This document shows positions 1 through 64,000 of a stretch of DNA of 64,000 nt, in pieces. The stretch comes from Stigmatella aurantiaca DW4/3-1 (lineage in GTDB: Bacteria > Myxococcota > Myxococcia > Myxococcales > Myxococcaceae). The stretch covers positions 3,181,501 through 3,245,500 of the forward strand of contig NC_014623.1 in NCBI RefSeq assembly GCF_000165485.1, written 5' to 3'. How positions within the stretch are numbered: the stretch's first letter is position 1; each line of letters begins with the position of its first letter. The notes below the pieces were generated by a model that saw only the letters and a list, made by a program, of their open reading frames with translations, was not told the origin of the DNA and did not search any database. The position numbers and the translations under genes were made by a program.

Positions 1-460
1 TGTTCTCCTCCGCGTCGAAGGTGAGGCAGTCGCCCGTCTTCCGGTTGGTGAGCTTCAGCTTCCGCTTCCCCGCAGACTCGTCCAACTCGACGCGGAAGGT
101 AGGCGTGGCGAGGACGCGGTTGTCGGGCGGAGACACCTGCGCTTCTTCAGGCACCTCGCTCTGGCCGCCCGGCTTCCCCCAGTGCGCGCTGAGGTAGTAG
201 GGGCAGTCGACATCGCCCATGTTGAAGAAGACGGCCACCTCGGCGCCCACGTGCGGCACCGCGAAGAAGCCCGTGTCCTTGGCGCCACCGCCGGAGGTGC
301 CCAGCGGCCAGGCCCAGGCGGACTCGGGCTCGAGGACACCGGGGATACACACGCGGACGCGGCCGAGCTGGGCCTCGTCGTCGCGGCTGGTGACGTAGCC
401 CACGTACATGCCGAGGAGGCGCGTGTCATGGGCGAGGATGTCGTCGTCGAAGGTGCTCAT
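1..460 (-). CDS. Baseplate assembly protein V (gp45-like), partial
   Basis: Read leftward from an ATG at 460; the frame stays open to the left edge, so about 153 N-terminal residues are visible. The protein opens [20 protein letters not shown] and continues with [15 protein letters not shown], then [19 protein letters not shown] and a WGKPGG segment. This is the usual arrangement of the OB-fold of phage baseplate V/gp45 and VgrG-type spike proteins, which form the puncturing spike under the tail tube. It lies 11 bases beyond the stop of the late-control-D gene, in the order expected of a contractile tail operon. A gp45-like spike is more likely than a full VgrG, because gpD is encoded separately. 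The C-terminus lies outside the window. Confidence 0.85.
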
Positions 461-471
461 GCTGGGGCTCG

Positions 472-1755
472 CTACCTGGGGAGACTCATTCCGGCTTCGG
501 GGTCCTCGACACCGATGGGCTGCCCGTCACGGCGGTACTCGATGTACCGGGTGCCGGTGTCCCTCTCGAATGCCTCGACTTCCTTCAGCGCCCCAGTCGT
601 CGCGGGCGCGCTGGTGTTGTGCTGTCCTGCCTGGGGCTGGCCCTGCTTCTCGGCGCTGGCTTGCTGACGCTGTCCGGTGCCGTCACGCGACAGCTTCAGC
701 TCGCAGGTGTAGCCAGACGCCGAAAGGACGTGCTTCGCCTCTGTGACGAAATACCTCCCGGAGAGGAAGCTGGAGATGCCGCGCACCTCCACGACGGACT
801 TCGCGCGCAAGCTGGGGTTTCCCACCACCTGGAGGGACAGCTTCACGGTGCCGGCTTCCGCGCGTCGGAAGCGGGCCTCGGATTCACGCTGGGCTTGGGC
901 GGGCGTCGAAGCCGAGGTGGGCTGGACGCTGGTGGTGCTGTTGCGGAGCTGTAGCGACGTGGTGCCCGTGCGCTTGTCCACCACCTCGAGAAAGTCCGCG
1001 AGGGTGGTGCGCTCCACGGTGGCACTGCTTGCCTGGGCTTCGATGTTCGCCTTGGCCATGGCGTCCCGGCCACGCACGTCCACCTTGCCCACTCGGCGGC
1101 CCAGCTCCGACTCGACGTTGACGGAGAGGATGTCGCCCCGGCCCGCGTCCGTGTACCACCACAGCACCTGGGTGGGCGCGGAGGCCTGGTTGCGAGGGCC
1201 GAAGGTGAGCCCCCTGTCGTCGACGTGGAACTCGAACTCCTCCCTCGCGGCCAGGCGCCGGAGGAGCCTCGCGTCCGTCTCCCCGGCCTGGTGGATGGTG
1301 TCGAAGGACTCTCCGGTGTCCTCGACGTGGACGGAGTCCTCCTCATAGCCGTACTCGGCGGCCACCTCGCGCACCACCTGGGCGCGCGTCTTGCCCTTCC
1401 AGGTGCGCGTCTTCGCTTCGCGGTGCATGAGGGCGCTGAGGGCTTGGCCCTCGACGGTGAGCACCTGAAAGCCCTTCAGCTTCTTCACCACCACTCGCCG
1501 CGGAGGAGCCATGAGGCCCGGGTAGCCCCAGGACACCTCCAGCACCGCGCCGCCCACGAGCTCCGCCCGGTCGAAGAGCGCCAGGTCGAAGTTGTCCAAC
1601 TGGAGGGACAGCTTGTCGGCCTTCGTGGCGGAGTCCTCGAAGGTGAGGCTGAGGACGCGCCCCTCAAGGGAGAGGGGCTCACCGCTGCGGGCCTTCTCGT
1701 GTGCCAGCAGCGTGAGACGCACGCCAGGCGCGCTCCTGTCGAGGGGCCGAGTCAT
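472..1755 (-). CDS. Phage late control gene D protein (tail hub, gpD family)
   Basis: 427 residues from the ATG at 1755, which overlaps the stop of the LysM gene as ATGA. The open frame extends further upstream, but that part is arginine-rich shadow sequence. Visible family signs are an N-terminal beta-rich half ([20 protein letters not shown]), then the [20 protein letters not shown] region and [20 protein letters not shown]. These resemble gpD/gp27-like hub proteins, which form the trimeric hub between tube and spike. The C-terminal tail is Gln/Ala-rich and ends EAGMSLPR. Its neighbours, LysM on one side and the spike protein on the other, match the P2, Mu and CIS gene order. Confidence 0.88.
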
Positions 1756-2093
1756 TCGCCGGCCCTTCGCCGCTGCTCGCTGAGGATGACGTCGGTGAGG
1801 ACGCGCAGCGAGGGGACGTAGACGCGCCGCCCGGCCTCCAGCTCGAGGGTGGGGTCCACGATGGGCTCCGGCTGAAAGTCGGCGATGGCCCACCAGAAGC
1901 CGCAGGCGCGCGGGAGGGGCACGAAGTAGCGCCCAGCCAGCCCCCAAAGGGAGTCACCCTGGGCGACGAGGTGAACGCGCGTGTCCGCATGCGGTTGGTA
2001 GCCGTAGGGCACTCTCTCGGTGAGGAAGAGGTGGCCGGCCTCGTCCCGGAGGCCCAGGCAGAAGGAGTAGCGACTGCCGGCGTGAGGGGCCAC
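1752..2093 (-). CDS. LysM-domain tail protein (gpX/gp53-like)
   Basis: 113 residues starting at a GTG at 2093 that shares bases with the upstream TAG stop. The LysM segment is in the first half (VHLVAQGDSLWGLAGRYF), followed by PRACGFWWAIADFQPEPIVD and a hydrophobic end, LEAGRRVYVPSL. Short LysM proteins of this kind are tail or baseplate collar parts. In contractile injection systems the LysM is often fused to the tube-initiator domain, whereas here it is a separate gene directly after it, with translational coupling. The overlap with the next start (ATGA at 1752-1755) supports both ends. Confidence 0.85.
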   Translation of the reverse strand: MAPHAGSRYSFCLGLRDEAGHLFLTERVPYGYQPHADTRVHLVAQGDSLWGLAGRYFVPLPRACGFWWAIADFQPEPIVDPTLELEAGRRVYVPSLRVLTDVILSEQRRRAGE

Positions 2094-2605
2094 TACGGCA
2101 CCTCCCGACGGAGCTGCTCGGAGGTGACGCGGGTGTCCAAGACCTCTTCGAAGGTGACGGTGGCGGTGTAGACGAGGACGCGGCCGTCGACGGCAAGCTG
2201 GCGGTACTGGAACTCCACGCTGGCGACGACGCACTCCACGGTGAGGACGCCGGGCCAGAGGACGAGGACGCGCGGCGGCGCTGTCGCCAGCACACCCTCG
2301 GTACCCGCCGGAGGCACGGTGAGCGCGCGCAAGAAGGCACGGAACGCCATGATGTTGGACGTGTCGGCCTGCTGGGTGGCGAAGAAGGCGTCCAGGTAGA
2401 ACTCCACGCCCGAGAGCTGCCGGTTGGAGGTGCCCTGGAACTGGAGCACTTGGTGGGAGAGGCCCGGCACGGCGAGGCGGTTCCAATTCACCTGGACCTT
2501 CTCGGTGAGCTGCGTGGGGTTGAAGAGGCACTCCATGGCCTCGGCGGTGAGGACATTCACCAGCAAGCAGCGAGGAGGCCGAGCGAGGCCAGCAGCGAAG
2601 GACAC
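2093..2605 (-). CDS. Contractile injection system tube-like protein
   Basis: 170 residues from a GTG at 2605 following the purine-rich leader GAAAGGCAGG. The N-terminal motif [18 protein letters not shown] and the later [17 protein letters not shown] match the CIS tube/tail-tube-initiator domain normally found joined to LysM. It probably caps the tube where it meets the baseplate hub. The gene sits 14 bases after the tape-measure stop and overlaps the LysM start. I see no frame disruption. A separate general tube gene is present at 9052-9519, so this copy is the specialised baseplate-proximal one. Confidence 0.75.
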
Positions 2606-2619
2606 GTGGGGCCTGCCTT

Positions 2620-5304
2620 TCAGTAAGACGCCATGGGGGAAAAGCTGCGGGAGGCGGCGTCCCTCTCGGCGCGCGCCGTGGCCTGGGCAAGCACCTCGCC
2701 GTCTACCTGCACGCTGACGAGAACCGGGGTGGCAGGAGGCGAGTCCGGCTGCGAGGAGATCACCTCGGGCTGGGGCAGCGAGGCTTGGAGGGCCGCCACC
2801 GCCGGCATGGACGACGACTCCAGAGGCCAGTCCACCGGCAAGGTGGTGGCCGTGGATACGACGGGTGCCGGGGCTGCGCCAAGCGAGTCCTCAAGGCCGA
2901 AGGCGACGGACAAATCCCGGTGGAGGCCCAGCCGAGCTGACCGCAGGGCCTGCTGGAGGCCGGTGTCCGCACCGAAGAGGTTCGCCACCGCGTCCACGAC
3001 GCCGAGGATGGCGCCCACCAGCTCCAGGAGGACGCCGGAGATGGCGTCCACCACGCCGAAGACGACGAGCTTCATGCCCGTCCACGCCTCGGCCCAGTTG
3101 CCCGTGAGGATGCCACTGAGCGTCAACACCACGCCCCAGAAGACGTCGACGATGCCGGAGAAGGCCGCCAGGGCTGCGTTGAGGATGCCCCCCACCACGG
3201 ACACCGCGAGGGAGACAGCGGACACCAACACGCCCACGACGGTGGCGATGTTGCCGATGGCGAACCCGATGGCTTCCCCCATGAGCGCCCACCCACTGCT
3301 GCCCTGCTGCAAGGCGGAGTTGGTGCCCAAGAGGCCCGAGAGGGCCCCGCCGAGGACGCGGCCCAGGTGCCCCAAGCTTGCCACGAGGACATCGACGCCG
3401 GCCTTCATGTAGCCCCACTGCCCCGCCAGGCCCTCCACCACTTCCGCAGCGGCGGTCAGGCCCATGACGACAAAGTCGAAGACGTGGGCGAGGGCGCGCC
3501 CCACCGTGGCCCCGGAGGCACCGAAGGCGGCGAACTTCGCTGCGGCGGTGGTTGCGTCGTCCCTCTCGGAAAGGAAGCCCATCGCCTCGCCCACTCGCCG
3601 CAACGTCGCCTGGAAGGCGTCGAGGGTGGGGCGCGCGGCCTCCAGGCCCGCGGAGAAGCCGTCGGCGATGCCGGAGAAGAAGCTGTGGATGCGATGGCCC
3701 CACAGGTAGAGGTTGATGAGGAAGTCCTTCAGGCCGGCGTTCTCCGCGCGGCCCAATTCCTCCCGCACCGCGCCGGAGAAGCCTCCGTCCTCGAAGAGCT
3801 GAACGAGGCCGCGGAAGGCGAGCGTCACCTGCTCCTGCACACGCCGCGCGAAGTCGCCCAGGCCCCCGAGGTTGTGACGGAATGCGTAGGCGAGGCCGGC
3901 CACGGCGACGCCCAGCAGGACGACAGCAGCTACCGCCGGAAGCACCGTGGCCAGGAGGCTGCCCAGCGTGAGGCCCAGCACCTTGAGGCCCAGCACCAGC
4001 AGCGCCAGGCCCACCTTGGCGGAGATGACGGCGCCTACGAGGGTGATGATGCCACCGGCCCCCAGCGCGAAGGCTGCGAAGGCTCGCTTTACAGGGCCAG
4101 GCAGCGCCTGGAAGACACCCAGCACCTGTTGCACCGCGCTGGCGACGAGGGTGACGAGGGGCTTCAAGACTTGCGAGAAGGGCTCCCCGATGACGATGGC
4201 CAACGTCTCCAGGTTGCCGGCCAGCAGCGTCTTCTGCCCTTCGTACGTGTCCAACATCTGCTCGCGAAACGCCTTGGCTGTACCTCCCGCATTTTCGAAC
4301 GCGCCTCGCAGGTACTCGAGGGCCTCGGCGCCACGGACGACTTCTCCGGTGTCCTTGCGAATGCCGTTGGAGAACTGCGTGAGGATGGCATTCACACCAC
4401 CGAGCGCTTCGCGGCCGAACGCCTTCAAGAGGAATGCGGAACGCTGGGCCTCCGTCATGCGGCTGAGCGCGGGCGACAGCTCGTCGAGGATGTCGAGGAA
4501 GCTGAGGAAGTTGCCGCTGGAGTCAGTGACGGCGACGCCCAGGCCGCGCAGGTGCTTTTGGACTTGTGGGTCCGCCATGCGCTCCATGGCCACCGCTACG
4601 GCTGTGGAGGCGCGCTCCACGCCGGGGACGACGTTCTTCACGAGGCCCAGGGCGATGAGCGTCTCGGGTAGGGACTGGTTGAGGGCCTGCGCACCGCGCG
4701 CGGCGGTGCCGAGGGCCAGGGGCAGCTCGTTCGCGCTCAATGCGAAGACGTTGACAGCCTGGAGCATCTGATCGACGGAGACGCCCGCATCGTCGACGGA
4801 GATGCCGAAGGCCTTCATGGCCTGTGAGGCGAGGCCCGCCGCACCCTGGGGCGTCAGCTCTCCCAACGAGCCACCCGCCAGGTCCAACACGGGAAGCAGC
4901 AGCTTCATGGCCTCCGCGGCTGTGAAGCCGGCCTGGGTGAGTTCGCGAAGGCCCAGCACCGACTCGGTGGGCGTGAATTGAGTGGCGAGGCTGGCCTGGA
5001 TGGCAGCGTCACGTAGCTCCCCGAGCACCTCGGCCGAGGCGCCGGAGACGGCGGCCACGCCCGCCAGTGCTTGTTCGAACTGGCCGGCGACGTTAGCCAG
5101 GGAGAGGGATGCGCCCACGGTGACGGCGCCGGCCGTGAAGATGGCCATGGCGACGCCGAGTCGCTGGAAGGCGGTTTCAATACGCGCGGTGCCCAACCCC
5201 ACTCGCCTGTCCAGGCTCATGAAGTTTCGCTCCACTCCCTGGAAGGTGCCAGAGGCCAAGTCTCGCGCCGTGAAGACGAAGCCCAGGCCGAGGTTGTTGA
5301 GCAC
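2620..5304 (-). CDS. Tail tape measure protein (TP901 family)
   Basis: 894 residues from a GTG at 5304. The N-terminus ([20 protein letters not shown]) and the central block with [19 protein letters not shown] are typical of the TP901 tape-measure core. Roughly residues 405-480 hold several long hydrophobic segments ([20 protein letters not shown] and following), and the C-terminal half is rich in Ala, Gly and Val helices. The protein sets tail length and is thought to leave with DNA during injection. It is by far the largest tail gene and directly follows the chaperone pair, as in most tailed phages. The stop at 2620 is separated from the next gene by a short ribosome-binding leader. Confidence 0.92.
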
Positions 5305-5307
5305 GCG

Positions 5308-5499
5308 CTACCTCCGCTTCGCGGACTTCTCCAAGGCCTTCGCCTCGCGACTGCGTTGCTGGCCGATTCGCTCGAGCAGCCAGTCCCTGTCCGAGGTGGG
5401 CAGCTCCAATGCATCACCGAGAGGAACTGCGAGGCCGCTGCCCCCGTGCTGGTGCCAGCACAGGTTGAAGAGGCCCTCGCGCCACGTCTCCAGCGTCAC
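5308..5499 (-). CDS. Small tail-assembly protein before the tape measure
   Basis: 63 residues starting with [20 protein letters not shown]. The GTG at 5497-5499 overlaps the TGA of the chaperone gene (GTGA), which I prefer over longer in-frame starts inside that gene. The end is basic and helical ([20 protein letters not shown]). Its place between chaperone and tape measure is that of the second tail-assembly chaperone in many phages, which is often made by a ribosomal frameshift. Here it looks like a separate coupled gene. No family was recognised. Confidence 0.6.
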
Positions 5500-6269
5500 G
5501 CCGGGGAAGAGGTGGAGCGCTCCCGGCGCCTCGCTGTCCGGGCCTGCCCCGGGAGGAAGAAGCCCCGGTCGAAAGGGAGCTCCACCTCCTGGCGCATGAA
5601 GCACTCGGGGCACTCGACTTCGAGTGTCGTGTCCACGCCGCAGTCGACGCGGTCGAACTCGTCGACGAGGAAGTCGGCGTCGCGCAGCGTGAGGTCCTCA
5701 AGGAAGCGGCGCTTGTCGCGCGCGTCCACGCCGTCGACGTCCAGTACCCGGTAGGCGAGGACGGAGGACAGTAGCTTCTCAGGGGCCGCGCGCTGGAGCT
5801 GAGGCAGGCGTCGCTCGTCCTCTCCGGTCAGCAGCTTGAAGCGCACGCGCGTGCCGGCGTCGGGCAGCGTCGTCTCGAAGCGGTTGCCGGCCATGAAGGC
5901 AGCGCGGCTGGCGTCCGAGAGGACGCGCACCGGCAACTGCGTCAGGTCCAGCTCCCAGTCGATGCGGGCACGGCAGGCGGCACTCTGGCAGGGGACGCCG
6001 AAGGCGTACTCGGAGCCGTAGGTGAGGACGCGCACCTGGAGGAGTGCGTAGAAGCGGTCCCCCTGAAGCACCTGGCCCCAATCCACCTTCCCGCCTTCGA
6101 AGGCGTAGGGGCCTGCCTCCTGCATTTCCTCCCAGCACGCGGAGAGCAGCTCATCCACCTGGCCGCCGCTCTTCGCCAGCTTCCTGTCCGCGAGGACGCG
6201 CTCCTCCCGCACTCGCATTCCCCGAATACGGCCCGTCAGCCCCGAGGGGCATGAGATGATGTCCGCCAT
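5496..6269 (-). CDS. T4-type baseplate hub assembly chaperone
   Basis: 257 residues from an ATG at 6269 with the strong Shine-Dalgarno GGAGGAAGGA. The N-terminal part reads as the T4 base plate (gp26-like) family: [20 protein letters not shown], then [19 protein letters not shown]. Two Cys pairs follow, one in [18 protein letters not shown] and one in [16 protein letters not shown]. They could bind zinc, but this is not shown. Proteins of this family help assemble the hub or chaperone the tape measure. A 33-bp promoter-like element lies 17 bases upstream, so this gene probably starts its own transcription unit (chaperone, small protein, tape measure, baseplate). Confidence 0.78.
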
Positions 6270-6286
6270 GTCCTTCCTCCGGGAAA

Positions 6287-6319
6287 GACAAAGGCCTCGG
6301 GCACTAAATCGGGGACATC
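6287..6319 (-). promoter_or_regulatory. 33-bp repeated promoter-like element, copy A
   Basis: On the minus strand it reads GATGTCCCCGATTTAGTGCC and then CGAGGCCTTTGTC, ending 17 bases before the ATG of the hub chaperone gene. The same 33-bp pattern with identical length occurs at 19299-19331, 22765-22797 and 38171-38203, with a longer variant at 32279-32313. The conserved ends with a looser middle suggest two recognition boxes about 16-17 bases apart. That it is a promoter is inferred from position. Confidence 0.65.
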
Positions 6320-6353
6320 GACAGGCGCAGCACCCAATCTGCGTGGGGGACTC

Positions 6354-6824
6354 ATGAGAGGGTTGGTTTGGTCAGGGCCGTTTCGGATTTCAGGGTTGCT
6401 GGCACGGTGCATGGACGAAGAGGTCCTGCCTCCAGAGTCGGAGGCCGTCTATCTGGTGTCTCGGCGAGGGTGGAAGGGGAAGCCAACCATGCACAGCGTC
6501 CCGCTCTACTTCGGAGGAAACACGGGCTCTTCGCAGCGCTTTCGTACTCGGATTGGGGACCTGATCGCCGACCTGCATGGCTTTTACGGTGGCGGGACAG
6601 GTCACCATAGTGGTGCACAGGCGCTTCGCGATTGGTGCGTCAGCAATGAGGTCCACCCAGGACGACTCTTTCTGGGCTGGGCCACGAAGAAGTCCTGGTG
6701 TGGGCGGTGTGCTGAAGTTTCTCTCGCGAAAAAGTTCGCTTCGCCATGGGCTGGGCGGGCGCCTCTGTGCAACGTCAGGCGCCCGCCTGGGTGCAGCACC
6801 CATGGAAAGTACGTGACTGGCTGA
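6354..6824 (+). CDS. Uncharacterised protein in tail-operon insertion
   Basis: Up to 156 residues on the strand opposite to the tail operon; an ATG at 6411 is an alternative start. The middle looks like real protein: [58 protein letters not shown], then [16 protein letters not shown] followed by PLYFGGNT and RFRTR is faintly like a GIY-YIG nuclease core, but key residues cannot be confirmed and the C-terminal 30 residues look low-quality. It lies between the group II intron and the hub chaperone gene and was probably brought in with, or beside, the intron. Confidence 0.45.
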
Positions 6825-6897
6825 GTCCTACTTGGGTTTGGTGGGCGCGCGGCGCCGTGTCCGGCTTGCGCCGGCCGGTTTCCGCGCGTCCCCAGCC

Positions 6898-6933
6898 GAA
6901 CCCGGCGTGCACCTTTCGTTGTGCACCGGGCTC
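6898..6933 (-). ncRNA. Group II intron domain V
   Basis: On the minus strand the sequence starts GAGCCCGGTGCAC, has a GAAA-containing loop and returns with GTGCACGCCGGGTTC. This is the two-stem hairpin with internal bulge that forms the catalytic core of group II introns. The AGC near the 5' base fits the catalytic triad position. It supports a structurally complete ribozyme rather than a lone reverse transcriptase gene. Confidence 0.8.
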
Positions 6934-7064
6934 TCCCTCGACGTTGACGCGAAGTCGGGGGTCTTCATCCACGCGTGTCTATACCGTTCAACGCGCTGAC
7001 GCACCATCTCGAATGGGACGGTGCTGCCCTCGCGCCATCGCCACGTACGGCCGCCTGGCTTTCG

Positions 7065-8636
7065 CTAGCCGTATTGCGCGTAGAGGCGTCGCATGCCGAC
7101 CTTTGTGTGCTTGGCAGTGAGCCATCGGCGAATGGTCCACCACACGTGTGAGTCGAGGGCGGCGAAGACGCGCTTCGCCCCCCATGCGTGACGATAGTAG
7201 TTGCTCCACCCGCGCAGGGTTGGGTTGAGCAGGTCGAGGCGCTTCTTGAGCGTCGCGTTGCGCGTATCGCCGCGGAAGTGCTCTCGGACCAACGAGCGCA
7301 GACGCTTGCTGCGCTCCTTGGGGATGACGCACTTGCTGTTCCACCCGTACATCGGGCTTCGCTGCACTCGAACATGGTGCCCGAGGAAGCGCATCGGGCT
7401 CGTCACTGGTGTGATGGCCGTCTTCGCTTCCGAGAGTTCCAAGTTCAGCGTCTCCTTGAGGAGCGCTGCGAGAGCGGCCTTCTCTGCGAGCGCAGCCGTA
7501 CGGGCCCGTTCATGACTGCCGGGACCGGGCTTCGCACCCACGAGAATAATGAAGTCATCTGCGTACCGGATGGGGACGAGCACGAGTCGGCCGTCTCTTC
7601 GCGACCGCCTGTCGTTGTTGCGATTCTGCGCTGCTCGTAGCTGTACCATTCTCGTGTCGTGCAGGAGCGTCGGCGTCCGGCGAGGCCACACGTGGCGCTC
7701 GTACCGTTCGTCGATGACTGCCAGCGCGATGTTCGCGAGAAGAGGTGACAAGATTCCGCCTTGGGGCGTGCCGGTGCTGCTGCGGAGGAACTGCTCCTCC
7801 GCCATGACACCAGCCTTCAAGAACGCCACGATGAGCCGATTCACCTTCGTATCGCCGACGCGACGGCGAACCCGCTCCATCAGACCGTGATGGTCGATGT
7901 TGTCGAAGCAACCCTTGATGTCCCCTTCGATGGCCCACTGGTATGGGAGTCGAATCTCGGTCCCGGCTTCGGTGTTGGCGTGCTGAGGGAGGAGCAGCTT
8001 GCGCAGCTCCTCCAGTGCCGCATGCGCGCTTCGACCGGGCCGGAATCCGTACGAGGACGGGAAGAAATCCGCCTCGAATATCGGCTCCAGGATGTTCTTC
8101 ACGGCTGCTTGTACGACCCTGTCTCTCACGGTCGGGATGCCCAGGGGGCGAAACTTCCAGGGCTGTCCTGGCTTGGGGATGAGGACGCGCCGGACGGGGC
8201 AAGGTCGGTATGCGCCGGAGCGCAGTTCCTTCCGTACCTCGTCGATGAACGTGTCCACCCCTTTCGCTACGACCTTCCTGGCCGTGAGACCGTCTACGCC
8301 TGCTGTGCGTCGTCCTCGATTGCTGGCGACTCGCGCAAAGGCAGTCCGCAGGTTGCGGGGGTCGGTAATGAGGCCCCACAGCTTGCAGAAGACGTAGACG
8401 GGGTTTTCATAACTTCGCGCGTACAGCTTCCGCTGCTCGTTCAGGAGCCAGCTCCGGTCGGAACTGGATGCCACATACGTGGCTTTCCCCTGCGGCTTTG
8501 GCGCCGTACTCGTTGACTGCCTCCCTTCGCCATGTGCACGGCTCTCCCGCGCTCGGACTACTACGGAGGCTCCGTCCCTCGCGTGAGACGTCGCCGGACT
8601 GGACGGCTTGCCGGGCTTCGCGGGCTCGGCGCTCAC
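7065..8636 (-). CDS. ltrA: Group II intron reverse transcriptase/maturase
   Basis: Up to 523 residues from a GTG at 8636; a later start is possible, because the first 50 residues are low-complexity. RT blocks are clear: [19 protein letters not shown] (RT0/1), [51 protein letters not shown] and the catalytic [13 protein letters not shown]. Domain X (maturase) follows as [20 protein letters not shown]. The protein ends MRRLYAQYG with no HNH endonuclease domain visible, suggesting retrohoming without second-strand cleavage by this protein. It splices and mobilises its host intron. Confidence 0.93.
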
Positions 8637-9051
8637 GTGAGGTTCCCAGGTTCACGAGGTTGACCCTTGATGCTGTAGGTGGCCAGCTCTACCCCTGATC
8701 GCGCGGACTGCTCTCCGTTTCGGGGCAAGGGAGCAGCGTGTCCAGAGTGGACACACGCAGCCGGAGAACTAAGACCGGCCGCGCTCAGGCGACATTCCCG
8801 CGTGAGCGGGCTTTCTTTCCGTACAGAGGCTTGCATCGCTGACTTCAGGTGAGAGGGACACCGCCCTCTCGTCTTCACCATGGCATCTGTGGTAGCCCGC
8901 CTGGGAGAGCAGTGCCCTCCGTGCGGACAGTTCAGGCCGTTCGGCTTTTGCAGGCCGCCGGTTCCATCTCGGCGACGTTCACGGCCCCCTTCTGCACCCG
9001 GCCCGACCCGGGCGAGGATGACGTCTTCTAGGTCATCGGTCTTCCTCCTGC

Positions 9052-9519
<468 letters not shown>

Positions 9520-9530
9520 GGAGATGTTCC

Positions 9531-11747
9531 TCACAGGCCCGCTGAAGCCAGCTCGGCTTCGAGGGCGCGGGTGTCCTGGGCGATGCGCAGGACGATGAAT
9601 TCGGCGGGCTTGTTGGTGGCGAGCCCGATGCGCGCCACCAGCTTTCCGGCGAAGACGACGGACGGCGGAGTGAGCGCGTCCGAGACGTCGACAAAGAAGG
9701 CCTTGGCGGGCTCCTGGCTGCGGAAGGCCCCGTTCTTCATCTGGGCGAGGAGGAAGGTGGCGATAGAGCGCCGCACCTGGGCACGCAGCCCTTCGGTGTT
9801 GTTGCGGTGCCGCGCGAACTGCAGCCCCGCCTTGAGGCTGCGCTCGATGAAGGACACACCCCTGCGCTCGGCGACGAAGGGGAAGTTGCCGTTGGCCTTC
9901 AGCGTGCGGCTGCCGTCGATGTAGCGCGGCTGCCCAGTCCCCGTGGTGAGGGGATTGATGCGGCGGGGGTAGACGATGTCCCGCTTCTTCTCATCGAGGC
10001 ACTCCGCGGACTCGAAGCCCAGGACGCCGAACATGCGCCCGGCTTCGATGCCCGCGGGAGCCTCATACACACCGCCGGGGCGCGCGGCGTCGTTGCGTGC
10101 GAAGACGCCAGCGATGATGCCGGAGGGCGGGACGACGAGCTGCGCGACGTTGCCGAAGACGCCGCGGGAAGGGTTGAGCACCTTGACGCGGGGCCAGTAG
10201 ATGGCGGCGTGCTCAGAGAGGCCTTCGAGGGCAGCCTCCTGCGAGACGTAGGAAACCATGTCCGTGGTCCTGTAGCCCGCGGGCGAATCGAGGATGGCGA
10301 ACACCAGGCCGCCTCTCGCCACCTCGCAGTAGCGCACCATGGCGTTGTGCACGGCAGGCGTGGCCCGGCCGGGGACCAGGAGAAGCGTGAGGTCCTGCAC
10401 TGCGTCGAGCGCGTAGAGGCCCGTCCCATCGGCCTCGGAGCCGATGAAGTCCGTGTCGTCCAAGCCGACGAGGCCGTCGGTGCCGCCTGCGAGCGCCACC
10501 GTCTGCTCGTCGGGGACGGCGCCGGGTTGCACCATGAAGGCCCGGACGTAGCTGCTGCCGGTGCGCTCGTCATTGAGGACGCGCTCGACGTAGCGCGCGT
10601 CGTCCTCGGCCGAGGAGAGGTTGGGAAAGGACTCGCGGTAGGTGCCGTCCTCAAGGATGAGGACGTCGAAGGTGTCGGGCGCGCCATTCGTCGCAGGGCG
10701 CACCTCCACCTCGAGGCGGTTGGCGTAGGCGCCCGCGTCCTTGGCCTCCAAGTGGAGGACGTCGATGGCGCCGGAGGCGTCGCCGGTGTGCAGCATCGCG
10801 TCCAGTCCGAGGCCGGAGCCCGCGTCGCCCTGGACACGCAAGGAGGCGCCAGGGCCCGTGGACTGGGTGAGCAACTGCAGGGCCCCCAGTGACGTCGGAG
10901 CCACGCGGACACCGGCCACCGCCGCCTCCACGAGGGCGCGGACTTCCGCCAGCTCGACGGCGCGCAGACTCTGGACGTTGCCGCTCCCCACCTGGGGGCC
11001 GAGGGCGAAGCCGAAGACGTCGCCAGCCACCGCGTCGCCCACTTCCAGGCGACTGGCGGCGCCCTGGGTGTCGCTGGCGATTCTCAGCATACTCTCCTCT
11101 ACGAGAGCGCGGCCCCCAACGAGTCCGGCGTTGAGGACGGCGGCCACCTCCTGGGCGGTGGCTTGGGCCATGTCGGCGAAGTCCCCCTCGGCGAAGGGGA
11201 TGAAGACATCCCGGCTGTCGTCGACCCGCACGCGGAGCGGCTGCCCGGCGGTGAGGTCATAGGGCCCCGGGCGGCCCGCGGAGACGGCAGCCGCCGCGCC
11301 GGAGAAGACGACGTCCACCGCCTCGGCGCCGTTGACGGACACGCCCAGTCGCTGGCCGTCGGCCAGGGTGAAGGGGGGCCGCAAGGTGCCACGCACGGCA
11401 GCGGGCGTGGGCCCGCCCCCCGTGGTGAGGGCCGCCGCAGCACGCGTGGCCGTGTGCGACTCAGGGATGGAGGCGTCCTCGTAGTGGGCGGTGCGCACCA
11501 CCCAGAGGTTGCTGCCGCCATTCTCGAAGAAGCCCATGGCCGCGAGGGCCAGGTCCGAGTCTGGGGTGAAACCACCAAAGGTGGCCTGGTACTCTTCGAA
11601 GGAGGTGCACTGGACTGCCTGGCCGATGGGCCCGCGCTCCGCAAGGCCCACGGCACCCGCCACGGAGGTGGGCGCGGAAGGAATGCCACGGACCTGCGGC
11701 TCCTCCTCCTCAACCACGATTTTCGACGACAGCAGCTCACGACTCAC
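9531..11747 (-). CDS. Contractile tail sheath protein
   Basis: 738 residues from a GTG at 11747 overlapping the upstream TGA. The N-terminal region has the sheath signature ([20 protein letters not shown], then [20 protein letters not shown] and [13 protein letters not shown]). The C-terminal sheath domain has [40 protein letters not shown] and the conserved end with [20 protein letters not shown] and [20 protein letters not shown]. At about 740 residues it is longer than T4 gp18-type minimal sheaths, because of inserted outer domains in the middle third. Contraction drives the tube through the host envelope. Confidence 0.94.
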
Positions 11748-12076
11748 GAGGCACCTCGCTTCTTCCGGGACACGCGCGCGGACGCTTCCGGCGCGGGGAG
11801 GAGGGATGGAGAGGACGGTGGGGCGGAGGGGGCTTGCCGCTTCAGGGCGACTTCGCCCCGGCGAATGGCAGCCGCCACCGCAGGCACACAGAGCGCGGCT
11901 TCGGGCACGTCCTCCAGCGTGACGCCCGTGGCCAGAGTGAGGGAGGAGGGCAGTCGCCTGCCGCCACGGCCTGGCTGCATGCCGCAGGCGCACGTGCCGC
12001 GCGCCAGGCAGTACGACTCATGAGGCAGAACGAAGGTGACGAGCCTGCCCAGGGTATTGGTGAGGGTGACACTCAT
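11744..12076 (-). CDS. Uncharacterised tail-operon protein with CxCxC segment
   Basis: 110 residues from an ATG at 12076 (ATGA overlap with the previous stop), ending in GTGA overlap with the sheath gene, so both ends are supported by coupling. It opens MSVTLTNTLGRLVTFVLPHE and has a cysteine-rich turn, YCLARGTCACGMQPGRGG. A helical part with GVTLEDVPEAALCVPAVAAA follows, and the C-terminus is basic and Pro/Ser-rich. I recognise no family. Its place between the IPT/TIG protein and the sheath suggests a neck or tail-terminator role, which is inference only. Confidence 0.65.
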   Translation of the reverse strand: MSVTLTNTLGRLVTFVLPHESYCLARGTCACGMQPGRGGRRLPSSLTLATGVTLEDVPEAALCVPAVAAAIRRGEVALKRQAPSAPPSSPSLLPAPEASARVSRKKRGAS

Positions 12077-12975
12077 GAGGTGCCTCCGGAGAGAGAGTCC
12101 GTTTCGAGTTGGGCTTCGGAGACGGCCTTGCCGAGGTCGAAGGGCAGGCCCTCGTCGACGTCGAAGCCGCGCACGAGGAATCCCCACGTGAAGGCCCGCA
12201 CGTCGTCGCGGCTGCCGAGCTGCGTGCGCGCCTCGCCGTCCGCGTCCATCTCCCAGCGGACGGTGCCGAGTGAGGCGTCCTCCGCGTCCCTTGGCATGGA
12301 GAGCCACCGGTTGCGGTTGAGGAAGGTGGCCACGGCGGCCATGAGGTTGAAGAGTTCGGCGGTGCGCGCGGAGGCCACCGTGAGGGTGAAGGCCAAGTCC
12401 ACCGTGTACGCAGGGCGCCTGCGCACCAGCTCCGCGCCGGAGGGGCCCTGCACAACGTCCTCGTGCAACACGTTGGTGGAGTAGCGACGACTCTCGCGCA
12501 GTGTGGGGCCTGACAGCACCACGGAGGGCAGCGAGGCCATGGCGATGACGTTGAGTCCGTCCGCCACCGTGTCGTCGTAGTCGACGGAGACGCTGGCGCT
12601 GACGTTGGCCACCACCTGGCGCTTCAGCTCGCGCAGCAAGGTGCGCACGAGGCGGGTGAGCGCCGCTTCCTTCGCGACGCGCGGGCGCAGGTAGCGGTAT
12701 GCCCCTGGAAGGGCAGCGGCCTCGCCTGGAACGGGGCGTCCGTCCGCGGAGAGGTTGTGCAGCTCCACGTCGACGAGCGCCACTGCGTGGGGCGGCGTCC
12801 GGACGTCCGCGAAGTGGGTGCCCGACTCCACACGAAGCGACAGCACTTCGGCGGGCGCTCCTCCCAGGAGCACAGCCACCCGCGCGGCGAAGCCCGTCCC
12901 GGCGAGGCGGAGAATGTCTCCGCCGCTGGTCGGGCCCGAGGAGGGCGTCACGGAGGTGAGGGAGGGGACGGCCAT
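12073..12975 (-). CDS. IPT/TIG-domain neck or tail protein
   Basis: 300 residues from an ATG at 12975 that overlaps the upstream TAA. The first 85 residues form an IPT/TIG immunoglobulin-like domain: TSVTPSSGPTSGGDILRLAG, then GTGFAARVAVLLGGAPAEVL. Such domains decorate phage virions and bind carbohydrate or host surfaces. The rest resembles phage structural proteins made before the sheath (VSVDYDDTVADGLNVIAMAS; WEMDADGEARTQLGSRDDVR) and may be the tail completion part. A surface Ig domain fused to a neck-type protein is the most likely reading. Confidence 0.7.
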   Translation of the reverse strand: MAVPSLTSVTPSSGPTSGGDILRLAGTGFAARVAVLLGGAPAEVLSLRVESGTHFADVRTPPHAVALVDVELHNLSADGRPVPGEAAALPGAYRYLRPRVAKEAALTRLVRTLLRELKRQVVANVSASVSVDYDDTVADGLNVIAMASLPSVVLSGPTLRESRRYSTNVLHEDVVQGPSGAELVRRRPAYTVDLAFTLTVASARTAELFNLMAAVATFLNRNRWLSMPRDAEDASLGTVRWEMDADGEARTQLGSRDDVRAFTWGFLVRGFDVDEGLPFDLGKAVSEAQLETDSLSGGTS

Positions 12976-13577
12976 TACCCGGGCCCTCCGAGGCCCAGCT
13001 CCTTCGCCACGCGCGCCAGGAAGCGTCGGCTGGCGCCCTGGCGAAAGCGTGCGAAGGCCGGCCGGAGGAAGGGCCGCGCGGGCGTCTGCGTCACGATGAC
13101 GCCGCGCCCGCCGCCGCTGCGCGACTGGCCGGCCAGGCCGGCCTGGCGCAGCAGCGCGAAGAGAAAGCGCCGCATCTTCGGCGTCATGGGGATGACGACG
13201 GGAGGCCCCCCGTACTCCTGGAGCTGCGCCACGTCGACGAGGGACTCGCCGTCCGGACTCTTCGCGGTGCGTGACACACCGATGAAGGCCTCGTCGCCCT
13301 CCACGACGACGGAGATGGAATTGCGCAGCGCCGCGGAGACGAGGAGGGCCTTCGTCCCGTTGAAACCAGCGAGCTGTCGCGCCGCCAGGGTGAGGGGTGA
13401 AGGAGGGCGGATGGGCTCACCACCAGGCGCCTGCTGGGTGAGGCCCTGCACCACCTCCTTGCGCAGGGCGTGCGCCTCCTGGCGCAGGGCCGTCTGCATC
13501 GCCCCTTCAAGGCGCGACGAGCCCGCCGCCAGCAGTTGGCGGGCCCGTGCCCAGTCTCCGGTGCGCGAGACGGCCAT
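12975..13577 (-). CDS. Phage virion morphogenesis / HK97 gp10-like protein
   Basis: 200 residues from an ATG at 13577 ([20 protein letters not shown]). The N-terminal half is helical with [20 protein letters not shown]. Then come [33 protein letters not shown] and the C-terminal [20 protein letters not shown], the usual layout of head-tail joining proteins of the virion morphogenesis/gp10 type. It probably completes the tail end for docking with the head. It is separated by only a few bases from its neighbours. Confidence 0.72.
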
Positions 13578-13584
13578 GGGCGTC

Positions 13585-14226
13585 TCAGCCTTTCTTCGCC
13601 CGCAGGTGGGGGACGTGCGAGTTGAGCCACTCGAGGGCCACGTGGGTGGCCTCACTCACCACCGCGCCGTGGCGGACGGACACGGAGGTGAGGGCCAGGG
13701 TGTGCGCGGCGACTTCCACATCCTCCGGCCGGCAGCCGTAGTGCTTGAGGCCCTCGGCCATGGGGCGCACGGCGGGCAGGGTGCCGTAGCGCCAGTAGTG
13801 CAGCTCCAGGTTGCAGGTGTACGCCTCGGCCTCGTACTTGGCCCGAGCGGCGGGGCTGGTGAGGTAGGCCAGCTCGTAGCTGGGCCCCTCCTCGTCATGC
13901 TGGACGACGTGCTGGTGCTCGTGGACGCACACCACCACCTGGGCCCACAAGTCCCAGCCCCCCTTCGGCACGCCCACCTCGAAGGGCAGGTAGAGGGTGC
14001 GGCCCACGGTGGTGGCGTAGCGCTCGAGGAAGCGCTGCCTGTCGAGGATGCCCATGCGCTGCAGGGCCTCGGCCGCCAACTGCATTTCGAGGGAGTCGGC
14101 CTTGTTGGCCGTCTTGGTGCGGAAGCGCTCCTGCATGTACTTCCAGAAGGCCCACACCTCCGCGGGCTGGATGTCGCGCTGGAAGAGGCCGCCCACGCCG
14201 GGGAGGGACTGGAGGTACCCCTTCAC
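13585..14226 (-). CDS. Uncharacterised protein with HExxH-type motif
   Basis: 213 residues from an ATG at 14226 (ATGA overlap with the lipoprotein gene). The centre carries [20 protein letters not shown], an HExxH zinc-peptidase-like motif on a hydrophobic strand, followed by [20 protein letters not shown], where the Glu residues could be the third ligand. The rest is helical. A zinc hydrolase embedded in the structural genes could act on the envelope at entry or during virion maturation; both are guesses. No catalytic family is claimed. Confidence 0.55.
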
Positions 14227-14531
14227 AGGACACCGCCTTCCTCGGCGCCCGCGTCCACGGTGCCGGCGTCAAAGGTGCCCTCGTCCACGGTGATGGGCAG
14301 GCAGGTGTGACCGGAGACGCCCTCCTCGTTGACGTAGGTGCAGGTGAAGGCCGCGCTGCTGTGCTCGCTGACCGCGTCGCAGTCGGCGAGCACCTGCCAG
14401 TTGCCGTCGCCGTTGCAGATTTCGGCGACGTTGCCGGCGCAGCGCGTGGACACCGGCGCGCAGCCGTCCGGCGCGCGGCAGCGGGTGAGGAGGGCGGTGG
14501 CGAGAAGGGAGGTGAGCAGAAGTGTTTTCAC
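14223..14531 (-). CDS. Predicted small cysteine-rich lipoprotein
   Basis: 102 residues. A lipoprotein-type signal (MKTLLLTSLLATALLTRC, candidate lipidated Cys at 18) is followed by a Cys-rich domain: DGCAPVSTRCAGNVAEICNG, DCDAVSEHSSAAFTCTY, SGHTCLPI. The even number of cysteines suggests disulfides outside the cytoplasm. The C-terminus is acidic. Similar Cys-rich outer proteins occur in myxobacteria. Lying between two structural phage genes with ATGA overlaps, it is probably expressed late and could modify the envelope of the lysogen or dying host, or serve superinfection exclusion. That role is inference. Confidence 0.65.
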   Translation of the reverse strand: MKTLLLTSLLATALLTRCRAPDGCAPVSTRCAGNVAEICNGDGNWQVLADCDAVSEHSSAAFTCTYVNEEGVSGHTCLPITVDEGTFDAGTVDAGAEEGGVL

Positions 14532-15052
14532 GTGAGTCCTCGGGCTTGGGGCCTGTCGTTGAAGGTGACGAGAAGGAGGTTTCGGCGAGGTCTCCGGCGG
14601 TGGAGGCCGAAGCCGATGGGGCGCGCCTCCGTCACGTACAGCCCGGGGGGCGTCCTCACGGCCTGCACGAGGGCGCCCGCGACGTCGTAGAGGGCGCCCA
14701 GCCTGTCGCTGGGGCGAATGAGGGCGTCGCCCGTGGCCGCGTCGACGATGCCGAGGCGCTCCAAGTCGCGGAAGTGGAAGACGAGTTCGAAGCTCGTCCT
14801 GGGGCTGTTGCCGGAAGGAGTCATGCGCAATGACTCAAAGGCATCCGGCTCCACCTGGCAGGGGACACGCACGGGCGGAAATTCACGACGGTAGGCTTCG
14901 GCCAGGCCGTCGTCGTCCGCGTCCTCGAGTACCGGCTCGCGGAAGTCCGCGTCGTACCCGCTGGCATGGAGGCCCGGGCCGGGGCCCGCCATGGTGGCGG
15001 TGTCCAAGCGGTGCAGCTCCGCGAGGAAGGGGAAGATGAGCCTGCCCCTCAT
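14528..15052 (-). CDS. Uncharacterised head-tail region protein
   Basis: 174 residues from an ATG at 15052 (ATGA overlap with the connector gene). The sequence begins MRGRLIFPFLAELHRLDTAT, contains an acidic stretch (FREPVLEDADDDGLAEAYRR), then FELVFHFRDLERLGIVD and a basic end. Long upstream open frame was rejected because it is arginine- and glycine-rich shadow sequence. By position it may be a neck or head-closure protein. No family was recognised. Confidence 0.6.
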   Translation of the reverse strand: MRGRLIFPFLAELHRLDTATMAGPGPGLHASGYDADFREPVLEDADDDGLAEAYRREFPPVRVPCQVEPDAFESLRMTPSGNSPRTSFELVFHFRDLERLGIVDAATGDALIRPSDRLGALYDVAGALVQAVRTPPGLYVTEARPIGFGLHRRRPRRNLLLVTFNDRPQARGLT

Positions 15053-15690
15053 CAGGCCGCTCCGGGCAAAGAGGGCTTCACGTAGGGGGCGAGGAGGGTG
15101 TCCACCTCCGGCTCCCCGGTGAGAGGCCGCACCGAGGGGCGGACACTGTCGAGGCGGTAGCTCTGCTCGCGCGTCCTCTCCTCCACCACCCGCCAGCGCG
15201 TGCGCTCCTCCAAGGAAGCCTCGTCCGCCAGCGGCGAGAGGCTGCGCAGGACGAGGAGCATGCAGGCCCGGCGGATGGCGGGCGGCGTGCGCCCCTCGGG
15301 CGTCCCGTCCGCTTCGGTGTAGCCCCAGCGGGCTCCCACCGTGACGCTGCCCTCGCCGCGCGGGAAGACACGCCCATGCCGAAAGGTGAGGCGGGGCCCG
15401 TCGAAGCCCGCGCCTACTGGAGCGCCCACCACCACCAAGCGCTCCTTGGAGAAGGACACGTCCGCCCCGTACAGCGCCAGGCGGTAGAGGCGGATGGGCG
15501 GCACCGGAAGCCAGAGGGACGGGGTGCCGCGACCGTCGAAGTGCAACGTCGCCGAGCGCGGCTCGAAGTGCCACCCCGTCACCTTGTCGATGGTGCGCGT
15601 CGCCTCTTCAAGGAGGACGGCCAGGCGGGTGTCGCCCGCCATGGCCGGTGTGACGCCCTCGGCGCGCATGTCGGCCACCGTGGCGTACAC
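15052..15690 (-). CDS. Head-tail connector (adaptor) protein
   Basis: 212 residues from a GTG at 15690. The beginning, MYATVADMRAEGVTPAMAGD, followed by EATRTIDKVTGWHFEPRSAT and a beta-rich centre, matches the gp6/HK97-type head-tail adaptor pattern. Members typically start with an N-terminal helix pair and the TGW/F motif. They form the ring under the portal that leads DNA into the tail. The gene lies between the capsid-adjacent small gene and the neck genes, as expected. Confidence 0.7.
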   Translation of the reverse strand: MYATVADMRAEGVTPAMAGDTRLAVLLEEATRTIDKVTGWHFEPRSATLHFDGRGTPSLWLPVPPIRLYRLALYGADVSFSKERLVVVGAPVGAGFDGPRLTFRHGRVFPRGEGSVTVGARWGYTEADGTPEGRTPPAIRRACMLLVLRSLSPLADEASLEERTRWRVVEERTREQSYRLDSVRPSVRPLTGEPEVDTLLAPYVKPSLPGAA

Positions 15691-15691
15691 G

Positions 15692-16069
15692 TCAGTCCTT
15701 CTCTCGCTTGGCGCGACGCGTGTCCTTCTCCTCGCTGGCCTTCGGGAGGTCCTCCGTCGTCAGCGTGCCGCCGGGCCGCGCCGCACTCAGCTTCAGCTCG
15801 TCGCTGGCGTTGCGCTTCACCTTGGCCTCATCGGCTTCGGCCGCGTCGATGGCCTTCGCTTCGGCGTCCGTGCTCACGTCGAAGGCGAGCGGCGAGTAGG
15901 CGTCGCCGGGCAACTGGCGCACCGTGCGCAGGTAGTCGGCCACCGGCTTCTCCACCCGGTACCACCCGCGTTCCTCTTGAAACTTGATGCCGGCATACGT
16001 GTAGCGCCGCAGCACGTGGCCCCGGCGCGCGTCGTAGGCCTTCAGTCGGACGAGATAGGTGTTGTCCAT
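15692..16069 (-). CDS. Small uncharacterised head protein
   Basis: 125 residues from the ATG at 16069 ([20 protein letters not shown]). The first half is beta-like and ends in [20 protein letters not shown]. The second half is strongly charged with a basic end (RRAKREKD). It follows the capsid gene by about ten bases. A head-completion or capsid-stabilising part is possible but not shown. I do not recognise the family. Confidence 0.6.
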
Positions 16070-16080
16070 GGTGGTGGGCC

Positions 16081-17021
16081 TCACAACTGCACGTTGATGG
16101 CCTTGGCCGTGCCGGACTCCTCGGCGAACTTCGCGTCGAACCTCAGCGTGGCCACCACCTTCAGCGTGCCCTCGGAGATGTCCCGCGCAGACTCGATGCG
16201 AATCTGCCGCCAGATGCCGACGTGGATGTTCTTCGGGTTGCACAGCAACACCGCGGTGCGGTCATTCGTCGCGCCGAGGTTCTCGGGCCACAGCGGGATG
16301 GGGCGCAGCGGGACGCCCGAGTAGAGGACCGGCGCGTCGCCCTCGAGGAACTTGTCGCCGACAGCCGTGGCCCTCTCCGCCAGCGTGCTGCGGTAGTCCA
16401 GGTCCGCGTCGACGCTGGTAAGAGGAACCCCATGCTGCTCTTGTCGCGCAGGTGCTCCGAGGGCAGCGACTTGAGCAGGTCGCCGAGGACGTCCTTGGAG
16501 ATGGGCGCGCCGGCCGCGTCCACGACGTTGCTGGTGGCCTGCTTCAGCACGCCGTCCAGCGTGGCGAGGAAGGGGTCGGCGGAGGCAGTGTCCCCGTTGA
16601 CGAGGATCTCCTCCATGTCGCGGGAGATGGCGTCCGCCATCATCTCCATGAGCGTCTGCCGCAGCTCGCCGCGCTCGATGCTGTCTTCGAGCACTTCGTC
16701 GCTGAGCCTGACTTCGCCCTTGAAGAGCTTGGCGTCCAGCTCCACCTGGGAGAGGTCCGGCTTCACGCGCTGGGCCGCGGGGACGGCGGTGGCCTCCTGA
16801 CCGGGACGGAGGATGCGGCTGCCGAACTTCAGCTTGGAGAACTGCTGCTTGGGCGCCGCCATGGGGACGACGGTGCACTGCTGCAGCAGGACGGACTGCT
16901 TGATGAGCAGGCGCATGAACTTCTGCGCCTGGGCGGGCTGGAGGATGCCGCCGCCGGCCGTGAGGTCGGCGAGGGCGAGGTCCGCCTTGGCCAAGAGGGT
17001 GCTGTTGTCGAGACGGCTCAT
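16081..17021 (-). pseudogene. Major capsid protein, disrupted by a one-base frameshift
   Basis: The coding region runs from an ATG at 17021 ([20 protein letters not shown]) to a stop at 16081. It spans 941 bases, one short of a whole number of codons. Both parts are clearly capsid-like: LNPAQ-type start region, [20 protein letters not shown] and [20 protein letters not shown] in the first frame; [40 protein letters not shown] and the coat end in the second. The switch lies near 16420, where the first frame would read the rare leucine codon TTA. One missing base (real or a sequencing error) explains it; the restored protein would be 313 residues. If real, this prophage cannot make full coat protein. 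Confidence 0.8.
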
Positions 17022-17067
17022 GGGAATTCCTTCGGCGTTGAGGCTTCCTGGTGGCGGGTGGGGACGT

Positions 17068-17751
17068 TCATCCGACGTCGTGGAAGGAGAGGGCCTTGTC
17101 GACGCTCTCCCGGTTGAGGGGCTTGTTGAGGTCGAGCGGCCAGCCAACGTCCTCGACGGTGGGCTTGGGCGGACGCTCCGCGGGGGCGCTGCTGTTGGGC
17201 AGGCCGAACTGCTTCTCCACGCGGCCCAGGCGCTGGTGCTGCTCCTTCACACTGCCCTCCAGCGCACGGACGGCGTCGGTGAGCTTCGTCAGGCCTTCCA
17301 TGACGCCGGAGGCGTCGGGGCTCGGTGCGGGCGGAGCCGGCGCGGCGTTGGCGGCCTTGGCGCGCGCCTCGACGTCCTCCTCGTCCTCGGAGTCGTCTTC
17401 GTCCTCTTCCAGTGCGTCGGCGAGCGCGCGCAGGTGCTGGGCCACCTCCACCACGCGCACGCCGTCGATGCCGTCCGTGGACGTCAGCGCTTCGACGAGG
17501 GCCGTGACTGCCTCAAGGGCCTGCTGGGCGGAGGCGAGGACGGTGTCCTCGGCCTTGGAGGTGTCCGAGGTGGTGGGGCTGGCGCCCTCGGCCGGCGTGG
17601 AGTCCTGGGGAGCGTCGTGCATGGTGTCTCCGTCTCGCTTCACGAGGAGGAAGCGATGCTTGTTGGCGGCCCTGTCCACGAGGGACACCTCCTCCACCAC
17701 CATGTCGACGAGGCGGTGGACGGGCGCGGAGCCTTGGGTGGTGCTCGTCAT
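17068..17751 (-). CDS. Scaffold-like protein with XkdF-associated N-terminus
   Basis: 227 residues from an ATG at 17751, overlapping the stop of the fusion gene. The start ([20 protein letters not shown], then [10 protein letters not shown]) is the segment commonly found in proteins encoded beside XkdF-type proteases. The middle is acidic and coiled ([20 protein letters not shown]), then [16 protein letters not shown], as in scaffolds. The C-terminus holds [10 protein letters not shown], also seen as VWPRDLNLP in the small gene at 19093-19278. It is likely the internal scaffold, cut and expelled during head maturation. Confidence 0.68.
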
Positions 17752-19100
17752 GCGGCCTCCGGATGGGAGTCAGCGGCAGGTGTGTCGGAAGGGGGTGTCT
17801 CGGTAGCGGGCGAGGCCTCGGGGAGGCGGCGCGCGGTGCCGCCAATGGAGAAGCCCGTCAGTTGCCCGTCCTTCACCCGGCCCCAGAGCTCGTCGGAGAG
17901 GACGCGCACGGCGAGAAGCCAGGTGCCCTTGCGCACCGGCACTTCGCCCAGGTTGAAGTCGACGGGGGCCAGGTAGCTCTCCAGCACCTTCACGTGCCCG
18001 TTGACGCGCATCTGGTGCATGAGCCCCAGGCCGCCGAACTCCTCCATGAAGCGATGTGCCGCCTGACGAATCTCCGCGGCGGAGTAGATGTCGCCCTGCG
18101 CGTCCACCGTCTCCGGCTCCAGGACGACGCCCAGGACGTACCGCTCGTCGTCGGGCTCGACGCCCTTGAGGAGCGGCTTCGTCGCGATGAAGGAGGCGGT
18201 GTCGGGCGACTCCTCCGGCTGCCAGTCGTCCACCGTGAAGTCCGGGCCGCCCTCCAGCGCCTTCGCGGCGGGCTGGTAGTTGGAGACGAGGAGCTGCGTC
18301 AGCACAGAGGAGCCGCCCACGCCGCGCATGGCGGCGATGGTGCGAGGCGTCCGGATGCGCTTCACCACGAAGCCGGAGCCCTTCAGCATCCCGGGCAACT
18401 TCCCCCGGATGCCATACGTCATGAGCCAGCGGCCCTTGAGCGACTTGAGGACGCCGTAGAAGCGCTCCTCGTCGAAGTCGCCCTCACCGACGTCGACGTT
18501 GTACCCAGGGTACGGCGGGTCGAGAAAGAGGACGGTGTCCTTCCCGTCGTACTTGCGGACCACCTTCTCGTAGTCGCCGCCGTACACCTTCACGCGCTTG
18601 AGGCGCGGGGCGTGCTGCTCGATGCGGGCGAGCGTCTTCGCCTCGACGCCCATGCCGTTGGGGCTGACGCTGCGACCGCGCAGCTTCCCGTAGGAGAAGT
18701 GCGTCAGGTAGAGGAAGCGGTGCAGGCGCTCCACGTCCCCCTTCGGCTTGGAGTCGAAGAGGCTCTTGAAGGTCTTCTCGTCGCCGACCCACGGCAGCTT
18801 CTTCAGCTTGGCGAGGCCCGCTGGCGTCAGCTTCTGGATGAGCCGGTACGCGTCGGCGATTTCGGGGTCCGCGTCGTTGATGGCCTCGACGTCCGAGGGG
18901 GCCTTCTCGAAGAGGACGGCGGCGCTGCCGGCGAAGGGCTCCACGTACGTCTTGTGCGCGGGCAGCATTGCCACCAGGCGCTTCGCCAGGCGCTTCTTGC
19001 CAGCAGGGCTGCCCCAGATGGTCTTCTCCACCGGCTCACCCTGGAGGGACTCCAGGACGTGCCGGGCCCGGGCGAGGGCTTTCGTGAGGGCGTCACCCAT
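17748..19100 (-). CDS. Fusion: DNA adenine methyltransferase (D12) + XkdF-type prohead protease
   Basis: 450 residues in one uninterrupted frame from an ATG at 19100. Residues 27-280 are a D12-class N6-adenine methyltransferase: [10 protein letters not shown] then [16 protein letters not shown] (SAM site, 52-67), [18 protein letters not shown] and the catalytic [10 protein letters not shown] (DPPY at 194-197). Residues 318-425 are an XkdF-like serine protease domain: [40 protein letters not shown] and [19 protein letters not shown], ending [10 protein letters not shown]. The gene lies exactly where the maturation protease is expected, just before scaffold and capsid. The fusion would place a methyltransferase inside the procapsid; what it methylates there is unknown. 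Confidence 0.9.
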
Positions 19101-19278
19101 CCTGGAGGCCCTCCGGGTCGAAGCCCCACGTCAGCTCTCCCGAGGTGGGGAGATTGAGGTCGCGAGGCCAGACGATGGGCGTCGCCTCGGCCTTGGCCGT
19201 GGAGGTCGACTCCTGCGTCGTCGTGCTGCCCTCCGGCGTCGGAGGTGAGGTGGTGGAGGGTGTCGAGGGTGCCTGCAT
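19093..19278 (-). CDS. Short leader protein of the capsid operon
   Basis: 61 residues from an ATG at 19278, preceded by GGAGACGAAACGCG and, 20 bases upstream, by promoter-like element B. The first half is Thr/Ser/Pro-rich and disordered. The second half has TPIVWPRDLNLPTSGELTWG, sharing the WPxDLNxP motif with the scaffold's C-terminus. It overlaps the methyltransferase-protease start. The shared motif suggests both peptides bind the same head protein. Otherwise unknown. Confidence 0.55.
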   Translation of the reverse strand: MQAPSTPSTTSPPTPEGSTTTQESTSTAKAEATPIVWPRDLNLPTSGELTWGFDPEGLQDG

Positions 19279-19298
19279 CGCGTTTCGTCTCCGAAAGA

Positions 19299-19331
19299 GA
19301 CAAAGGCCTGCGACGCGAAATCGGGGACATC
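19299..19331 (-). promoter_or_regulatory. 33-bp repeated promoter-like element, copy B
   Basis: Minus strand: GATGTCCCCGATTTCGCG, then TCGCAGGCCTTTGTC, ending 20 bases before the ATG of the capsid-operon leader gene and starting just before the stop of the minor head gene. Same length and box spacing as copies A and C. Its position between two gene blocks in an otherwise gap-free operon supports a promoter function. Confidence 0.65.
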
Positions 19332-19332
19332 A

Positions 19333-20412
19333 CTAAGTGACGGCGAGTGTCGTGGTGCGGCAGAGGCCGTGGTACGGCGGGAAGCCCACGCCGGCGTCCG
19401 CGAGCTGCCTGTCCGAAGCGAGGGTGCGGAACTCGCCGACGTCGTCTCGGGTGCCAGCGGCGGAGCGGAGCACTTCGGCCAAGCGCATCTCCTGGCTCCC
19501 TCGATTGACGTAGAGGAACGCGCGACCGGTGTCCGCGTCCAGGCGCTCGCGCACCCAAGGCAGCTCTTGCTTCACATCCTCCGGTCGCTCGAGCGACTCG
19601 ACGCGCTCGAAGCGCTGGAGGGCCTCGCCTACGGAGAATGTCTTTCCGTGGAGGAAGCGGCACGCCTGGGTGGTGGCCTCGTCGAGGACAGCCTCGATGC
19701 GGTAGCGGCGGATGCCGGCCTCGGCGTAGCTGCTCATCTGACTGAAGGAGCGTCCCTGTCCGATGAAGTGGCTTGCCACCACCTCCCAGTAGAAGGGGGC
19801 CCGCTCGATGAGTGCGCCGCGCGCGGCCCGCTCCAACGACTCGGCGATGTCGCTTCTCCCGAGGCCGGCCTCCAGCCCCTCCGCGACAAGGCGCCGAGCC
19901 TCCTCCCCGAAGGTGTCCAACCTGCGTCCGTACTCGTCCCGCACGAAGTTGCCCTGGGTGCGGACGATGTGTTGGGCCACGCGCCTGTCCACGGCGTTGA
20001 ATCGGGCGGCGATGGCGAGCCCCTGCTCCCGCCGGGCGTGGCTGCGGGTGGACGCCACCACCTCCTCGGCCGCGTCACCGAGGGGCGACTGGATGCGGGA
20101 CGGGATGACGGCTGTCTGCCGGCCGGCTGCCTCCAGGGCTTGGGCGACGAGACGCCTGCGCTGGGCCGCCGTCGTCGCCCTCCAGTCCACGTCGAGGATG
20201 GCCACCGCCTCTCTCATGGCATCCACGTCCGCGCGCCCGACGGCGCGGCGCAGGCGCGCGGCGAGCAGGGCCACGGCCCGGTCCATGCCCGCGGCGGTGC
20301 CAACGTCCAGGGCCTTGGCCACCGGCAGCCGCAGGACGTCTCCAAGGAGGGTGTCCGCCACCGCCCGCGCCTCGTGCAGAAGGAGGAGGCCATCAGCGGG
20401 AGCCGTGCACAT
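19333..20412 (-). CDS. Minor head / head morphogenesis protein (Mu gpF/SPP1 gp7 type)
   Basis: 359 residues. The central region has FNAVDRRVAQHIVRTQGNFV and RDEYGRRLDTFGEEARRLVA. A conserved module follows, with RYRIEAVLDEATTQACRFLH GKTF and, near the end, FPPYHGLCRTTTLAV. This order (helical N-terminus, D-x-x-T-x-x-C, C-terminal P-x-H-x-x-C-R) is the hallmark of Mu F-like minor head proteins. A few copies attach to the portal and go in with DNA. The D-T-C and H-C-R residues resemble a metal site. The start overlaps the end of the zinc-finger gene. Confidence 0.85.
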   Translation of the reverse strand: MCTAPADGLLLLHEARAVADTLLGDVLRLPVAKALDVGTAAGMDRAVALLAARLRRAVGRADVDAMREAVAILDVDWRATTAAQRRRLVAQALEAAGRQTAVIPSRIQSPLGDAAEEVVASTRSHARREQGLAIAARFNAVDRRVAQHIVRTQGNFVRDEYGRRLDTFGEEARRLVAEGLEAGLGRSDIAESLERAARGALIERAPFYWEVVASHFIGQGRSFSQMSSYAEAGIRRYRIEAVLDEATTQACRFLHGKTFSVGEALQRFERVESLERPEDVKQELPWVRERLDADTGRAFLYVNRGSQEMRLAEVLRSAAGTRDDVGEFRTLASDRQLADAGVGFPPYHGLCRTTTLAVT

Positions 20413-20674
20413 GGGGCGCCTCCTGCGTCACCAGCTCCACGGGGTTGCGGCGCCTGGCGCGCACCTCAATGCCAGCAGGGGTGGGGGAGAAGACGACGTC
20501 GTGGCTGGCCGCGCACCTGTCACACAGCGCGAAGATGAGCAGCCCATTGCGCCACAGCGTCGTCGTCTCCTCCAGGGGGCCGCGCCTGCGGCACATGCGG
20601 CACTCCAGGACACCGCGCTCGGCGTCGGCCTGGGCCTGGCTCACCCACGCGCGCTGGAGTTGCTCGGGCGTCAT
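20393..20674 (-). CDS. Small zinc-ribbon-like protein
   Basis: 93 residues from an ATG at 20674 (ATGA overlap with the portal stop). Two Cys pairs, CRMCRRRGPLEE and ALCDRCAASHD, make a treble-clef or zinc-ribbon likely. It overlaps the minor head gene by 20 bases. Small zinc proteins between portal and minor head genes are common in myxobacterial prophages to my knowledge, but a function is not established. Nucleic-acid or protein binding is possible. Confidence 0.6.
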   Translation of the reverse strand: MTPEQLQRAWVSQAQADAERGVLECRMCRRRGPLEETTTLWRNGLLIFALCDRCAASHDVVFSPTPAGIEVRARRRNPVELVTQEAPHVHGSR

Positions 20675-22470
20675 GTGGGCTTCCCCGAGAACCAGGTGTC
20701 GAACTCTTCGCGGGGGACAGGGACGTGCTCGGTGTCCATGTAGCGGCGGGCCAGTGCCAGGCGCCCTTGGGCCAGGCGTTCCTCCTCGGCACGAAGCTCT
20801 TCTCGCAGCCCCAAGAGGCGCTTCGCCTCGCCCAGGAGGGAGCCTTTGTCCGTCCGAGGCTTCAAGTCTTCGACGCCCGTCTGGATGCCCGCCAGCGTGA
20901 GGGTGATGGGGCGCTTCACCCAGTCGTCCCCAATCTTCCTGAACTCCCGATGGAAGATGTCGCCAGCCAGGTGCCGGCCCTCCTCGGGCGTCAGCACACC
21001 CACGCGGACCAGGCGCTCCACCATCTCCGTCATGCGCTCGGGGTCTCTTGTGGCCGTCGTCTGGCTGCGGAATCGCCAGAAGCGCACGCCCATGTCCGCG
21101 AGCACCTTGCGGTTGAGGAGGAAGTCGAACTCGTCGCGCTCCGGTTGGAACACCTGGTCTTCGGCGAAGCGGAGCTGTGCCTCAGCCACCGAGCGGTTGA
21201 AGTCACGCCCGTCGCCGCGCAACAGCGGTGGCAGACGGAAGGCGCTGCCCACCTTGTCGATGTTGCGTTGGTCATACTGCTGAAAAAGTGCGTCCTGCTG
21301 CTGCGCGTCCGTCAGAGGGCGCAGCTCAATCTTCGCGCGGCCTCCGTCGCCGGTGCCGGAGCCATCGGCCTCCAAGATGAGAATCTTGTGAAAGTTGGCC
21401 TTGCCCTTCAGGTTCTCCTCAATGAAGCGCTCGATGCGAGGCACCGAGGCGTCGGAGAGCCGCCCACCGGAGACGAGCAGCGCCAGGGGCGGGACGGACT
21501 TGTTGTTGAAATAGAGGTAGTTGACCTCCTCCATCTGCCGGGAGCCGAGGACGGACAGCAGGGTGCCCACCCAGCGCGGGATGCCATAGGGAGAGCGTGG
21601 CGAATGAATCGCGAAGTGGATGAGCTCCGTGGCGGGGCCGTCCGAGGCGTCCGCGGCCTTGAGGGCGGCGACGTCCGGGAAGGCGCGGCCGGTGAGGCGG
21701 GAGATGACGCGCGAGTCCCCGAAGGACTTGAAGTACACCCGCTCGCTGCCCTGCACCTGGATGTAGCGGCGCAGGCGCCGGCGGGGGGTGACGGTGTCGA
21801 AGCTGACGGCGGAGATGCGCACGCGCTCGCGCACCTCGACGGCCTCCTTGTCCAGAGGCAGGAGACGCACGGTGTAGGAGGGCACGTAGACGAACCGGGC
21901 GATGTCGCCCTTGCCGTCGCGCAGCACCTCCCAGTACGCGTTGCCCGTCACCTCGAGGTCGTGGCGGGTGCGGCGACGCAGCTCGACGAAGCTGGAGTCG
22001 AAGCAGCAGAAGTCAAAGAAGGACTCCAGGCGGGCCTTCTCCACCCGGGCCTGCTGACGAACCTCCTCCTCATGCGCGGCGACTTCCTCGTCCGAGGGGC
22101 GTAGGGCCGTTCCTGAAGGCAGCGTGCCCGCGTCACGCGCGGACAGACGCTCCAGGGCCATGGCGTCGGCGACCTTCTCCCGGGCTCCGTCGGCGTCGAA
22201 GTCGATGGCGGGCTCGAAGCGGAAGCCGAAGCCATCGATGTTCGTCGCGTAGGCGTCGACGTTCTGCCTTAGCGAGTTGGAGTGCTCGACGAGGAGGCAG
22301 AGCGCTTCCGGCTCATATGGGGGCTGGAGCGCACCCGCGTCGGAGAAGGCCAAGGCCTCCTCTCCGCCAGGACGACTGGCGGGCTCGTCGACACGGGCGC
22401 CTACCACCATCGCCTTGAGGATGTCCTGGAGGCGCTCCTCAGCCTGGTGGACTTCCGCAGGCACTGTCAC
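20671..22470 (-). CDS. Portal protein
   Basis: 599 residues from a GTG at 22470 (GTGA overlap). Portal features include LLVEHSNSLRQNVDAYATNI near the start and RRRTRHDLEVTGNAYWEVLR. The central RSPYGIPRWVGTLLSVLGSR is followed by NYLYFNNKSVPPLALLVSGG, then FRLPPLLRGDGRDFNRSVAE, characteristic of HK97/SPP1-like portals. It forms the dodecamer through which terminase pumps DNA. The C-terminal part is charged and helical. Size is within the upper range of the family. Confidence 0.9.
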   Translation of the reverse strand: MTVPAEVHQAEERLQDILKAMVVGARVDEPASRPGGEEALAFSDAGALQPPYEPEALCLLVEHSNSLRQNVDAYATNIDGFGFRFEPAIDFDADGAREKVADAMALERLSARDAGTLPSGTALRPSDEEVAAHEEEVRQQARVEKARLESFFDFCCFDSSFVELRRRTRHDLEVTGNAYWEVLRDGKGDIARFVYVPSYTVRLLPLDKEAVEVRERVRISAVSFDTVTPRRRLRRYIQVQGSERVYFKSFGDSRVISRLTGRAFPDVAALKAADASDGPATELIHFAIHSPRSPYGIPRWVGTLLSVLGSRQMEEVNYLYFNNKSVPPLALLVSGGRLSDASVPRIERFIEENLKGKANFHKILILEADGSGTGDGGRAKIELRPLTDAQQQDALFQQYDQRNIDKVGSAFRLPPLLRGDGRDFNRSVAEAQLRFAEDQVFQPERDEFDFLLNRKVLADMGVRFWRFRSQTTATRDPERMTEMVERLVRVGVLTPEEGRHLAGDIFHREFRKIGDDWVKRPITLTLAGIQTGVEDLKPRTDKGSLLGEAKRLLGLREELRAEEERLAQGRLALARRYMDTEHVPVPREEFDTWFSGKPT

Positions 22471-22667
22471 GGGCGGTCCTCCACGTAGGCCAGGAGGCCC
22501 GTGGGGGTGTGGGAGACGGCGCGGACGCGCTGGCCGCGCGCTGCCAGCTCTGCGTGCAGCGCCTCCAGCAGGCCGTCGTGGGTGCTGGCCTCGACGGCGA
22601 ACTCCGGCCCGGGGCGTGCCGCGCCCGAGGGGGAGGAGAGGACGAAGACTCTGACGACGCTCTGCAC
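22467..22667 (-). CDS. Small hypothetical protein before the portal
   Basis: 66 residues from a GTG at 22667, chosen because GGGAGG lies five bases upstream. Earlier in-frame starts run into the repeated promoter element. Sequence VQSVVRVFVLSSPSGAARPG followed by EASTHDGLLEALHAELAARG looks like a small alpha/beta fold. It overlaps the portal start (GTGA). About 100 bases of leader separate it from promoter-like element C. Family unknown. Confidence 0.5.
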   Translation of the reverse strand: MQSVVRVFVLSSPSGAARPGPEFAVEASTHDGLLEALHAELAARGQRVRAVSHTPTGLLAYVEDRP

Positions 22668-22764
22668 ACGGGCCTCCCGCACCAGGTGGAGGCAAGGCGC
22701 GCGGTGGGAGGGGCGCCCTCGATGTGCGAGGGCGTTGGGGGCCGCGCGCCTCACCTCCAGCGAG

Positions 22765-22797
22765 GACAAAGGCCTCGGGCCCGATTTCGGGGACATC
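22765..22797 (-). promoter_or_regulatory. 33-bp repeated promoter-like element, copy C
   Basis: Minus strand: GATGTCCCCGAAATCGGG, then CCCGAGGCCTTTGTC. This is the copy closest to consensus. It lies at the start of the portal-minor head block, right at the border with the plus-strand cargo island. Taking this as a start site, the leader of the portal operon would be about 100 bases. Confidence 0.65.
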
Positions 22798-22911
22798 GGG
22801 TGGGAGTGCTTTGCGGTTGTGTCGAGACGAACTGCGACACGCCAGGGAGGGCTCGGTTGTGCCGTCCCTTGCGAACACGTTGAAGCCCCTCTTCAACGCG
22901 GAGGAGACACC

Positions 22912-23799
22912 ATGGACACCTACCGTGTCGCGAGACTGCCCGCGCGCCTGCGTGGCTTCGCGCTGCCGGACACGAGCAAGTCACCCGAGGGCTATGTCGA
23001 GGCGGGGGACTACCTCGTGCTCGAGGAGAAGGCCCGCTATCCCACGCCCGACACCGACTACGCCCGGCTGGTGGCGCCCCAGTTGAGCGGACTCGACACC
23101 TGGGTGTGCACGCGCTGGCGCACGCAGCGCTACGCGACGCTCGTCTCCCAGGAGCGCGCCCCTGCCATGGCCCGGCTGTCGTTCGCCAATGAGCCGCTGG
23201 CCATCCAGGAGGAGCGTCTCTTCGCTCTCCTGTGGGCGTTCGTCGACTACCGGTACGACGTGAGCAGGGCGTACTACCCGTGGGCGCTGCCGGGCGTCCG
23301 TGTCCCGTTGGCGCCGCCCCGGCTGAACAACTGCTGCACCTTCGTCGAGGCCCTGTTGGTGAAGGCCTTCTCCGAGGCGCATGGTGCGGCCTTCTCGTGG
23401 GACGCGCGTCGCCACCGGCAGATGATGATCGCCTCCACCCAGGACTACTTTTCTCCCGTGACGGCGGCCGTCGAGTCCGGCATGGCCCTGCGTGCGCCGT
23501 CGGCGGATGTGCCTCCCCACCCATGGACGCTCATCCAGGGGTGGCGCAGCCAGTGGGACTCCGGGCACACCTTCCTCGTTCTGGACCACCACCCAGAGAC
23601 AGACAAGGTGCTGGTGCTGGAGTCCAACGCTGCCTATGGGCTCGACGGCGTCGGCTACCGTGGCCTCGGCAACCTGCGGGACGTCGGCCTCCAGCCGCCT
23701 GCGGACTGGTGGTTGCGGAGCGAGGTGTGGACGTGGCGCCGCATCTGCTCGACGTACCCCTTCCGGTGGCAGGGCTGGTTGAAGGTCAAGGCGCGCTGA
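22912..23799 (+). CDS. Cysteine-hydrolase-like protein (papain/NlpC-type candidate)
   Basis: 295 residues from an ATG at 22912 with GGAGGAGACACC upstream, on the strand opposite to the late genes. The pattern LNNCCTFVEALLVKAF (Cys at the start of a helix), then WDSGHTFLVLDHHPETDKVL (His on a strand) and VLESNAAYGLDGVGYRG fits a papain-fold hydrolase with Cys-His-Asn/Glu. It could be a lysis amidase, since no other lysin is visible, or a secreted effector. No signal peptide is seen. A decayed copy of its last 70 residues lies at 27660-27878. Confidence 0.55.
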   Translation: MDTYRVARLPARLRGFALPDTSKSPEGYVEAGDYLVLEEKARYPTPDTDYARLVAPQLSGLDTWVCTRWRTQRYATLVSQERAPAMARLSFANEPLAIQEERLFALLWAFVDYRYDVSRAYYPWALPGVRVPLAPPRLNNCCTFVEALLVKAFSEAHGAAFSWDARRHRQMMIASTQDYFSPVTAAVESGMALRAPSADVPPHPWTLIQGWRSQWDSGHTFLVLDHHPETDKVLVLESNAAYGLDGVGYRGLGNLRDVGLQPPADWWLRSEVWTWRRICSTYPFRWQGWLKVKAR

Positions 23800-24020
23800 G
23801 TCCGCAGAACTCGCGCTGACACAGGCTCCGCTCACAGGAGGCGGTGCAGTCAGGGGGGCGCATGTGTGTGGTGTGGAGTTCTCCCACCTTATGGGGCGCC
23901 CATTCAGTTTGGTCACTAGGTTGAGAACCTTGCGCCTCCGGCCTCATTTCTATAATATTCTTCGAGTTTAGGCCGTATTCCTGATGTGTCAGCGATGCGG
24001 CGAGGACCGAGGGGTCAAAC

Positions 24021-24851
24021 ATGGCGTCACGCAGTTGGGTTCCGGAGCCGGTGAAGTACATGGACGAGCGCGTTCCGGCTGGCTTCTTCCTGGACACGCT
24101 GCGTGCGCTTCGCGATGCGAATCGCATCGCTGCGGCAAGTCTCCGAGGTCTGGAGGCTGACTGGCGCAAAGGTGCCTTTGCCCACGTGCGGCGGGAGTTC
24201 TTCAACCAGCTTTGGGGACCGGTGGCTCGCAAGTACGGAGGACGCGCGCGAGCAGTGCTCAACGCGAACTTCGCGACGAAGCATCTCGAGGTGACTCTGG
24301 GGGGAATCAAGTTCACCGCAGTAGCAGTGCAGTCTCCCAACGAGTTCCCGCGGGAAGCCGAGTATCGAACGTCATTGGCCGGTGGAAACCAGCTCTCCAT
24401 GCTGGCGCGGATGGGAATGGAAGAGGAGCAGCCGTTAGCAGAGGCGCAACTCTACGCAGTATTCGGCTACTCAAGCGACGTCGAAGAGGAGAGCGGTCTG
24501 CCTGTGTTTGCGCACGTCGGGTTCCCGCACCACAGGAAGAAGAAGTACGTGGATATCAAGTCCTTGCACCAGTTGATTCGCGAACTCGGTGGCCCCGTGA
24601 ACTCGATTGATGCCGCGCGAGATTTGTCTACGGCGATCTCCAGCGACGCTAACCTCCCCTCCGAGGCAGAGTTCGAAGTGAACCTTACGGATGCAGAGCC
24701 GCCGTTGCGTATCGTCGGCCGTGATAACAAGGCTCCTAATAACGCCGAGCAGAGCCTGTCGACGGAGTTCGAGGAGGAGCGGACTGAAGACGAGCCGCAT
24801 CTGAGTATCATCCCCCGTAACAATAAGATTCCTGTTACAGAGGACGAATGA
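24021..24851 (+). CDS. Unknown protein paired with Xre-ImmA gene
   Basis: 276 residues. The N-terminal half is helical (YMDERVPAGFFLDTLRALRD, then RREFFNQLWGPVARKYGGRA). The middle is beta-rich (LEVTLGGIKFTAVAVQSPNE; LYAVFGYSSDVEEESGLPVF). The C-terminal 90 residues are acidic and low-complexity. Its stop overlaps the start of the Xre-ImmA gene (ATGA), so the two are co-translated. Two-gene units of an unknown protein plus an Xre-ImmA/IrrE protease often behave as toxin-antitoxin or stress switches. I infer that, but do not recognise this protein family. Confidence 0.6.
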   Translation: MASRSWVPEPVKYMDERVPAGFFLDTLRALRDANRIAAASLRGLEADWRKGAFAHVRREFFNQLWGPVARKYGGRARAVLNANFATKHLEVTLGGIKFTAVAVQSPNEFPREAEYRTSLAGGNQLSMLARMGMEEEQPLAEAQLYAVFGYSSDVEEESGLPVFAHVGFPHHRKKKYVDIKSLHQLIRELGGPVNSIDAARDLSTAISSDANLPSEAEFEVNLTDAEPPLRIVGRDNKAPNNAEQSLSTEFEEERTEDEPHLSIIPRNNKIPVTEDE

Positions 24852-26053
24852 TTCTAGGTACTCCAGGCTTCATTGGCTCACGCTTGGTGGAGGCGCGCCT
24901 TGAGCGCGGTATCCCCGTGCGCGCGCTCGCCGAGCGTGTTGAGATCAGTGTGCCTGCTATCTATGGTTATGAGAAAGGCGCCTCTAGTCCTCGAGCCGAT
25001 GTGTTGCGGCGGTTGTGCGACGCGCTCGATGTGCCTGAACGCTACTTTCTCATGCCCGTGGAGGAACAAACTGGAAGCGCGGTCTTCTACCGCGCACAGC
25101 GCTCGACAAGTGTTGCTGCCTGCAATGCCGCAGAGGCAAAGCTAAGCTGGCTACACCGGCTCGGAACTGTAGTTGGCCAGTTTGTCGATCTGCCTTCCAT
25201 GAGTTTGCCGGACTTTGCGATTCCAAGGGATCCGCTTGCTCTCTCGGATGGTGAAGTAGAGCGATTTGCGGTCGAAACGCGGCGCTACTGGGGGTTGGGA
25301 CAAGGGCCAATTAGCAACATGGTTGCGTTGCTGGAGAAGCATGGCGTTCTGTTGGCGCGGGCCCAGGTTGATGCAGATGCTTTGGATGGTTTGTCTCAGT
25401 TCTTCCCAGATCACGCTGTAGGCCTGCTGGCTGCTAACAAAGAATCGGGACCGCGTTCGCGCTTCGATGTTGCGCATGAACTCGGTCACCTTGTGCTTCA
25501 TCGAGGAGTTGAACAGTCGCGACTCAATAAGCCAAGTGAGTGGCGTGCCTTTGAGAATCAAGCTCATCGATTTGCTGCGGCCTTGCTGTTTCCCCCAGAG
25601 GCATTTCGACACGAGGTGAAGTCATTCACTCTGGATGGTTTTTTTGAGTTGAAGATGCGCTGGAAGGTCTCTGTGCGGATGATGATGATGCAGGCCCAGA
25701 GATTGGGATTTTTGAGCGACGACGCGATGACTCGGCTTCACATCAACTACGCTCGCAGGGGCTATAAGCGGAGTGAACCCCTGGACGAGCAGCTTCCGCC
25801 GGAACAGCCGCGGTTGATTCGCCGTGCGATTGAGCTGTGGGTTGCAGAGCGAGGATTCGAGGAGGTGTGTGCGCATTTGCCCTTCGCAAACCGCGACATC
25901 GTTACCTTGACGGGCGTTCCTCGTGGAGTGCTTACAGGGGAGAGCGCACAGGTTCTAAGACTGGTTCCTGCCTCTACGGCTGCTGAAAACGCGCCTGGGC
26001 CGCAGGACACCCCACCAGGAGGAGGAACGGTTACACCGCTTCGACGCTTGTGA
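24848..26053 (+). CDS. Xre-family regulator with ImmA/IrrE metallopeptidase domain
   Basis: 401 residues. Residues 10-65 form a helix-turn-helix (SRLVEARLERGIPVRALAER then YGYEKGASSPRADVLRRLCD). Residues 205-220 carry the zinc-peptidase motif DVAHELGHLVLHRG (HELGH at 210-214), followed by FENQAHRFAAALLFPPEAFR. This is the domain order of ImmA/IrrE proteins that cleave or inactivate a repressor on a stress or phage signal. Base composition is clearly less GC-rich than the phage genes. It is coupled to 24021-24851, and DUF3800 follows 190 bases later. Confidence 0.88.
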   Translation: MILGTPGFIGSRLVEARLERGIPVRALAERVEISVPAIYGYEKGASSPRADVLRRLCDALDVPERYFLMPVEEQTGSAVFYRAQRSTSVAACNAAEAKLSWLHRLGTVVGQFVDLPSMSLPDFAIPRDPLALSDGEVERFAVETRRYWGLGQGPISNMVALLEKHGVLLARAQVDADALDGLSQFFPDHAVGLLAANKESGPRSRFDVAHELGHLVLHRGVEQSRLNKPSEWRAFENQAHRFAAALLFPPEAFRHEVKSFTLDGFFELKMRWKVSVRMMMMQAQRLGFLSDDAMTRLHINYARRGYKRSEPLDEQLPPEQPRLIRRAIELWVAERGFEEVCAHLPFANRDIVTLTGVPRGVLTGESAQVLRLVPASTAAENAPGPQDTPPGGGTVTPLRRL

Positions 26054-26242
26054 CATCGGGTGGGCGCCTTCCGGTGACCCGCACGCGGATCCCCGCTTCC
26101 TCTGCCCTCGCCAAGAGGTTGAAGCGTGCCGCGCTGTGGCTATGGGCAATGCCGGTGTCTTTGATGCTGCCGTGTAGGTCGGGGGGCAGTATCGTCGCGT
26201 GCGGCGGGCGCGAGTCGAGATCTCAGTCGTCGGGGTGGCAAT

Positions 26243-27340
26243 GTGAATGTGAATCTATACTGCGATGAGTCTGGAAATGGAGGGCCTAACTACTTCGATC
26301 TGGAGCAGCCAGTACATGTGCTTGCGGGACTTCTGGTGCCAGATGATGCGAGAGGTAAGCTCGTAGGCTTTATCCAAAAGGTTCGCAATGAGTACCCACA
26401 GGGAAAGGAGACGAAAGGGAAGACGCTACTCAAATCCCCCAGGGGGCGCCGTGTGCTGGCGGACTTTATTGATGACGTGGCCAGCGTGGGATGTGGATTT
26501 ACGTTCGTTGTCGCGGAGAGGCGGTATTGCGCGGCTGCAAAAATCGTCGAGACGTTCTTTGACCCAGGCCATAATCCGAGTGCCGAGTGGTTGCCTACGA
26601 ACGCCAATGTGGCCCGAAAGAAACTTGCTGAGATAATTCAGGCATTGCCGGACAGATATCTTCAAAATTTCGTGACAGCATATAGAGAGCCGACGTTGGA
26701 CGGATTGGCGGAGTCGGCAAGGTCGATTGGCTATGTGCTAGATTTGAGTGGGCATTCCGTCTTTGCTAGGACCGTTCGGGGGAATCTCAATGTCATGAAT
26801 GCCGTGCTTTCTGCGGAGTTGTTGGTGACTGAGGAGGTTAATCGTAAGTCCTCTACGAGCCTGAATTATCCGGTATTTACTCTGTTTTTGAGTCTCAGTG
26901 ATGCGCTGCTTGCTAGGGCGGGGCACTCTGGAGATGTCGTCCATGACGTGACGAAGGAGTTTGAACGGGCGTTTCGGGATGCGTTTCGCAGAATGCAGGA
27001 TGTGGGTGTTTCTCCGTATTATGAAGAGGCTTTTCTCCAGGATGGGCGACCGGCGCGACTCAAAGTAGAGGCCTTCAAAGCTTTCCGAACAGGGGAGTCG
27101 ATAGAGGAGCCCGAAGTGCGTGGGGCCGATTACACGGCAAATGCCGTAAAGGGAGTCGTGCTCATGGGGACGGGCGATAGTGAACTGGGGCCGTGCCCTC
27201 ACATGCGTCGAATTGCGAAGAGGGTGCTCCCGTCTTTGCTTCAGTCTGGCGGAGACATAATCGGCTCCGAGGCGTTCTGTGCAAGCGTGATAGCCCCGAT
27301 GCTGGAGGCTCTTCGCGGCTTCGCGTCGCAAGAGGATTAG
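26243..27340 (+). CDS. DUF3800 family protein
   Basis: 365 residues from a GTG at 26243. The family's N-terminal motif is plain: LYCDESGNGGPNYF (DES at 8-10), then LAGLLVPDDARGKLVGFIQK. It continues with ADFIDDVASVGCGFTFVVAE and a C-terminal GADYTANAVKGVVLMGTGDS. DUF3800 resembles an RNase H-like fold with acidic residues, and its members are common in defence islands and prophage cargo. Base composition is much lower in GC than its surroundings, so it is a recent import. Biochemical activity is unproven. Confidence 0.85.
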   Translation: MNVNLYCDESGNGGPNYFDLEQPVHVLAGLLVPDDARGKLVGFIQKVRNEYPQGKETKGKTLLKSPRGRRVLADFIDDVASVGCGFTFVVAERRYCAAAKIVETFFDPGHNPSAEWLPTNANVARKKLAEIIQALPDRYLQNFVTAYREPTLDGLAESARSIGYVLDLSGHSVFARTVRGNLNVMNAVLSAELLVTEEVNRKSSTSLNYPVFTLFLSLSDALLARAGHSGDVVHDVTKEFERAFRDAFRRMQDVGVSPYYEEAFLQDGRPARLKVEAFKAFRTGESIEEPEVRGADYTANAVKGVVLMGTGDSELGPCPHMRRIAKRVLPSLLQSGGDIIGSEAFCASVIAPMLEALRGFASQED

Positions 27341-27487
27341 GGTGCGGACTGACCGTATGGCGGTCCTGGCCTGGGGTTGGCGCATCGCCGACCAGCCGTT
27401 TCTGTTAGCGGGCTGAATGATTTTCGCTTGCGACCAAGAATGTCCTTTGGGTGTAGGGGTGTTTGCCATGTCATCTGGCTTGCGAGA

Positions 27488-27640
27488 CTAACCAATCACC
27501 CGCACCCCAATCTCCCCGGTGCCTCGTCGCTCGGGCCCCCGCTCACGCTGGCACGCCAGGGCAACGGCCCAGAACTTGTCCGCGTGCCCGCGGTTGGTGC
27601 GCTCGGCGTCGAAGGAGGGCCGGGATGCGCGCTCAGTGCG
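27488..27640 (-). pseudogene. Remnant of terminase large-subunit C-terminus
   Basis: On the minus strand the frame ends [20 protein letters not shown] and then GEIGVRVIG before the stop. This is a diverged duplicate of the C-terminus of the terminase gene at 29535 ([29 protein letters not shown]). Only about 40-45 codons are preserved; upstream it is abruptly joined to a fragment of another gene. It is a scar, not a gene. Confidence 0.75.
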
Positions 27641-27659
27641 CTTCGGGCGGTCCTCCCTC

Positions 27660-27878
27660 GCCGTTGACCACCATGCGGAGACGGACAAGGTACTGGTGCT
27701 GGAGTCCAACGCCGCCTTCCGGCTCGACGGCGTCGGCTACGGCGGCCTCGGCAACCTGCGGGACGTCGGCCTCCAGCCGCCTGCGGACTGGTGGTTGCGG
27801 AGCGAGGTGTGGACGTGGCGCCGCATCTGCTCGACGTACCCCTTCCGGCGGCAGGCCTGGCTGAAGGTTAAGGAGTGA
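27660..27878 (+). pseudogene. Remnant of the cysteine-hydrolase gene C-terminus
   Basis: Plus-strand frame with AETDKVLVLESNAAFRLDGV, LGNLRDVGLQPPADWWLRSE and the end AWLKVKE, nearly identical to the last 70 residues of the gene at 22912-23799. The catalytic N-terminal part is missing. The left border joins directly to the terminase remnant, a junction that cannot be ancestral. Base substitutions show it comes from a related phage rather than from a very recent local duplication. Confidence 0.75.
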
Positions 27879-28305
27879 GCGCCCGCAGAGTGGGAGGCTG
27901 CGTCGTATATCGCTGACCGACCACCAGCGCTTGTTGGTGCTCTTGGCCGAGAAATCGGACGGGAGTGCGTATGGAGGAGCGGCGCCGAAGAGCGCCGCTA
28001 ACGAGGGCAGGGCATTGGGCCAATTGACGGCTGGCTGCGTTTGGTTGCGAAAGGAGGCCTGTGGCTGCCGCCCGAAGGTCAAAGCCCCGCGGGGACCATT
28101 CATGGGAGCTATAGCGGCTACGCCCGGTTGACGGTCAGTCAAGGTGAGCAGTACAACGATGGATAGGGGCACTCGACGGATGCCCGCCGCCCACACCGGC
28201 AAAGCCGAACTGGCACCGACGTTGTTACCCAACGCTCTCACCTTTGAGCGCTGCGGTCCTGAGTGGGCCACGACCGACTAAGGCGCTTTCTGAGGAGAGA
28301 GTTCC
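27879..28305. other. Intergenic stretch without recognisable gene
   Basis: About 425 bases between the scar and the next gene. No frame has protein-like composition, and no tRNA or strong hairpin was noticed. The last 20 bases carry the leader of the next gene (GAGGAGAGAGTTCC before the ATG at 28306). Confidence 0.4.
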
Positions 28306-28956
28306 ATGTCACGTCGGACGTTTACGAGCGTCGAGGTCGAGCACCTGAAGCGCTCGGCGAAGAAGGCGGCTAAGCAAGAGGGAATCCCCCACCTGCAGTG
28401 GCTGAACAACTTCGCAAAGAGCGCGGGCTACATCGACTTCCGCGACCTGAAGCACCGTGTAATGCCGGGCTCGAAGGCGGGTGCTTCGCCGAAGCAGTCT
28501 GCTCCGCCCGACTCGCCGCCTCCACGCGTCGAGAACGGGAGCAAGCACCGTCTCATGGAGTTGGTCGAGGAGCACGGCCCCTGCCGTTCGCAGTGGCGCC
28601 GCGGTCCGGCGTTCGCTTATGGCTGCATCCTGTGGAAGGGGCACGACGGGCCACACAGTCGGTTCGGGAAGTCGTGGACCGACGCCGAAGGCCACATGCC
28701 GACGGCCGCCGAACTCCGCCAACTCGAGCACGAAGAGGCGACCGGCACCATGCGGGAGTTCGTCCTGAAAGACGGCGAGTTCGTCGAGGTCACGCCGGAA
28801 GACAGCGTCCGTAGGCCCGGAGAGGGGCGCAGCAAGTTCCGCTACCTGGAAGAGACGCTCGAAGCCGAGGACGACGAGCCAGACGACGAGACGTTCCCTC
28901 CGGGGGACGACGGCTTCGTTGATGAAGACGAGGATGACGCCGACGACGGCGAATAG
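28306..28956 (+). CDS. Uncharacterised acidic cargo protein
   Basis: 216 residues from an ATG at 28306 with GAGGAGAGAG upstream. The N-terminal 50 residues (VEHLKRSAKKAAKQEGIPHL then SAGYIDFRDLKHRV) resemble the small helical domain found in plasmid and phage accessory proteins. The middle has CRSQWRRGPAFAYGCILWKG, with paired Cys and H-x-G-P-H. The last 50 residues are nearly all Asp/Glu. It may be a DNA mimic or an anti-restriction type protein because of its acidic end, but this is a guess. Confidence 0.6.
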   Translation: MSRRTFTSVEVEHLKRSAKKAAKQEGIPHLQWLNNFAKSAGYIDFRDLKHRVMPGSKAGASPKQSAPPDSPPPRVENGSKHRLMELVEEHGPCRSQWRRGPAFAYGCILWKGHDGPHSRFGKSWTDAEGHMPTAAELRQLEHEEATGTMREFVLKDGEFVEVTPEDSVRRPGEGRSKFRYLEETLEAEDDEPDDETFPPGDDGFVDEDEDDADDGE

Positions 28957-28962
28957 GGCGAG

Positions 28963-28999
28963 CCGAGGGCGAAGGTCGTGTTCGACCCTCCGCCCTCGG
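28963..28999. terminator. Bidirectional hairpin between convergent genes
   Basis: CCGAGGGCG and CGCCCTCGG form the outer arms, with an inner stem AGGTCG/CGACCCT around a TGTT loop. It lies 7 bases after the plus-strand stop at 28956 and 12 bases after the minus-strand stop at 29011, so it can end transcription from both sides. Confidence 0.65.
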
Positions 29000-29010
29000 T
29001 GCGCGGTTCG

Positions 29011-29340
29011 CTACCTCACGACGTGCGTCGAGGTCGTGGTCGCCGACTCGATGGTCCACTTGCCATCAACATGGACCAACGAGCCGGTGGCGGTCGCCTC
29101 GACCTTCTCTCCGTTCTCGCCTTGCTCCGCCGGGGTGTCTCCAACGAAGTTGATGCGTGCGCGGAAAGCGATCCGACCGCGTCCATCCCAGTCCGCGCGC
29201 TCAACCTCACCCTCGTCGAACTCAAACGGCGACCCGTTCGTATCTGCGAGCGTGCCGCTGAGGTCGTCGTCCTCGAAGAGTAGGCGTCCACCGATCTCCA
29301 TCAGCATGCTCTCCACGATCTCTACTGGCTGCTTGGCCAT
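29011..29340 (-). CDS. Uncharacterised protein next to terminase
   Basis: 109 residues from an ATG at 29340 (MAKQPVEIVESMLMEIGGRL). The leader has AAGGAG. The sequence is beta-rich and acidic (LFEDDDLSGTLADTNGSPFE; RARINFVGDTPAEQGENGEK) and ends VDGKWTIESATTTSTHVVR. No family was recognised. It faces the gene at 28306 across a terminator hairpin and is read in the same direction as terminase. A perfect inverted repeat covers the region just upstream of its ribosome-binding site. Confidence 0.6.
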   Translation of the reverse strand: MAKQPVEIVESMLMEIGGRLLFEDDDLSGTLADTNGSPFEFDEGEVERADWDGRGRIAFRARINFVGDTPAEQGENGEKVEATATGSLVHVDGKWTIESATTTSTHVVR

Positions 29341-29348
29341 TTCTTTCT

Positions 29349-29370
29349 CCTTGGGGACCAATCCCCAAGG
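29349..29370 (-). promoter_or_regulatory. Perfect inverted repeat at the ribosome-binding site
   Basis: CCTTGGGGA and TCCCCAAGG form nine-base arms around a four-base loop. On the minus strand the right arm runs into the AAGGAG ribosome-binding site of the gene starting at 29340. It could be an operator for a dimeric repressor or an RNA hairpin that limits translation. Confidence 0.5.
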
Positions 29371-29534
29371 CCCTTTACAAAATGGAATCTGGGCAATCGG
29401 TCGCGGAGCCAACTTTTTTGAATCCTGAGTGGTTTCAGGGGGTTGCTCCTGTGGATGCTGTTATGGGGAGCCAGTTCGAGCGCTTCGTTGTCGCGCGCGC
29501 TGGGAGAATTTGGATGCCTACGAAGGCAGCCCGA

Positions 29535-30969
29535 TCACCCAATCACCCGCACCCCAATCTCGCCGATGCGCGGGCCGCCCGTTGTCCGCTCCTTCTGGCA
29601 CGCGAGCGCCACTGCCCAGAACTTGTCCGCGTGCCCGCGGTTGGTGCGCTCGGCGTCGAAGGACACCTTCCCCGAGGGCAGCACGCGCCGCTTGATGGAG
29701 TGAATCTGCCCGACAAGCTCACGCTGGCGCGGCAGCGTGACATCGCGGCGCTGGAGCAGAATCTTGAAGTCGGTGGCCCAGCGCTCCTTGGCCTCGTTGG
29801 TGAAGCTCTCCTCCACCACCTGGGGAAAGTCGCGGGCCAGGTTCTCGGCAAGGTTCATTCCGATACCGCTCTTATCAACGCTGAGGCGCGCCACGGGCAG
29901 GACGGACAGGAGTCGACGGAGGTGGGCTTCCTGCTCCGCGAAGGGGACACCTTCGAAGCTGCGCAGCATCCTGCAGGTGAAGCGGCCCTCCACCTCTTCG
30001 AATACGGCCAGCTCGGAGCGGTCTCGCGTGCGGCCCACGTCGAAACCCGCCACCAGGCGGCCCTGGGGCACGGGCACGTCGGAGGCGTCCTGGGCCATCG
30101 GCAGCTCGTCGATGGTGCACGGGAGGATGAGCTCGTAGGGGAGGAAGCTGTAGGACTCGTCGACGTAAAAGGCATTCGAACTCCTGCTGGAAGTCCTCCT
30201 GGGGCAAGGAGTCGAACTGCTCGGTGAGGACGGGGCGCCCGAAGCGAGCGACGCGCTCCTCGGTGGACATGCGGGGTGCCTCCACTGCGGCGCGACTCAC
30301 GTCGAGAGAGAAGAAGCGGCATAGCCACCAGGGCACCAGTTGGCGGGCGTGGTGCGGGTACTTGCGCAGTTCCTGGGTGTCTATCTCCCAGAAGATGCCG
30401 CGCCGGCCGAGAGGGGTGCTGCCCCCTGTGAGTTGTCCATGCGAGCGCAGGATGAGGGCGGTGCTGCCTGTATAGACTTCGCGGTCGTTGACCAGGTGCG
30501 CCAGCTCGTCGAGGTAGACATCGCCGCGCTTGCCGCGCGGAGGCTTGGCGGGAACGGAGATGATGCGCGAGAGGCGCCGGCCTCGGGAGTTCGACTCGAA
30601 GGCCAGCTCCGTCTTGGCATCCGTCACGAGCTTCTTCTGGTAGGCGAGCGGCAGCTCCTCGTACACCTGCCGGGCGATGAGCACCTTCTCGACAGCGTCC
30701 GAGAGGTTGTACGAAACGAAGACCGCCGTGTGGCCGTCGCGCAGGTGGCACCGCGCCAGGGCCTCGAGAGCGAAGAGGAAGGAGAAGCCCACTTGGCGGC
30801 TCTTCGCCACCCACCTGAACCGGGAGCGGTTGCCGAGAAAGGACTGCTGGTACGGCTCCAGCACCACCGGTTCGTTGTCGTACTGGCACAGCCCGGAAAT
30901 GAATCCGGACTCGGTGGCCAGCCACTGTGTGAGGTCATCCTCGGTGCGCTTGACGATGCCGAGCGTCAC
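29535..30969 (-). pseudogene. Terminase large subunit, disrupted by a frameshift
   Basis: Starts at a GTG at 30969 after GAGAGGACAGC. The ATPase half reads [40 protein letters not shown] (Walker A region) and [20 protein letters not shown] (Walker B). The nuclease half has [40 protein letters not shown] and [20 protein letters not shown]. The two halves are in different frames. The break is near 30174, where the first frame runs on as arginine-rich nonsense after EDFQQEFE. The region has one base too many for a whole number of codons. Intact, it would be about 478 residues and package DNA at the portal. Confidence 0.85.
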
Positions 30970-31049
30970 GCTGTCCTCTCTGCATGTTCCGTTGCTTTCT
31001 CTCGGCACCAGAGCGCGTATGGCTGCGTCCTCTTCACGACGGAGCCGCC

Positions 31050-31664
31050 ATGTCTGCCTATGCCGCTGTTGCCCGCCCACCTCGCACGCTCACGGAGAAG
31101 GAGGTGGCGCTCCTGCTGCGCGTCACGGGGGCGCACAAGGAGGGCTTCCGGGACCACTGCCTCTACAGCCTCGCGCTGGCCTCGGGCCTGCGTGAGCACG
31201 AACTGGTCGCCCTCAACATCGGCGACATCTTCAACGAGCGCGGGCGCGCGCGCCGGCACGTGATGCTGACTGTCTTCAAGGGCAGCCGCCGACACCCGCG
31301 TCCCCAGGAAATCGTTCTCGCGGACGCGGTGCGCGCGAAGCTGGAGAAGCTGCTGCGCCTGAAGCGTGCGCAGGGACACGACGTGGGTCCCCTGGCGCCG
31401 CTCTTCCTGAGTCGCAAGAGCCTGCGCCTGTCCACGCGGCAGGTGCGCCACGGCTTCGCGGTGTGGCAGGAGCGCGCGGGCCTGGAGCGGCACCTGAACT
31501 TCCACTGCACCCGTCACACCGCATGCACCGGGGTGTACCGGCGGACGAAGGACATCCGCCTCACCCAGCGCTTCGCGCGCCAGCGCAGCGTCGACTCCAC
31601 CGTCATCTACACGCACCCCTCGGACGACGAGCTGGTGCGCGTGACGCAAGAGTTGCCCTGCTGA
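31050..31664 (+). CDS. Tyrosine recombinase (XerC/D-like catalytic domain only)
   Basis: 204 residues from an ATG at 31050 with GGAG upstream, opposite to terminase. Catalytic residues are visible: Arg48 in [12 protein letters not shown], His152 and Arg155 in [13 protein letters not shown], and Tyr187 in [13 protein letters not shown]. The usual second His is replaced by Gln in FARQRSVD. There is only a short N-terminal extension, so the core-binding domain is minimal. Such small recombinases can resolve multimers or invert short segments. The main integrase is probably the large serine recombinase at 47699. Confidence 0.82.
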
Positions 31665-31787
31665 TGGGGCAGGCCGCCTCCGCGCTGAGCGCCCACGAGA
31701 GCCCCTGGCTGGGCCGGGGTGCCGCGCGGAGGCTGGGAAGAGGGGCTGGGCGCGAACGCTGCGCGCGCGGCCCCCTGCGCAACCGGC

Positions 31788-31817
31788 GTAAGTGAACGCC
31801 TCGCGCCGTTCACTTAC
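31788..31817. repeat. Inverted repeat GTAAGTGAACG / CGTTCACTTAC
   Basis: Two perfect eleven-base arms separated by eight bases. It is 120 bases after the recombinase stop. The same core AAGTGAACG recurs at 32437 and 32647, and inverted at 31843 and 32684. No U-run follows, so a protein-binding site is more likely than a terminator. Confidence 0.65.
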
Positions 31818-32278
31818 CGGGCGCAAATGAGCAGGGGAGGGGTGTTCACTTTTTCGGAGCTGACCCTCTCGAAAAGGGCCCCAGGTACACGCCCCGGCGG
31901 CGAGGCCCGCACGAAAAAACGCACCACCCCCCACCCTGGCGTCAGGGGTAGGCGGGGTAGGCGTGCTGGCGTCATTGGTAGGCATGGTTGCGCCCGGCCG
32001 GGGCTGGCGGTGAAGGGGAGTGGGGACGAACTGGGCCGCGCGTTGGGCGGCCGGTGGCGCGAACCTGCGGAAAGCGGCAATCGGCCTCGGCGCTTCGGCC
32101 CTTCATGAGGGCTCGTAAGCGCGCGAAACAGCGTGGGGGCCGTGACGCCGAATGGCCGCCTTTACCTATTTCCGGCCATTCGGCTCGGCCCTGGTAAGGG
32201 CACGCGCGCCCAGGTGCGCGCGGGGCGGCGGGCCGGTGCTTCGAGGGCAGCTCGGGGGCTCGTGGGGCTCACGAGGAA

Positions 32279-32313
32279 GACAAAGGCCTGCGGCCCGAAG
32301 CGCGCGGGGACAC
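32279..32313 (-). promoter_or_regulatory. Variant (35-bp) of the repeated promoter-like element, copy D
   Basis: Minus strand: GTGTCCCCGCGCGCTTCG, then GGCCGCAGGCCTTTGTC. Both conserved ends are present, but the interval is two bases longer than in the 33-bp copies. It lies about 1.3 kb upstream of the terminase start, with the plus-strand recombinase gene between them. It may be weaker or degenerate. Confidence 0.5.
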
Positions 32314-32644
32314 GCGCGCACAAACGGTGCGTCACGCGGCGACAGGCGCGGTGCGCGGGGCTGAACCGGGGCCACGCGCCAGGTGGGCCACGTGGCGGCC
32401 AGCGAGGCGCAGCGGAGCAGGGCGTCCTGGGCCGGGAAAGTGAACGGCGCGCTGGCGTCCGGCCCGCTGGACGGAGTGTGCTTCCGGGCGCGAGTTCAGG
32501 CCCAAACTCGTACCGCGGCGCTCATGGACCTGGTGGTTGTCCGCCCTAACCTCGCGAAACTACGAAGGCTGTGGGGCCAGACGTGTGCTTCTGCGCGCCA
32601 GGTGGAGCTCCCGGGGGAAAGTGACCAGGCCAGGCCTGGCGCGG

Positions 32645-32694
32645 CGAAAGTGAACGGCGAAACTGAACGCGAAAAAGGCTCCGTTCACTTTCCG
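32645..32694. repeat. Inverted AAAGTGAACGG sites beside the small terminase gene
   Basis: CGAAAGTGAACGG at 32645 and its complement CCGTTCACTTTCCG ending at 32694 flank an imperfect third site, GAAACTGAACGCG. It lies within 11-60 bases of the stop of the putative small terminase gene. A further copy is at 32436-32449. The arrangement suggests cooperative binding of a dimer. Confidence 0.6.
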
Positions 32695-32704
32695 AAGGGC
32701 TGTC

Positions 32705-33769
32705 TCAGGCGGGGTCGGCGGGGGGCGCGACGTCCGTGGGTTGAGCCACGAGGGCGTCGTCCTTGGGGCCTCCCGGGGAGGCCGTGTCGAGGTCCTCGTC
32801 GTCGCTGCTCACCACCTCTGCGTCCACCTCGCCGCGCACGGCGGGCGTCGTCTCGCGCGCAGCTCGCAGGGCCTGGGCGTGCCGAGCCTGGAGGCCCTCC
32901 AGCGAGAAGCTGGCGTGCAGCTCCTGGCGGGAGTCGGCGCCGCCCATGACGAACTCCTTCAAGCGCACCATGGTGTTGAAGTCGGTGGGGTTGTCGACGC
33001 GCACCCGGCCCTCGGCCAGCGCCTCCTCGAAGCCGAGGAGGTAGCCGTCAATCATCTTCAGGGCGTCGTCCTTGGAGACGGCGATGGCGGTGGCGCGCAG
33101 CTCAATCAGCTTCTGGTCCGCCTTGGTGGCGATGCGGACTTTCGCCTCCTCGCGGCGGCGCAGGCAGTTGTGCTCCTTGGAGTAGGTGGCGACGAGGGAG
33201 GTGGCGACGCCGAAGCGCTCGGCCAACTCGCGGTACGAGGCGTAGTCCGTCATGGTGGAGCCGTCGGGGAGCGTCGTCACGTCGCCGAAAACGAGGGCGC
33301 GGTCCAGCTCCTGGCGCGGGAGCGCGGGCTCCTCGGACTTGCGAGGGCGGCCCGTCTTGCGCTGCGCGGGCGGCGGAGGGGGTAGCTCTTCGACAGGCGC
33401 GGGCGGCGCGAGCTGCGCGGGCAGCGGAGGGGGTAGCACTTCGACAGGCGCAGGCGGCGCGAGCTGCGCGGGCGGCGGAGGGGGTAGCTCTTCGGAAGGC
33501 GGCAGCGTCGCGCGTTGCGGGCCTGCGAGGAGGCGCTTGCGGCGGCCGAGACAGTCGTGGTGCTCGGCGTACCGGGCAATGGCGCTGTGCGCGACGCCGA
33601 AGCGCTGGGCCAGCTCGCGGAAGGAGGGGAAGCGCCTCTTCACACGGCCTCGCGTGGTAGGCACCTCCTCGCCCTCGACGAGGAGTCGGTCCACTGTGTC
33701 GGGAGGAAACCGGGGGCCTTCGGCCTTGGTGGGGCGCCCCAGCCTCTTGACGGGCTTCTTCTTCGCCAT
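32705..33769 (-). CDS. Putative terminase small subunit with duplicated HTH unit
   Basis: 354 residues from an ATG at 33769. Two homologous units are seen. Unit 1 is about residues 10-79 ([20 protein letters not shown], then [20 protein letters not shown], then [11 protein letters not shown]). Unit 2 is about 139-207 ([20 protein letters not shown], then [20 protein letters not shown], then [10 protein letters not shown]). Each has an AT-hook-like GRP[TR]K and a helix-turn-helix. Between them is a proline-rich linker with repeated APPAPVE. The C-terminal third ([20 protein letters not shown]) suits a terminase oligomerisation region. It would recognise the packaging site. Confidence 0.6.
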
Positions 33770-33778
33770 GGCCGTCCC

Positions 33779-34584
33779 TCAGCAGCCTCCGGAGGGCTGC
33801 GCTGCGACGTCCACCGCCTGGGTGCGCAGGCGCTGCATCAGCCGCGTGCGCTGGCGCTTCAGGCGCTGGTACGTCCTCTCGGTCTCGTCGGCGTCACCTT
33901 CGACGAGGCGGCTGGCGTAGGCACGCAGCTTCTCTCGCCGGACGACGGTGGCCATGAGGACCTCGACGTCGCTGTGAGGCAGGGTGCCCCGGGCCAAGTG
34001 CACCAGCACGGCGTCGCGCTTCACGAAACTGCGGCGGACGCTGGGCCGCCTGGGGCTCTCCACCGGCGTGGCGTGACGGGTGTCCGGCAGCCACTCGGCG
34101 AGCTGCGCCTGCGTGTACGTCTCGTGCTGTTCCGCGCGCTCCTTACGGAGGTGCCGGAACACCTCGCGCGCCGTCTGCTGTCGCAGGCGGACGGCCGTCC
34201 AGTCACCCCAGCGGGAAAGAGGGAAGGCGCGCGCGACGGAGAGGAAGGTGGCGAGAACGAGCTGGTCCAGGTCCTCCCGGGGCACCGCGCTGCCGAGGAG
34301 GCGGCGGCGCAGGCGCCGCAACATGGGGGCGTAGGCGGCGGCGAGGCCCGCCGTCCACGCGGGGCTGGAGGAGGCCTGCATTTCGGCCACCAGGGCCCGA
34401 GTGAGGGCTTCCCTCTCCGGGTACGTCTCCTCGCGCGCGTCAGCCATGGCGGCCAGCACCGATTCGAGCGTGGCGTGGCGCGCGAAGGCGGGCCGCCGCG
34501 TGCGCGCAGCCGCGAAGACGGCGTGGTGCCGAGGGGAGAGCGCCTCCACACGCAGCAGGCCCAGGAGGTGGCCGAAGAAGTCAC

Positions 34585-34588
<4 letters not shown>
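33779..34588 (-). CDS. Sigma-70-like (ECF-type) regulator candidate
   Basis: 269 residues from a GTG at 34588 (GTGA overlap with the nuclease stop). The middle resembles sigma region 2: YAPMLRRLRRRLLGSAVPRE, DLDQLVLATFLSVARAFPLS, then ROS-like aromatic RWGDWTAVRLRQQTAREVFR. The C-terminus (DETERTYQRLKRQRTRLMQR) could be a degenerate region 4. The N-terminal 90 residues are helical and unassigned. It lies between recombination genes and small terminase, a usual spot for a late-gene activator. It could drive the 33-bp elements. The match is suggestive, not firm. Confidence 0.5.
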
Positions 34589-34919
<331 letters not shown>

Positions 34920-34923
<4 letters not shown>

Positions 34924-35474
34924 GGTTGTACCTCCTTCCAGGTCCGGCCGCGCCCGATGTTGGACACGGTGGTAAGGCTGACTCCAAACCGCAAGGCAAG
35001 GCTCTTCAGCCGCTCCCCCGTGAAGCGGAGCCTCCGGATTTTTCGGACGTCCTCCTCCGTGAGCGGCGAGTGGGAGCGTGCACCTGGACGCCCATCCATC
35101 CTTCCGAGAGCAGCAGCGTGCTGGATGTTCTCTGGGGCACTCACCCATCGGAGATTCTCGCTGCGGTTGTCGCTGCGGTCCGCGTTGATGTGGTCACAGA
35201 CGAGGCCGTGCGGCCGGGGACCCACGAATGCGGCAAGCACAAGGTGATGCACTCCAACCGCCACCTTTCCGAGGACAGGATGGGTCAGCTTCACGGCTCG
35301 GTATCCCTTGCGGTCGCGGCCGGGCACAACGCGTGGGGAGTCAGCGCGGCAGCAAAGCTTTGCGCGAGTCCTCCAACTGCGAACCCGGCCCAGGTTCGAA
35401 ACCTCGTACCAGTCGTCGAAGCCCGGAACAGGGCGCCACTCCTCGTCGTGCAGTGGAAGCGAGGGCGTACTCAC
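34920..35474 (-). CDS. NUMOD4/HNH homing endonuclease
   Basis: 184 residues from a GTG at 35474 (GTGA overlap). The N-terminus has the NUMOD4 pattern EEWRPVPGFDDWYEVSNLGR VRSW. An HNH motif follows: VHHLVLAAFVGPRPHGLVCD then HINADRSDNRSENLRWVSAP EN. A C-terminal helix-turn-helix comes last (SLALRFGVSLTTVSNIGRGR TW). This is a free-standing homing nuclease of the type found in phages. Unusually for a mobile gene, it is fully merged into the operon with overlaps at both ends, so it may have been adapted for phage use. Confidence 0.88.
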
Positions 35475-36130
35475 GAGACACCTCCCGACTCCTCAAGCAG
35501 CCGCTCCATGTGCCCGCCACGGCTCATGCGCACGGCGAGGCGGCGAGCCACCTCCAGCGCGCAGCGGGCGTCCGCCATGGCGCGGTGAGGCGTGGGGCGG
35601 TGGATGCCGAAGTGCCTGGCCAGGGCGTTGAGGGAGAGAGACTCCACCTCGCCCGTGGCGAGCAGCGGCCACGCGAGGCTGGCGGTGTCGAGGCGGTGGT
35701 AGTCGACGGAGGGCAGCGTCAGCGCGGTGCGGCGGTAGCCCTCGACGAGGAAGCCCCAGTCGAAGCTGGTGTTGTGGCCGGCCACGAGGGTGCCCGCCAA
35801 GAGCGGCGTCACGGTGGCCAAGACTTCCTCCAGGGACAGGGCGTCCCGCCACTCCTCGTCGGAGTAGCCGCACACGGCCAGGGCTTCGGGGTGGGCGTCA
35901 GCCAGCCGGGTGGGCTGCACGCGCGCCTCGTACTCCGCCAGCACCTTGAGGCTTCGGGCGTCGACGCGGAGGACGGCCACCTCCAGCACCTCGTGACGAG
36001 AGGCGTCCAAGCCCGTCGTCTCCAGGTCGACGAAGCAGAGCGTCCGCAGGTGCGGCGGGAGGCTGGGGAAGAGCAGCGAGGGGAGGGGCGAGACAGGGGT
36101 GGTGTCGGAATCAGGGTGAGCGGGCAGCAT
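35471..36130 (-). CDS. DnaQ-like 3'-5' exonuclease
   Basis: 219 residues from an ATG at 36130. DEDDh motifs: FVDLETTGLDASRHEVLEVA (Exo I, Asp-Glu), GTLVAGHNTSFDWGFLVEGY (Exo II, Asp) and HRAMADARCALEVARRLA (Exo III, His-Asp). This is the proofreading exonuclease family of polymerase III epsilon. No polymerase is encoded nearby, so it probably serves phage recombination or trims DNA ends together with the adjacent RecB-type nuclease. Confidence 0.87.
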   Translation of the reverse strand: MLPAHPDSDTTPVSPLPSLLFPSLPPHLRTLCFVDLETTGLDASRHEVLEVAVLRVDARSLKVLAEYEARVQPTRLADAHPEALAVCGYSDEEWRDALSLEEVLATVTPLLAGTLVAGHNTSFDWGFLVEGYRRTALTLPSVDYHRLDTASLAWPLLATGEVESLSLNALARHFGIHRPTPHRAMADARCALEVARRLAVRMSRGGHMERLLEESGGVS

Positions 36131-37306
36131 CTATGCGACCTCCTTGGCCCAGAAGCGGGGCGAGTGGTGTTTGGCGGCGAGGGAGTCCAGCTCTGCTTTC
36201 AGCAGCGCGACGCGCGCGGTGCCCAGGCGCTTGCCCGCGTCCTTCAGCAGCGCGTCGAGGGCCTTCTTCTCGACGCTGGCGAGGCGCTGCATCAGCTCTT
36301 CACGGGAGAGGCCGGTGGCCCGAGCCAGCACCGCGACGGTGGGCTCCAGCGGGTAGTCGAGGCTGGTGGTGTTGAACATGCGGTAGCGCGTGCCGGCGAG
36401 GACGAGTTCGACCTGCTCGGCGAGGTGGGCCCGGAGGACGCCCTCCAGCTCCGCTTTGCGCGCGCCGAGAATCTTCGCGAGGTGGGCGACTTCCTGGCGC
36501 TCGCGGGCGACGGACTCCAAGTCGGACGTGTCCTCGCAGACGACGTCACGCTGTCCCTCCAGCGCCTGGGCGTAGGCGGGGCAGTTGCGCCGGTGGTCGC
36601 AGTACACGCAGTTGGGGTTGAGGCGGGCGGGGAAGGACTCCGCCTTCTCCATCTGCTGGCCCAGCGTCTCGACGTAGGCGAGGGCGGCGTCCAACTGCTC
36701 CTCGGTGCGCGTCGTCTCCTGCCGCACGCCGTGGCGCAGCATCCACATGGAGAGACGCACCTTCTTCGCCCAGGGCCACATGCGGCGCGCGGCGAGGGCG
36801 TAGAGGCTGAGCTGGAGGCTGGAGTCCAGCTCCTCGCGGGTGAAGAGCTGGTGGTTGGACTTGTAGTCGATGACGGCGATGGTCTCCTCGTCCACCCAGT
36901 CGACGCGGTCGATGAAGCCCAGGACGGTGAAGGGCCCCACCGGCAGGCGGAACTCCTTCTCCACGGCGAGGATGTCGCGGGAGTCCACGCGCCCCTGTTG
37001 GCGCACGAAGTCCTGGAGGATGCCGAGGCCCTGCTGGAAGAGGTCCAGGCCGGAGAGGCCCGAGGCGGCCCACGCTTCACGGTAGAGCTGGAGGGCACGC
37101 TCCTCGGAGAGGGCGCCAGCGTATTCGGTGTCGATGACTTCCTGGAGGAGTCGCTCGAGGACGGCGTGCAGCGCCTTCCCGAAGCTCAGGGGGACGCCGG
37201 GCTCGGCGGTGTGTTTGTCGAGGTAGTGGAGCCGGTAGGACAGCGGGCAGGCCTCGAAGCGGCTCAGCCGGCTGTATGACAAATGCTCGTTTCGCAGGGC
37301 GCTCAT
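36131..37306 (-). CDS. RecB/Cas4-like PD-(D/E)XK exonuclease
   Basis: 391 residues from an ATG at 37306. N-terminus [20 protein letters not shown] contains the first Cys of an iron-sulfur cluster; the other three are in [10 protein letters not shown]. Active-site residues: [14 protein letters not shown] (His), [23 protein letters not shown] split as GFIDRVDW (Asp) and AVIDYKSN (Asp-x-Lys), then [10 protein letters not shown] (QxxxY). This is the PDDEXK_1/AddB-Cas4 type. It likely works with the DnaQ-like exonuclease and resolvase in recombination-dependent replication. The C-terminal 140 residues are phage-specific. Confidence 0.88.
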
Positions 37307-37440
37307 GACGTGGGCCTCCGGGCCGGTGCAGTGGCGTGTCGCGAGACAGTCATCACGCTCTTTTCGAGAGACACATCAAGTCGAAGCACGGAGGCAGGGC
37401 GGCCCCTTGCGTGTGTTTCACAGACGCGGGCCACGCTCAT
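37303..37440 (-). CDS. 45-residue protein coupled at both ends
   Basis: Starts [20 protein letters not shown] and ends [10 protein letters not shown]. The ATG at 37440 overlaps the previous TGA, and its own TGA overlaps the next ATG at 37306 (both ATGA). Two exact overlaps in a 138-base frame are strong evidence of translation. The product is basic. It may be a functional micro-protein or serve only to keep ribosomes on the message between its neighbours. Confidence 0.55.
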
Positions 37441-38036
37441 GACGACACCTCGTCCGCGGAGGCCGGCCGCTTTTCGAAGGACATGACGCGCGAGCCCGGG
37501 AAGGCAGACAGGACGCGCACCAGGGTGGCGGCATGCTCCGGGGTGAGCTCCTTTCGGGCCTGGCCGGTGTAGGCGGGGACGAGCCACACCTCGCCGTAGG
37601 TTTCGGAGCGGAAACACACCTCGGCGCCGAGGGCCTTGAAGCTGGCAATGTCCTCGTCCGTGAGTCCGCGCAAGACGTCCGCAGCCTGCTCCTTCACACC
37701 GGGAGACGGGATTGGTGGCGCGGGCTTGGCGGCGGGGGCCAGGGCTGGCTTCTTCGAGCCGGCCTCGGTCAGCGGATGTCCGAAGAGGTCCACCGCAGCC
37801 GGAGCGGACTTCGCCGGAGGCGCGGGGGAAGGGGGCGCGACCTCTTCACGAGGAGCACGGTGCTGCCGATTCACCTTCAGCCACTCGGTGCAGGTGCCCA
37901 CGCTGGGTAGCGTGCATCCCCCACCAGGCCGGTAGTGCAGGCAGTGCTTGCCCTCGCCGCGGACGTACGCTTCGCACGTCACGCCTGGCGGACGATGCTG
38001 TGCGGCGGTGGGCTGGAGGTAGTGAGTAAGGGCCAT
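37437..38036 (-). CDS. Uncharacterised first gene of the leftward early operon
   Basis: 199 residues from an ATG at 38036. The first 50 residues have clustered Cys and His (VTCEAYVRGEGKHCLHYRPG then CTLPSVGTCTEWLKVNRQ), probably a zinc-binding domain. A Pro/Ala-rich linker follows, then a folded C-terminal domain, LTDEDIASFKALGAEVCFRS and YGEVWLVPAYTGQARKELTP EHAA. The class-2 promoter-like element lies about 35 bases upstream. Possibly a replication or recombination accessory; no family recognised. Confidence 0.65.
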   Translation of the reverse strand: MALTHYLQPTAAQHRPPGVTCEAYVRGEGKHCLHYRPGGGCTLPSVGTCTEWLKVNRQHRAPREEVAPPSPAPPAKSAPAAVDLFGHPLTEAGSKKPALAPAAKPAPPIPSPGVKEQAADVLRGLTDEDIASFKALGAEVCFRSETYGEVWLVPAYTGQARKELTPEHAATLVRVLSAFPGSRVMSFEKRPASADEVSS

Positions 38037-38070
38037 GCGCGGATGTCGGCGGCGCGTGTTTGCCGATACA

Positions 38071-38105
38071 TCCTAAAAGCACCCCCTCCCTCCGTTTCGG
38101 GACAG
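38071..38105 (-). promoter_or_regulatory. Class-2 promoter-like element, leftward
   Basis: Minus strand: CTGTCCCGAAACGGAGGG, then AGGGGGTGCTTTTAGGA, preceded by AT-rich DNA with runs of A. It is 35 bases before the ATG at 38036. A near-identical element (about 30 of 34 positions) lies in the opposite direction at 40331-40366. The TGTCC-CGAAA-CGG start is shared with the 33-bp class-1 elements. Confidence 0.6.
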
Positions 38106-38170
38106 GGTTTCTTTTTGCCCGATTTCTTTTTTGATTTTTCCGAAGCGAGCGACACGCGGCCATAAGGCAG

Positions 38171-38203
38171 AGCAAAGGCCTCCGGCACGATTTCGGGGAC
38201 ATG
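38171..38203 (-). promoter_or_regulatory. 33-bp repeated promoter-like element, copy E
   Basis: Minus strand: CATGTCCCCGAAATCGTG, then CCGGAGGCCTTTGCT. Same 33-base length as copies A-C with one change in the last box. It lies 65 bases upstream of the class-2 element, so the leftward early operon may have two start sites used at different times. Confidence 0.6.
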
Positions 38204-38215
38204 CCGTCGCTGGGT

Positions 38216-38519
38216 GGCAGAAGGGTGGCAGCCGGTGGCAGGCGCCTTTTGAAAGACTGCCACGAAATTCCCCAGTGAAAACAACGGAGTGGCAGTGGTG
38301 GCAATGGTGGCAGTGTTTTTTGGGGTAATGCCACCTAGGGGAAGTGCGACTTCGAACCCCTATTGAATAGTGCCATTCAAATATGCACGCGCCCGCTACG
38401 TAGGGGTACTTGAAAAAAGACTGCCACCACTGCCACCAAGAGATAAGTTATTGAAATAAAAGAAGAAAAAGGTGGCAGATGGTACTGCCACCCACCTGCC
38501 ACCTCTGCCACCTTCTAAA
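38216..38519. repeat. GGTGGCAG iteron cluster with AT-rich DNA; candidate origin
   Basis: At least 13 copies of GGTGGCA or its complement TGCCACC within 300 bases, in both orientations and with irregular spacing. They include GAGTGGCAGTGGTGGCAATG and ACTGCCACCACTGCCACC. An unusually AT-rich segment (about 38430-38470) lies among them. Such iterons plus an unwinding segment are typical of replication origins, and they lie between two diverging phage operons. They could also be operator sites. TGGCA is half of a sigma-54 site, but no matching TTGC box at the right distance was seen. Confidence 0.6.
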
Positions 38520-39506
38520 CTTTGAGTGAAAGTGTTGTGGCTGGTTGTGAAGAGGCAGGCGAAGCGGGGCGGGACGCGGCAGGGCCAATGCCTGTGAATG
38601 GCCGCAGGACGGCCGAAACGGCCTCCACGCGCGTCGAAAGGGCTGGGAGCTGCCCAGGTTCGGGGCGGAGGCCTTCCTCGTCACCTGCGCCCTGTCAGGG
38701 CTGTCGCGTCCCACCGTGAGGGGCGCAGGCCCCGGCGGCTGCCAGACGCTCCCGTGAAGCGACTGCGATGATACACAGAGAGAACGTGTTTCACTTGGCG
38801 CGCGTCCGGCTGCGTGGACGGTCCGATTCCACCTGCGTGGACTGTGCCCGAGTGGAGACGTGTGGGCATGAAAGTCGCAAGCCGCGCGCGGCCATATCGC
38901 CGGTATCGCCGCAATCGAATTGAATGTCCTTGCCGGAAAATTGAAGCAGGGCGAGAGCGCCACTGGTTGCTCGACTGTCTGGGTATTGGGGGCTTGGGAG
39001 GGGGTTGAAACATGCAAAACATGTATCGCCATGAAGTGAGGCGGGGAATCAGCGGACAGAGTCAGCGGGGGCGCGTTTTCGTCACGCCGTCACGCCGTCG
39101 TCACGCCCAGGATTGAATGTGTCGTCCGTATCTCGCGAGAGCATGTCTCAGCGCGGTGCAGTCCTTGGGGTGCGAGGGAAGCAACGTGGATTGCGGACTC
39201 AGCAGGAAGTGCAGCTTTTCTGTGATTGGCTTGGCTCCGTTCTCGGCGCCGGGGAACAGGTGCGTCATTCCGTCCGCGCTCGGCATACGAGGGGACCGCA
39301 TCCCCGTCCTCACAGGGGCGCCCCTTTCCCGTTGCCGTGCCCCCAGTCGGAAGGGAGCCCGTCCGTTACCGTAGCGGGGCCGCAGGGGCTCGGGCGCAGG
39401 TAGCGCCTTGCTCTTCCTCTGACCGAAGCGCCGCAGCCACGAGGCTCCCGCCGAAGAATGGGATGCCTCGGAGGCGTTGGCGCCCTTCCTTCAACGGGGC
39501 TCGGCC
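38520..39506. other. Non-coding stretch before the rightward operon
   Basis: About 1 kb with no convincing coding frame. It contains a short tandem run (GTCACGCCGTCACGCC at about 39083) and several moderately AT-rich patches. Promoters for the rightward sigma-like gene are expected here, but none was recognised. Confidence 0.35.
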
Positions 39507-40415
39507 ATGTTTCCCCTCTCCCCCGGCACTTCCCGCGCGCCGAGCGCAGGGCCGGGACGGCATGCACCTGTGAGTGGTTGGGATGCTCTCCATCGAGAGC
39601 TTGGCGTGGCCCTTCAATCGGCCGAGGCGCGGCGCGCCTATCGCCTGGTGCGAAGCAACTGGGAGGCGCTCTCCGACTTCGAGGAGCCGGAGGCCCTTGT
39701 TTCATTTCTCACGGCGCGAGAAGGCGACTCTCGCGCGAAGGATGGGCTGCTCGCGGGCCTTGTCACGCTTGTGCAAATTGGGACCGCGGCGAGCTTCTTC
39801 GTGGCCCTGTTGTGGCTGGGCCTGTGGCCCGGGTTGGACAGCGTGTATCGCCGATGTCTCAGGCGCACCGAGCACCCGCCTGCGGAGGTGGTGTCCTCGG
39901 TGGCCGCGTCCTTCATGGCCCTCGTGGCACGCGTCAATCTGTCAGGCGTCCATCGCGTGGCTGGGACACTCGTACGCGGGACGGAGCGCGACGTCCTCAA
40001 GGCCTGGCAGAAGGACCTGTCGGAGCAGCGTCGCCGTGCGCGCCTTGAGTCGCTGACAGAGGTGAATGGCTGGGGGCCTTCGGTGGCGTGGCTCACTCCC
40101 TTCGTCTCGCGAGGCCGCTCCTTCAGCGCCGAGGTGGAAGAGCTGCGTGCGTGGCTCCTTCCGCTGACGGGCGAGGACACTGCGCTGGTGGTGTCCCTCG
40201 TCCTTCGCGAAGAGGACGCTGTCGAAGTGGCAGCGAGCCTTGGGGTATCGCCCGAAACGGCGCGCAAGCGCGTCCGGCGGGCCCTGGAGCGCCTGCGGAA
40301 AATGAAGAAAAAAATCCCCGATAAAGATTTCTTGTCCCGAAACGGCGGGTGGGGGTGCTTTTTAGAGTTTGTGGATTCTGAAACAACCGAGAGGGCGCCG
40401 GGAGGGAGCCGCTGA
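39507..40415 (+). CDS. Second sigma-like (ECF-type) regulator candidate
   Basis: 302 residues from an ATG at 39507; a GTG at 39570 is an alternative. The C-terminal half carries a region-4-like helix-turn-helix: LTGEDTALVVSLVLREEDAV, EVAASLGVSPETARKRVRRA, LERLRKMKKK. The middle (VVSSVAASFMALVARVNLSG then LKAWQKDLSEQRRRARLE) could be a region 2 helix pair. The centre of the N-terminal half is hydrophobic (TAASFFVALLWLGLWPGL), perhaps one membrane segment. It is the first gene of the rightward arm, a natural place for an early regulator. Its 3' end overlaps a promoter-like element. Confidence 0.5.
   Translation: MFPLSPGTSRAPSAGPGRHAPVSGWDALHRELGVALQSAEARRAYRLVRSNWEALSDFEEPEALVSFLTAREGDSRAKDGLLAGLVTLVQIGTAASFFVALLWLGLWPGLDSVYRRCLRRTEHPPAEVVSSVAASFMALVARVNLSGVHRVAGTLVRGTERDVLKAWQKDLSEQRRRARLESLTEVNGWGPSVAWLTPFVSRGRSFSAEVEELRAWLLPLTGEDTALVVSLVLREEDAVEVAASLGVSPETARKRVRRALERLRKMKKKIPDKDFLSRNGGWGCFLEFVDSETTERAPGGSR
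40331..40366 (+). promoter_or_regulatory. Class-2 promoter-like element, rightward
   Basis: CTTGTCCCGAAACGGCGG, then GTGGGGGTGCTTTTTAGA, preceded by an A-rich segment as in the leftward copy. It lies inside the 3' end of the sigma-like gene and 205 bases before the next start at 40571, so it could serve the replication operon. Confidence 0.55.
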
Positions 40416-40570
40416 GGGGAGTCACGAATCGCATGTCCCCTCCGCGCGCCGCCTGACTTTGGGGGAGTAACGGGGCCGCCCGCGCCCCAACCCACTCCTG
40501 CTTCAACACACTCTGCCCGCCCCTAGCGGACAGCAACGCCCCTGTATTGCCTTCAACCGGGAAGGACTGA

Positions 40571-40906
40571 ATGAAGACAGCCGCGCGAAACAACTTTGAG
40601 CACGATGAAACATATGTGCGCTTCTTCGCTCGCATCGACGGGCACCGCCTGCGGGTGGTGAGCAGGGACGTCTCGGCGCCGGAAGCGGAGCCGCGCGGCG
40701 CGTGCCTCTGCTGCGAATGCGAAGGAGCCAACGACTACGTCCGCATGCCGGGCCTCTTCCGCCGCTGGGAACTCGAGCACGTCGTCGACAGCGAGGCGGA
40801 CTTCAACGTCGAGCCGGCGGGCTGCACCGCGGACGGCACCGAGTTGTTCTCGGTGTACCGGCGCGAGCGCCACGCCTCCACCACGCACCGCCAGAAGGAG
40901 GAGTGA
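40571..40906 (+). CDS. Small hypothetical protein, start of replication operon
   Basis: 111 residues from an ATG at 40571 with GGGAAGGACTGA upstream. The sequence FEHDETYVRFFARIDGHRLR and a Cys cluster, GACLCCECEGANDYVRM, suggest a small metal-binding fold. The C-terminus is charged. Followed after six bases by the SSB-like gene. No family recognised. Confidence 0.6.
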   Translation: MKTAARNNFEHDETYVRFFARIDGHRLRVVSRDVSAPEAEPRGACLCCECEGANDYVRMPGLFRRWELEHVVDSEADFNVEPAGCTADGTELFSVYRRERHASTTHRQKEE

Positions 40907-40912
40907 AGCACC

Positions 40913-41650
40913 ATGGCCAACAACATGTGGGAGCAGACGGCCGCGATGGCCAAGCAGCACGAGCAGCAGGGTGGCGCCTGGCTGAGGCTCGCGAATGACG
41001 GGGACACCGCCGTCGTCGTCTTTCTTGGGGAGCCGTACCCGCGCGAGGTGGTCTTCCTCGACAACAAGTTCGTCCCCTTCGACGAGAAGCTGAAGGCCCA
41101 GGGGCAGAAGCCCTCGCTGCGCGTGGCCCTCAACGTCGCCGTCTACGGGACGCGCGAGGTGAAGGTGATGGAGCAGGCCGTCACCTTCTTCAACACTCTG
41201 ATGGAGCTCAGGGCGAAGTACGGCCTGGAGAAGTGGGCCTTCGAGGTGAAGCGCCGCGGGGCCGCGAAGGACACGAAGACGACGTACTCCATCCTCCCGG
41301 ACCGGCAGCTCACCAGAGAGGAGATGGCGACCTTCCAGTCGTTGCAGCAGCACGACTTGCCGAAGCTGTACGCGGCGGAGGCGGAGAGCGCGGCGAGCGG
41401 CGCGGCGCCCGCGGGCGCTCCCAGCCCGAAGGCGAGCGAGCCCATCGACGTGAAGCTGGCGCAAGGAATCGCCACTGCCCTGAAGGCTCTGCCGCGCGAG
41501 GCGGTGGACAGGTTCCTTCAGAAGTTCGCTGTGCAGCGCATCCGCGACTTGCCGGCGTCGAAGGGGGAACTGGCGCGCGCCTACGTCGACTCCCTCGTCT
41601 CCGAATACTCCGCGGAGAGCGTCGCGGACGTGGACCCCTTCGGGCCGTGA
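40913..41650 (+). CDS. Single-strand DNA-binding-like phage protein (candidate)
   Basis: 245 residues from an ATG at 40913. Residues 20-125 are beta-rich in a way that recalls phage SSB proteins (NDGDTAVVVFLGEPYPREVV, LRVALNVAVYGTREVKVMEQ, KWAFEVKRRGAAKDTKTTYS). A central linker follows, and the C-terminus ends with the acidic tail SAESVADVDPFGP, as in SSBs that recruit replication partners. It is followed by a helicase and a primase-helicase, which supports a replication role. Assignment is by pattern and context. Confidence 0.6.
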   Translation: MANNMWEQTAAMAKQHEQQGGAWLRLANDGDTAVVVFLGEPYPREVVFLDNKFVPFDEKLKAQGQKPSLRVALNVAVYGTREVKVMEQAVTFFNTLMELRAKYGLEKWAFEVKRRGAAKDTKTTYSILPDRQLTREEMATFQSLQQHDLPKLYAAEAESAASGAAPAGAPSPKASEPIDVKLAQGIATALKALPREAVDRFLQKFAVQRIRDLPASKGELARAYVDSLVSEYSAESVADVDPFGP

Positions 41651-41737
41651 GCCCGTCCCGCTGAAGTCGGTTGCCGTAGCCATGCGCGAAGGGGGCCTGC
41701 TGAGTGCCCCCGACGCGCCTCACTGAGGACGACAAGA

Positions 41738-43249
41738 ATGGTGGAAGACTTCTCCGAAGTGCACGGGGACGGGGGACGTGTTGCCTCTCGCACCCAGGAC
41801 TCCAGCGTGGGGGACGCGCCGTCCGCGCCTGCGCACAACGCGGGCATGGGCACGCGGACGTTGCGCGTGCGGGTGGACGCTGGGCTGCGGCTCGCGGTGG
41901 GCGACGTGCCGCCCAAGGTGCTGGAGGGCCTCTGCCGGGCCCTCTCCCTTCCCAACCCCGCCTATTTGAAGCTGGTGCGGCTGCGCAAGCGCCCCGGTGC
42001 GGAGCCCCAGACGCTGTACTTCTTCCGCCAGCAGGAGCGGGAGCTGGTGTTGCCGCGCGGGGCCATTCACCTGCTGCGCCGGGCCGCGGACGAGGCGGGC
42101 CTGACGCTGTCCTTCGAGGACGCGCGGGTGCTGCCGCCCAAGCGCCTGGCGAAGCTGCCGGTGGTGCCGCTGCGCGACTACCAGGCCGAGGCCGTGGAGC
42201 GCCTGGCGAAGGCCACCCAGGGGATTGCGGTGCTCCCATGCGGGGCAGGGAAGAGCGTCCTCGCCGTGGGGGCCATCGCGCGCCTGCGCACGCCGACGCT
42301 CATCCTCGTCCACACCCTGGATTTGGCGGAGCAGTGGCGAGAGCACGTGCGCGAGCGCCTGGGCCTGGAGGCAGGCCTCGTGGGCGCGGGGGAAGAGGAG
42401 GTGCGGCCCGTCACCGTGGCCGTCGTCCAGTCCCTGGCCCGGTGGGACGAGGCGAAGCTCGACGCCTTTCTCCAGGGCTTCGGACTGCTCGTCCTCGACG
42501 AGGCCCACCACATCGCCGCGAGTGCCTTCCACCGAATCGTCGACCGCTGCCCGGCGCGCTACCGGCTGGGCCTGACGGCAACGCCCGAGCGAGAGGACGG
42601 GTTGACGCCGCTCTTGCGCCTGTACCTGGGCGCGCCCCTGGCTGTGGTGAAGCACGAGGACCTCGTCGCGCGCGGCGTGCTGGTGGTGCCCGAGGTGCGC
42701 GCCGTGGAGACGGCCTTCGACTTCCCCTACTTCGGCGCCTCGGACTACGCGCCCATGCTGGAGGCGCTGGCGGAGGACAAGGTGCGCAATGACCTCGTCC
42801 TCGGGGCCGTGGCCCGCGAAGCGTGGGCAGGCCACCTGTGCCTCGTCCTCACGGGCCGGGTGGACCACTGCGAGCTGCTGGCGCATCGGCTCTCGGCCGC
42901 CGGCCTGTCGGCCGCCGCGTTGACGAGCGAGGTGCCGCGCGAAGCGCGCAAGGCCCTCCTGGACCAGGCCCGTGCCGGGCGCGTCCGCGTGCTGGTGGCC
43001 ACCAGCCTGGCGGACGAGGGGCTCGACTTGCCGCGCCTCTCGCGCGTCTTCCTGGCGCACCCCGGCCGCGCGCGTGGACGCACCGTCCAGCGCCTCGGAC
43101 GCCTCATGCGTCCCCACCCGGAGAAGAAGAGCGCCGTCCTCATCGACTTCGTCGACGGGCAGGTGCCGCTCTTGCGGCGCCACCACGCGGAGCGCCGCCA
43201 GCAGTACGCCACGGTGCTGGGAGTGGCCACCACGGCCATCGCACGTTGA
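41738..43249 (+). CDS. SF2 DEAD/DEAH helicase (ResIII/XPB-like)
   Basis: 503 residues from an ATG at 41738; the conserved part begins MGTRTLRVRVDAGLRLAVG, so a later start at 41846 is possible. Motifs: PLRDYQAEAVERL (Q-like), GIAVLPCGAGKSVLAVGAIA (Walker A at about 168), LLVLDEAHHIAASAFHRIVD (DEAH at 254-257), RLGLTATPERED (motif III), and in the second lobe VLVATSLADEGLDLPRLSRV and QRLGRLMRPH (motif VI). Likely opens DNA at the origin or during recombination. Confidence 0.9.
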   Translation: MVEDFSEVHGDGGRVASRTQDSSVGDAPSAPAHNAGMGTRTLRVRVDAGLRLAVGDVPPKVLEGLCRALSLPNPAYLKLVRLRKRPGAEPQTLYFFRQQERELVLPRGAIHLLRRAADEAGLTLSFEDARVLPPKRLAKLPVVPLRDYQAEAVERLAKATQGIAVLPCGAGKSVLAVGAIARLRTPTLILVHTLDLAEQWREHVRERLGLEAGLVGAGEEEVRPVTVAVVQSLARWDEAKLDAFLQGFGLLVLDEAHHIAASAFHRIVDRCPARYRLGLTATPEREDGLTPLLRLYLGAPLAVVKHEDLVARGVLVVPEVRAVETAFDFPYFGASDYAPMLEALAEDKVRNDLVLGAVAREAWAGHLCLVLTGRVDHCELLAHRLSAAGLSAAALTSEVPREARKALLDQARAGRVRVLVATSLADEGLDLPRLSRVFLAHPGRARGRTVQRLGRLMRPHPEKKSAVLIDFVDGQVPLLRRHHAERRQQYATVLGVATTAIAR

Positions 43250-43275
43250 GCCGATGCAGGGAGTGAGCACCTTCG

Positions 43276-46200
43276 ATGACGACACCTTCTGACACCACTC
43301 CAGGCACTCCCAATTCCGACGACATCCGCGCCACCTGGCTGTGGCTGGCGCACGCACAGCACGGTGTGAGCGAAGTCCGTGTCATCCGTCCAGGTGGCGG
43401 TGGCATCGTCGGCCTGGGCTTCTTCGACGACGAGGAGGCCTTCGTCGCGGCCTGCGTCGAGGCCAACGCCGCCGGCAACGTGTACGTGGGCATCCAGCCG
43501 CGCCCCCGGCGCCTGCTGGAGCTGGCCCCCAACGTCCTCCGCCCGTTGAGGACGGGGGCGGGCAGCAAGGACATCGAGGTGGTGACGGCCACGGTGGTGG
43601 ACCTGGACCCCATGCGTCCCAAGGACACGGCCAGCACCGAGGACGAACTCTCGCTGACGCTTCAGGTGGCGGATGCCGCTGCGGCCTGGTGTGAAGGGCA
43701 GGGACTTGTCCGACCGCGGCTGATGATGAGCGGCAACGGGGCGCAGCTCTGGTTCGCCTTGCCACCGCAGTTGCTGGAGGGAGAGAGCCACGAGCGCGTG
43801 CAGACGGGCCTGAAGGCCTTCGAGGCCGAGGTGCGCACTCGCTTCGCCTCCGAGCGCGTGCGTGTGGACTCCATCCACGACGTGGCCCGCATCATCAAGG
43901 TGGTGGGCACCGTCGCCCGGAAGGGAGCTGGGACTGCGGAGCGGCCTCACCGAGCAGCTCGGGCGCTGGCCGGCTTCGAGCGCGTCGAGGATCCGCAGCT
44001 CCTGGTGCGCTTGCTGAATGCGCCGGTGCCTCCGTCGGTGCCGCACCTGACGCGTCCAGCCCAGGTGGCGCTGCCTCTGGCGCCCTCCTCCTCGGCGCCG
44101 CAGGGGACGGTGAGGGCCCGCCGGACGGAAGCCGGGGAGTACGACTGGGCGCAGCCTGTGGAGATGTGCGGCCCGGTGCAGCGCCTGTGGCAGGAGGGCG
44201 CGGAGGACCGGAGCGTCGCCATCTTCAACATGGTGCGCTTCTTCGCGCACAAGCAGCTCGGCCTCGACGAAATCACCGAGCTTGTCCTTGAGTACGACAG
44301 GCGCGGCCTGGGGAAGCTGAAGGGCCGGGACGGCACCGGCTACATCCGCAAGGCCTACGAGAAGGTGATGGCCACCGCTCGCGAGGATGGCGCCGTGGCG
44401 CCGCCCTGCCACTCCCTCCAGAGAATGGGCTACTGCCGCGTCAACCGCGAGCCGGAAGTGCGCTGCGAGCTCTACGACGTCGTCTTCGACATCGAGGCGG
44501 CTGTGGAGCGCCTGGCCACGGTGCCGGCCCAGGACGTAGAGTACCGACTCAAGCCGATTCTGGAGGCCATCGCCCACCGTCCGCCATCCGCGCAGGAGAA
44601 GTACCTGGGCCTGCTGGAGGTGCGCACCGGCCTGACCGCGCAGAAGCTTCGGCTGTCCATGGCCCGCGCTGTGCGCACTTCAGCAGCGGGAGAGGGCGCG
44701 GAGGGCGCGGACTCCAAGGGAGGCGGGAAGGGCAGCAGCGGCGACGACACCATCGACGGCGAGGTGTACGAGGACGCCTACTGCTACTACACGGTGACGC
44801 AGCGAGGAGAGGCGAAGGCGATTTCCTCCTTCACCTTCACGCCCAGGGCCGTCGTCGAAACCGAGGAGGGGGAGGTGTTCCTCGGGGACATCCGTACGGA
44901 CAAGGGCACCAGCATGGAGGGAGCGCGGCTGCCGAGGCGGGCCTTCAACTCGCGCAAGGAGCTGCTGCACCACCTGCCCTCCGTCCACACGCAGTGGACG
45001 GGGACGGACAACAACGTGCAGGGACTGCTGCGCGCGGTGGCGCGGCGTGCGGTGCCGCGGCTGCCGGGCACCAGCGTCCTGGGGGACTTCAAACAGGGGG
45101 CGCACCACGTGTGGGTGGTGCCCGGATGCACCATTGGGAAGGAGGGTTTCCTCTCTCCGTCGCCCGTGGCGTACCTGCCGAATGGGGCGTCACTCGAGTC
45201 GCGTGTCCGCTACGAGGCCACGGACGACGACAGCTTTCACGACGTGGCGCGCACGGTTTTCGAGTACCTGCCGCGAATCAACACGCCGCAGGTGGTGCTC
45301 CCCATGCTGGGGTGGTTCTTCGCCACGCCGATGAAGCCGCGCTTCTTGGAGAAGGTGGGCTCCTTCCCCATTCTCTTCTCGTACGGGACGCAAGGCAGCG
45401 GCAAGTCCAGCACCTGCACGGAAGTCTTCTGGCCGCTGGCCGGGGTGCCCGCCTCGGACGCCTACAGCGTGACGGAGACGGAGTTTGCGCTCGTGAAGCT
45501 GCTGTCCTCGACGCGCTCCGTGCCGGTGGTGCTGGACGAGTACAAACCCCATGACATGCCGCCACCGCGCCTCCACCTGGTGCACCGCTACATGCGGCGC
45601 CTCTACCGCGGAGAGACGGAGGAGCGGGGCCGGCCGGACTTGACGGTGTCCACCTACCGCCTGCAGGCGCCGCTGTGTGTCTGCGGAGAGACGAGGCCCA
45701 CGGAAGCGGCCCTCGTGGAGCGCATTCTTCCCGTCAGCCCGGAGAAGGCGACGGTGCAGCAGCCGGCCTACCGTGCGGCCTTCCGCGAGGTGACGTCTGT
45801 GCGCCTCGCCCTCTTCGCCCCTCGCTACATTCAATTCTGCCTGGGGCGGGACTTCGACGCGGACTACCGCCTGGCCCGCGCCGTCGCGGACGACTTCGTG
45901 AAGGGGCGACAGGCGCCTCCGCGCGTCACCGACAACGTGACGGCCATGCTGCTGGGCATTCACCTCTTCGAGCAGTTCGCCGAGGAGTGCGGCTACCCGT
46001 TGCCCGCCGACTTGGGCGCCCGTGAGGCCGTGGACGCCGTGCTGAAGGACGTCCTCGAGGAGGAGGAGGGCGTGCGAAGCGCCCTCGACGTCTTCGTCCA
46101 GAAGCTGTCCACCATGGCGATTCAGGGCGAGCTGAAGCACCGCGTGCATTACGCCTTCGTCGAGGGGCGACTGTGCGTCCACCTGGAGTCCGCCTACGAC

Positions 46201-46479
46201 GCCTTTCGGATGTACTGCAAGCGCACCGATTACCGGGGAGAGTTGGTGGATACGAAGGCGCTGCGACGCCTCATTCACGAAAACCACCGTGCGGGAGGGT
46301 ACGTCGTTGCCCCCAGCGAGCGCGTCTGCTTCGCCGGCAAGTCCCTGCGCAGGTGTGCCCTGGTGATTGATGTCGCGAAGGTGCCTTTCATCTCCGCGGA
46401 CGACTTCCCACACGTTGAAGAGGCAAGCCGTGGGTGGCGCGGCCATGGCTATGGCTTCGCGGAGTCAGGGGTCTCCTGA
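43276..46479 (+). CDS. AEP primase-helicase replication protein
   Basis: 1067 residues from an ATG at 43276. The first third looks like an archaeo-eukaryotic primase: VVTATVVDLDPMRPKDTAST (metal-binding Asp109/Asp111) and PRLMMSGNGAQLWFALPPQ, then DSIHDVARIIKVVGTVARKG. A Cys cluster (CHSLQRMGYCRVNREPEVRC) may bind zinc. The helicase domain contains LFSYGTQGSGKSSTCTEVFW (Walker A at about 703-712) and VPVVLDEYKPHDMPPPRL (Walker B). This is the primase-polymerase/helicase fusion typical of phages with autonomous replication, and it probably acts at the iteron cluster. Confidence 0.82.
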   Translation: MTTPSDTTPGTPNSDDIRATWLWLAHAQHGVSEVRVIRPGGGGIVGLGFFDDEEAFVAACVEANAAGNVYVGIQPRPRRLLELAPNVLRPLRTGAGSKDIEVVTATVVDLDPMRPKDTASTEDELSLTLQVADAAAAWCEGQGLVRPRLMMSGNGAQLWFALPPQLLEGESHERVQTGLKAFEAEVRTRFASERVRVDSIHDVARIIKVVGTVARKGAGTAERPHRAARALAGFERVEDPQLLVRLLNAPVPPSVPHLTRPAQVALPLAPSSSAPQGTVRARRTEAGEYDWAQPVEMCGPVQRLWQEGAEDRSVAIFNMVRFFAHKQLGLDEITELVLEYDRRGLGKLKGRDGTGYIRKAYEKVMATAREDGAVAPPCHSLQRMGYCRVNREPEVRCELYDVVFDIEAAVERLATVPAQDVEYRLKPILEAIAHRPPSAQEKYLGLLEVRTGLTAQKLRLSMARAVRTSAAGEGAEGADSKGGGKGSSGDDTIDGEVYEDAYCYYTVTQRGEAKAISSFTFTPRAVVETEEGEVFLGDIRTDKGTSMEGARLPRRAFNSRKELLHHLPSVHTQWTGTDNNVQGLLRAVARRAVPRLPGTSVLGDFKQGAHHVWVVPGCTIGKEGFLSPSPVAYLPNGASLESRVRYEATDDDSFHDVARTVFEYLPRINTPQVVLPMLGWFFATPMKPRFLEKVGSFPILFSYGTQGSGKSSTCTEVFWPLAGVPASDAYSVTETEFALVKLLSSTRSVPVVLDEYKPHDMPPPRLHLVHRYMRRLYRGETEERGRPDLTVSTYRLQAPLCVCGETRPTEAALVERILPVSPEKATVQQPAYRAAFREVTSVRLALFAPRYIQFCLGRDFDADYRLARAVADDFVKGRQAPPRVTDNVTAMLLGIHLFEQFAEECGYPLPADLGAREAVDAVLKDVLEEEEGVRSALDVFVQKLSTMAIQGELKHRVHYAFVEGRLCVHLESAYDAFRMYCKRTDYRGELVDTKALRRLIHENHRAGGYVVAPSERVCFAGKSLRRCALVIDVAKVPFISADDFPHVEEASRGWRGHGYGFAESGVS

Positions 46480-46640
46480 GTGCGTGCTCACCTCCTGAAT
46501 TGTTTCCACCTGTGGCCCCTGCGGGCCGCGGCAGGGAAGTGCTGCGATGCGCGGTGTTTCTCGTTTGGCGAGTGGCGTCGGCCTGGCGGGAGTGCTGCGA
46601 GTGCCATGTGTCCCCTCGATTTCGCTCTCGGGCCTTTGTC

Positions 46641-46838
46641 ATGACGACGGATACGCGGATGTCGAATCAGCATGAAGTTGAGATTTCAGCCAAGGGGCGC
46701 TCCAGCACTCCGAAGCAGCGCCAGGACGACGCAGTGGACGTCCTCGCTGATGCCCTCTGGGAGCTGTGGCTGCGTCGACATGCGCAGCCGCAACGACAGG
46801 CGCCCGTGTGGGGCGCGGAGGAGCGCGCGCATGGCTGA
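46641..46838 (+). CDS. Small protein preceding DUF2924
   Basis: 65 residues from an ATG at 46641 (MTTDTRMSNQHEVEISAKGR), with a helical centre, DDAVDVLADALWELWLRRHA. Small proteins of this kind commonly precede DUF2924 and recombinase genes. The upstream open frame (from 46434) is Cys/Trp-rich shadow. Function unknown. Confidence 0.45.
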   Translation: MTTDTRMSNQHEVEISAKGRSSTPKQRQDDAVDVLADALWELWLRRHAQPQRQAPVWGAEERAHG

Positions 46839-46929
46839 GCCGCGGACTCTCGACTTGTCTTCTTTTGGGGACAGAGCGTCCATGGGTTTCGCCCGAGGGC
46901 GTGCAGCTCTGGGCGAAGGAGACACCACC

Positions 46930-47505
46930 ATGGCGAAGAATGGGATTGCGCGGGCCGCGCGCAAGGAGCTGGCGGACGTGCCACGGCAACTGGCCGCGCT
47001 GGCCAGCATGTCAGTGCCGGATTTGGCGGAGAAGTACCTGGAGGTGTACGGCGAGCCCACGCGCAGCCGCAACCGGGACTACCTGAAGAAGCGCCTGTCC
47101 TTCCGGATTCAGGAGCTGGCCGAGGGGAGCCTCTCCACGCGCGCCGTGACACGCATTGCCGAGCTGGGCGACAAACTGCCCGAGCGCTGGAGGATGCGGC
47201 AGGTGGAGGAGACGAAGCCCTCCGCGCCGCCTCCAGCCGCTGCGGACGTGCGCGCCGCCGCTGCGGACGCACGCGCACCCGCTGCGGACGGGCGCGATGC
47301 GCGCCTGCCGCCGCCGGGCACTGTGCTGACGCGCGCCTTCAAAGGCACGCAGCACCGAGTGACGGTGCGAGAGGGCGGCGTTGAATACGAGGGCCAGCTC
47401 CACCGCAGCCTCTCCAGCGTGGCCAAGCTGATTACGGGCACGGCGTGGAATGGCTTCTCCTTCTTCGGCCTCAAGGCCGGTGGCCCCAAGGCGGTGAAGT
47501 CATGA
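46930..47505 (+). CDS. DUF2924 domain protein
   Basis: 191 residues from an ATG at 46930 with GAAGGAGACACC upstream; a start at 46831 is possible but lacks such a site. The N-terminal part has VPDLAEKYLEVYGEPTRSRN and RDYLKKRLSFRIQELAEG. The C-terminus has PGTVLTRAFKGTQHRVTVRE, EGQLHRSLSSVAKLITGT and WNGFSFFGL. This is the DUF2924 pattern, found almost always next to a phage-type serine recombinase, as here. Between them is an Ala/Asp repeat (AAADVRAAAADARAPAADGR). Probably assists the recombinase. Confidence 0.85.
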   Translation: MAKNGIARAARKELADVPRQLAALASMSVPDLAEKYLEVYGEPTRSRNRDYLKKRLSFRIQELAEGSLSTRAVTRIAELGDKLPERWRMRQVEETKPSAPPPAAADVRAAAADARAPAADGRDARLPPPGTVLTRAFKGTQHRVTVREGGVEYEGQLHRSLSSVAKLITGTAWNGFSFFGLKAGGPKAVKS

Positions 47506-47702
47506 GCGGCCCCGACTTCTTCCAGACGCACATGGGGCAGCGATTCTATGAGTCGACGATGCCGCAGCTCGTTCGCGAGCTGAAGCGCCTCAACGACAAC
47601 GTGGAGCGGCTGGTGGCCGTGGCGGAGCAGCTCGCCACGTCGAAGGAGGCGCCGCGCGTCGAGCCGGCGCCGTCGAAGACAGAGGAGGTGGAGAAGCCAT
47701 GA
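47502..47702 (+). CDS. Small coiled protein between DUF2924 and recombinase
   Basis: 66 residues from an ATG at 47502; overlaps DUF2924 at its start and the recombinase at its end (ATGA both). Sequence TMPQLVRELKRLNDNVERLV AVAEQL is a coiled-coil helix; the end is Pro/Glu-rich. It may bridge the recombinase's own coiled coil. Unknown family. Confidence 0.6.
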   Translation: MSGPDFFQTHMGQRFYESTMPQLVRELKRLNDNVERLVAVAEQLATSKEAPRVEPAPSKTEEVEKP

Positions 47703-49252
47703 GGAAGAGCAAGCCAGCGCCCTCGGACGCGAAGCGCTGCGCCGTCTACACGCGCAAGTCCACGGCGGCGGGCCTGGAGATGAAATTCAACTCGCTGGAC
47801 GCTCAGCGCGACTCCTGTGTCTCATACGTGCAGCGCCAGCCCGGATGGGTGTTGTTGGATGAGAGCTATGACGATGGCGGCTTCACCGGGGCCAACATGG
47901 AGCGGCCCGCCTTCCAGCGGCTGTTGCAGGACGTGGATGCGAAGCGGGTCGACGTTGTCGTGGTGTACAAGGTCGACCGGCTCTCTCGCTCCCTTCTCGA
48001 CTTCGCGAAAGTCATGGAGCGCTTCAACGCGGCGGGCGCCTCCTTCGTCTCGGTGACGCAGAACTTCTCCACCGCCGACGCGATGGGCCGACTCACGCTC
48101 AACATGCTGATGTCCTTCGCCGAGTTCGAGCGAGAGATGATTTCCGAGCGCACGCGGGACAAGGTGGCCGCCGCGCGCCGCAAGGGGAAGTGGACGGGCG
48201 GGAGGGCGCCGCTGGGCTACGAAGTGAAGGACAAGCGCCTCGTGGTGAATGAGTACGAGGCGGTGGTGGTGCGGGAGGCCTTCGAGTTGTACCTCCAGCA
48301 CCACCAGGCCTCGGTGGTGTCGCGCCTACTCAACGAGACGGGGAGGAAGACGAAGCGGTACGAGGCCCAGAGCGGTGCCACGCGCGCGGCCCGGAAATGG
48401 ACGACGCAGGATGTGCTGCGCCTCTTGAGGAGTCCCCTGTACGCGGGCTTCGTGCCGTATGGCGACGAGATGCACCCGGGCGAGCACCCGGCGATTGTAG
48501 ACAGGGCCACCTTCCATCAGGTGCAGGACATCCTGGAGGGCCGCGGCCCGGGCATCCAGTACCACGGGCGCAACCCGGACTACGTGCTGCGAGGACTCCT
48601 GCGCTGCGGCATGTGCGGCGAGGCCATGACGCCCGGCTCCACTCGCAAGGGGACGCGCGAGTACCGCTACTACCGCTGCGTCACCCGGGACAAGCAGGGG
48701 AAGGAGGGGTGCAGGGCCTCGCCTCTACCGGCAGCCGCCCTGGAGGACTTCGTCGTCGCCCGGCTGCGGGAAGTCTCGGTGGGTGGGGGCTTCGCAACGC
48801 AGGTGCATGCCCGCCTCACGTCGCGGCTGGAGGAGAAGCATAAGGCCCTGCGCGCGGAGCGCGTGCAGCTCCCGAAGGACTTGGCCAGGCGTGCCGGGGA
48901 GTCCGTGAAGTGGGTGGACTCCCTCTCGAAGCTGGAGGGCCCCTCCCGGCGCCTCCTGGAGGAGAAGCTGACGGCCGCCGGAGAAGAGTCCGCCGGTATG
49001 AAGAGGCGGTTGGCGGAGGTGGAGCGCGCCCTGGACGCCATGGAGGGGGAGAAGCTGGAGGCGGCCTGGGTTGCCCAGGCATTGGCGGACTTCGACGCGG
49101 TGTGGGATGCCCTCACGGCCGCCAACCGGGGGCGCCTGCTGCAGGCCCTCGTCGGCCGAGTCGTGGTGGATGAGGAGACGGACAGAGTGGACGTGCACCT
49201 TGCCCATGCAGGTGAATCCGCGACGCCCGTGCGCGAGGAGGTGGCGGCGTGA
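47699..49252 (+). CDS. Large serine recombinase (phage integrase)
   Basis: 517 residues. The catalytic domain begins KRCAVYTRKSTAAGLEMKFN (nucleophile Ser21), with SLDAQRDSCVSYV, VVVYKVDRLSRSLLDFAKVM and NMLMSFAEFEREMISERTRD. A recombinase domain follows (TGGRAPLGYEVKDKRLVVNE; WTTQDVLRLLRSPLYAGFVP), then a zinc ribbon with LLRCGMCGEAMTPGS and YYRCVTRDKQGKEGC, and a coiled-coil C-terminus. This is the canonical large serine integrase. It is the best candidate for integrating the prophage. The attachment site was not identified. Confidence 0.93.
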   Translation: MRKSKPAPSDAKRCAVYTRKSTAAGLEMKFNSLDAQRDSCVSYVQRQPGWVLLDESYDDGGFTGANMERPAFQRLLQDVDAKRVDVVVVYKVDRLSRSLLDFAKVMERFNAAGASFVSVTQNFSTADAMGRLTLNMLMSFAEFEREMISERTRDKVAAARRKGKWTGGRAPLGYEVKDKRLVVNEYEAVVVREAFELYLQHHQASVVSRLLNETGRKTKRYEAQSGATRAARKWTTQDVLRLLRSPLYAGFVPYGDEMHPGEHPAIVDRATFHQVQDILEGRGPGIQYHGRNPDYVLRGLLRCGMCGEAMTPGSTRKGTREYRYYRCVTRDKQGKEGCRASPLPAAALEDFVVARLREVSVGGGFATQVHARLTSRLEEKHKALRAERVQLPKDLARRAGESVKWVDSLSKLEGPSRRLLEEKLTAAGEESAGMKRRLAEVERALDAMEGEKLEAAWVAQALADFDAVWDALTAANRGRLLQALVGRVVVDEETDRVDVHLAHAGESATPVREEVAA

Positions 49253-49671
49253 GCGCGAGTCCCGAGTCTCGGCCGGCGGAGGCCGGCCTCGTCAGCGCGC
49301 AGTTTCACCGCGTGCGGCGCTCGAAGGTTCGCTTCCGGGAGGGGGCGCGCCCCCCGTCGCGGGAAGCGGCGCGCCGGCCAGCGCACGTCGCGCGCATGCT
49401 GGCCCTGGCGCACCACGTGGAGTCCGTCATTGCGCGAGGGCTGGTGGCGAGCGCGGCGGACGTCGCGGGCCAGTTGGGCTTTACCCGCGCGCGCGTGACG
49501 CACCTGCTGGACTTGCAGTTGCTGGCGCCGGACATCCAGGAGGAGGTGCTGTTCCTCGAAGCCGTGGATGGGGAGGAGCCCCTCAGCGAGCGAAGCCTCC
49601 GGGCCATTGCACACGCGGGGACGTGGGAGGTGCAGCGCGAGCGCTGGCGCGAGGTGAAGGCTTCATTCTGA
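49249..49671 (+). CDS. Helix-turn-helix protein coupled to recombinase
   Basis: 140 residues, overlapping the recombinase stop (GTGA). The helix-turn-helix is ADVAGQLGFTRARVTHLLDL. The sequence FHRVRRSKVRFREGARPPSR upstream is basic. Such genes often follow DUF2924-associated serine recombinases and may set the direction of recombination or repress the operon. Ends at a strong terminator-like hairpin. Confidence 0.72.
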   Translation: MSASPESRPAEAGLVSAQFHRVRRSKVRFREGARPPSREAARRPAHVARMLALAHHVESVIARGLVASAADVAGQLGFTRARVTHLLDLQLLAPDIQEEVLFLEAVDGEEPLSERSLRAIAHAGTWEVQRERWREVKASF

Positions 49672-49674
49672 GAC

Positions 49675-49698
49675 AGGAGTCCGAATACCCGGACTCCT
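49675..49698. terminator. Hairpin ending the recombinase operon
   Basis: AGGAGTCCG and CGGACTCCT form nine-base arms around AATACC, four bases past the stop at 49671. A short T/G run follows. It marks the end of the rightward phage operon. Confidence 0.6.
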
Positions 49699-49787
49699 TG
49701 GTGTAGCGTGAGTGCAAGAGGCTGAATTGTTGTCCGCGTTGAGAGTGCGCGGGCTGTACGTCCCGCGAGGAAAGCGAGCGAGAGCAT

Positions 49788-50321
49788 ATGCAGAACGACA
49801 TGAAGGGCATCATCCAGGCTGCGGTGGCGGAGGAGGTGGGGAAGACGATGGGCCGGCAGGTGGAGCTGCTGGAGAAGATTGCTCATTTCCTGGGCATTGA
49901 GCCCGGCCCGGCTCCCGCGACGTCCGCGCCGAAGCGCACACCCGTGCCTCCGCCCGCGTCGAAGCGCACGCCCGCGCCCGCTACCGGGCCCTCGCCGAAG
50001 CGTCCGTCCTCGGTGCCCGTGCGGAAGTATGTGAGGCCGGAGGCCGCACCGAAGCCCACGCGGGCCGGCCCCGCGCCCCAGAAGAGCCGCGGGCGCCCGC
50101 GCGCAGCGGGACGCACGGTGGCGACCGTCCCCAGCTCCAGTCCTAGCCCCGCGATGCCCGTCGCATACGAGGTGGGGCAGGAGGTGCGTTACAAGCAGGG
50201 GAGGGGCAGCTTCTCGGCGAAGGTGACGGCCGTCGACGCGAAGGCGAAGACGGTGACGTTGGCACGTGTCTCCGACAGCCTGAAGGTGGTGCGCCCCTTC
50301 GATAAGGTGACGCCAGCCTGA
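49788..50321 (+). CDS. Pro/Ala-rich linker protein with C-terminal beta domain
   Basis: 177 residues from an ATG at 49788. The N-terminus is helical (IIQAAVAEEVGKTMGRQVEL LEKIAHFLG). A basic Pro/Lys/Ala-rich linker carries repeated SKRTP and KRTP elements, plus an AT-hook-like SRGRPRAAGR. The C-terminal 50 residues form a small beta domain (EVGQEVRYKQGRGSFSAKVT; VTLARVSDSLKVVRPFDKV). Possibly DNA-binding. Last gene before the IS remnant and near the likely prophage end. Confidence 0.6.
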   Translation: MQNDMKGIIQAAVAEEVGKTMGRQVELLEKIAHFLGIEPGPAPATSAPKRTPVPPPASKRTPAPATGPSPKRPSSVPVRKYVRPEAAPKPTRAGPAPQKSRGRPRAAGRTVATVPSSSPSPAMPVAYEVGQEVRYKQGRGSFSAKVTAVDAKAKTVTLARVSDSLKVVRPFDKVTPA

Positions 50322-50334
50322 GTCTGGGCCGCGA

Positions 50335-50356
50335 AGCGCCCTCTCCGGAGGGCGCT
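50335..50356. terminator. GC hairpin after the linker-protein gene
   Basis: AGCGCCCTC and GAGGGCGCT form perfect nine-base arms around TCCG, 14 bases after the stop at 50321. There is no U-run. Likely an intrinsic-type or mRNA-end hairpin in this GC-rich genome. Confidence 0.5.
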
Positions 50357-50376
50357 CCTGCGGCTCGCCGTTTAGA

Positions 50377-50892
50377 GCTCCTAACAAAAATATGGATTGA
50401 GGTAGACGCGCCGGTGGATGAATGGGCGGGCCATGAGCACCTGGGAGCCATGGTTCGCGAACTCGTACCGGACGTGCTGTGGGAGCGGGTGGCCTCACTG
50501 CTGCCGGTTCCCAAGAAGAAGAAGCTTGGGCGGCCAACGTCCACGACACCCACGAGTTGTTCCCCCTGTTGGATGCAGTGCCCGACGTGAATCAACTCCG
50601 TGGAGGTCCCGACATCGGCCCGGCAAGCTGCATGCGGATAAGGCGTACTCCTCGCGCAAGAACCGCCGTGGCCTGCGCAAACGCGGCATCACGCCCCGCA
50701 TCGCACGGCCTGGCATTGAGTCGAAGCAGCACCTGGGCCGACACCGGTGGGTAGTGGAGCGCACCAACGCATGGCTCCATCAGCAGCGGCGCCTGCGAGT
50801 GCGCGCCGGGACGATGTCCACTTCGCCCTCCTCGTGCTCGGTAGCTGCTTGATACTCTTTCGAGGGCTTCAAACCTGATTTTTGTTAGGAGC
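50377..50892 (+). mobile_element. Decayed IS5-family element
   Basis: Ends are inverted repeats GCTCCTAACAAAAAT (50377-50391) and ATTTTTGTTAGGAGC (50878-50892). Inside are pieces of an IS5-type transposase in different frames: ELVPDVLWERVASLLPV at the start, then GKLHADKAYSSRKNRRGLRK and RWVVERTNAWLHQQRRLRVR. The centre is deleted, so the element is only 516 bases and cannot encode a working enzyme. It sits at the junction between phage-type DNA and the lower-GC gene at 50900. Confidence 0.8.
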
Positions 50893-50899
50893 ACTAAAT

Positions 50900-52063
50900 A
50901 TGATCGATTTGTTCGAACCGAGAATGCCGGAAGACAAGCTGCACGAGAGCTTTCGTTTGATCCGGCAAGATCCGGCCTACGCGCCGGTCATGCCGGTCAT
51001 TCAAGGCTGGGCGGCCGGATTGCTTGAGCGGCGCCGGGAAGGGGACAAGTTCGTCAAGGAACTCCAATCCACATTCAATTCCGCGATGTGGGAGCTCTAC
51101 CTGAACAGAGCGCTGATGGAGCTGGGGTTCGAGGTCGATTTTTCGAAGTCGGCGCCTGATTTTTGCGTGACGACCCCGGGTGGATACCGGTTCAATATCG
51201 AGGCCGTTATCTCCGACCGGTCACCAAGCGCTCCGACGATAGCCGGCTTGAGCGAGCAAGACTTCAAGATCCAAAGTGCCCTGAAGCTGATCGGCAAGCT
51301 GAATGATAAGGTGCGCCTCTATCGGGGGGATGGGGGCAAGAAATATCCCTATGGCGTGCTGGAGCACGTCCGGGAGGCTCCATTCGTTGTGGCGATCGCG
51401 CCGTTCGACAGTGACCTCTCGCTGACGCAGAACAACGAGCTCATCAATCTGGTGTTGTTCGGCCTTGGAGCACCTTCGCACGAGGCCGACACCTTCGGGC
51501 ATCAAGAGAGGGTCGCCAGAATCCAGAAGAAACCCGGCACCGAGATTGACGTCGGGATTTTCACGAATGATTCCTTCAAGGAAATCAGCGCAGTGATCTT
51601 CTCGACGACCGGAACGTTCGGGAAGGCCGTCATCGAAAGCGGGATTGATCGGCTGGTGCGGTCGAGCCGTTACAGGGTCATCGACAAAGACCTTGCTCAG
51701 GCAGGCGATCCTTCCTGGTCATTGGGCGAGCAGTATCTGGCACAGGGAAAGTTGGATTTTCTCAAGAGGTACCGGTGGGAGGACGAATCCCTCATTTACG
51801 GTATGGATGTCCGCATATGCTCCTCCCGAGTTCACCGAGAGACGCATCTCGACGGCCTGCACATCTACTATAATCCCTACGCCGAGCACCCGCTCGACCC
51901 TGGCACATTCTGGTCGGCTGAGATCACCCACAACTCTTACGATGTGGCTGCGGACGAACCGCAGCAGGATCATCCGGACGGAGCGCTGGTTTCACGGCAG
52001 GTCCATGCGCCAAATTCCCTGGCTCTCGCACACCTTCTCCATTCCAACGGTTTCATTCGTTAA
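50900..52063 (+). CDS. Putative PD-(D/E)XK-like nuclease (acquired gene)
   Basis: 387 residues from an ATG at 50900. Residues 55-110 have MWELYLNRALMELGFEVDF then APDFCVTTPGGYRFNIEAVI (Glu on helix, PD, E-x-V): the outline of a restriction-endonuclease fold with Val in place of the last Lys. The remainder has no recognised domain. Base composition is lower in GC than its neighbours, pointing to acquisition. Its AGGAG ribosome-binding site lies within the terminal repeat of the IS remnant. It could be a solitary defence nuclease, but other functions are possible. Confidence 0.5.
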   Translation: MIDLFEPRMPEDKLHESFRLIRQDPAYAPVMPVIQGWAAGLLERRREGDKFVKELQSTFNSAMWELYLNRALMELGFEVDFSKSAPDFCVTTPGGYRFNIEAVISDRSPSAPTIAGLSEQDFKIQSALKLIGKLNDKVRLYRGDGGKKYPYGVLEHVREAPFVVAIAPFDSDLSLTQNNELINLVLFGLGAPSHEADTFGHQERVARIQKKPGTEIDVGIFTNDSFKEISAVIFSTTGTFGKAVIESGIDRLVRSSRYRVIDKDLAQAGDPSWSLGEQYLAQGKLDFLKRYRWEDESLIYGMDVRICSSRVHRETHLDGLHIYYNPYAEHPLDPGTFWSAEITHNSYDVAADEPQQDHPDGALVSRQVHAPNSLALAHLLHSNGFIR

Positions 52064-52150
52064 TAGTAGTATTAAGGACGGAAAGGCGCTGCACGCTCGT
52101 CGTCACGGCTCGTCGGCCATCTCGTCGAGCTGCTCCTGGGCGATGGCGCG

Positions 52151-52483
52151 TTAGTGAGGCACGACTTCCACGGCGAGCACTTCCCGCCTCTCCTGGCGGG
52201 CGCTGCTGACGTCCCCCTTGTCCTGGTGTCGGTAAATCCGAGCCAGCGCTTCCATGAGCCTGCGGGAGCCTTCTCGGATGCGCCGAACCTCCTCGCGCAA
52301 GAGGCCTAACGCGCCCTCCTCCGAGGCGAGCGCAGTTTCGGCTTCGCCGTCGCTGAGGCCCACCTCGGAGGCCGTGCGCTTCAGCAGTGCTTTCTCCGTC
52401 ATCGTGAGGGCCAGGCGCTCCTCTCCGAGGGGGACGCGGCGTGCCAGTGTGCGAATCGGGCCCCAGTCAACGGTTTCACTCAC
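52151..52483 (-). CDS. DUSAM domain protein
   Basis: 110 residues. MSETVDWGPIRTLARRVPLG, then TEKALLKRTASEVGLSDGEA, GLLREEVRRIREGSRRLMEA and the end REVLAVEVVPH match the DUSAM domain, a family restricted to Myxococcales. It is strong evidence for the host lineage. Function unknown. It is transcribed away from the kinase genes. Confidence 0.9.
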   Translation of the reverse strand: MSETVDWGPIRTLARRVPLGEERLALTMTEKALLKRTASEVGLSDGEAETALASEEGALGLLREEVRRIREGSRRLMEALARIYRHQDKGDVSSARQERREVLAVEVVPH

Positions 52484-52659
52484 GGGTCATTTTTCCTTTG
52501 CGCGCCGCCAAGTCCTGCGTGTGAGGCCAAGGCTGGGGCCGTCCGCACCCCGGGTGGGGTGCTCTTGTGCGCTGTCATTGAAGCCCGAGCTGGCCGCTGT
52601 GAGTCCCCCGAGGGCTTCACAGTCAGCCGAAGGTCATGTTAATTCGACGGTCCAGTCAA

Positions 52660-52679
52660 CTAGACCTAGATTGAACCGG
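52660..52679. promoter_or_regulatory. Operator-like inverted repeat, copy 1
   Basis: ACTAGAC, six bases, then TGAACCG. The left half matches the consensus (ACTATAC, N6, GTCTAGT) and the right half is degenerate. It is 68 bases upstream of the kinase start at 52747. Copies 2-4 are at 54882, 55306 and 58502. Confidence 0.5.
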
Positions 52680-52746
52680 GCGGCCGGTGAGGGCGATTCT
52701 CGTTGCCCATGAGGTCGCACCCCTTCCTGCAGGAGGATTCACAGCC

Positions 52747-53928
52747 ATGACGAAGCGTTCGGAAGATTCGGAAGATGAAGTGTCGACGGAGGAGTTTCCG
52801 CGCGTAGTCCCCACGGTGCGTGCGCCCAGCGAGGCGAGCTTCCACTTCGAGGTGGAGGGCGTGCGTTACGAGGCGGTGCGGGAGTTGGAGGTACGGCCGA
52901 ATGGCGAGAGGCTGCTAAGGGCGGAGCGGCGCGTGGCGGATGGAGTGCTTGCCGGCCCCTGTCTGGTCCGCCAGCTCACCAGCCCGTCCACGTACATTCA
53001 GCGCAAGCGGTTGTTCGAGGAAGTGCAGTTGGCCTTTCGCCTCAACCACCCCAACATCGCTCAACTCTTCCATGTGCAGGTGGATGAGCTGGAAGACGCC
53101 GCCTACGGCATCATGGAGTACGTAGGTGGGCCCTCGCTGGAGACGCTGGTGTGCGCGGCGGTGGTGAGGGGCCAGCCTCTCTCAGAGGGTTTCGGCCTGT
53201 ATCTCGGGGTGGAGGTGGCGGACGCGCTGCACTACGCGCACACGCTGACGTCGGAGAAGGGCATGCCCCTGGGCATTGTCCATCGCGACGTGAATCCCCG
53301 GCACATTGCCCTGGGCCTCCATGGAGAGGTGAAGCTGTTGGACTTCGGTTCGGCGTACTCGCTGCTGGTGGGCCGGGAGGAGTCGCCGGAGAATCTGCTG
53401 CGAGGCGACGTGGCGTATGCCAGCCCGGAGTACCTGCGCAAGGAGACGCTGACCCCGCGCTCCGACGTCTTCAGCTTGGGCGTGCTTCTGGTGGAGCTGA
53501 TGACGGGCAAGCATCTTTTCGAGGTGCAGGACGTCCCGTCGCTGCCTGCGAATGAGAGCCCGCTCCGGCTTGAGTCGCCGGCCACGTTGCCCCTGCACCA
53601 GATGCAGGCCCTCATGGAATCCTTCGACCCGGACGTCGTCGAGAAGGCGGTGGCAGGCCTCGATGGCGACATCAAGGCGGTGTTGCACACGGCCCTCCGC
53701 CTCAACCCTATGGACCGCTTCGATACGGCGGCGGACATGCGCGATGCCCTGCGTGGCGTGGCCCAGTCGTGGCCCACGGGACCCTACGGGCGCGCGGATG
53801 CCATGAAGGAGGCGGCGCGGGTGGTGTCCGAGGGCGGGAAGCTGCGCGACCAAGTGGAGTTCGGTGAGGCTGGCTTCTACCCGGAAGGGCTGGAGAAGCA
53901 CGAGCTGGATGCGCTGAAGAAGGGGTAG
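52747..53928 (+). CDS. Ser/Thr protein kinase, probably catalytically altered
   Basis: 393 residues from an ATG at 52747 preceded by GCAGGAGG. Kinase subdomains: RLFEEVQLAFRLNHPNIAQL (C-helix), GIMEYVGGPSLETLV (hinge), GIVHRDVNPRHIALG (catalytic loop HRD-N), VKLLDFGSAYSLLV (DFG) and SDVFSLGVLLVELMTGKHLF. The beta-3 strand reads GPCLVRQLTSPS, where relatives have V-x-K-R; the ATP-anchoring Lys is apparently Arg. The Gly-rich loop is also poor. It may be a pseudokinase. No membrane segment. Next to two Xre regulators and a second kinase. Confidence 0.8.
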   Translation: MTKRSEDSEDEVSTEEFPRVVPTVRAPSEASFHFEVEGVRYEAVRELEVRPNGERLLRAERRVADGVLAGPCLVRQLTSPSTYIQRKRLFEEVQLAFRLNHPNIAQLFHVQVDELEDAAYGIMEYVGGPSLETLVCAAVVRGQPLSEGFGLYLGVEVADALHYAHTLTSEKGMPLGIVHRDVNPRHIALGLHGEVKLLDFGSAYSLLVGREESPENLLRGDVAYASPEYLRKETLTPRSDVFSLGVLLVELMTGKHLFEVQDVPSLPANESPLRLESPATLPLHQMQALMESFDPDVVEKAVAGLDGDIKAVLHTALRLNPMDRFDTAADMRDALRGVAQSWPTGPYGRADAMKEAARVVSEGGKLRDQVEFGEAGFYPEGLEKHELDALKKG

Positions 53929-53935
53929 GTCGCCG

Positions 53936-54319
53936 ATGCTCTGCTTTCGTGTGTCCCGCAATGGCCAACACCTCGCCACTGCGGGGTTGTCGGCCTTCGG
54001 AGTCCTCCACACCATTCTGTCGTGGGTGCGCCGCCCTGCTGACGAGTCCCGCGACGTCCCTGAATTGACGCTCCACGTGGGCGGCTCCGAAGGGAGGGAG
54101 CACCGCGAGCACGTGTCGTGGTGTGACGCGAACTTCCGCGCGGGCGACGTCCTCACGGTGGAGGTGCGTGATGACCTGGAGGCCGACCCGCCAAAGGAGA
54201 GACGCGTCGACGTGGAGGTGAGGCTGGACGAGGTAGCCCGCCTTCAACTTCGGAGGAAGGGCTTGGAGGCGCAGCTCGCCGACGTGAATGAGGAGCTGCG
54301 GGAGCGCGGCGCGGCGTAG
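53936..54319 (+). CDS. Uncharacterised myxobacterial protein
   Basis: 127 residues, MLCFRVSRNGQHLATAGLSA, then FGVLHTILSWVRRPADESRD and GDVLTVEVRDDLEADPPKER. The C-terminal 35 residues are a charged helix (ARLQLRRKGLEAQLADVNEE). It starts eight bases after the kinase stop and is probably co-transcribed. Similar proteins accompany effector or adaptor clusters in myxobacteria, but the function is unknown. Confidence 0.65.
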   Translation: MLCFRVSRNGQHLATAGLSAFGVLHTILSWVRRPADESRDVPELTLHVGGSEGREHREHVSWCDANFRAGDVLTVEVRDDLEADPPKERRVDVEVRLDEVARLQLRRKGLEAQLADVNEELRERGAA

Positions 54320-54522
54320 CGGGGTGCCTCCTCCTTCGGATGGGGAGGCGCTCCGTCATCGCCGGGGTCCGCTCGGGTTGGGGGCGCGCGTGCTTCGGCG
54401 CAGGGCTCCGAGGCATGGGGCACTGCCCGCTATACCTGCGCCCTGCTCGGAGACGCCCGAGCGCCGGCCGCAAGCGGCCAGGCGTCGGGGCGAGGGCGGC
54501 ACGTTCCGCCCTGGGAGATGCT

Positions 54523-54870
54523 TCAGCGGGCCAACTCGGTGGCGACGTGGACGAGGGCATCCAGCTTCCCCGCGTCGAGTTTCCGCGCAACGAAGATCAG
54601 CCGACGCAAGGTGGCGTCGTCCTCCGGGCGAGTCCGAGCCCCACTGTCGGCGGATTCGGTGAGTCCCATCAGGTCCTCGGGGGAGACCATCAACTCAACG
54701 CAAAGCTTCCTCATCGTATCGACGCTGGGAATCATCTGCCCGCGTTCGATTCTGCTGTAGACAGCAGGCGCCAGCCCCACGCGCTCCGCGACTTGGACCT
54801 GCGTCAGGCTCATCTGCTCCCGAGCGAGGCGGGCGATGGCGCCAAGGTGCGTTGCAAGCTGTTCATTCAT
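54523..54870 (-). CDS. Xre-family transcriptional regulator 1
   Basis: 115 residues from an ATG at 54870. Helix-turn-helix: MSLTQVQVAERVGLAPAVYS then RIERGQMIPSVDTMRKLCVE. A short C-terminal helical region (RLIFVARKLDAGKLDALVHV) may dimerise. It is a paralogue of the gene at 54923-55297 (shared TQV-x-VA, PAVYSR[IL]ERG). An operator-like repeat is 11 bases upstream of its start, indicating autoregulation. Confidence 0.85.
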   Translation of the reverse strand: MNEQLATHLGAIARLAREQMSLTQVQVAERVGLAPAVYSRIERGQMIPSVDTMRKLCVELMVSPEDLMGLTESADSGARTRPEDDATLRRLIFVARKLDAGKLDALVHVATELAR

Positions 54871-54881
54871 AGGTACAGGGA

Positions 54882-54901
54882 AGTATACCCGAATTGCTAG
54901 T
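54882..54901. promoter_or_regulatory. Operator-like inverted repeat, copy 2
   Basis: AGTATAC, six bases, TGCTAGT, directly upstream of the ATG of the Xre gene at 54870. Same spacing as the other copies. Confidence 0.6.
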
Positions 54902-54922
54902 TGTCATGGGAACACCATTCCA

Positions 54923-55297
54923 TCAGCGCACGTCCGGCAGAAGCTGGACGAGGGCGAGCGCCTGGTGCGCGTCCAACTGGCGCACGCGCCGCAGCAAGGC
55001 CTCCTTGGCGTCAGAGACGGCTTCGGGTGGCAGCGAGGCGGGGTAGCCCAATAACTCGTTGGGAGTGGCGCGGAGGGCGGTGCACAGAAGGTACAGATTC
55101 TGGAGGCTGGGGAGCCTGAGCCCTCGCTCGAGTCGGCTGTAGACGGCTGGGTCGATGTCGATGAGGTGGGCCACGTCCACCTGTGTCAGGTGGGCACGAA
55201 GGCGGGCGGCGCGCAGTGTGTCGCCGACGATGCTGCGCAAGGGCCGGGAAGGCTCCTTCGGGGGGGCGGCGCCGCGGACGTCAGGGTGGATATACAT
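54923..55297 (-). CDS. Xre-family transcriptional regulator 2
   Basis: 124 residues from an ATG at 55297. Helix-turn-helix: RAHLTQVDVAHLIDIDPAVY SR followed by LERGLRLPSLQNLYLLCTAL. C-terminal helix VSDAKEALLRRVRQLDAHQA. Paralogue of the preceding regulator, with the same orientation. The start lies nine bases from operator copy 3, which is shared with the divergent kinase gene at 55494. Confidence 0.85.
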   Translation of the reverse strand: MYIHPDVRGAAPPKEPSRPLRSIVGDTLRAARLRAHLTQVDVAHLIDIDPAVYSRLERGLRLPSLQNLYLLCTALRATPNELLGYPASLPPEAVSDAKEALLRRVRQLDAHQALALVQLLPDVR

Positions 55298-55305
55298 TCT
55301 TGGGA

Positions 55306-55325
55306 ACTGTACCTGATAGTCTAGT
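55306..55325. promoter_or_regulatory. Operator-like inverted repeat, copy 3
   Basis: ACTGTAC, six bases, GTCTAGT. It lies between the divergent Xre gene (start 55297) and kinase gene (start 55494), where a bound regulator could control both. Confidence 0.62.
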
Positions 55326-55493
55326 TGACTTCACCTTAATGGATGGCTGGAGCGTCTTTGGGCAGTGGTTGGAGGTGGGAGAAGACTTCGCGCGATTTCC
55401 CCGGGCTTCTGGTACCTTGGGCCGGCGTCGGGGAGGGAGCTGCATGCGCGTGGCCGCAGTCCTGCTGTCCTACAGAGCCTTCAGGAGGGCACC

Positions 55494-57422
55494 ATGAGGG
55501 ACAACGGCCCCCCTGCCGCGCTGTCCCCTGGGGACGTGGTGAAGGGCTACACGGTGGTGCGGCACCTGGACAAAGGTGGCTTCGGTACCGTGTACCTCGC
55601 GACGCAGGACGGGCAGCCCTGCGCCTTGAAGCTCGTGGAGCGGCAACGTGTGGATGGGCGGGTGGAGAAGGAAGTCTCCATCCTCTTGCGCTTGACTCAC
55701 CCCAACGTGGTGGGGATTCGCGGCTTCTCCTACTGGCAGGCTGGGGAGCGCGACTACGCCCTCATCGCCATGGATTACGTGGAGGGGCGGAAGCTGGGGG
55801 TGTGGGTGAAGGAGGAGAACCCCTCGGCCCGGCAGGTGGCGAAGTTGACGCTCGACGTGGCGCGGGCGCTGGTGGCCTCGCACGAGGCGGGGGTGGTGCA
55901 CCGGGACGTGAAAGACGCCAACGTCATGGTGCGCGACGCGGATGGCCTGGCGGTGTTGGTGGATTACGGAATCGGGGACTACAAGGGCGCGCCCTCCGGT
56001 GTCACCCAGTCCATGCTTCCTCCCGGGACGATGGAGTACCGCTGCCCCGAGGCCTGGCTCTTCATGAAGAAGCACATGGGGCAGGCGGGGGGCGCCCGCT
56101 ACGTGTCGGTCCCTTCGGACGACGTGTGGGCACTTGGCATTGTCCTCTACCGCCTCCTCACGGCGAGGTGGCCCTTCAACGAGGCGACGGACGCGGACTA
56201 CGTCGAGGGGGTCATCAACAGGTCGCCCATCCCTCCTCACGTGGCCAACCGCTTCGTCCCGGAGCGGCTGGGCATGTTGTGCATGCGGCTGCTGGAGAAG
56301 GACCCTGCTGCCCGTCCCGACGCGCGCGCTGTTTGTGCGGCGCTGGAGGATGTCCTGGAAGAGGCGGAAGGGGAGGCCTGGGACACTCCCTTGTGCGACA
56401 CGTATGGCCCGAATTCGGCCACCACCGAGGGCGAGGTGGACAAGTTCGCGCGATGGGTGAAGGTCCCCTTGCGCCAGATGCGCCGTGGCAAGGTGCCCGG
56501 GCCGGAACTGCCCGGCGAAGGGCCACCCGCGGATCCGCTGCCCCAGGCTTCCCCCATGGCTGCTGCTACGCGGCCTGTGCAGGCGCACCTGCCGGACTTG
56601 GTGCTTGAGGCGGGGATGGAGGCGGAAGCCTCAGATGCGGCTCCCGTGGCCCGTGTCGCCGAGGCGGGACGACGCTCCCTCTTCTCTCACATCAGGAAAG
56701 GGCGGCTGCTGGGTGCTGGCCTGCTGGCCATGGCCCTCGCGTCTGGGGCGTACTTCTCGCAGCGGACGGCTTCGTCGCAGTCGCAGGCCGTTCCCGGCCA
56801 AGAAGTAGCGACATATGCCAAGAAACCTCAAGCTGCCCCGGCCGCAGCTCCCATCGGGCCGGAGGCAACACCTGCGGCCGTCGCGCCCCCTGCGACGCTT
56901 CCCGAGGTGACTGCAACCGTGATGACCCCCCAGAATGACACCGCTTCCTCCCCGCCAGCGCCTGCGAAGAAGGCCACGAGGAGCGTCCGCACTGCCCTGG
57001 CGACGACGGCCCTCTGTGGCGCGTTGGCCTGCTCGGGCCCCCAGGTGCGTCCGGCTCCGGAGCCTGAATCGTGCCCGGCGGGCGCCACCAAGGGCATGAA
57101 GAAGCTCGGCATGGAGATTGGGGACAAAGAGTCCGCGGGCTTCGTCCGAGGGGGCCAAAAATACGTAACGGTGAGGGACGGCAATGCGCAAATCATAGTG
57201 GGGTCGGATTACGCCACGTTGTCTGGGCGACTCGTTATTGCCGACCGCGTGTATGTCCGACTGACGCGAGCGCGATTTCGCGGAGAGAGCTTCCCCGTGT
57301 GTCTGGAGGTGCTGGACACTTCTTACAATCGCGGACTGGAGATTGAGGGCGGCGGAGGAGATACCGGTAAGGCGCGCGTGTACTCTGGCGTTTTTGTCAG
57401 GGCGGTGAGTGAGTTTGAGTGA
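55494..57422 (+). CDS. Membrane Ser/Thr protein kinase with C-terminal sensor-like domain
   Basis: 642 residues from an ATG at 55494 with AGGAGGGC upstream. The kinase domain (about 20-300) has LDKGGFGTVYLATQDGQPCA LKLVE (Gly loop and Lys), GVVHRDVKDANVMVRDADGL (HRD-K-N) and AVLVDYGIGDYKG (DYG instead of DFG). A membrane segment follows (LLGAGLLAMALASGAYF). Beyond a Pro/Ala linker is a second hydrophobic stretch with a lipobox-like ATTALCGALACSGPQ, then a beta-rich domain (KYVTVRDGNAQIIVGSDYAT). It looks like a kinase joined to a former separate lipoprotein. Likely senses envelope conditions; neighbours include DUF2381. Confidence 0.85.
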   Translation: MRDNGPPAALSPGDVVKGYTVVRHLDKGGFGTVYLATQDGQPCALKLVERQRVDGRVEKEVSILLRLTHPNVVGIRGFSYWQAGERDYALIAMDYVEGRKLGVWVKEENPSARQVAKLTLDVARALVASHEAGVVHRDVKDANVMVRDADGLAVLVDYGIGDYKGAPSGVTQSMLPPGTMEYRCPEAWLFMKKHMGQAGGARYVSVPSDDVWALGIVLYRLLTARWPFNEATDADYVEGVINRSPIPPHVANRFVPERLGMLCMRLLEKDPAARPDARAVCAALEDVLEEAEGEAWDTPLCDTYGPNSATTEGEVDKFARWVKVPLRQMRRGKVPGPELPGEGPPADPLPQASPMAAATRPVQAHLPDLVLEAGMEAEASDAAPVARVAEAGRRSLFSHIRKGRLLGAGLLAMALASGAYFSQRTASSQSQAVPGQEVATYAKKPQAAPAAAPIGPEATPAAVAPPATLPEVTATVMTPQNDTASSPPAPAKKATRSVRTALATTALCGALACSGPQVRPAPEPESCPAGATKGMKKLGMEIGDKESAGFVRGGQKYVTVRDGNAQIIVGSDYATLSGRLVIADRVYVRLTRARFRGESFPVCLEVLDTSYNRGLEIEGGGGDTGKARVYSGVFVRAVSEFE

Positions 57423-57495
57423 AGTGGCGCTGTTTGTCAGACACCCGTGAGTCGCCATCGGTGTTGCCGCTGGCTTGATCCAGGAGAAACGTCGC

Positions 57496-58419
57496 GTGCA
57501 TCATTCCGTGTCGGCCGGTCTTCTTTTCCTCCTGCTCTCAGGCGGGGGGCCGGCTCTGGCTCAGTCGCCTTCATCCTCCTCCGTCGGACTGAGCGTTCGC
57601 CGAATCGAGCTGGTCTCTGATGATGCTCAGCCAGCAGTTGAAGTGGCGGTGAGCCCGGGACTCTCAACGGTGTTCCTCTTCGATTCGGAGGTGAGTCGAG
57701 AGGGGCTGTCGCTTGAGGGGCGCGAGCGCTTCGCGATGGTCGACGCTGGGCTCAACACCTTGCGCTTGGTCCCTTCAGAGAAAATCTCCGCGGGAGAGCG
57801 GGCCAAGTTGACGGTGCGTTTCCAGGATGGAGCGGCCCCGGCGAGTACGACGTTTGTCCTGGTTGCGCACCCAGCACGGTCAGAGGCGCTCATCGAGGTG
57901 TATCGGCGCAGGAGGGGCGTCGAGACATACCAGGAGGAGGTCCGGCAGGCGCGCATCGAGGCCGAGCAGTGCAGAGAGGAGAATGAGCGCCTGCGCGCGC
58001 AGCGAAGTGTGCCGGATGGAGTGACGGGACTCATCGCGACATCAGTCCTGGATGGTCGCGGCATTGATTTCCGCGACGTGAGCAAGGTTGCCACCTTGGG
58101 CTCGGGAGGAGCCGCAGGCAACGCCTATGTCCGTACATACCGCACAGCCCACCGGGTGGCTGTGGAGGTGGGCCTCATTCACGTTGGCGACGCTCAGCCA
58201 TGGACTGCTGCGGGAGCAATGCTCCGAAGCAAGGGTAACGAGGAGCTGAAGGTGCTCCGAGTGTGGCAGTCGGGCCCTCTTGCCCCCGGTTCAACGAACC
58301 AGCGCGTAGTGGTAGAGGCTGAGGCCGCATCCGAGTCCCCTCAAGGCCCCTTCACGCTCAAGCTCTGGGATGCGGATCAGCGTCGCACTGTCACGTTGGG
58401 CAACGTCACCTTCCCTTAG
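57496..58419 (+). CDS. DUF2381 (TIGR02268) family protein
   Basis: 307 residues from a GTG at 57496 with CAGGAG upstream; the TTG at 57475 would add seven residues. A signal peptide is seen (HHSVSAGLLFLLLSGGGPAL A). The mature protein has VEVAVSPGLSTVFLFDSEVS, ISAGERAKLTVRFQDGAAPA STTFVLVAHP, a coiled part (RQARIEAEQCREENERLRAQ) and a C-terminal beta domain. This is the Myxococcus-specific DUF2381 pattern, usually encoded next to a Ser/Thr kinase, as here. Periplasmic; function unknown. Confidence 0.9.
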   Translation: MHHSVSAGLLFLLLSGGGPALAQSPSSSSVGLSVRRIELVSDDAQPAVEVAVSPGLSTVFLFDSEVSREGLSLEGRERFAMVDAGLNTLRLVPSEKISAGERAKLTVRFQDGAAPASTTFVLVAHPARSEALIEVYRRRRGVETYQEEVRQARIEAEQCREENERLRAQRSVPDGVTGLIATSVLDGRGIDFRDVSKVATLGSGGAAGNAYVRTYRTAHRVAVEVGLIHVGDAQPWTAAGAMLRSKGNEELKVLRVWQSGPLAPGSTNQRVVVEAEAASESPQGPFTLKLWDADQRRTVTLGNVTFP

Positions 58420-58501
58420 CCCTACGAGCACTGCCTCCAAACCCTTTCGTGGGTTTCCGGCATTAGGGGCTTGTGTCGAATGCTAATCTGGGGTCCAATG
58501 G

Positions 58502-58521
58502 ACTATACCTATTGGTCTAGT
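58502..58521. promoter_or_regulatory. Operator-like inverted repeat, copy 4
   Basis: ACTATAC, six bases, GTCTAGT: the best copy. It is 80 bases after the DUF2381 stop and about 540 bases before the next plus-strand start (59059). It might instead control a minus-strand or small transcript in the gap. Confidence 0.58.
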
Positions 58522-58917
58522 TCATTCTGGCGTGCCCTGGAGGGCGATGTGTTCCCCACTGTGCTGGAGTGCATGCGCGCGGCTGCGCGCTTCCTTGGTG
58601 GCTGCGGAGGGTGCCCGGAGGGCGACGCGCTTGATCCACCTTCCTAACTCCGCATCGAAGTAGGCGTTGGGCTCTCGCGCTGCGCAGAGGTCCTCCCGCA
58701 CTGCCATGTGAGGCACGTGCTGGCGGTCTTCGTGCGCCGAGAAGCCGTCTGCACTTCGTTGGGCTGCTTGCCTGACGGGCGCTGAGGCGCCCTTCCTCAA
58801 TCCCCCATTCGCCCTTTTGGAGTCATGAGCGGGGCCGGACTGTCCTGGCGCCGCGACGTGACACGTCTGCCTGCCGCTCCAGGCGGGGCCAGCATTCCTG
58901 GCGCTGTGGCGTGACAC
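58522..58917 (-). CDS. Possible small protein in intergenic region
   Basis: A minus-strand frame of up to 131 residues; the last 60 residues (MAVREDLCAAREPNAYFDAE then LGRWIKRVALRAPSAATKEA) are the most protein-like, starting perhaps at an ATG near 58706. No good ribosome-binding site is seen, and the N-terminal part looks like shadow sequence. The region also has a 15-base direct repeat (GTGACACGTCTGCCT at 58857 and 58910). It may be a decayed gene. Confidence 0.25.
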   Translation of the reverse strand: MSRHSARNAGPAWSGRQTCHVAAPGQSGPAHDSKRANGGLRKGASAPVRQAAQRSADGFSAHEDRQHVPHMAVREDLCAAREPNAYFDAELGRWIKRVALRAPSAATKEARSRAHALQHSGEHIALQGTPE

Positions 58918-59058
58918 GTCTGCCTATGGCTTGGCCCAGTCGGTTTGCCGGCGACTCCCTCAATGCAATGCATTCACCCCGCAGTCCGGCGCCCTGTCGG
59001 GCTGAACGGGAGGCCTCTGTCCATTGCCCCTCCTTCGGGGCCTTCACAGGAGACGTCG

Positions 59059-60495
59059 ATGTTCATGCGCTGGGTCGTCGTGTTGTTGTTGGTGTTACCC
59101 GACGTGGGATGGGCGGAAGAGATTGCCTATCCCGAAGACTACGTGGCCGAGGAAGAAGTCGATCCCGATGATGCAGGTGGGGATGCGCTGCTCGAGCCTT
59201 CCATGGACGAGGGAAGCGCCCTGGTCGAGGAGGAGCCGGCCACATCCGGCTTGGGCTCTGGCTGGGCGAATCGGCTGAGCCTGGAGGCCACGACATGGGC
59301 ATTGCTGCCTCGGAGGGGGGCGGGGCGGGATGAAGGCTTCCTGCAGGTGCATCCGCGGCTGGAGGTCGTCAAACCAGGCTTCCTCCAGGTCGAGCTGGGC
59401 GCGCCGGTTCGGCTGCGCATGTGGGGCGGAGAGGAGGGCGCCAGCCTGGTGCGGAAGGAAGACTGGGACGAGCTCTCCGACTGGGGCCAGGTGGTGCAGA
59501 ACCTCATGGTGGGAGGCGACGCACCCAACTTCGTGTGGGTGGGCGCCTTGGAGTCCTACACGCTGCTGTCCGGGCACCTGGTGCGCCGCTACAGCAACCT
59601 GGCCAACCCCGACTACCACCCGGCGGGGGCGGTGGTGACGGGCCTGCTGAGGCCTGTCTACGTGGAGGCCTTCGCCTCGGACGTGCTGGGCGCGCGGTTG
59701 ATGGGCGCGGAAGTCGCCCTCGACATGCAGCACGTCCTCTTTGGACGCGCGCCATACCCCATGCAGTACACGCTGGCGCTGTCCGCGGTGCATGACTGGG
59801 GCAGGGCCGGAGGAACATCCGAGTCGATGACGCTGGCCCACCTGGATGGGACGGCCATGCTCGTGCGGCGCCGCAACCCCGAGGGGGGCTTCGAGCTGCA
59901 GGCGAATGCGGGCTGGGGCGGTCGCCCCGGCGAGGGTGGTGCGTGGGGCGCGGTGGCGGGGCTGGGCGCGGAGTACCTGACCTCGAGGATGGACATGCGC
60001 GCGCGCCTGGAGGGCCGCCTCCAGCGCGGAGGCTTTCGGCAGGGCGCCTTCGGCCCGGACTACGAGCTGGCGCGCTTCCAGGTCGCGGGCCCGGACGCCG
60101 TGCCGCAGGCGGACGCGCCGTTCCCGGAAGGGTACTCGGCCTACGGCGAGCTGATTCTGAGCTGGGACGCGGAGAGTCTGGGTGTCCTCGGCCAGCGTCA
60201 TTTCCGGCTGACAATGGGCACCGAGGTCTTCAACTGGGGCCGGGTGGACGTGGACGGCCGGTTGGAGACGCAGCTCTTCCACCGAAACCTCTCGGTGGGG
60301 GTGGGCGGCGTCGCGGTTGGCGCGGGCAAGCCGGGCGCGCGCTACCTCGCCTCGGTCGAGGCGCGATGGCGTTTCCTGGGAGGGAAGCTGTACGCGGTGG
60401 GGCAGGGGGGCACGCTGCTCTTCCCGACAGCGGAAGGGATGCTGCGGCCTGGCGCCTTCGCCTCCGTGGGGCTGGGGGTGGACAATGCGCGCTGA
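59059..60495 (+). CDS. Predicted outer-membrane beta-barrel protein
   Basis: 478 residues from an ATG at 59059 with CAGGAGACGTCG upstream. A signal peptide (MFMRWVVVLLLVLPDVGWA) is followed by an acidic linker and then many alternating amphipathic strands rich in Gly, Trp and Tyr (FLQVHPRLEVVKPGFLQVEL; RARLEGRLQRGGFRQGAF; ARYLASVEARWRFLGGKLYA). It ends in LRPGAFASVGLGVDNAR. It overlaps the toxin gene, so both are made together. It could help export or exchange of the toxin lipoprotein. Confidence 0.75.
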   Translation: MFMRWVVVLLLVLPDVGWAEEIAYPEDYVAEEEVDPDDAGGDALLEPSMDEGSALVEEEPATSGLGSGWANRLSLEATTWALLPRRGAGRDEGFLQVHPRLEVVKPGFLQVELGAPVRLRMWGGEEGASLVRKEDWDELSDWGQVVQNLMVGGDAPNFVWVGALESYTLLSGHLVRRYSNLANPDYHPAGAVVTGLLRPVYVEAFASDVLGARLMGAEVALDMQHVLFGRAPYPMQYTLALSAVHDWGRAGGTSESMTLAHLDGTAMLVRRRNPEGGFELQANAGWGGRPGEGGAWGAVAGLGAEYLTSRMDMRARLEGRLQRGGFRQGAFGPDYELARFQVAGPDAVPQADAPFPEGYSAYGELILSWDAESLGVLGQRHFRLTMGTEVFNWGRVDVDGRLETQLFHRNLSVGVGGVAVGAGKPGARYLASVEARWRFLGGKLYAVGQGGTLLFPTAEGMLRPGAFASVGLGVDNAR

Positions 60496-62824
60496 GCGGC
60501 CTTGGCGCGGCGGGCTTGGCCTCGCGCTGGTGGTGGCCCTCCTGGCCTCCGGGTGCGCCTCACTGCCCGCGAGGCCGGGCCAGGCGGGTCGTGGGGCCGC
60601 CCTGGCCTTCAGCCCCCTCTCCGTGCCCTTTCAGGCGTCGAGGAGCGCGGCGGCAGGTGTGTATGGGGAAGAGGAGCCAGGCGCCGCGGTTGGGACGGCC
60701 GAGCCGGCGCCGATGGGCTACCGGCGCGGGCCCGTCGGCAATGCCGTCAGCCGGAAGGAGGGGGCGCGAGGCTCGGACGCTGAGGGCGGGGCCTTTGCGT
60801 GTGGCGGCAAGGCCTTGCCCTCGGGCTGGCCCCGCCTGACTCAAAGCCGCGAAGTGCTGGCGCCCTTCCTGGCGTGTGCCTCGCCCGCGGAATTCGTGGC
60901 CATGCAGCGCGGGGTGGACATGGCCGCGCTGGTGCAGTCCCTCTCTCCCTGGGACGCGGTTCGCCTGGGCGCCCTGGGGCCTCTGGACGAGCACGCCTCG
61001 GAAGTCCTCACTCGGAAACGCGCGGACTTCATCGTCACGTCCGTGGAGAGGTACGGCGTGCCGTACGCGGAGGTATTCACCCTCTTCGTCCTCCACTCGG
61101 CCTTCGACGACGAGCTGCGCGAGGTGGTGCAGCGGCTGGCCCGCGACAAGCAGTTGGAAGACACGCTGGGCGCCATGGCCTCTGTCCGCGAGGAGTTGAA
61201 GCGGCGGGGCCTGGAGCTGGAAGGCTTCCCGGAGCGGGGCGAGAGAGCTCGCGACGTGCTGCGCGGGCTGGGGCGAGCGGGTAGGGACATTCTCTCCAGC
61301 AGCCTGGTGAGTGGCGAGGCCCGGTACACGGAACTCATGGCGAGGCGTGGGCACATGCCGACGCCCTACCAAGCTGCCATCGAAGAGGTGGAGAAGGCCC
61401 TGCTGGAGAGGCACTACTCGCCGGGAAGTGTCTCGGCAGGAGCCTTCGACTCCCTGACCTTCGGTGTGCCAGTGGGCTTCTACCACCTGGCGGTGGGCAC
61501 GGGGCACGGGGCGTACTCGCTCGCCCAGGGCAAGTACGAGCAGGCCACGCGCGAGCTGGCGCCGGCCGCGCTGGCGGTGGCGGTGTACGCCGGGGGCAAG
61601 GGCGCCCGGGCCCTGGTGGAGTCGCGCGGAGGACTGCGGCGGCTCCAGATGCCGGCGCTCGACGTGGCCGGCATGAAGGCGTTGCTGGCGCGCCTGGAAG
61701 AGCATCTCGGCATCAACGCCGCGCGCGACCTGCTGCGCTACCTCCAGGCGAGCCGCGAGGGGGCCCTGCTGGCGGCCGAGTGGGGGGAGGCGGGACTGCT
61801 GGCGCTGTACGAGGCCCGCGGAAACCCCGCGAAGGCGCAGGCCGTGCTGATGGAGACGGCGAGCCGCGAGGCCGCCCAGGCCGTGGCCACGAGGGGCTCA
61901 GCGGGGAAGCGGCCCGTCAACCTGGACCTCTTCGAGCAGAACGCCGAGGTGTCCGCTGCGGAGGCGCAGGCGGCCAGCCGCGAGTCCTCCAAAGCTGCAA
62001 CGACGAGGGAAGGGGCGAATCGCGAGCCCGCCCGGTCATCGGCGAAAAGGCAGCAGTTCGACAACCTGGACCTCTTCGCCCAGGACGCCAAGGTAGGCGC
62101 GGCGGAGGCCGCGAAGGCGAAGCTGTTCCTGGCGGAGCTGGAGTCGCAGGGGCCCCGTCTCCCGAAGGACGCGAAGCTGCTGAAGCAGATGGCCCCGAAG
62201 CTGGAGGAGCCGCCGCCGGGGGTCGAGAAGGGGGCGCCGCTATGGCAGGAGTACGTCGCTTACCGCAAGAGGCGGCTGAGGGAGATTCAGGACGGTGACG
62301 CAGTCAAGGGCCCCTTGAAGTGGGAGGGCTACGAAGGGATGCGCGCCTACTATGCTCGGGGCATGGCCTTCGAGAGGACCATGATCGCCATCCTGAAGGA
62401 GGACGCTGCATTGCCCCGCGCACAGCGGCGCTGGCTCGGCGACTTCGAGCAGCCGCGCATCGAGACCCACGTCGGAGTCTCGAAGGCGGACCTTCGTTAT
62501 GCGGACGTGCTCGTCATCGAAGCGAAGCCCACTCCGGGGCAGCCACCTCGGGTGGAGACGTTCAGCTTCAAGAGCCGAAACCTCAGCCGCCTGGATTCGG
62601 AGGTGCTGGAGATCCAGGTGAATACGGATGCGAGCAACGCGATGAAGCACTACGGTGGAACGCTGAAAATTCTTCGGGATGGCATGCGACAGCAGGCGAA
62701 TGTGAAGCGAGTTCGCCTTGTCTATGAGGGGCAGGAGCTTCTGCCCAAGGAGCGCGTGATGTGGGACAACGCGGTGGATGCGGCGAAGAGCGCCGTTAAG
62801 GGCGTAGAGGTGCTGTCCCAATGA
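60485..62824 (+). CDS. SitA-like polymorphic toxin lipoprotein
   Basis: 779 residues from an ATG at 60485. The lipoprotein signal (LGLALVVALLASGCASL, lipid Cys24) is followed by a long helical trunk (FLACASPAEFVAMQRGVDMA; VLLR-type repeats) that includes FGVPVGFYHLAVGTGHGAYS. The repeat NLDLFEQNAEVSAAEA / NLDLFAQDAKVGAAEA precedes the effector end. The last 130 residues (GMAFERTMIAILKEDAALPR, then KADLRYADVLVIEAKPTPGQ) have a PD-(D/E)XK-like D...E-A-K, suggesting a nuclease toxin. M. xanthus SitA toxins are lipoproteins passed between kin by outer-membrane exchange. An immunity gene overlaps its stop. Confidence 0.78.
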   Translation: MRAERPWRGGLGLALVVALLASGCASLPARPGQAGRGAALAFSPLSVPFQASRSAAAGVYGEEEPGAAVGTAEPAPMGYRRGPVGNAVSRKEGARGSDAEGGAFACGGKALPSGWPRLTQSREVLAPFLACASPAEFVAMQRGVDMAALVQSLSPWDAVRLGALGPLDEHASEVLTRKRADFIVTSVERYGVPYAEVFTLFVLHSAFDDELREVVQRLARDKQLEDTLGAMASVREELKRRGLELEGFPERGERARDVLRGLGRAGRDILSSSLVSGEARYTELMARRGHMPTPYQAAIEEVEKALLERHYSPGSVSAGAFDSLTFGVPVGFYHLAVGTGHGAYSLAQGKYEQATRELAPAALAVAVYAGGKGARALVESRGGLRRLQMPALDVAGMKALLARLEEHLGINAARDLLRYLQASREGALLAAEWGEAGLLALYEARGNPAKAQAVLMETASREAAQAVATRGSAGKRPVNLDLFEQNAEVSAAEAQAASRESSKAATTREGANREPARSSAKRQQFDNLDLFAQDAKVGAAEAAKAKLFLAELESQGPRLPKDAKLLKQMAPKLEEPPPGVEKGAPLWQEYVAYRKRRLREIQDGDAVKGPLKWEGYEGMRAYYARGMAFERTMIAILKEDAALPRAQRRWLGDFEQPRIETHVGVSKADLRYADVLVIEAKPTPGQPPRVETFSFKSRNLSRLDSEVLEIQVNTDASNAMKHYGGTLKILRDGMRQQANVKRVRLVYEGQELLPKERVMWDNAVDAAKSAVKGVEVLSQ

Positions 62825-64000
62825 AAGTGCCGACGCTGCGCGACTTGAGCAAGGTGGATAGCCTGCACTTCTCCTTCATTGGAGCCTACGACCCAAGGAA
62901 CGGGCTGGAGAGCGAAGTGGCACCGCTCCTTGATGCGCTTGAACAATGCGCTGGCGGGTGGATGCCGAGTTTCGTCAAGACTAGCCGCAAGCGGAAGTAC
63001 TCTAGGGAAGCTGTGTGGCGCGCACTGGAGGAGCGGCGCGCGGACTATGGAACGATCATCGGGCTTTTCCGGTCGGAGAATCCCAGCGTGTCGTTGGTGC
63101 TCAATCTCGGACCGGTGGACGAACAGGCCAGCTTGCGCATCAACATCAGCATTCAACCGCTCTCGTTCTTTGCCGAGGTGGAGACTAGCCGCAGCTTTGT
63201 AGCTGCGGCCCGTGCTTGGGCCTCCCGGTATCCTTCGGGTTACTCCTCAGCGCACAGCATTGCAGACCGAGGACTCACAGCTTCTCCCTCCTTCGGTCGC
63301 GACGATGAGACGTGGAAGCGGGATGGGTTCGACAAGGTCTATGAGCTGTGCTGGCTGAACGTATTTGGCCCCAAGCTCATAGAGACCGTCGGGCGCGAGC
63401 GGATGCTTTCGACGCCCGCGCATCTCGTAGAGGAGCTTCCCAACGGTTCTATCCTCCTGGTGCTCTGGCCCACTGCCGCCGAGTTTGCGAGTGAAGAGTC
63501 GCGCGTGGCGCAGGCCCGTGCCCATGTCCACCTCCGGCCGGACCTTGACTTCGACACGGTGCTGCGCGAGCTGCGGGAGCGCAGCGCTGCGCTCGTACCC
63601 GTTGAGCCGCGCTTCCACCCGGACGTGGCGCCACTCCTGAGTCGGCTTCCGGATGAGTTCAGTCTCAGCACGCGTCAGCAGAAGATTGCCGAGCTCAACG
63701 CTTTCCGGCCGCCGGTGCCAGAGGAGTGGCTCCCCGTAGCTCATCCTTCGGACGTGGAGAATCCGGAGCGCATCCGTAGCCGTTATGACGACCTGTCCGA
63801 GGGGCTCGTGGCTGTGCTTCACACGGATGTGCCCTCCATTATGGAGGAGACGTCGGAGTCTCTCACAGACCTCGACTTCCACTTCTGGAAGGAGAACTTC
63901 CCCACGCGGTACACGCGCGAGGTCCTCGACGGACATACGATACCGGCGTTAGGCGTCTACCTGGGGGATGTGCTGGTGCGGCGGTTGGGCGGGACGTGGG
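62821..64000 (+). CDS. Probable immunity protein (Imm52-like), partial
   Basis: 393 residues are visible from an ATG at 62821 (ATGA overlap with the toxin stop); the frame is open at the right edge. It reads MKVPTLRDLSKVDSLHFSFI, then DDETWKRDGFDKVYELCWLN, FGPKLIETVGRERMLSTPAH and ESLTDLDFHFWKENFPTRYT. The pattern resembles the Imm52 group found behind polymorphic toxins of myxobacteria. Position and coupling make it the cognate antidote. The length suggests two similar halves: FGRDDETWKRDGF-type at the centre and DLDFHFWKENF-type later. Confidence 0.7.
   Translation, partial: MKVPTLRDLSKVDSLHFSFIGAYDPRNGLESEVAPLLDALEQCAGGWMPSFVKTSRKRKYSREAVWRALEERRADYGTIIGLFRSENPSVSLVLNLGPVDEQASLRINISIQPLSFFAEVETSRSFVAAARAWASRYPSGYSSAHSIADRGLTASPSFGRDDETWKRDGFDKVYELCWLNVFGPKLIETVGRERMLSTPAHLVEELPNGSILLVLWPTAAEFASEESRVAQARAHVHLRPDLDFDTVLRELRERSAALVPVEPRFHPDVAPLLSRLPDEFSLSTRQQKIAELNAFRPPVPEEWLPVAHPSDVENPERIRSRYDDLSEGLVAVLHTDVPSIMEETSESLTDLDFHFWKENFPTRYTREVLDGHTIPALGVYLGDVLVRRLGGTW

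Follow-up and report, generated by a model that had tools for sequence, protein, structure and literature searches.

A conserved repeat array beside a candidate small-terminase gene in a Stigmatella aurantiaca prophage: a possible packaging site sharing its gap with a recombination-type site

Described packaging sites, recombinases and tandem prophages

Known pac and cos sites usually lie in or before terS, not after it. In phage P1, pac consists of two clusters of short repeats, and the same genome separately carries the Cre recombinase with its palindromic loxP site, while the R sites of lambda cosB are short repeats bound by an HTH small terminase. FimB and FimE are about 200 residues long, consist of the catalytic domain only and use short inverted half-sites. 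The locus analysed here belongs to a prophage of Stigmatella aurantiaca DW4/3-1, whose genome is a single contig of 10.26 Mb; the window is the 64,000-nucleotide stretch 3181501-3245500 of it. Like P1, it combines two repeat clusters with a tyrosine recombinase and a palindromic site on the same genome, but the recombinase is catalytic-only, its gene stands between terL and the terS candidate, and the site it probably uses falls inside the same gap as the repeats. The likeness to lambda cos is one of short repeats and an HTH small-terminase candidate rather than of known cohesive ends, and the position and spacing of the repeats differ. The recombinase matches FimB and FimE in approximate size, in catalytic-only build and in short inverted half-sites, but its gene accompanies a terminase locus. 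To our knowledge, tyrosine recombinase genes that recur together with a pair of terminase genes would be a new arrangement, if the locus works as proposed below.

Work on SPP1 and SF6 describes several sets of repeats near terS, with the regions bound by TerS flanking the cut (PMC4737164, PMC6316719), and the repeats near the terS candidate here resemble that layout. SPP1 pac covers promoters and the start of terS, whereas the present array comes after the terS candidate and occupies a 1-kb gap together with a recombination-type site. The DNA-binding domain of the SF6 and SPP1 small terminases is reported to discriminate little in favour of the pac repeats (PMC4737164); repeated sequences inside a pac region are therefore not necessarily what the enzyme recognises.

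Mx-alpha of Myxococcus is described as imperfect copies of about 80-100 kb arranged in tandem in the chromosome (PMC6070905, PMC5562445), a description to which the gap-to-gap spacings of 86 and 102 kb in the S. aurantiaca array can be likened. Its particles are described there as tail-less (PMC6070905), whereas the prophage studied here encodes tail sheath, tape measure and baseplate proteins. The same papers describe Mx-alpha heads as too small for the whole unit (PMC6070905), and report that toxin genes of Mx-alpha-type prophages shape which myxobacteria tolerate each other (PMC5562445). If the array is Mx-alpha-like, it would belong to prophages with tolerance-shaping toxin genes and undersized heads, and a candidate packaging start with an adjacent recombination-type site makes the packaging question testable. 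Within the open-access papers searched we found none linking Mx-alpha with a terminase; a description elsewhere is possible.

Repeats in the intergenic gap

The gap between the recombinase and two-HTH genes is 1,040 bp long and has 71% GC, against 67% for the window; the two genes are convergent, so that both 3' ends face it (Table 1). The original prediction had called this stretch non-coding, and the alignment agrees: four gap ORFs were free of internal stops in 10/17, 13/17, 9/17 and 4/17 distinct copies, and their lengths were out of frame in 10-12 of 17, so a coding role was rejected. It had also placed the stretch between the large and small terminase genes, which holds except that it missed the integrase-family gene intervening before TerL. 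An Rfam scan gave 0 matches at the gathering threshold, and no tRNA was found in the 64-kb window.

Table 1. Features of the terminase region and related elements (window coordinates).
Feature	Position	Strand	Remarks
Large terminase (TerL), two frames (N part, C part)	29535..30969	-	PF03237, PF17289, phrog_2, phrog_5713
Catalytic-only tyrosine recombinase, 204 aa	31050..31664	+	Conserved in position between gap and TerL gene
Sites A (31790-31797 +) and B (31808-31815 -)	31788..31817		Inverted pair GTAAGTGAACG-N8-CGTTCACTTAC; R3 and R2, respectively, of the cross-lineage layout
Site C (R1), AAGTGAAC	31844..31851	-	Adjoins conserved block; R1 position in 13 lineages
Conserved block CTGGGGCCCTTTTCGAGAG	31866..31884	-	Longest conserved run in gap
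G-tract AGGGTGGGGGGTGGT, then GCGTTTTTTCG	31923..31937	-	
Third half-site CCGATTGCCGCTTTCC	32069..32084	-	Not especially conserved in close group
Core-like inverted repeat GCCGAATGGCCG-N14-CGGCCATTCGGC	32147..32184		12-bp arms
Site D, AAGTGAAC	32438..32445	+	
Site E, variant AAAGTGAC	32618..32625	+	Conservation not above background
Cluster F	32646..32692		AAGTGAAC 32648 (+), AACTGAAC 32661 (+), AAGTGAAC 32683-32690 (-)
Two-HTH protein, small-terminase candidate	32705..33769	-	Proposed site binder
Large serine integrase	47699-49252	+	phrog_95, 3e-123

Exact AAGTGAACGG occurs at 31806-31815 (-), 32438-32447 (+), 32648-32657 (+) and 32681-32690 (-), while 31790-31799 (+) reads AAGTGAACGC, with one mismatch, and 31842-31851 (-) reads AAGTGAACAC, with two. 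All six sites share the 8-mer AAGTGAAC, and variants are present at 32618 (AAAGTGACC) and 32661 (AACTGAAC). A motif search of the stretch placed the originally predicted sites correctly to within about 3 bp, and the two inverted repeats proposed with them are both perfect, over 11 bp (31788-31798/31807-31817) and 12 bp (32646-32657/32681-32692).

The repeats in the gap are real. Six of the seven copies of AAGTGAAC in the window fall inside 31788-32694 (907 bp), with one elsewhere, compared with a mean of 0.015 and a maximum of 1 in 5000 Markov simulations of that interval. Across the genome, exact AAGTGAACGG was found 19 times, against five for a reversed control pattern, and eight of these copies fall within the present prophage array. 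Two results would suit repeats that are a product of chance or a functionless relic: the whole-window excess of AAGTGAACGG with at most one mismatch is mild (7 vs 2.71 expected; at least 7 in 2/100 shuffles), and, taken singly as windows, the six sites belong to the best-conserved 6-12% of the gap without standing out above it. Given their clustering, their recurrence and their similarity within lineages (see below), such an origin is scarcely credible.

Short repeats in direct and inverted orientation, in non-coding DNA with recombination and exonuclease genes nearby, could also be the iterons of a replication origin. The spacing is irregular and the gap GC-rich, where regular iterons and AT-rich DNA would be expected, and a denser, AT-richer cluster exists elsewhere; we therefore hold the iteron reading to be very improbable, and the gap is unlikely to be an origin. 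That other cluster, at 38200-38510, comprises nine copies of GGTGGCAG on both strands at 53% GC, compared with 71% in the gap, and it is a possible replication origin and a better candidate than the gap.

Genes flanking the gap

On the minus strand, genes for PD-DEXK and RNase T-type exonucleases, an HNH gene, a RusA-like gene and a gene for an unknown 276-aa product precede the two-HTH gene; past the gap and the opposite-strand recombinase gene come TerL and portal, and farther left capsid, tail sheath and tape measure. The two-HTH gene accordingly sits near terL in late-gene order, with the RusA-like gene on one side and TerL, then portal and capsid, on the other, and the order HTH-gap-recombinase-TerL is kept in many relatives. 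Its protein was found in 30/96 genomes of the family and 31/195 of the phylum, and the 22 named loci belong to Myxococcus, Corallococcus, Citreicoccus and metagenome bins.

Among 17 members of this protein family, eight were matched by phrog_6299, 'terminase small subunit' (best 5e-6), and seven by the small-terminase family phrog_1206 (best 2.2e-5), while families named HNH endonuclease, DNA binding protein and transcriptional regulator matched 5-8 members, about as often. The predicted structure shows a pair of HTH units followed by a helical C part (mean pLDDT 68, pTM 0.29). Against solved structures no match was found below E 0.05 by sequence or 0.001 by fold, and among the 50 viral fold matches listed, one was named small terminase (rank 5, E 0.13). 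Phage records gave no protein match at the limits used, and no terminase-small-subunit match was found among the 29 other window ORFs scanned, a set that left out many small ORFs. The protein is therefore a plausible small terminase whose assignment is weak by sequence: the original prediction of a small terminase with two DNA-binding units is favoured by the two terminase profiles and by gene position, and tempered by the similar frequency of regulator-like families.

Those regulator-like matches, together with inverted pairs typical of operators, raise the question of whether the HTH protein or a host regulator binds the repeats as operators to govern transcriptional read-through to the terminase and head genes. 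We consider this quite unlikely, since the gap is convergent and no identified gene starts inside it. A scan for sigma-70-like promoters, with other promoter types outside its scope, found none in the gap; GC-rich shuffles give none either.

The recombinase ORF (30984-31664) matched PF00589 at 2.6e-22. The residues R, K, HxxR and Y, which we take to be catalytic, were present in all nine aligned rows; the position of the histidine before the tyrosine is occupied by Q in L088 and the window copy and by H in the seven distant rows. Phage records yielded seven weak matches, below 35% identity. The gene is whole in 12 of the 13 lineages compared below, L150 keeping only its first 32 codons, and no recombinase was found at the L099 and L195 loci. 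The recombinase of this locus appears conserved across myxobacterial and deltaproteobacterial phages. In L102 and L194 the gene is split by an insert bearing a second recombinase, about 60% identical.

The TerL frames overlap in this prophage group, with a shift site at 30165-30171. The switch reads CTT TTA C in 17/17 distinct contexts (the search demanded A after the run; a looser listing held no close-group copy without it), and TTA is one of 9596 codons in 21 window ORFs. TerL has a single frame at the switch point in L099-L101, L103, L104, L114, L182-L185, L188, L190 and L191. Sequence features of this kind make TerL a strong candidate for programmed +1 ribosomal frameshifting. Among the tail genes, a reverse transcriptase at 7065-8636 (-) matched phrog_1423 (2e-114) and could be part of a diversity-generating system or of a group II intron.

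Relatives of the locus, the core-like site and DNA junctions

A search of 59 genomes with the gap gave some match in 12 and long matches in four, the own genome included, where a second copy lies at 3111381-3112415 (91%) and a partial one at 3025593-3026096 (82%). Among the 28 loci listed, 15 in the close group hold the whole gap and 13 of these have all six sites (two with a seventh), while L093 and L096 each have one fewer. The R1-R2 and R2-R3 spacings are constant in the close group, with differences of a few bp in the remaining spacings; in the sequence available at two further close-group loci, no site was seen in L095 and one odd site in L098. In 20 aligned copies, reduced to 17 distinct ones by dropping three near-duplicates, the AAGTGAAC sites A, B and C are intact in 17/17 and D, F1 (32648) and F3 (32683) in 16/17, whereas the AACTGAAC variant is not conserved above background. 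Site conservation alone is supportive, not overwhelming. Inserts of about 1-4 kb occur between the HTH-gene 3' end and cluster F in L093, L094, L096, L097, L112, L113 and G028:C1:2279745-2283303, some of them accompanied by duplicated HTH-gene 3' ends.

Phage records gave no DNA match to the gap at the limits used. Scanning viral contigs, the block pattern matched one known contig, and the G-tract pattern matched one known contig and the unrelated L272, possibly by chance; L272 has no match to the HTH, recombinase or TerL queries.

Many loci whose HTH proteins are 30-60% identical share the order HTH gene, gap, opposite-strand recombinase, TerL. We aligned 23 rows from 13 lineages chosen for having the G-tract, with R1 picked by eye, leaving out L187-L192 and L197 (too diverged, too long or without a G-tract) and L099, L185, L193, L194 and L196 (duplicates or truncated). 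Beside the recombinase, the G-tract with GGTCnGATTTTCG or a variant is followed after about 25-40 bp by CCTGGGGCCnTTTTCGA or a variant and then R1, and G-tract, block and R1 recur in diverged form in all 13 of these G-tract-selected lineages. By eye, R2 is clear as a direct copy in 10/13 (not L149, L150 or L151), and inverted R3 in 5/13 (close group, L104, L106, L149, L186) and degraded in the rest; the HTH-gene-proximal sites D to F were found in the close group only, in a search for exact AAGTGAAC that does not cover diverged forms. The original prediction had suggested looking for the same repeats at the same place in related prophages; most whole close-group gaps have all six sites, and more distant relatives have diverged counterparts of the recombinase-side part. 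TerL was found near the array in 10 of the 13 lineages and not in L106, L150 or L186, L150 having lost most of the recombinase and TerL; outside this set it was not found near L189 or L192, and near L197 only as a start-like scrap.

The repeat letters drift by lineage (TGAAC, TGAGC, TGACC, TGGAC). The best further copy scored on average 9.77/12 against the R1 of its own lineage and 8.79/12 against that of other lineages (permutation p 0.0009, as also in a run with hand-picked R2), as expected for one sequence-specific binder. By eye, P at the start of the recognition helix goes with TGAGC and H or T mostly with TGAAC, N lineages being mixed. In Mantel tests on 12 rows, the correlation of motif similarity was alike for HTH identity (rho 0.20, p 0.09) and for recombinase identity (0.20, p 0.13), which favours neither protein.

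Taken together, we put at roughly 0.47 the probability that the AAGTGAAC array is a pac-like docking site for the two-HTH small-terminase-like protein and marks the start of packaging. It is supported by the array itself, its conservation and spacing, its place between the terminase genes, the diverged counterparts and the TerS profile matches, and the short repeats lie close to the terS candidate and terL, as at pac sites. The odds are kept lower by R2 and R3 not being universal and by the three lineages in which TerL was not found near the array, and the location of the array after the terS candidate also counts against it. The original suggestion of a pac region is thus partly supported: it retains its conserved repeats and plausible terS neighbour, whereas the recombinase and core share the interval and regulator-like matches are about as frequent. 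Under this proposal the two-HTH protein would be TerS and would dock on the AAGTGAAC repeats, after which TerL would cut nearby, perhaps at the CTGGGGCCCTTTTCGAGAG block; the gap would be a shared hub that also carries a site for the small tyrosine recombinase, 250-510 bp from the six repeats.

That site is presumably the core-like inverted repeat. In relatives its right half is AAAGYGGCCATT or close to it, and the outer arms are symmetrical in most, with the third half-site roughly 60-100 bp off. The window arms are 14 bp apart, where the attachment site of a tyrosine integrase would have a spacer of 6-8 bp; a left half extending to GCTTT, which leaves a 6-bp spacer, appears in only some relatives (L151, L149, L184), and the G082 sites also show half-sites reaching a 6-bp spacer. 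The core is placed between the G-tract and the HTH gene, and in L184 core and third half-site are in the other order. Pairing within 14 hand-cut cores was 81%, a modest signal (19/500 shuffles as high), and core similarity correlated more with HTH identity (rho 0.47, p 0.002) than with recombinase identity (0.30, p 0.09; 11 rows).

One junction in the own genome is exactly at the core. A scan of 400 kb around the array found three places at threshold, namely the two complete prophage cores and 3025595; phage homology begins at 3025593 and homology to a regulator-like gene (91% to G083, 81% to G082) ends at 3025606, with 14 bp shared. In G082 and G062, the ends of that gene adjoin other regions of related phages, again at similar sites, and in G083 its DNA borders on chromosomal sequence that occurs in relatives without this DNA (six rows compared, L253 and L256 being uninformative). 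These junctions mark the core type as a joining point for mobile DNA, and the small tyrosine recombinase probably acts on it. The regulator-like gene was rejected as a bacterial target, as in relatives its DNA is an insertion ending at that point.

The repeats might then be accessory, arm-like sites for this 204-aa recombinase, itself without an arm-binding domain, with the HTH protein as a DNA-bending or directionality partner at the core. Recombinase gene and core accompany the array in 12/13 lineages, and the exact junction, the three core-scoring places and the correlation of core similarity with HTH identity point the same way; against it, the repeats are farther from the core than arm sites should be, G082 has the gap in its interior, and the serine integrase is the likely prophage integrase. 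On balance we regard accessory sites as doubtful, yet as the main rival to pac-like docking. A combined packaging-and-recombination locus, with the logic of P1 compressed into a single interval, in which TerS would dock, packaging would start or end beside the core and the recombinase would join cores, seems unlikely; if true, packaged genomes could be circularised or resolved, and tandem prophage units and neighbouring mobile-element ends reshuffled.

The gap is not simply a phage attachment site. It is intact and internal in the single-copy G082 element, prophage ends are not at the gap (the 3025593 junction excepted) and a serine integrase is encoded elsewhere, and we rejected an attachment site as the main answer. 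Homology of the G082 element to the array ends just past the serine integrase gene (100 kb compared), which makes integration by that enzyme more likely; it is probably the prophage integrase, with its own attachment site near it. Strong inverted repeats of about 13-6-13 (G082:C1:2272991 and 2279764; G105:C1:1962891 and 1968742) flank a segment of 6-7 kb close to the left end in related prophages, and some of these repeats coincide with gene 3' ends. Along the S. aurantiaca array there are also five direct repeats, each about 400-700 bp long and 81-85% alike, at 2958.5k, 3002.3k, 3054.0k, 3148.9k and 3252.2k, which were first read as att sites, a reading since dropped; the last lies just before a gene whose product, by eye, reads like an RNA methyltransferase.
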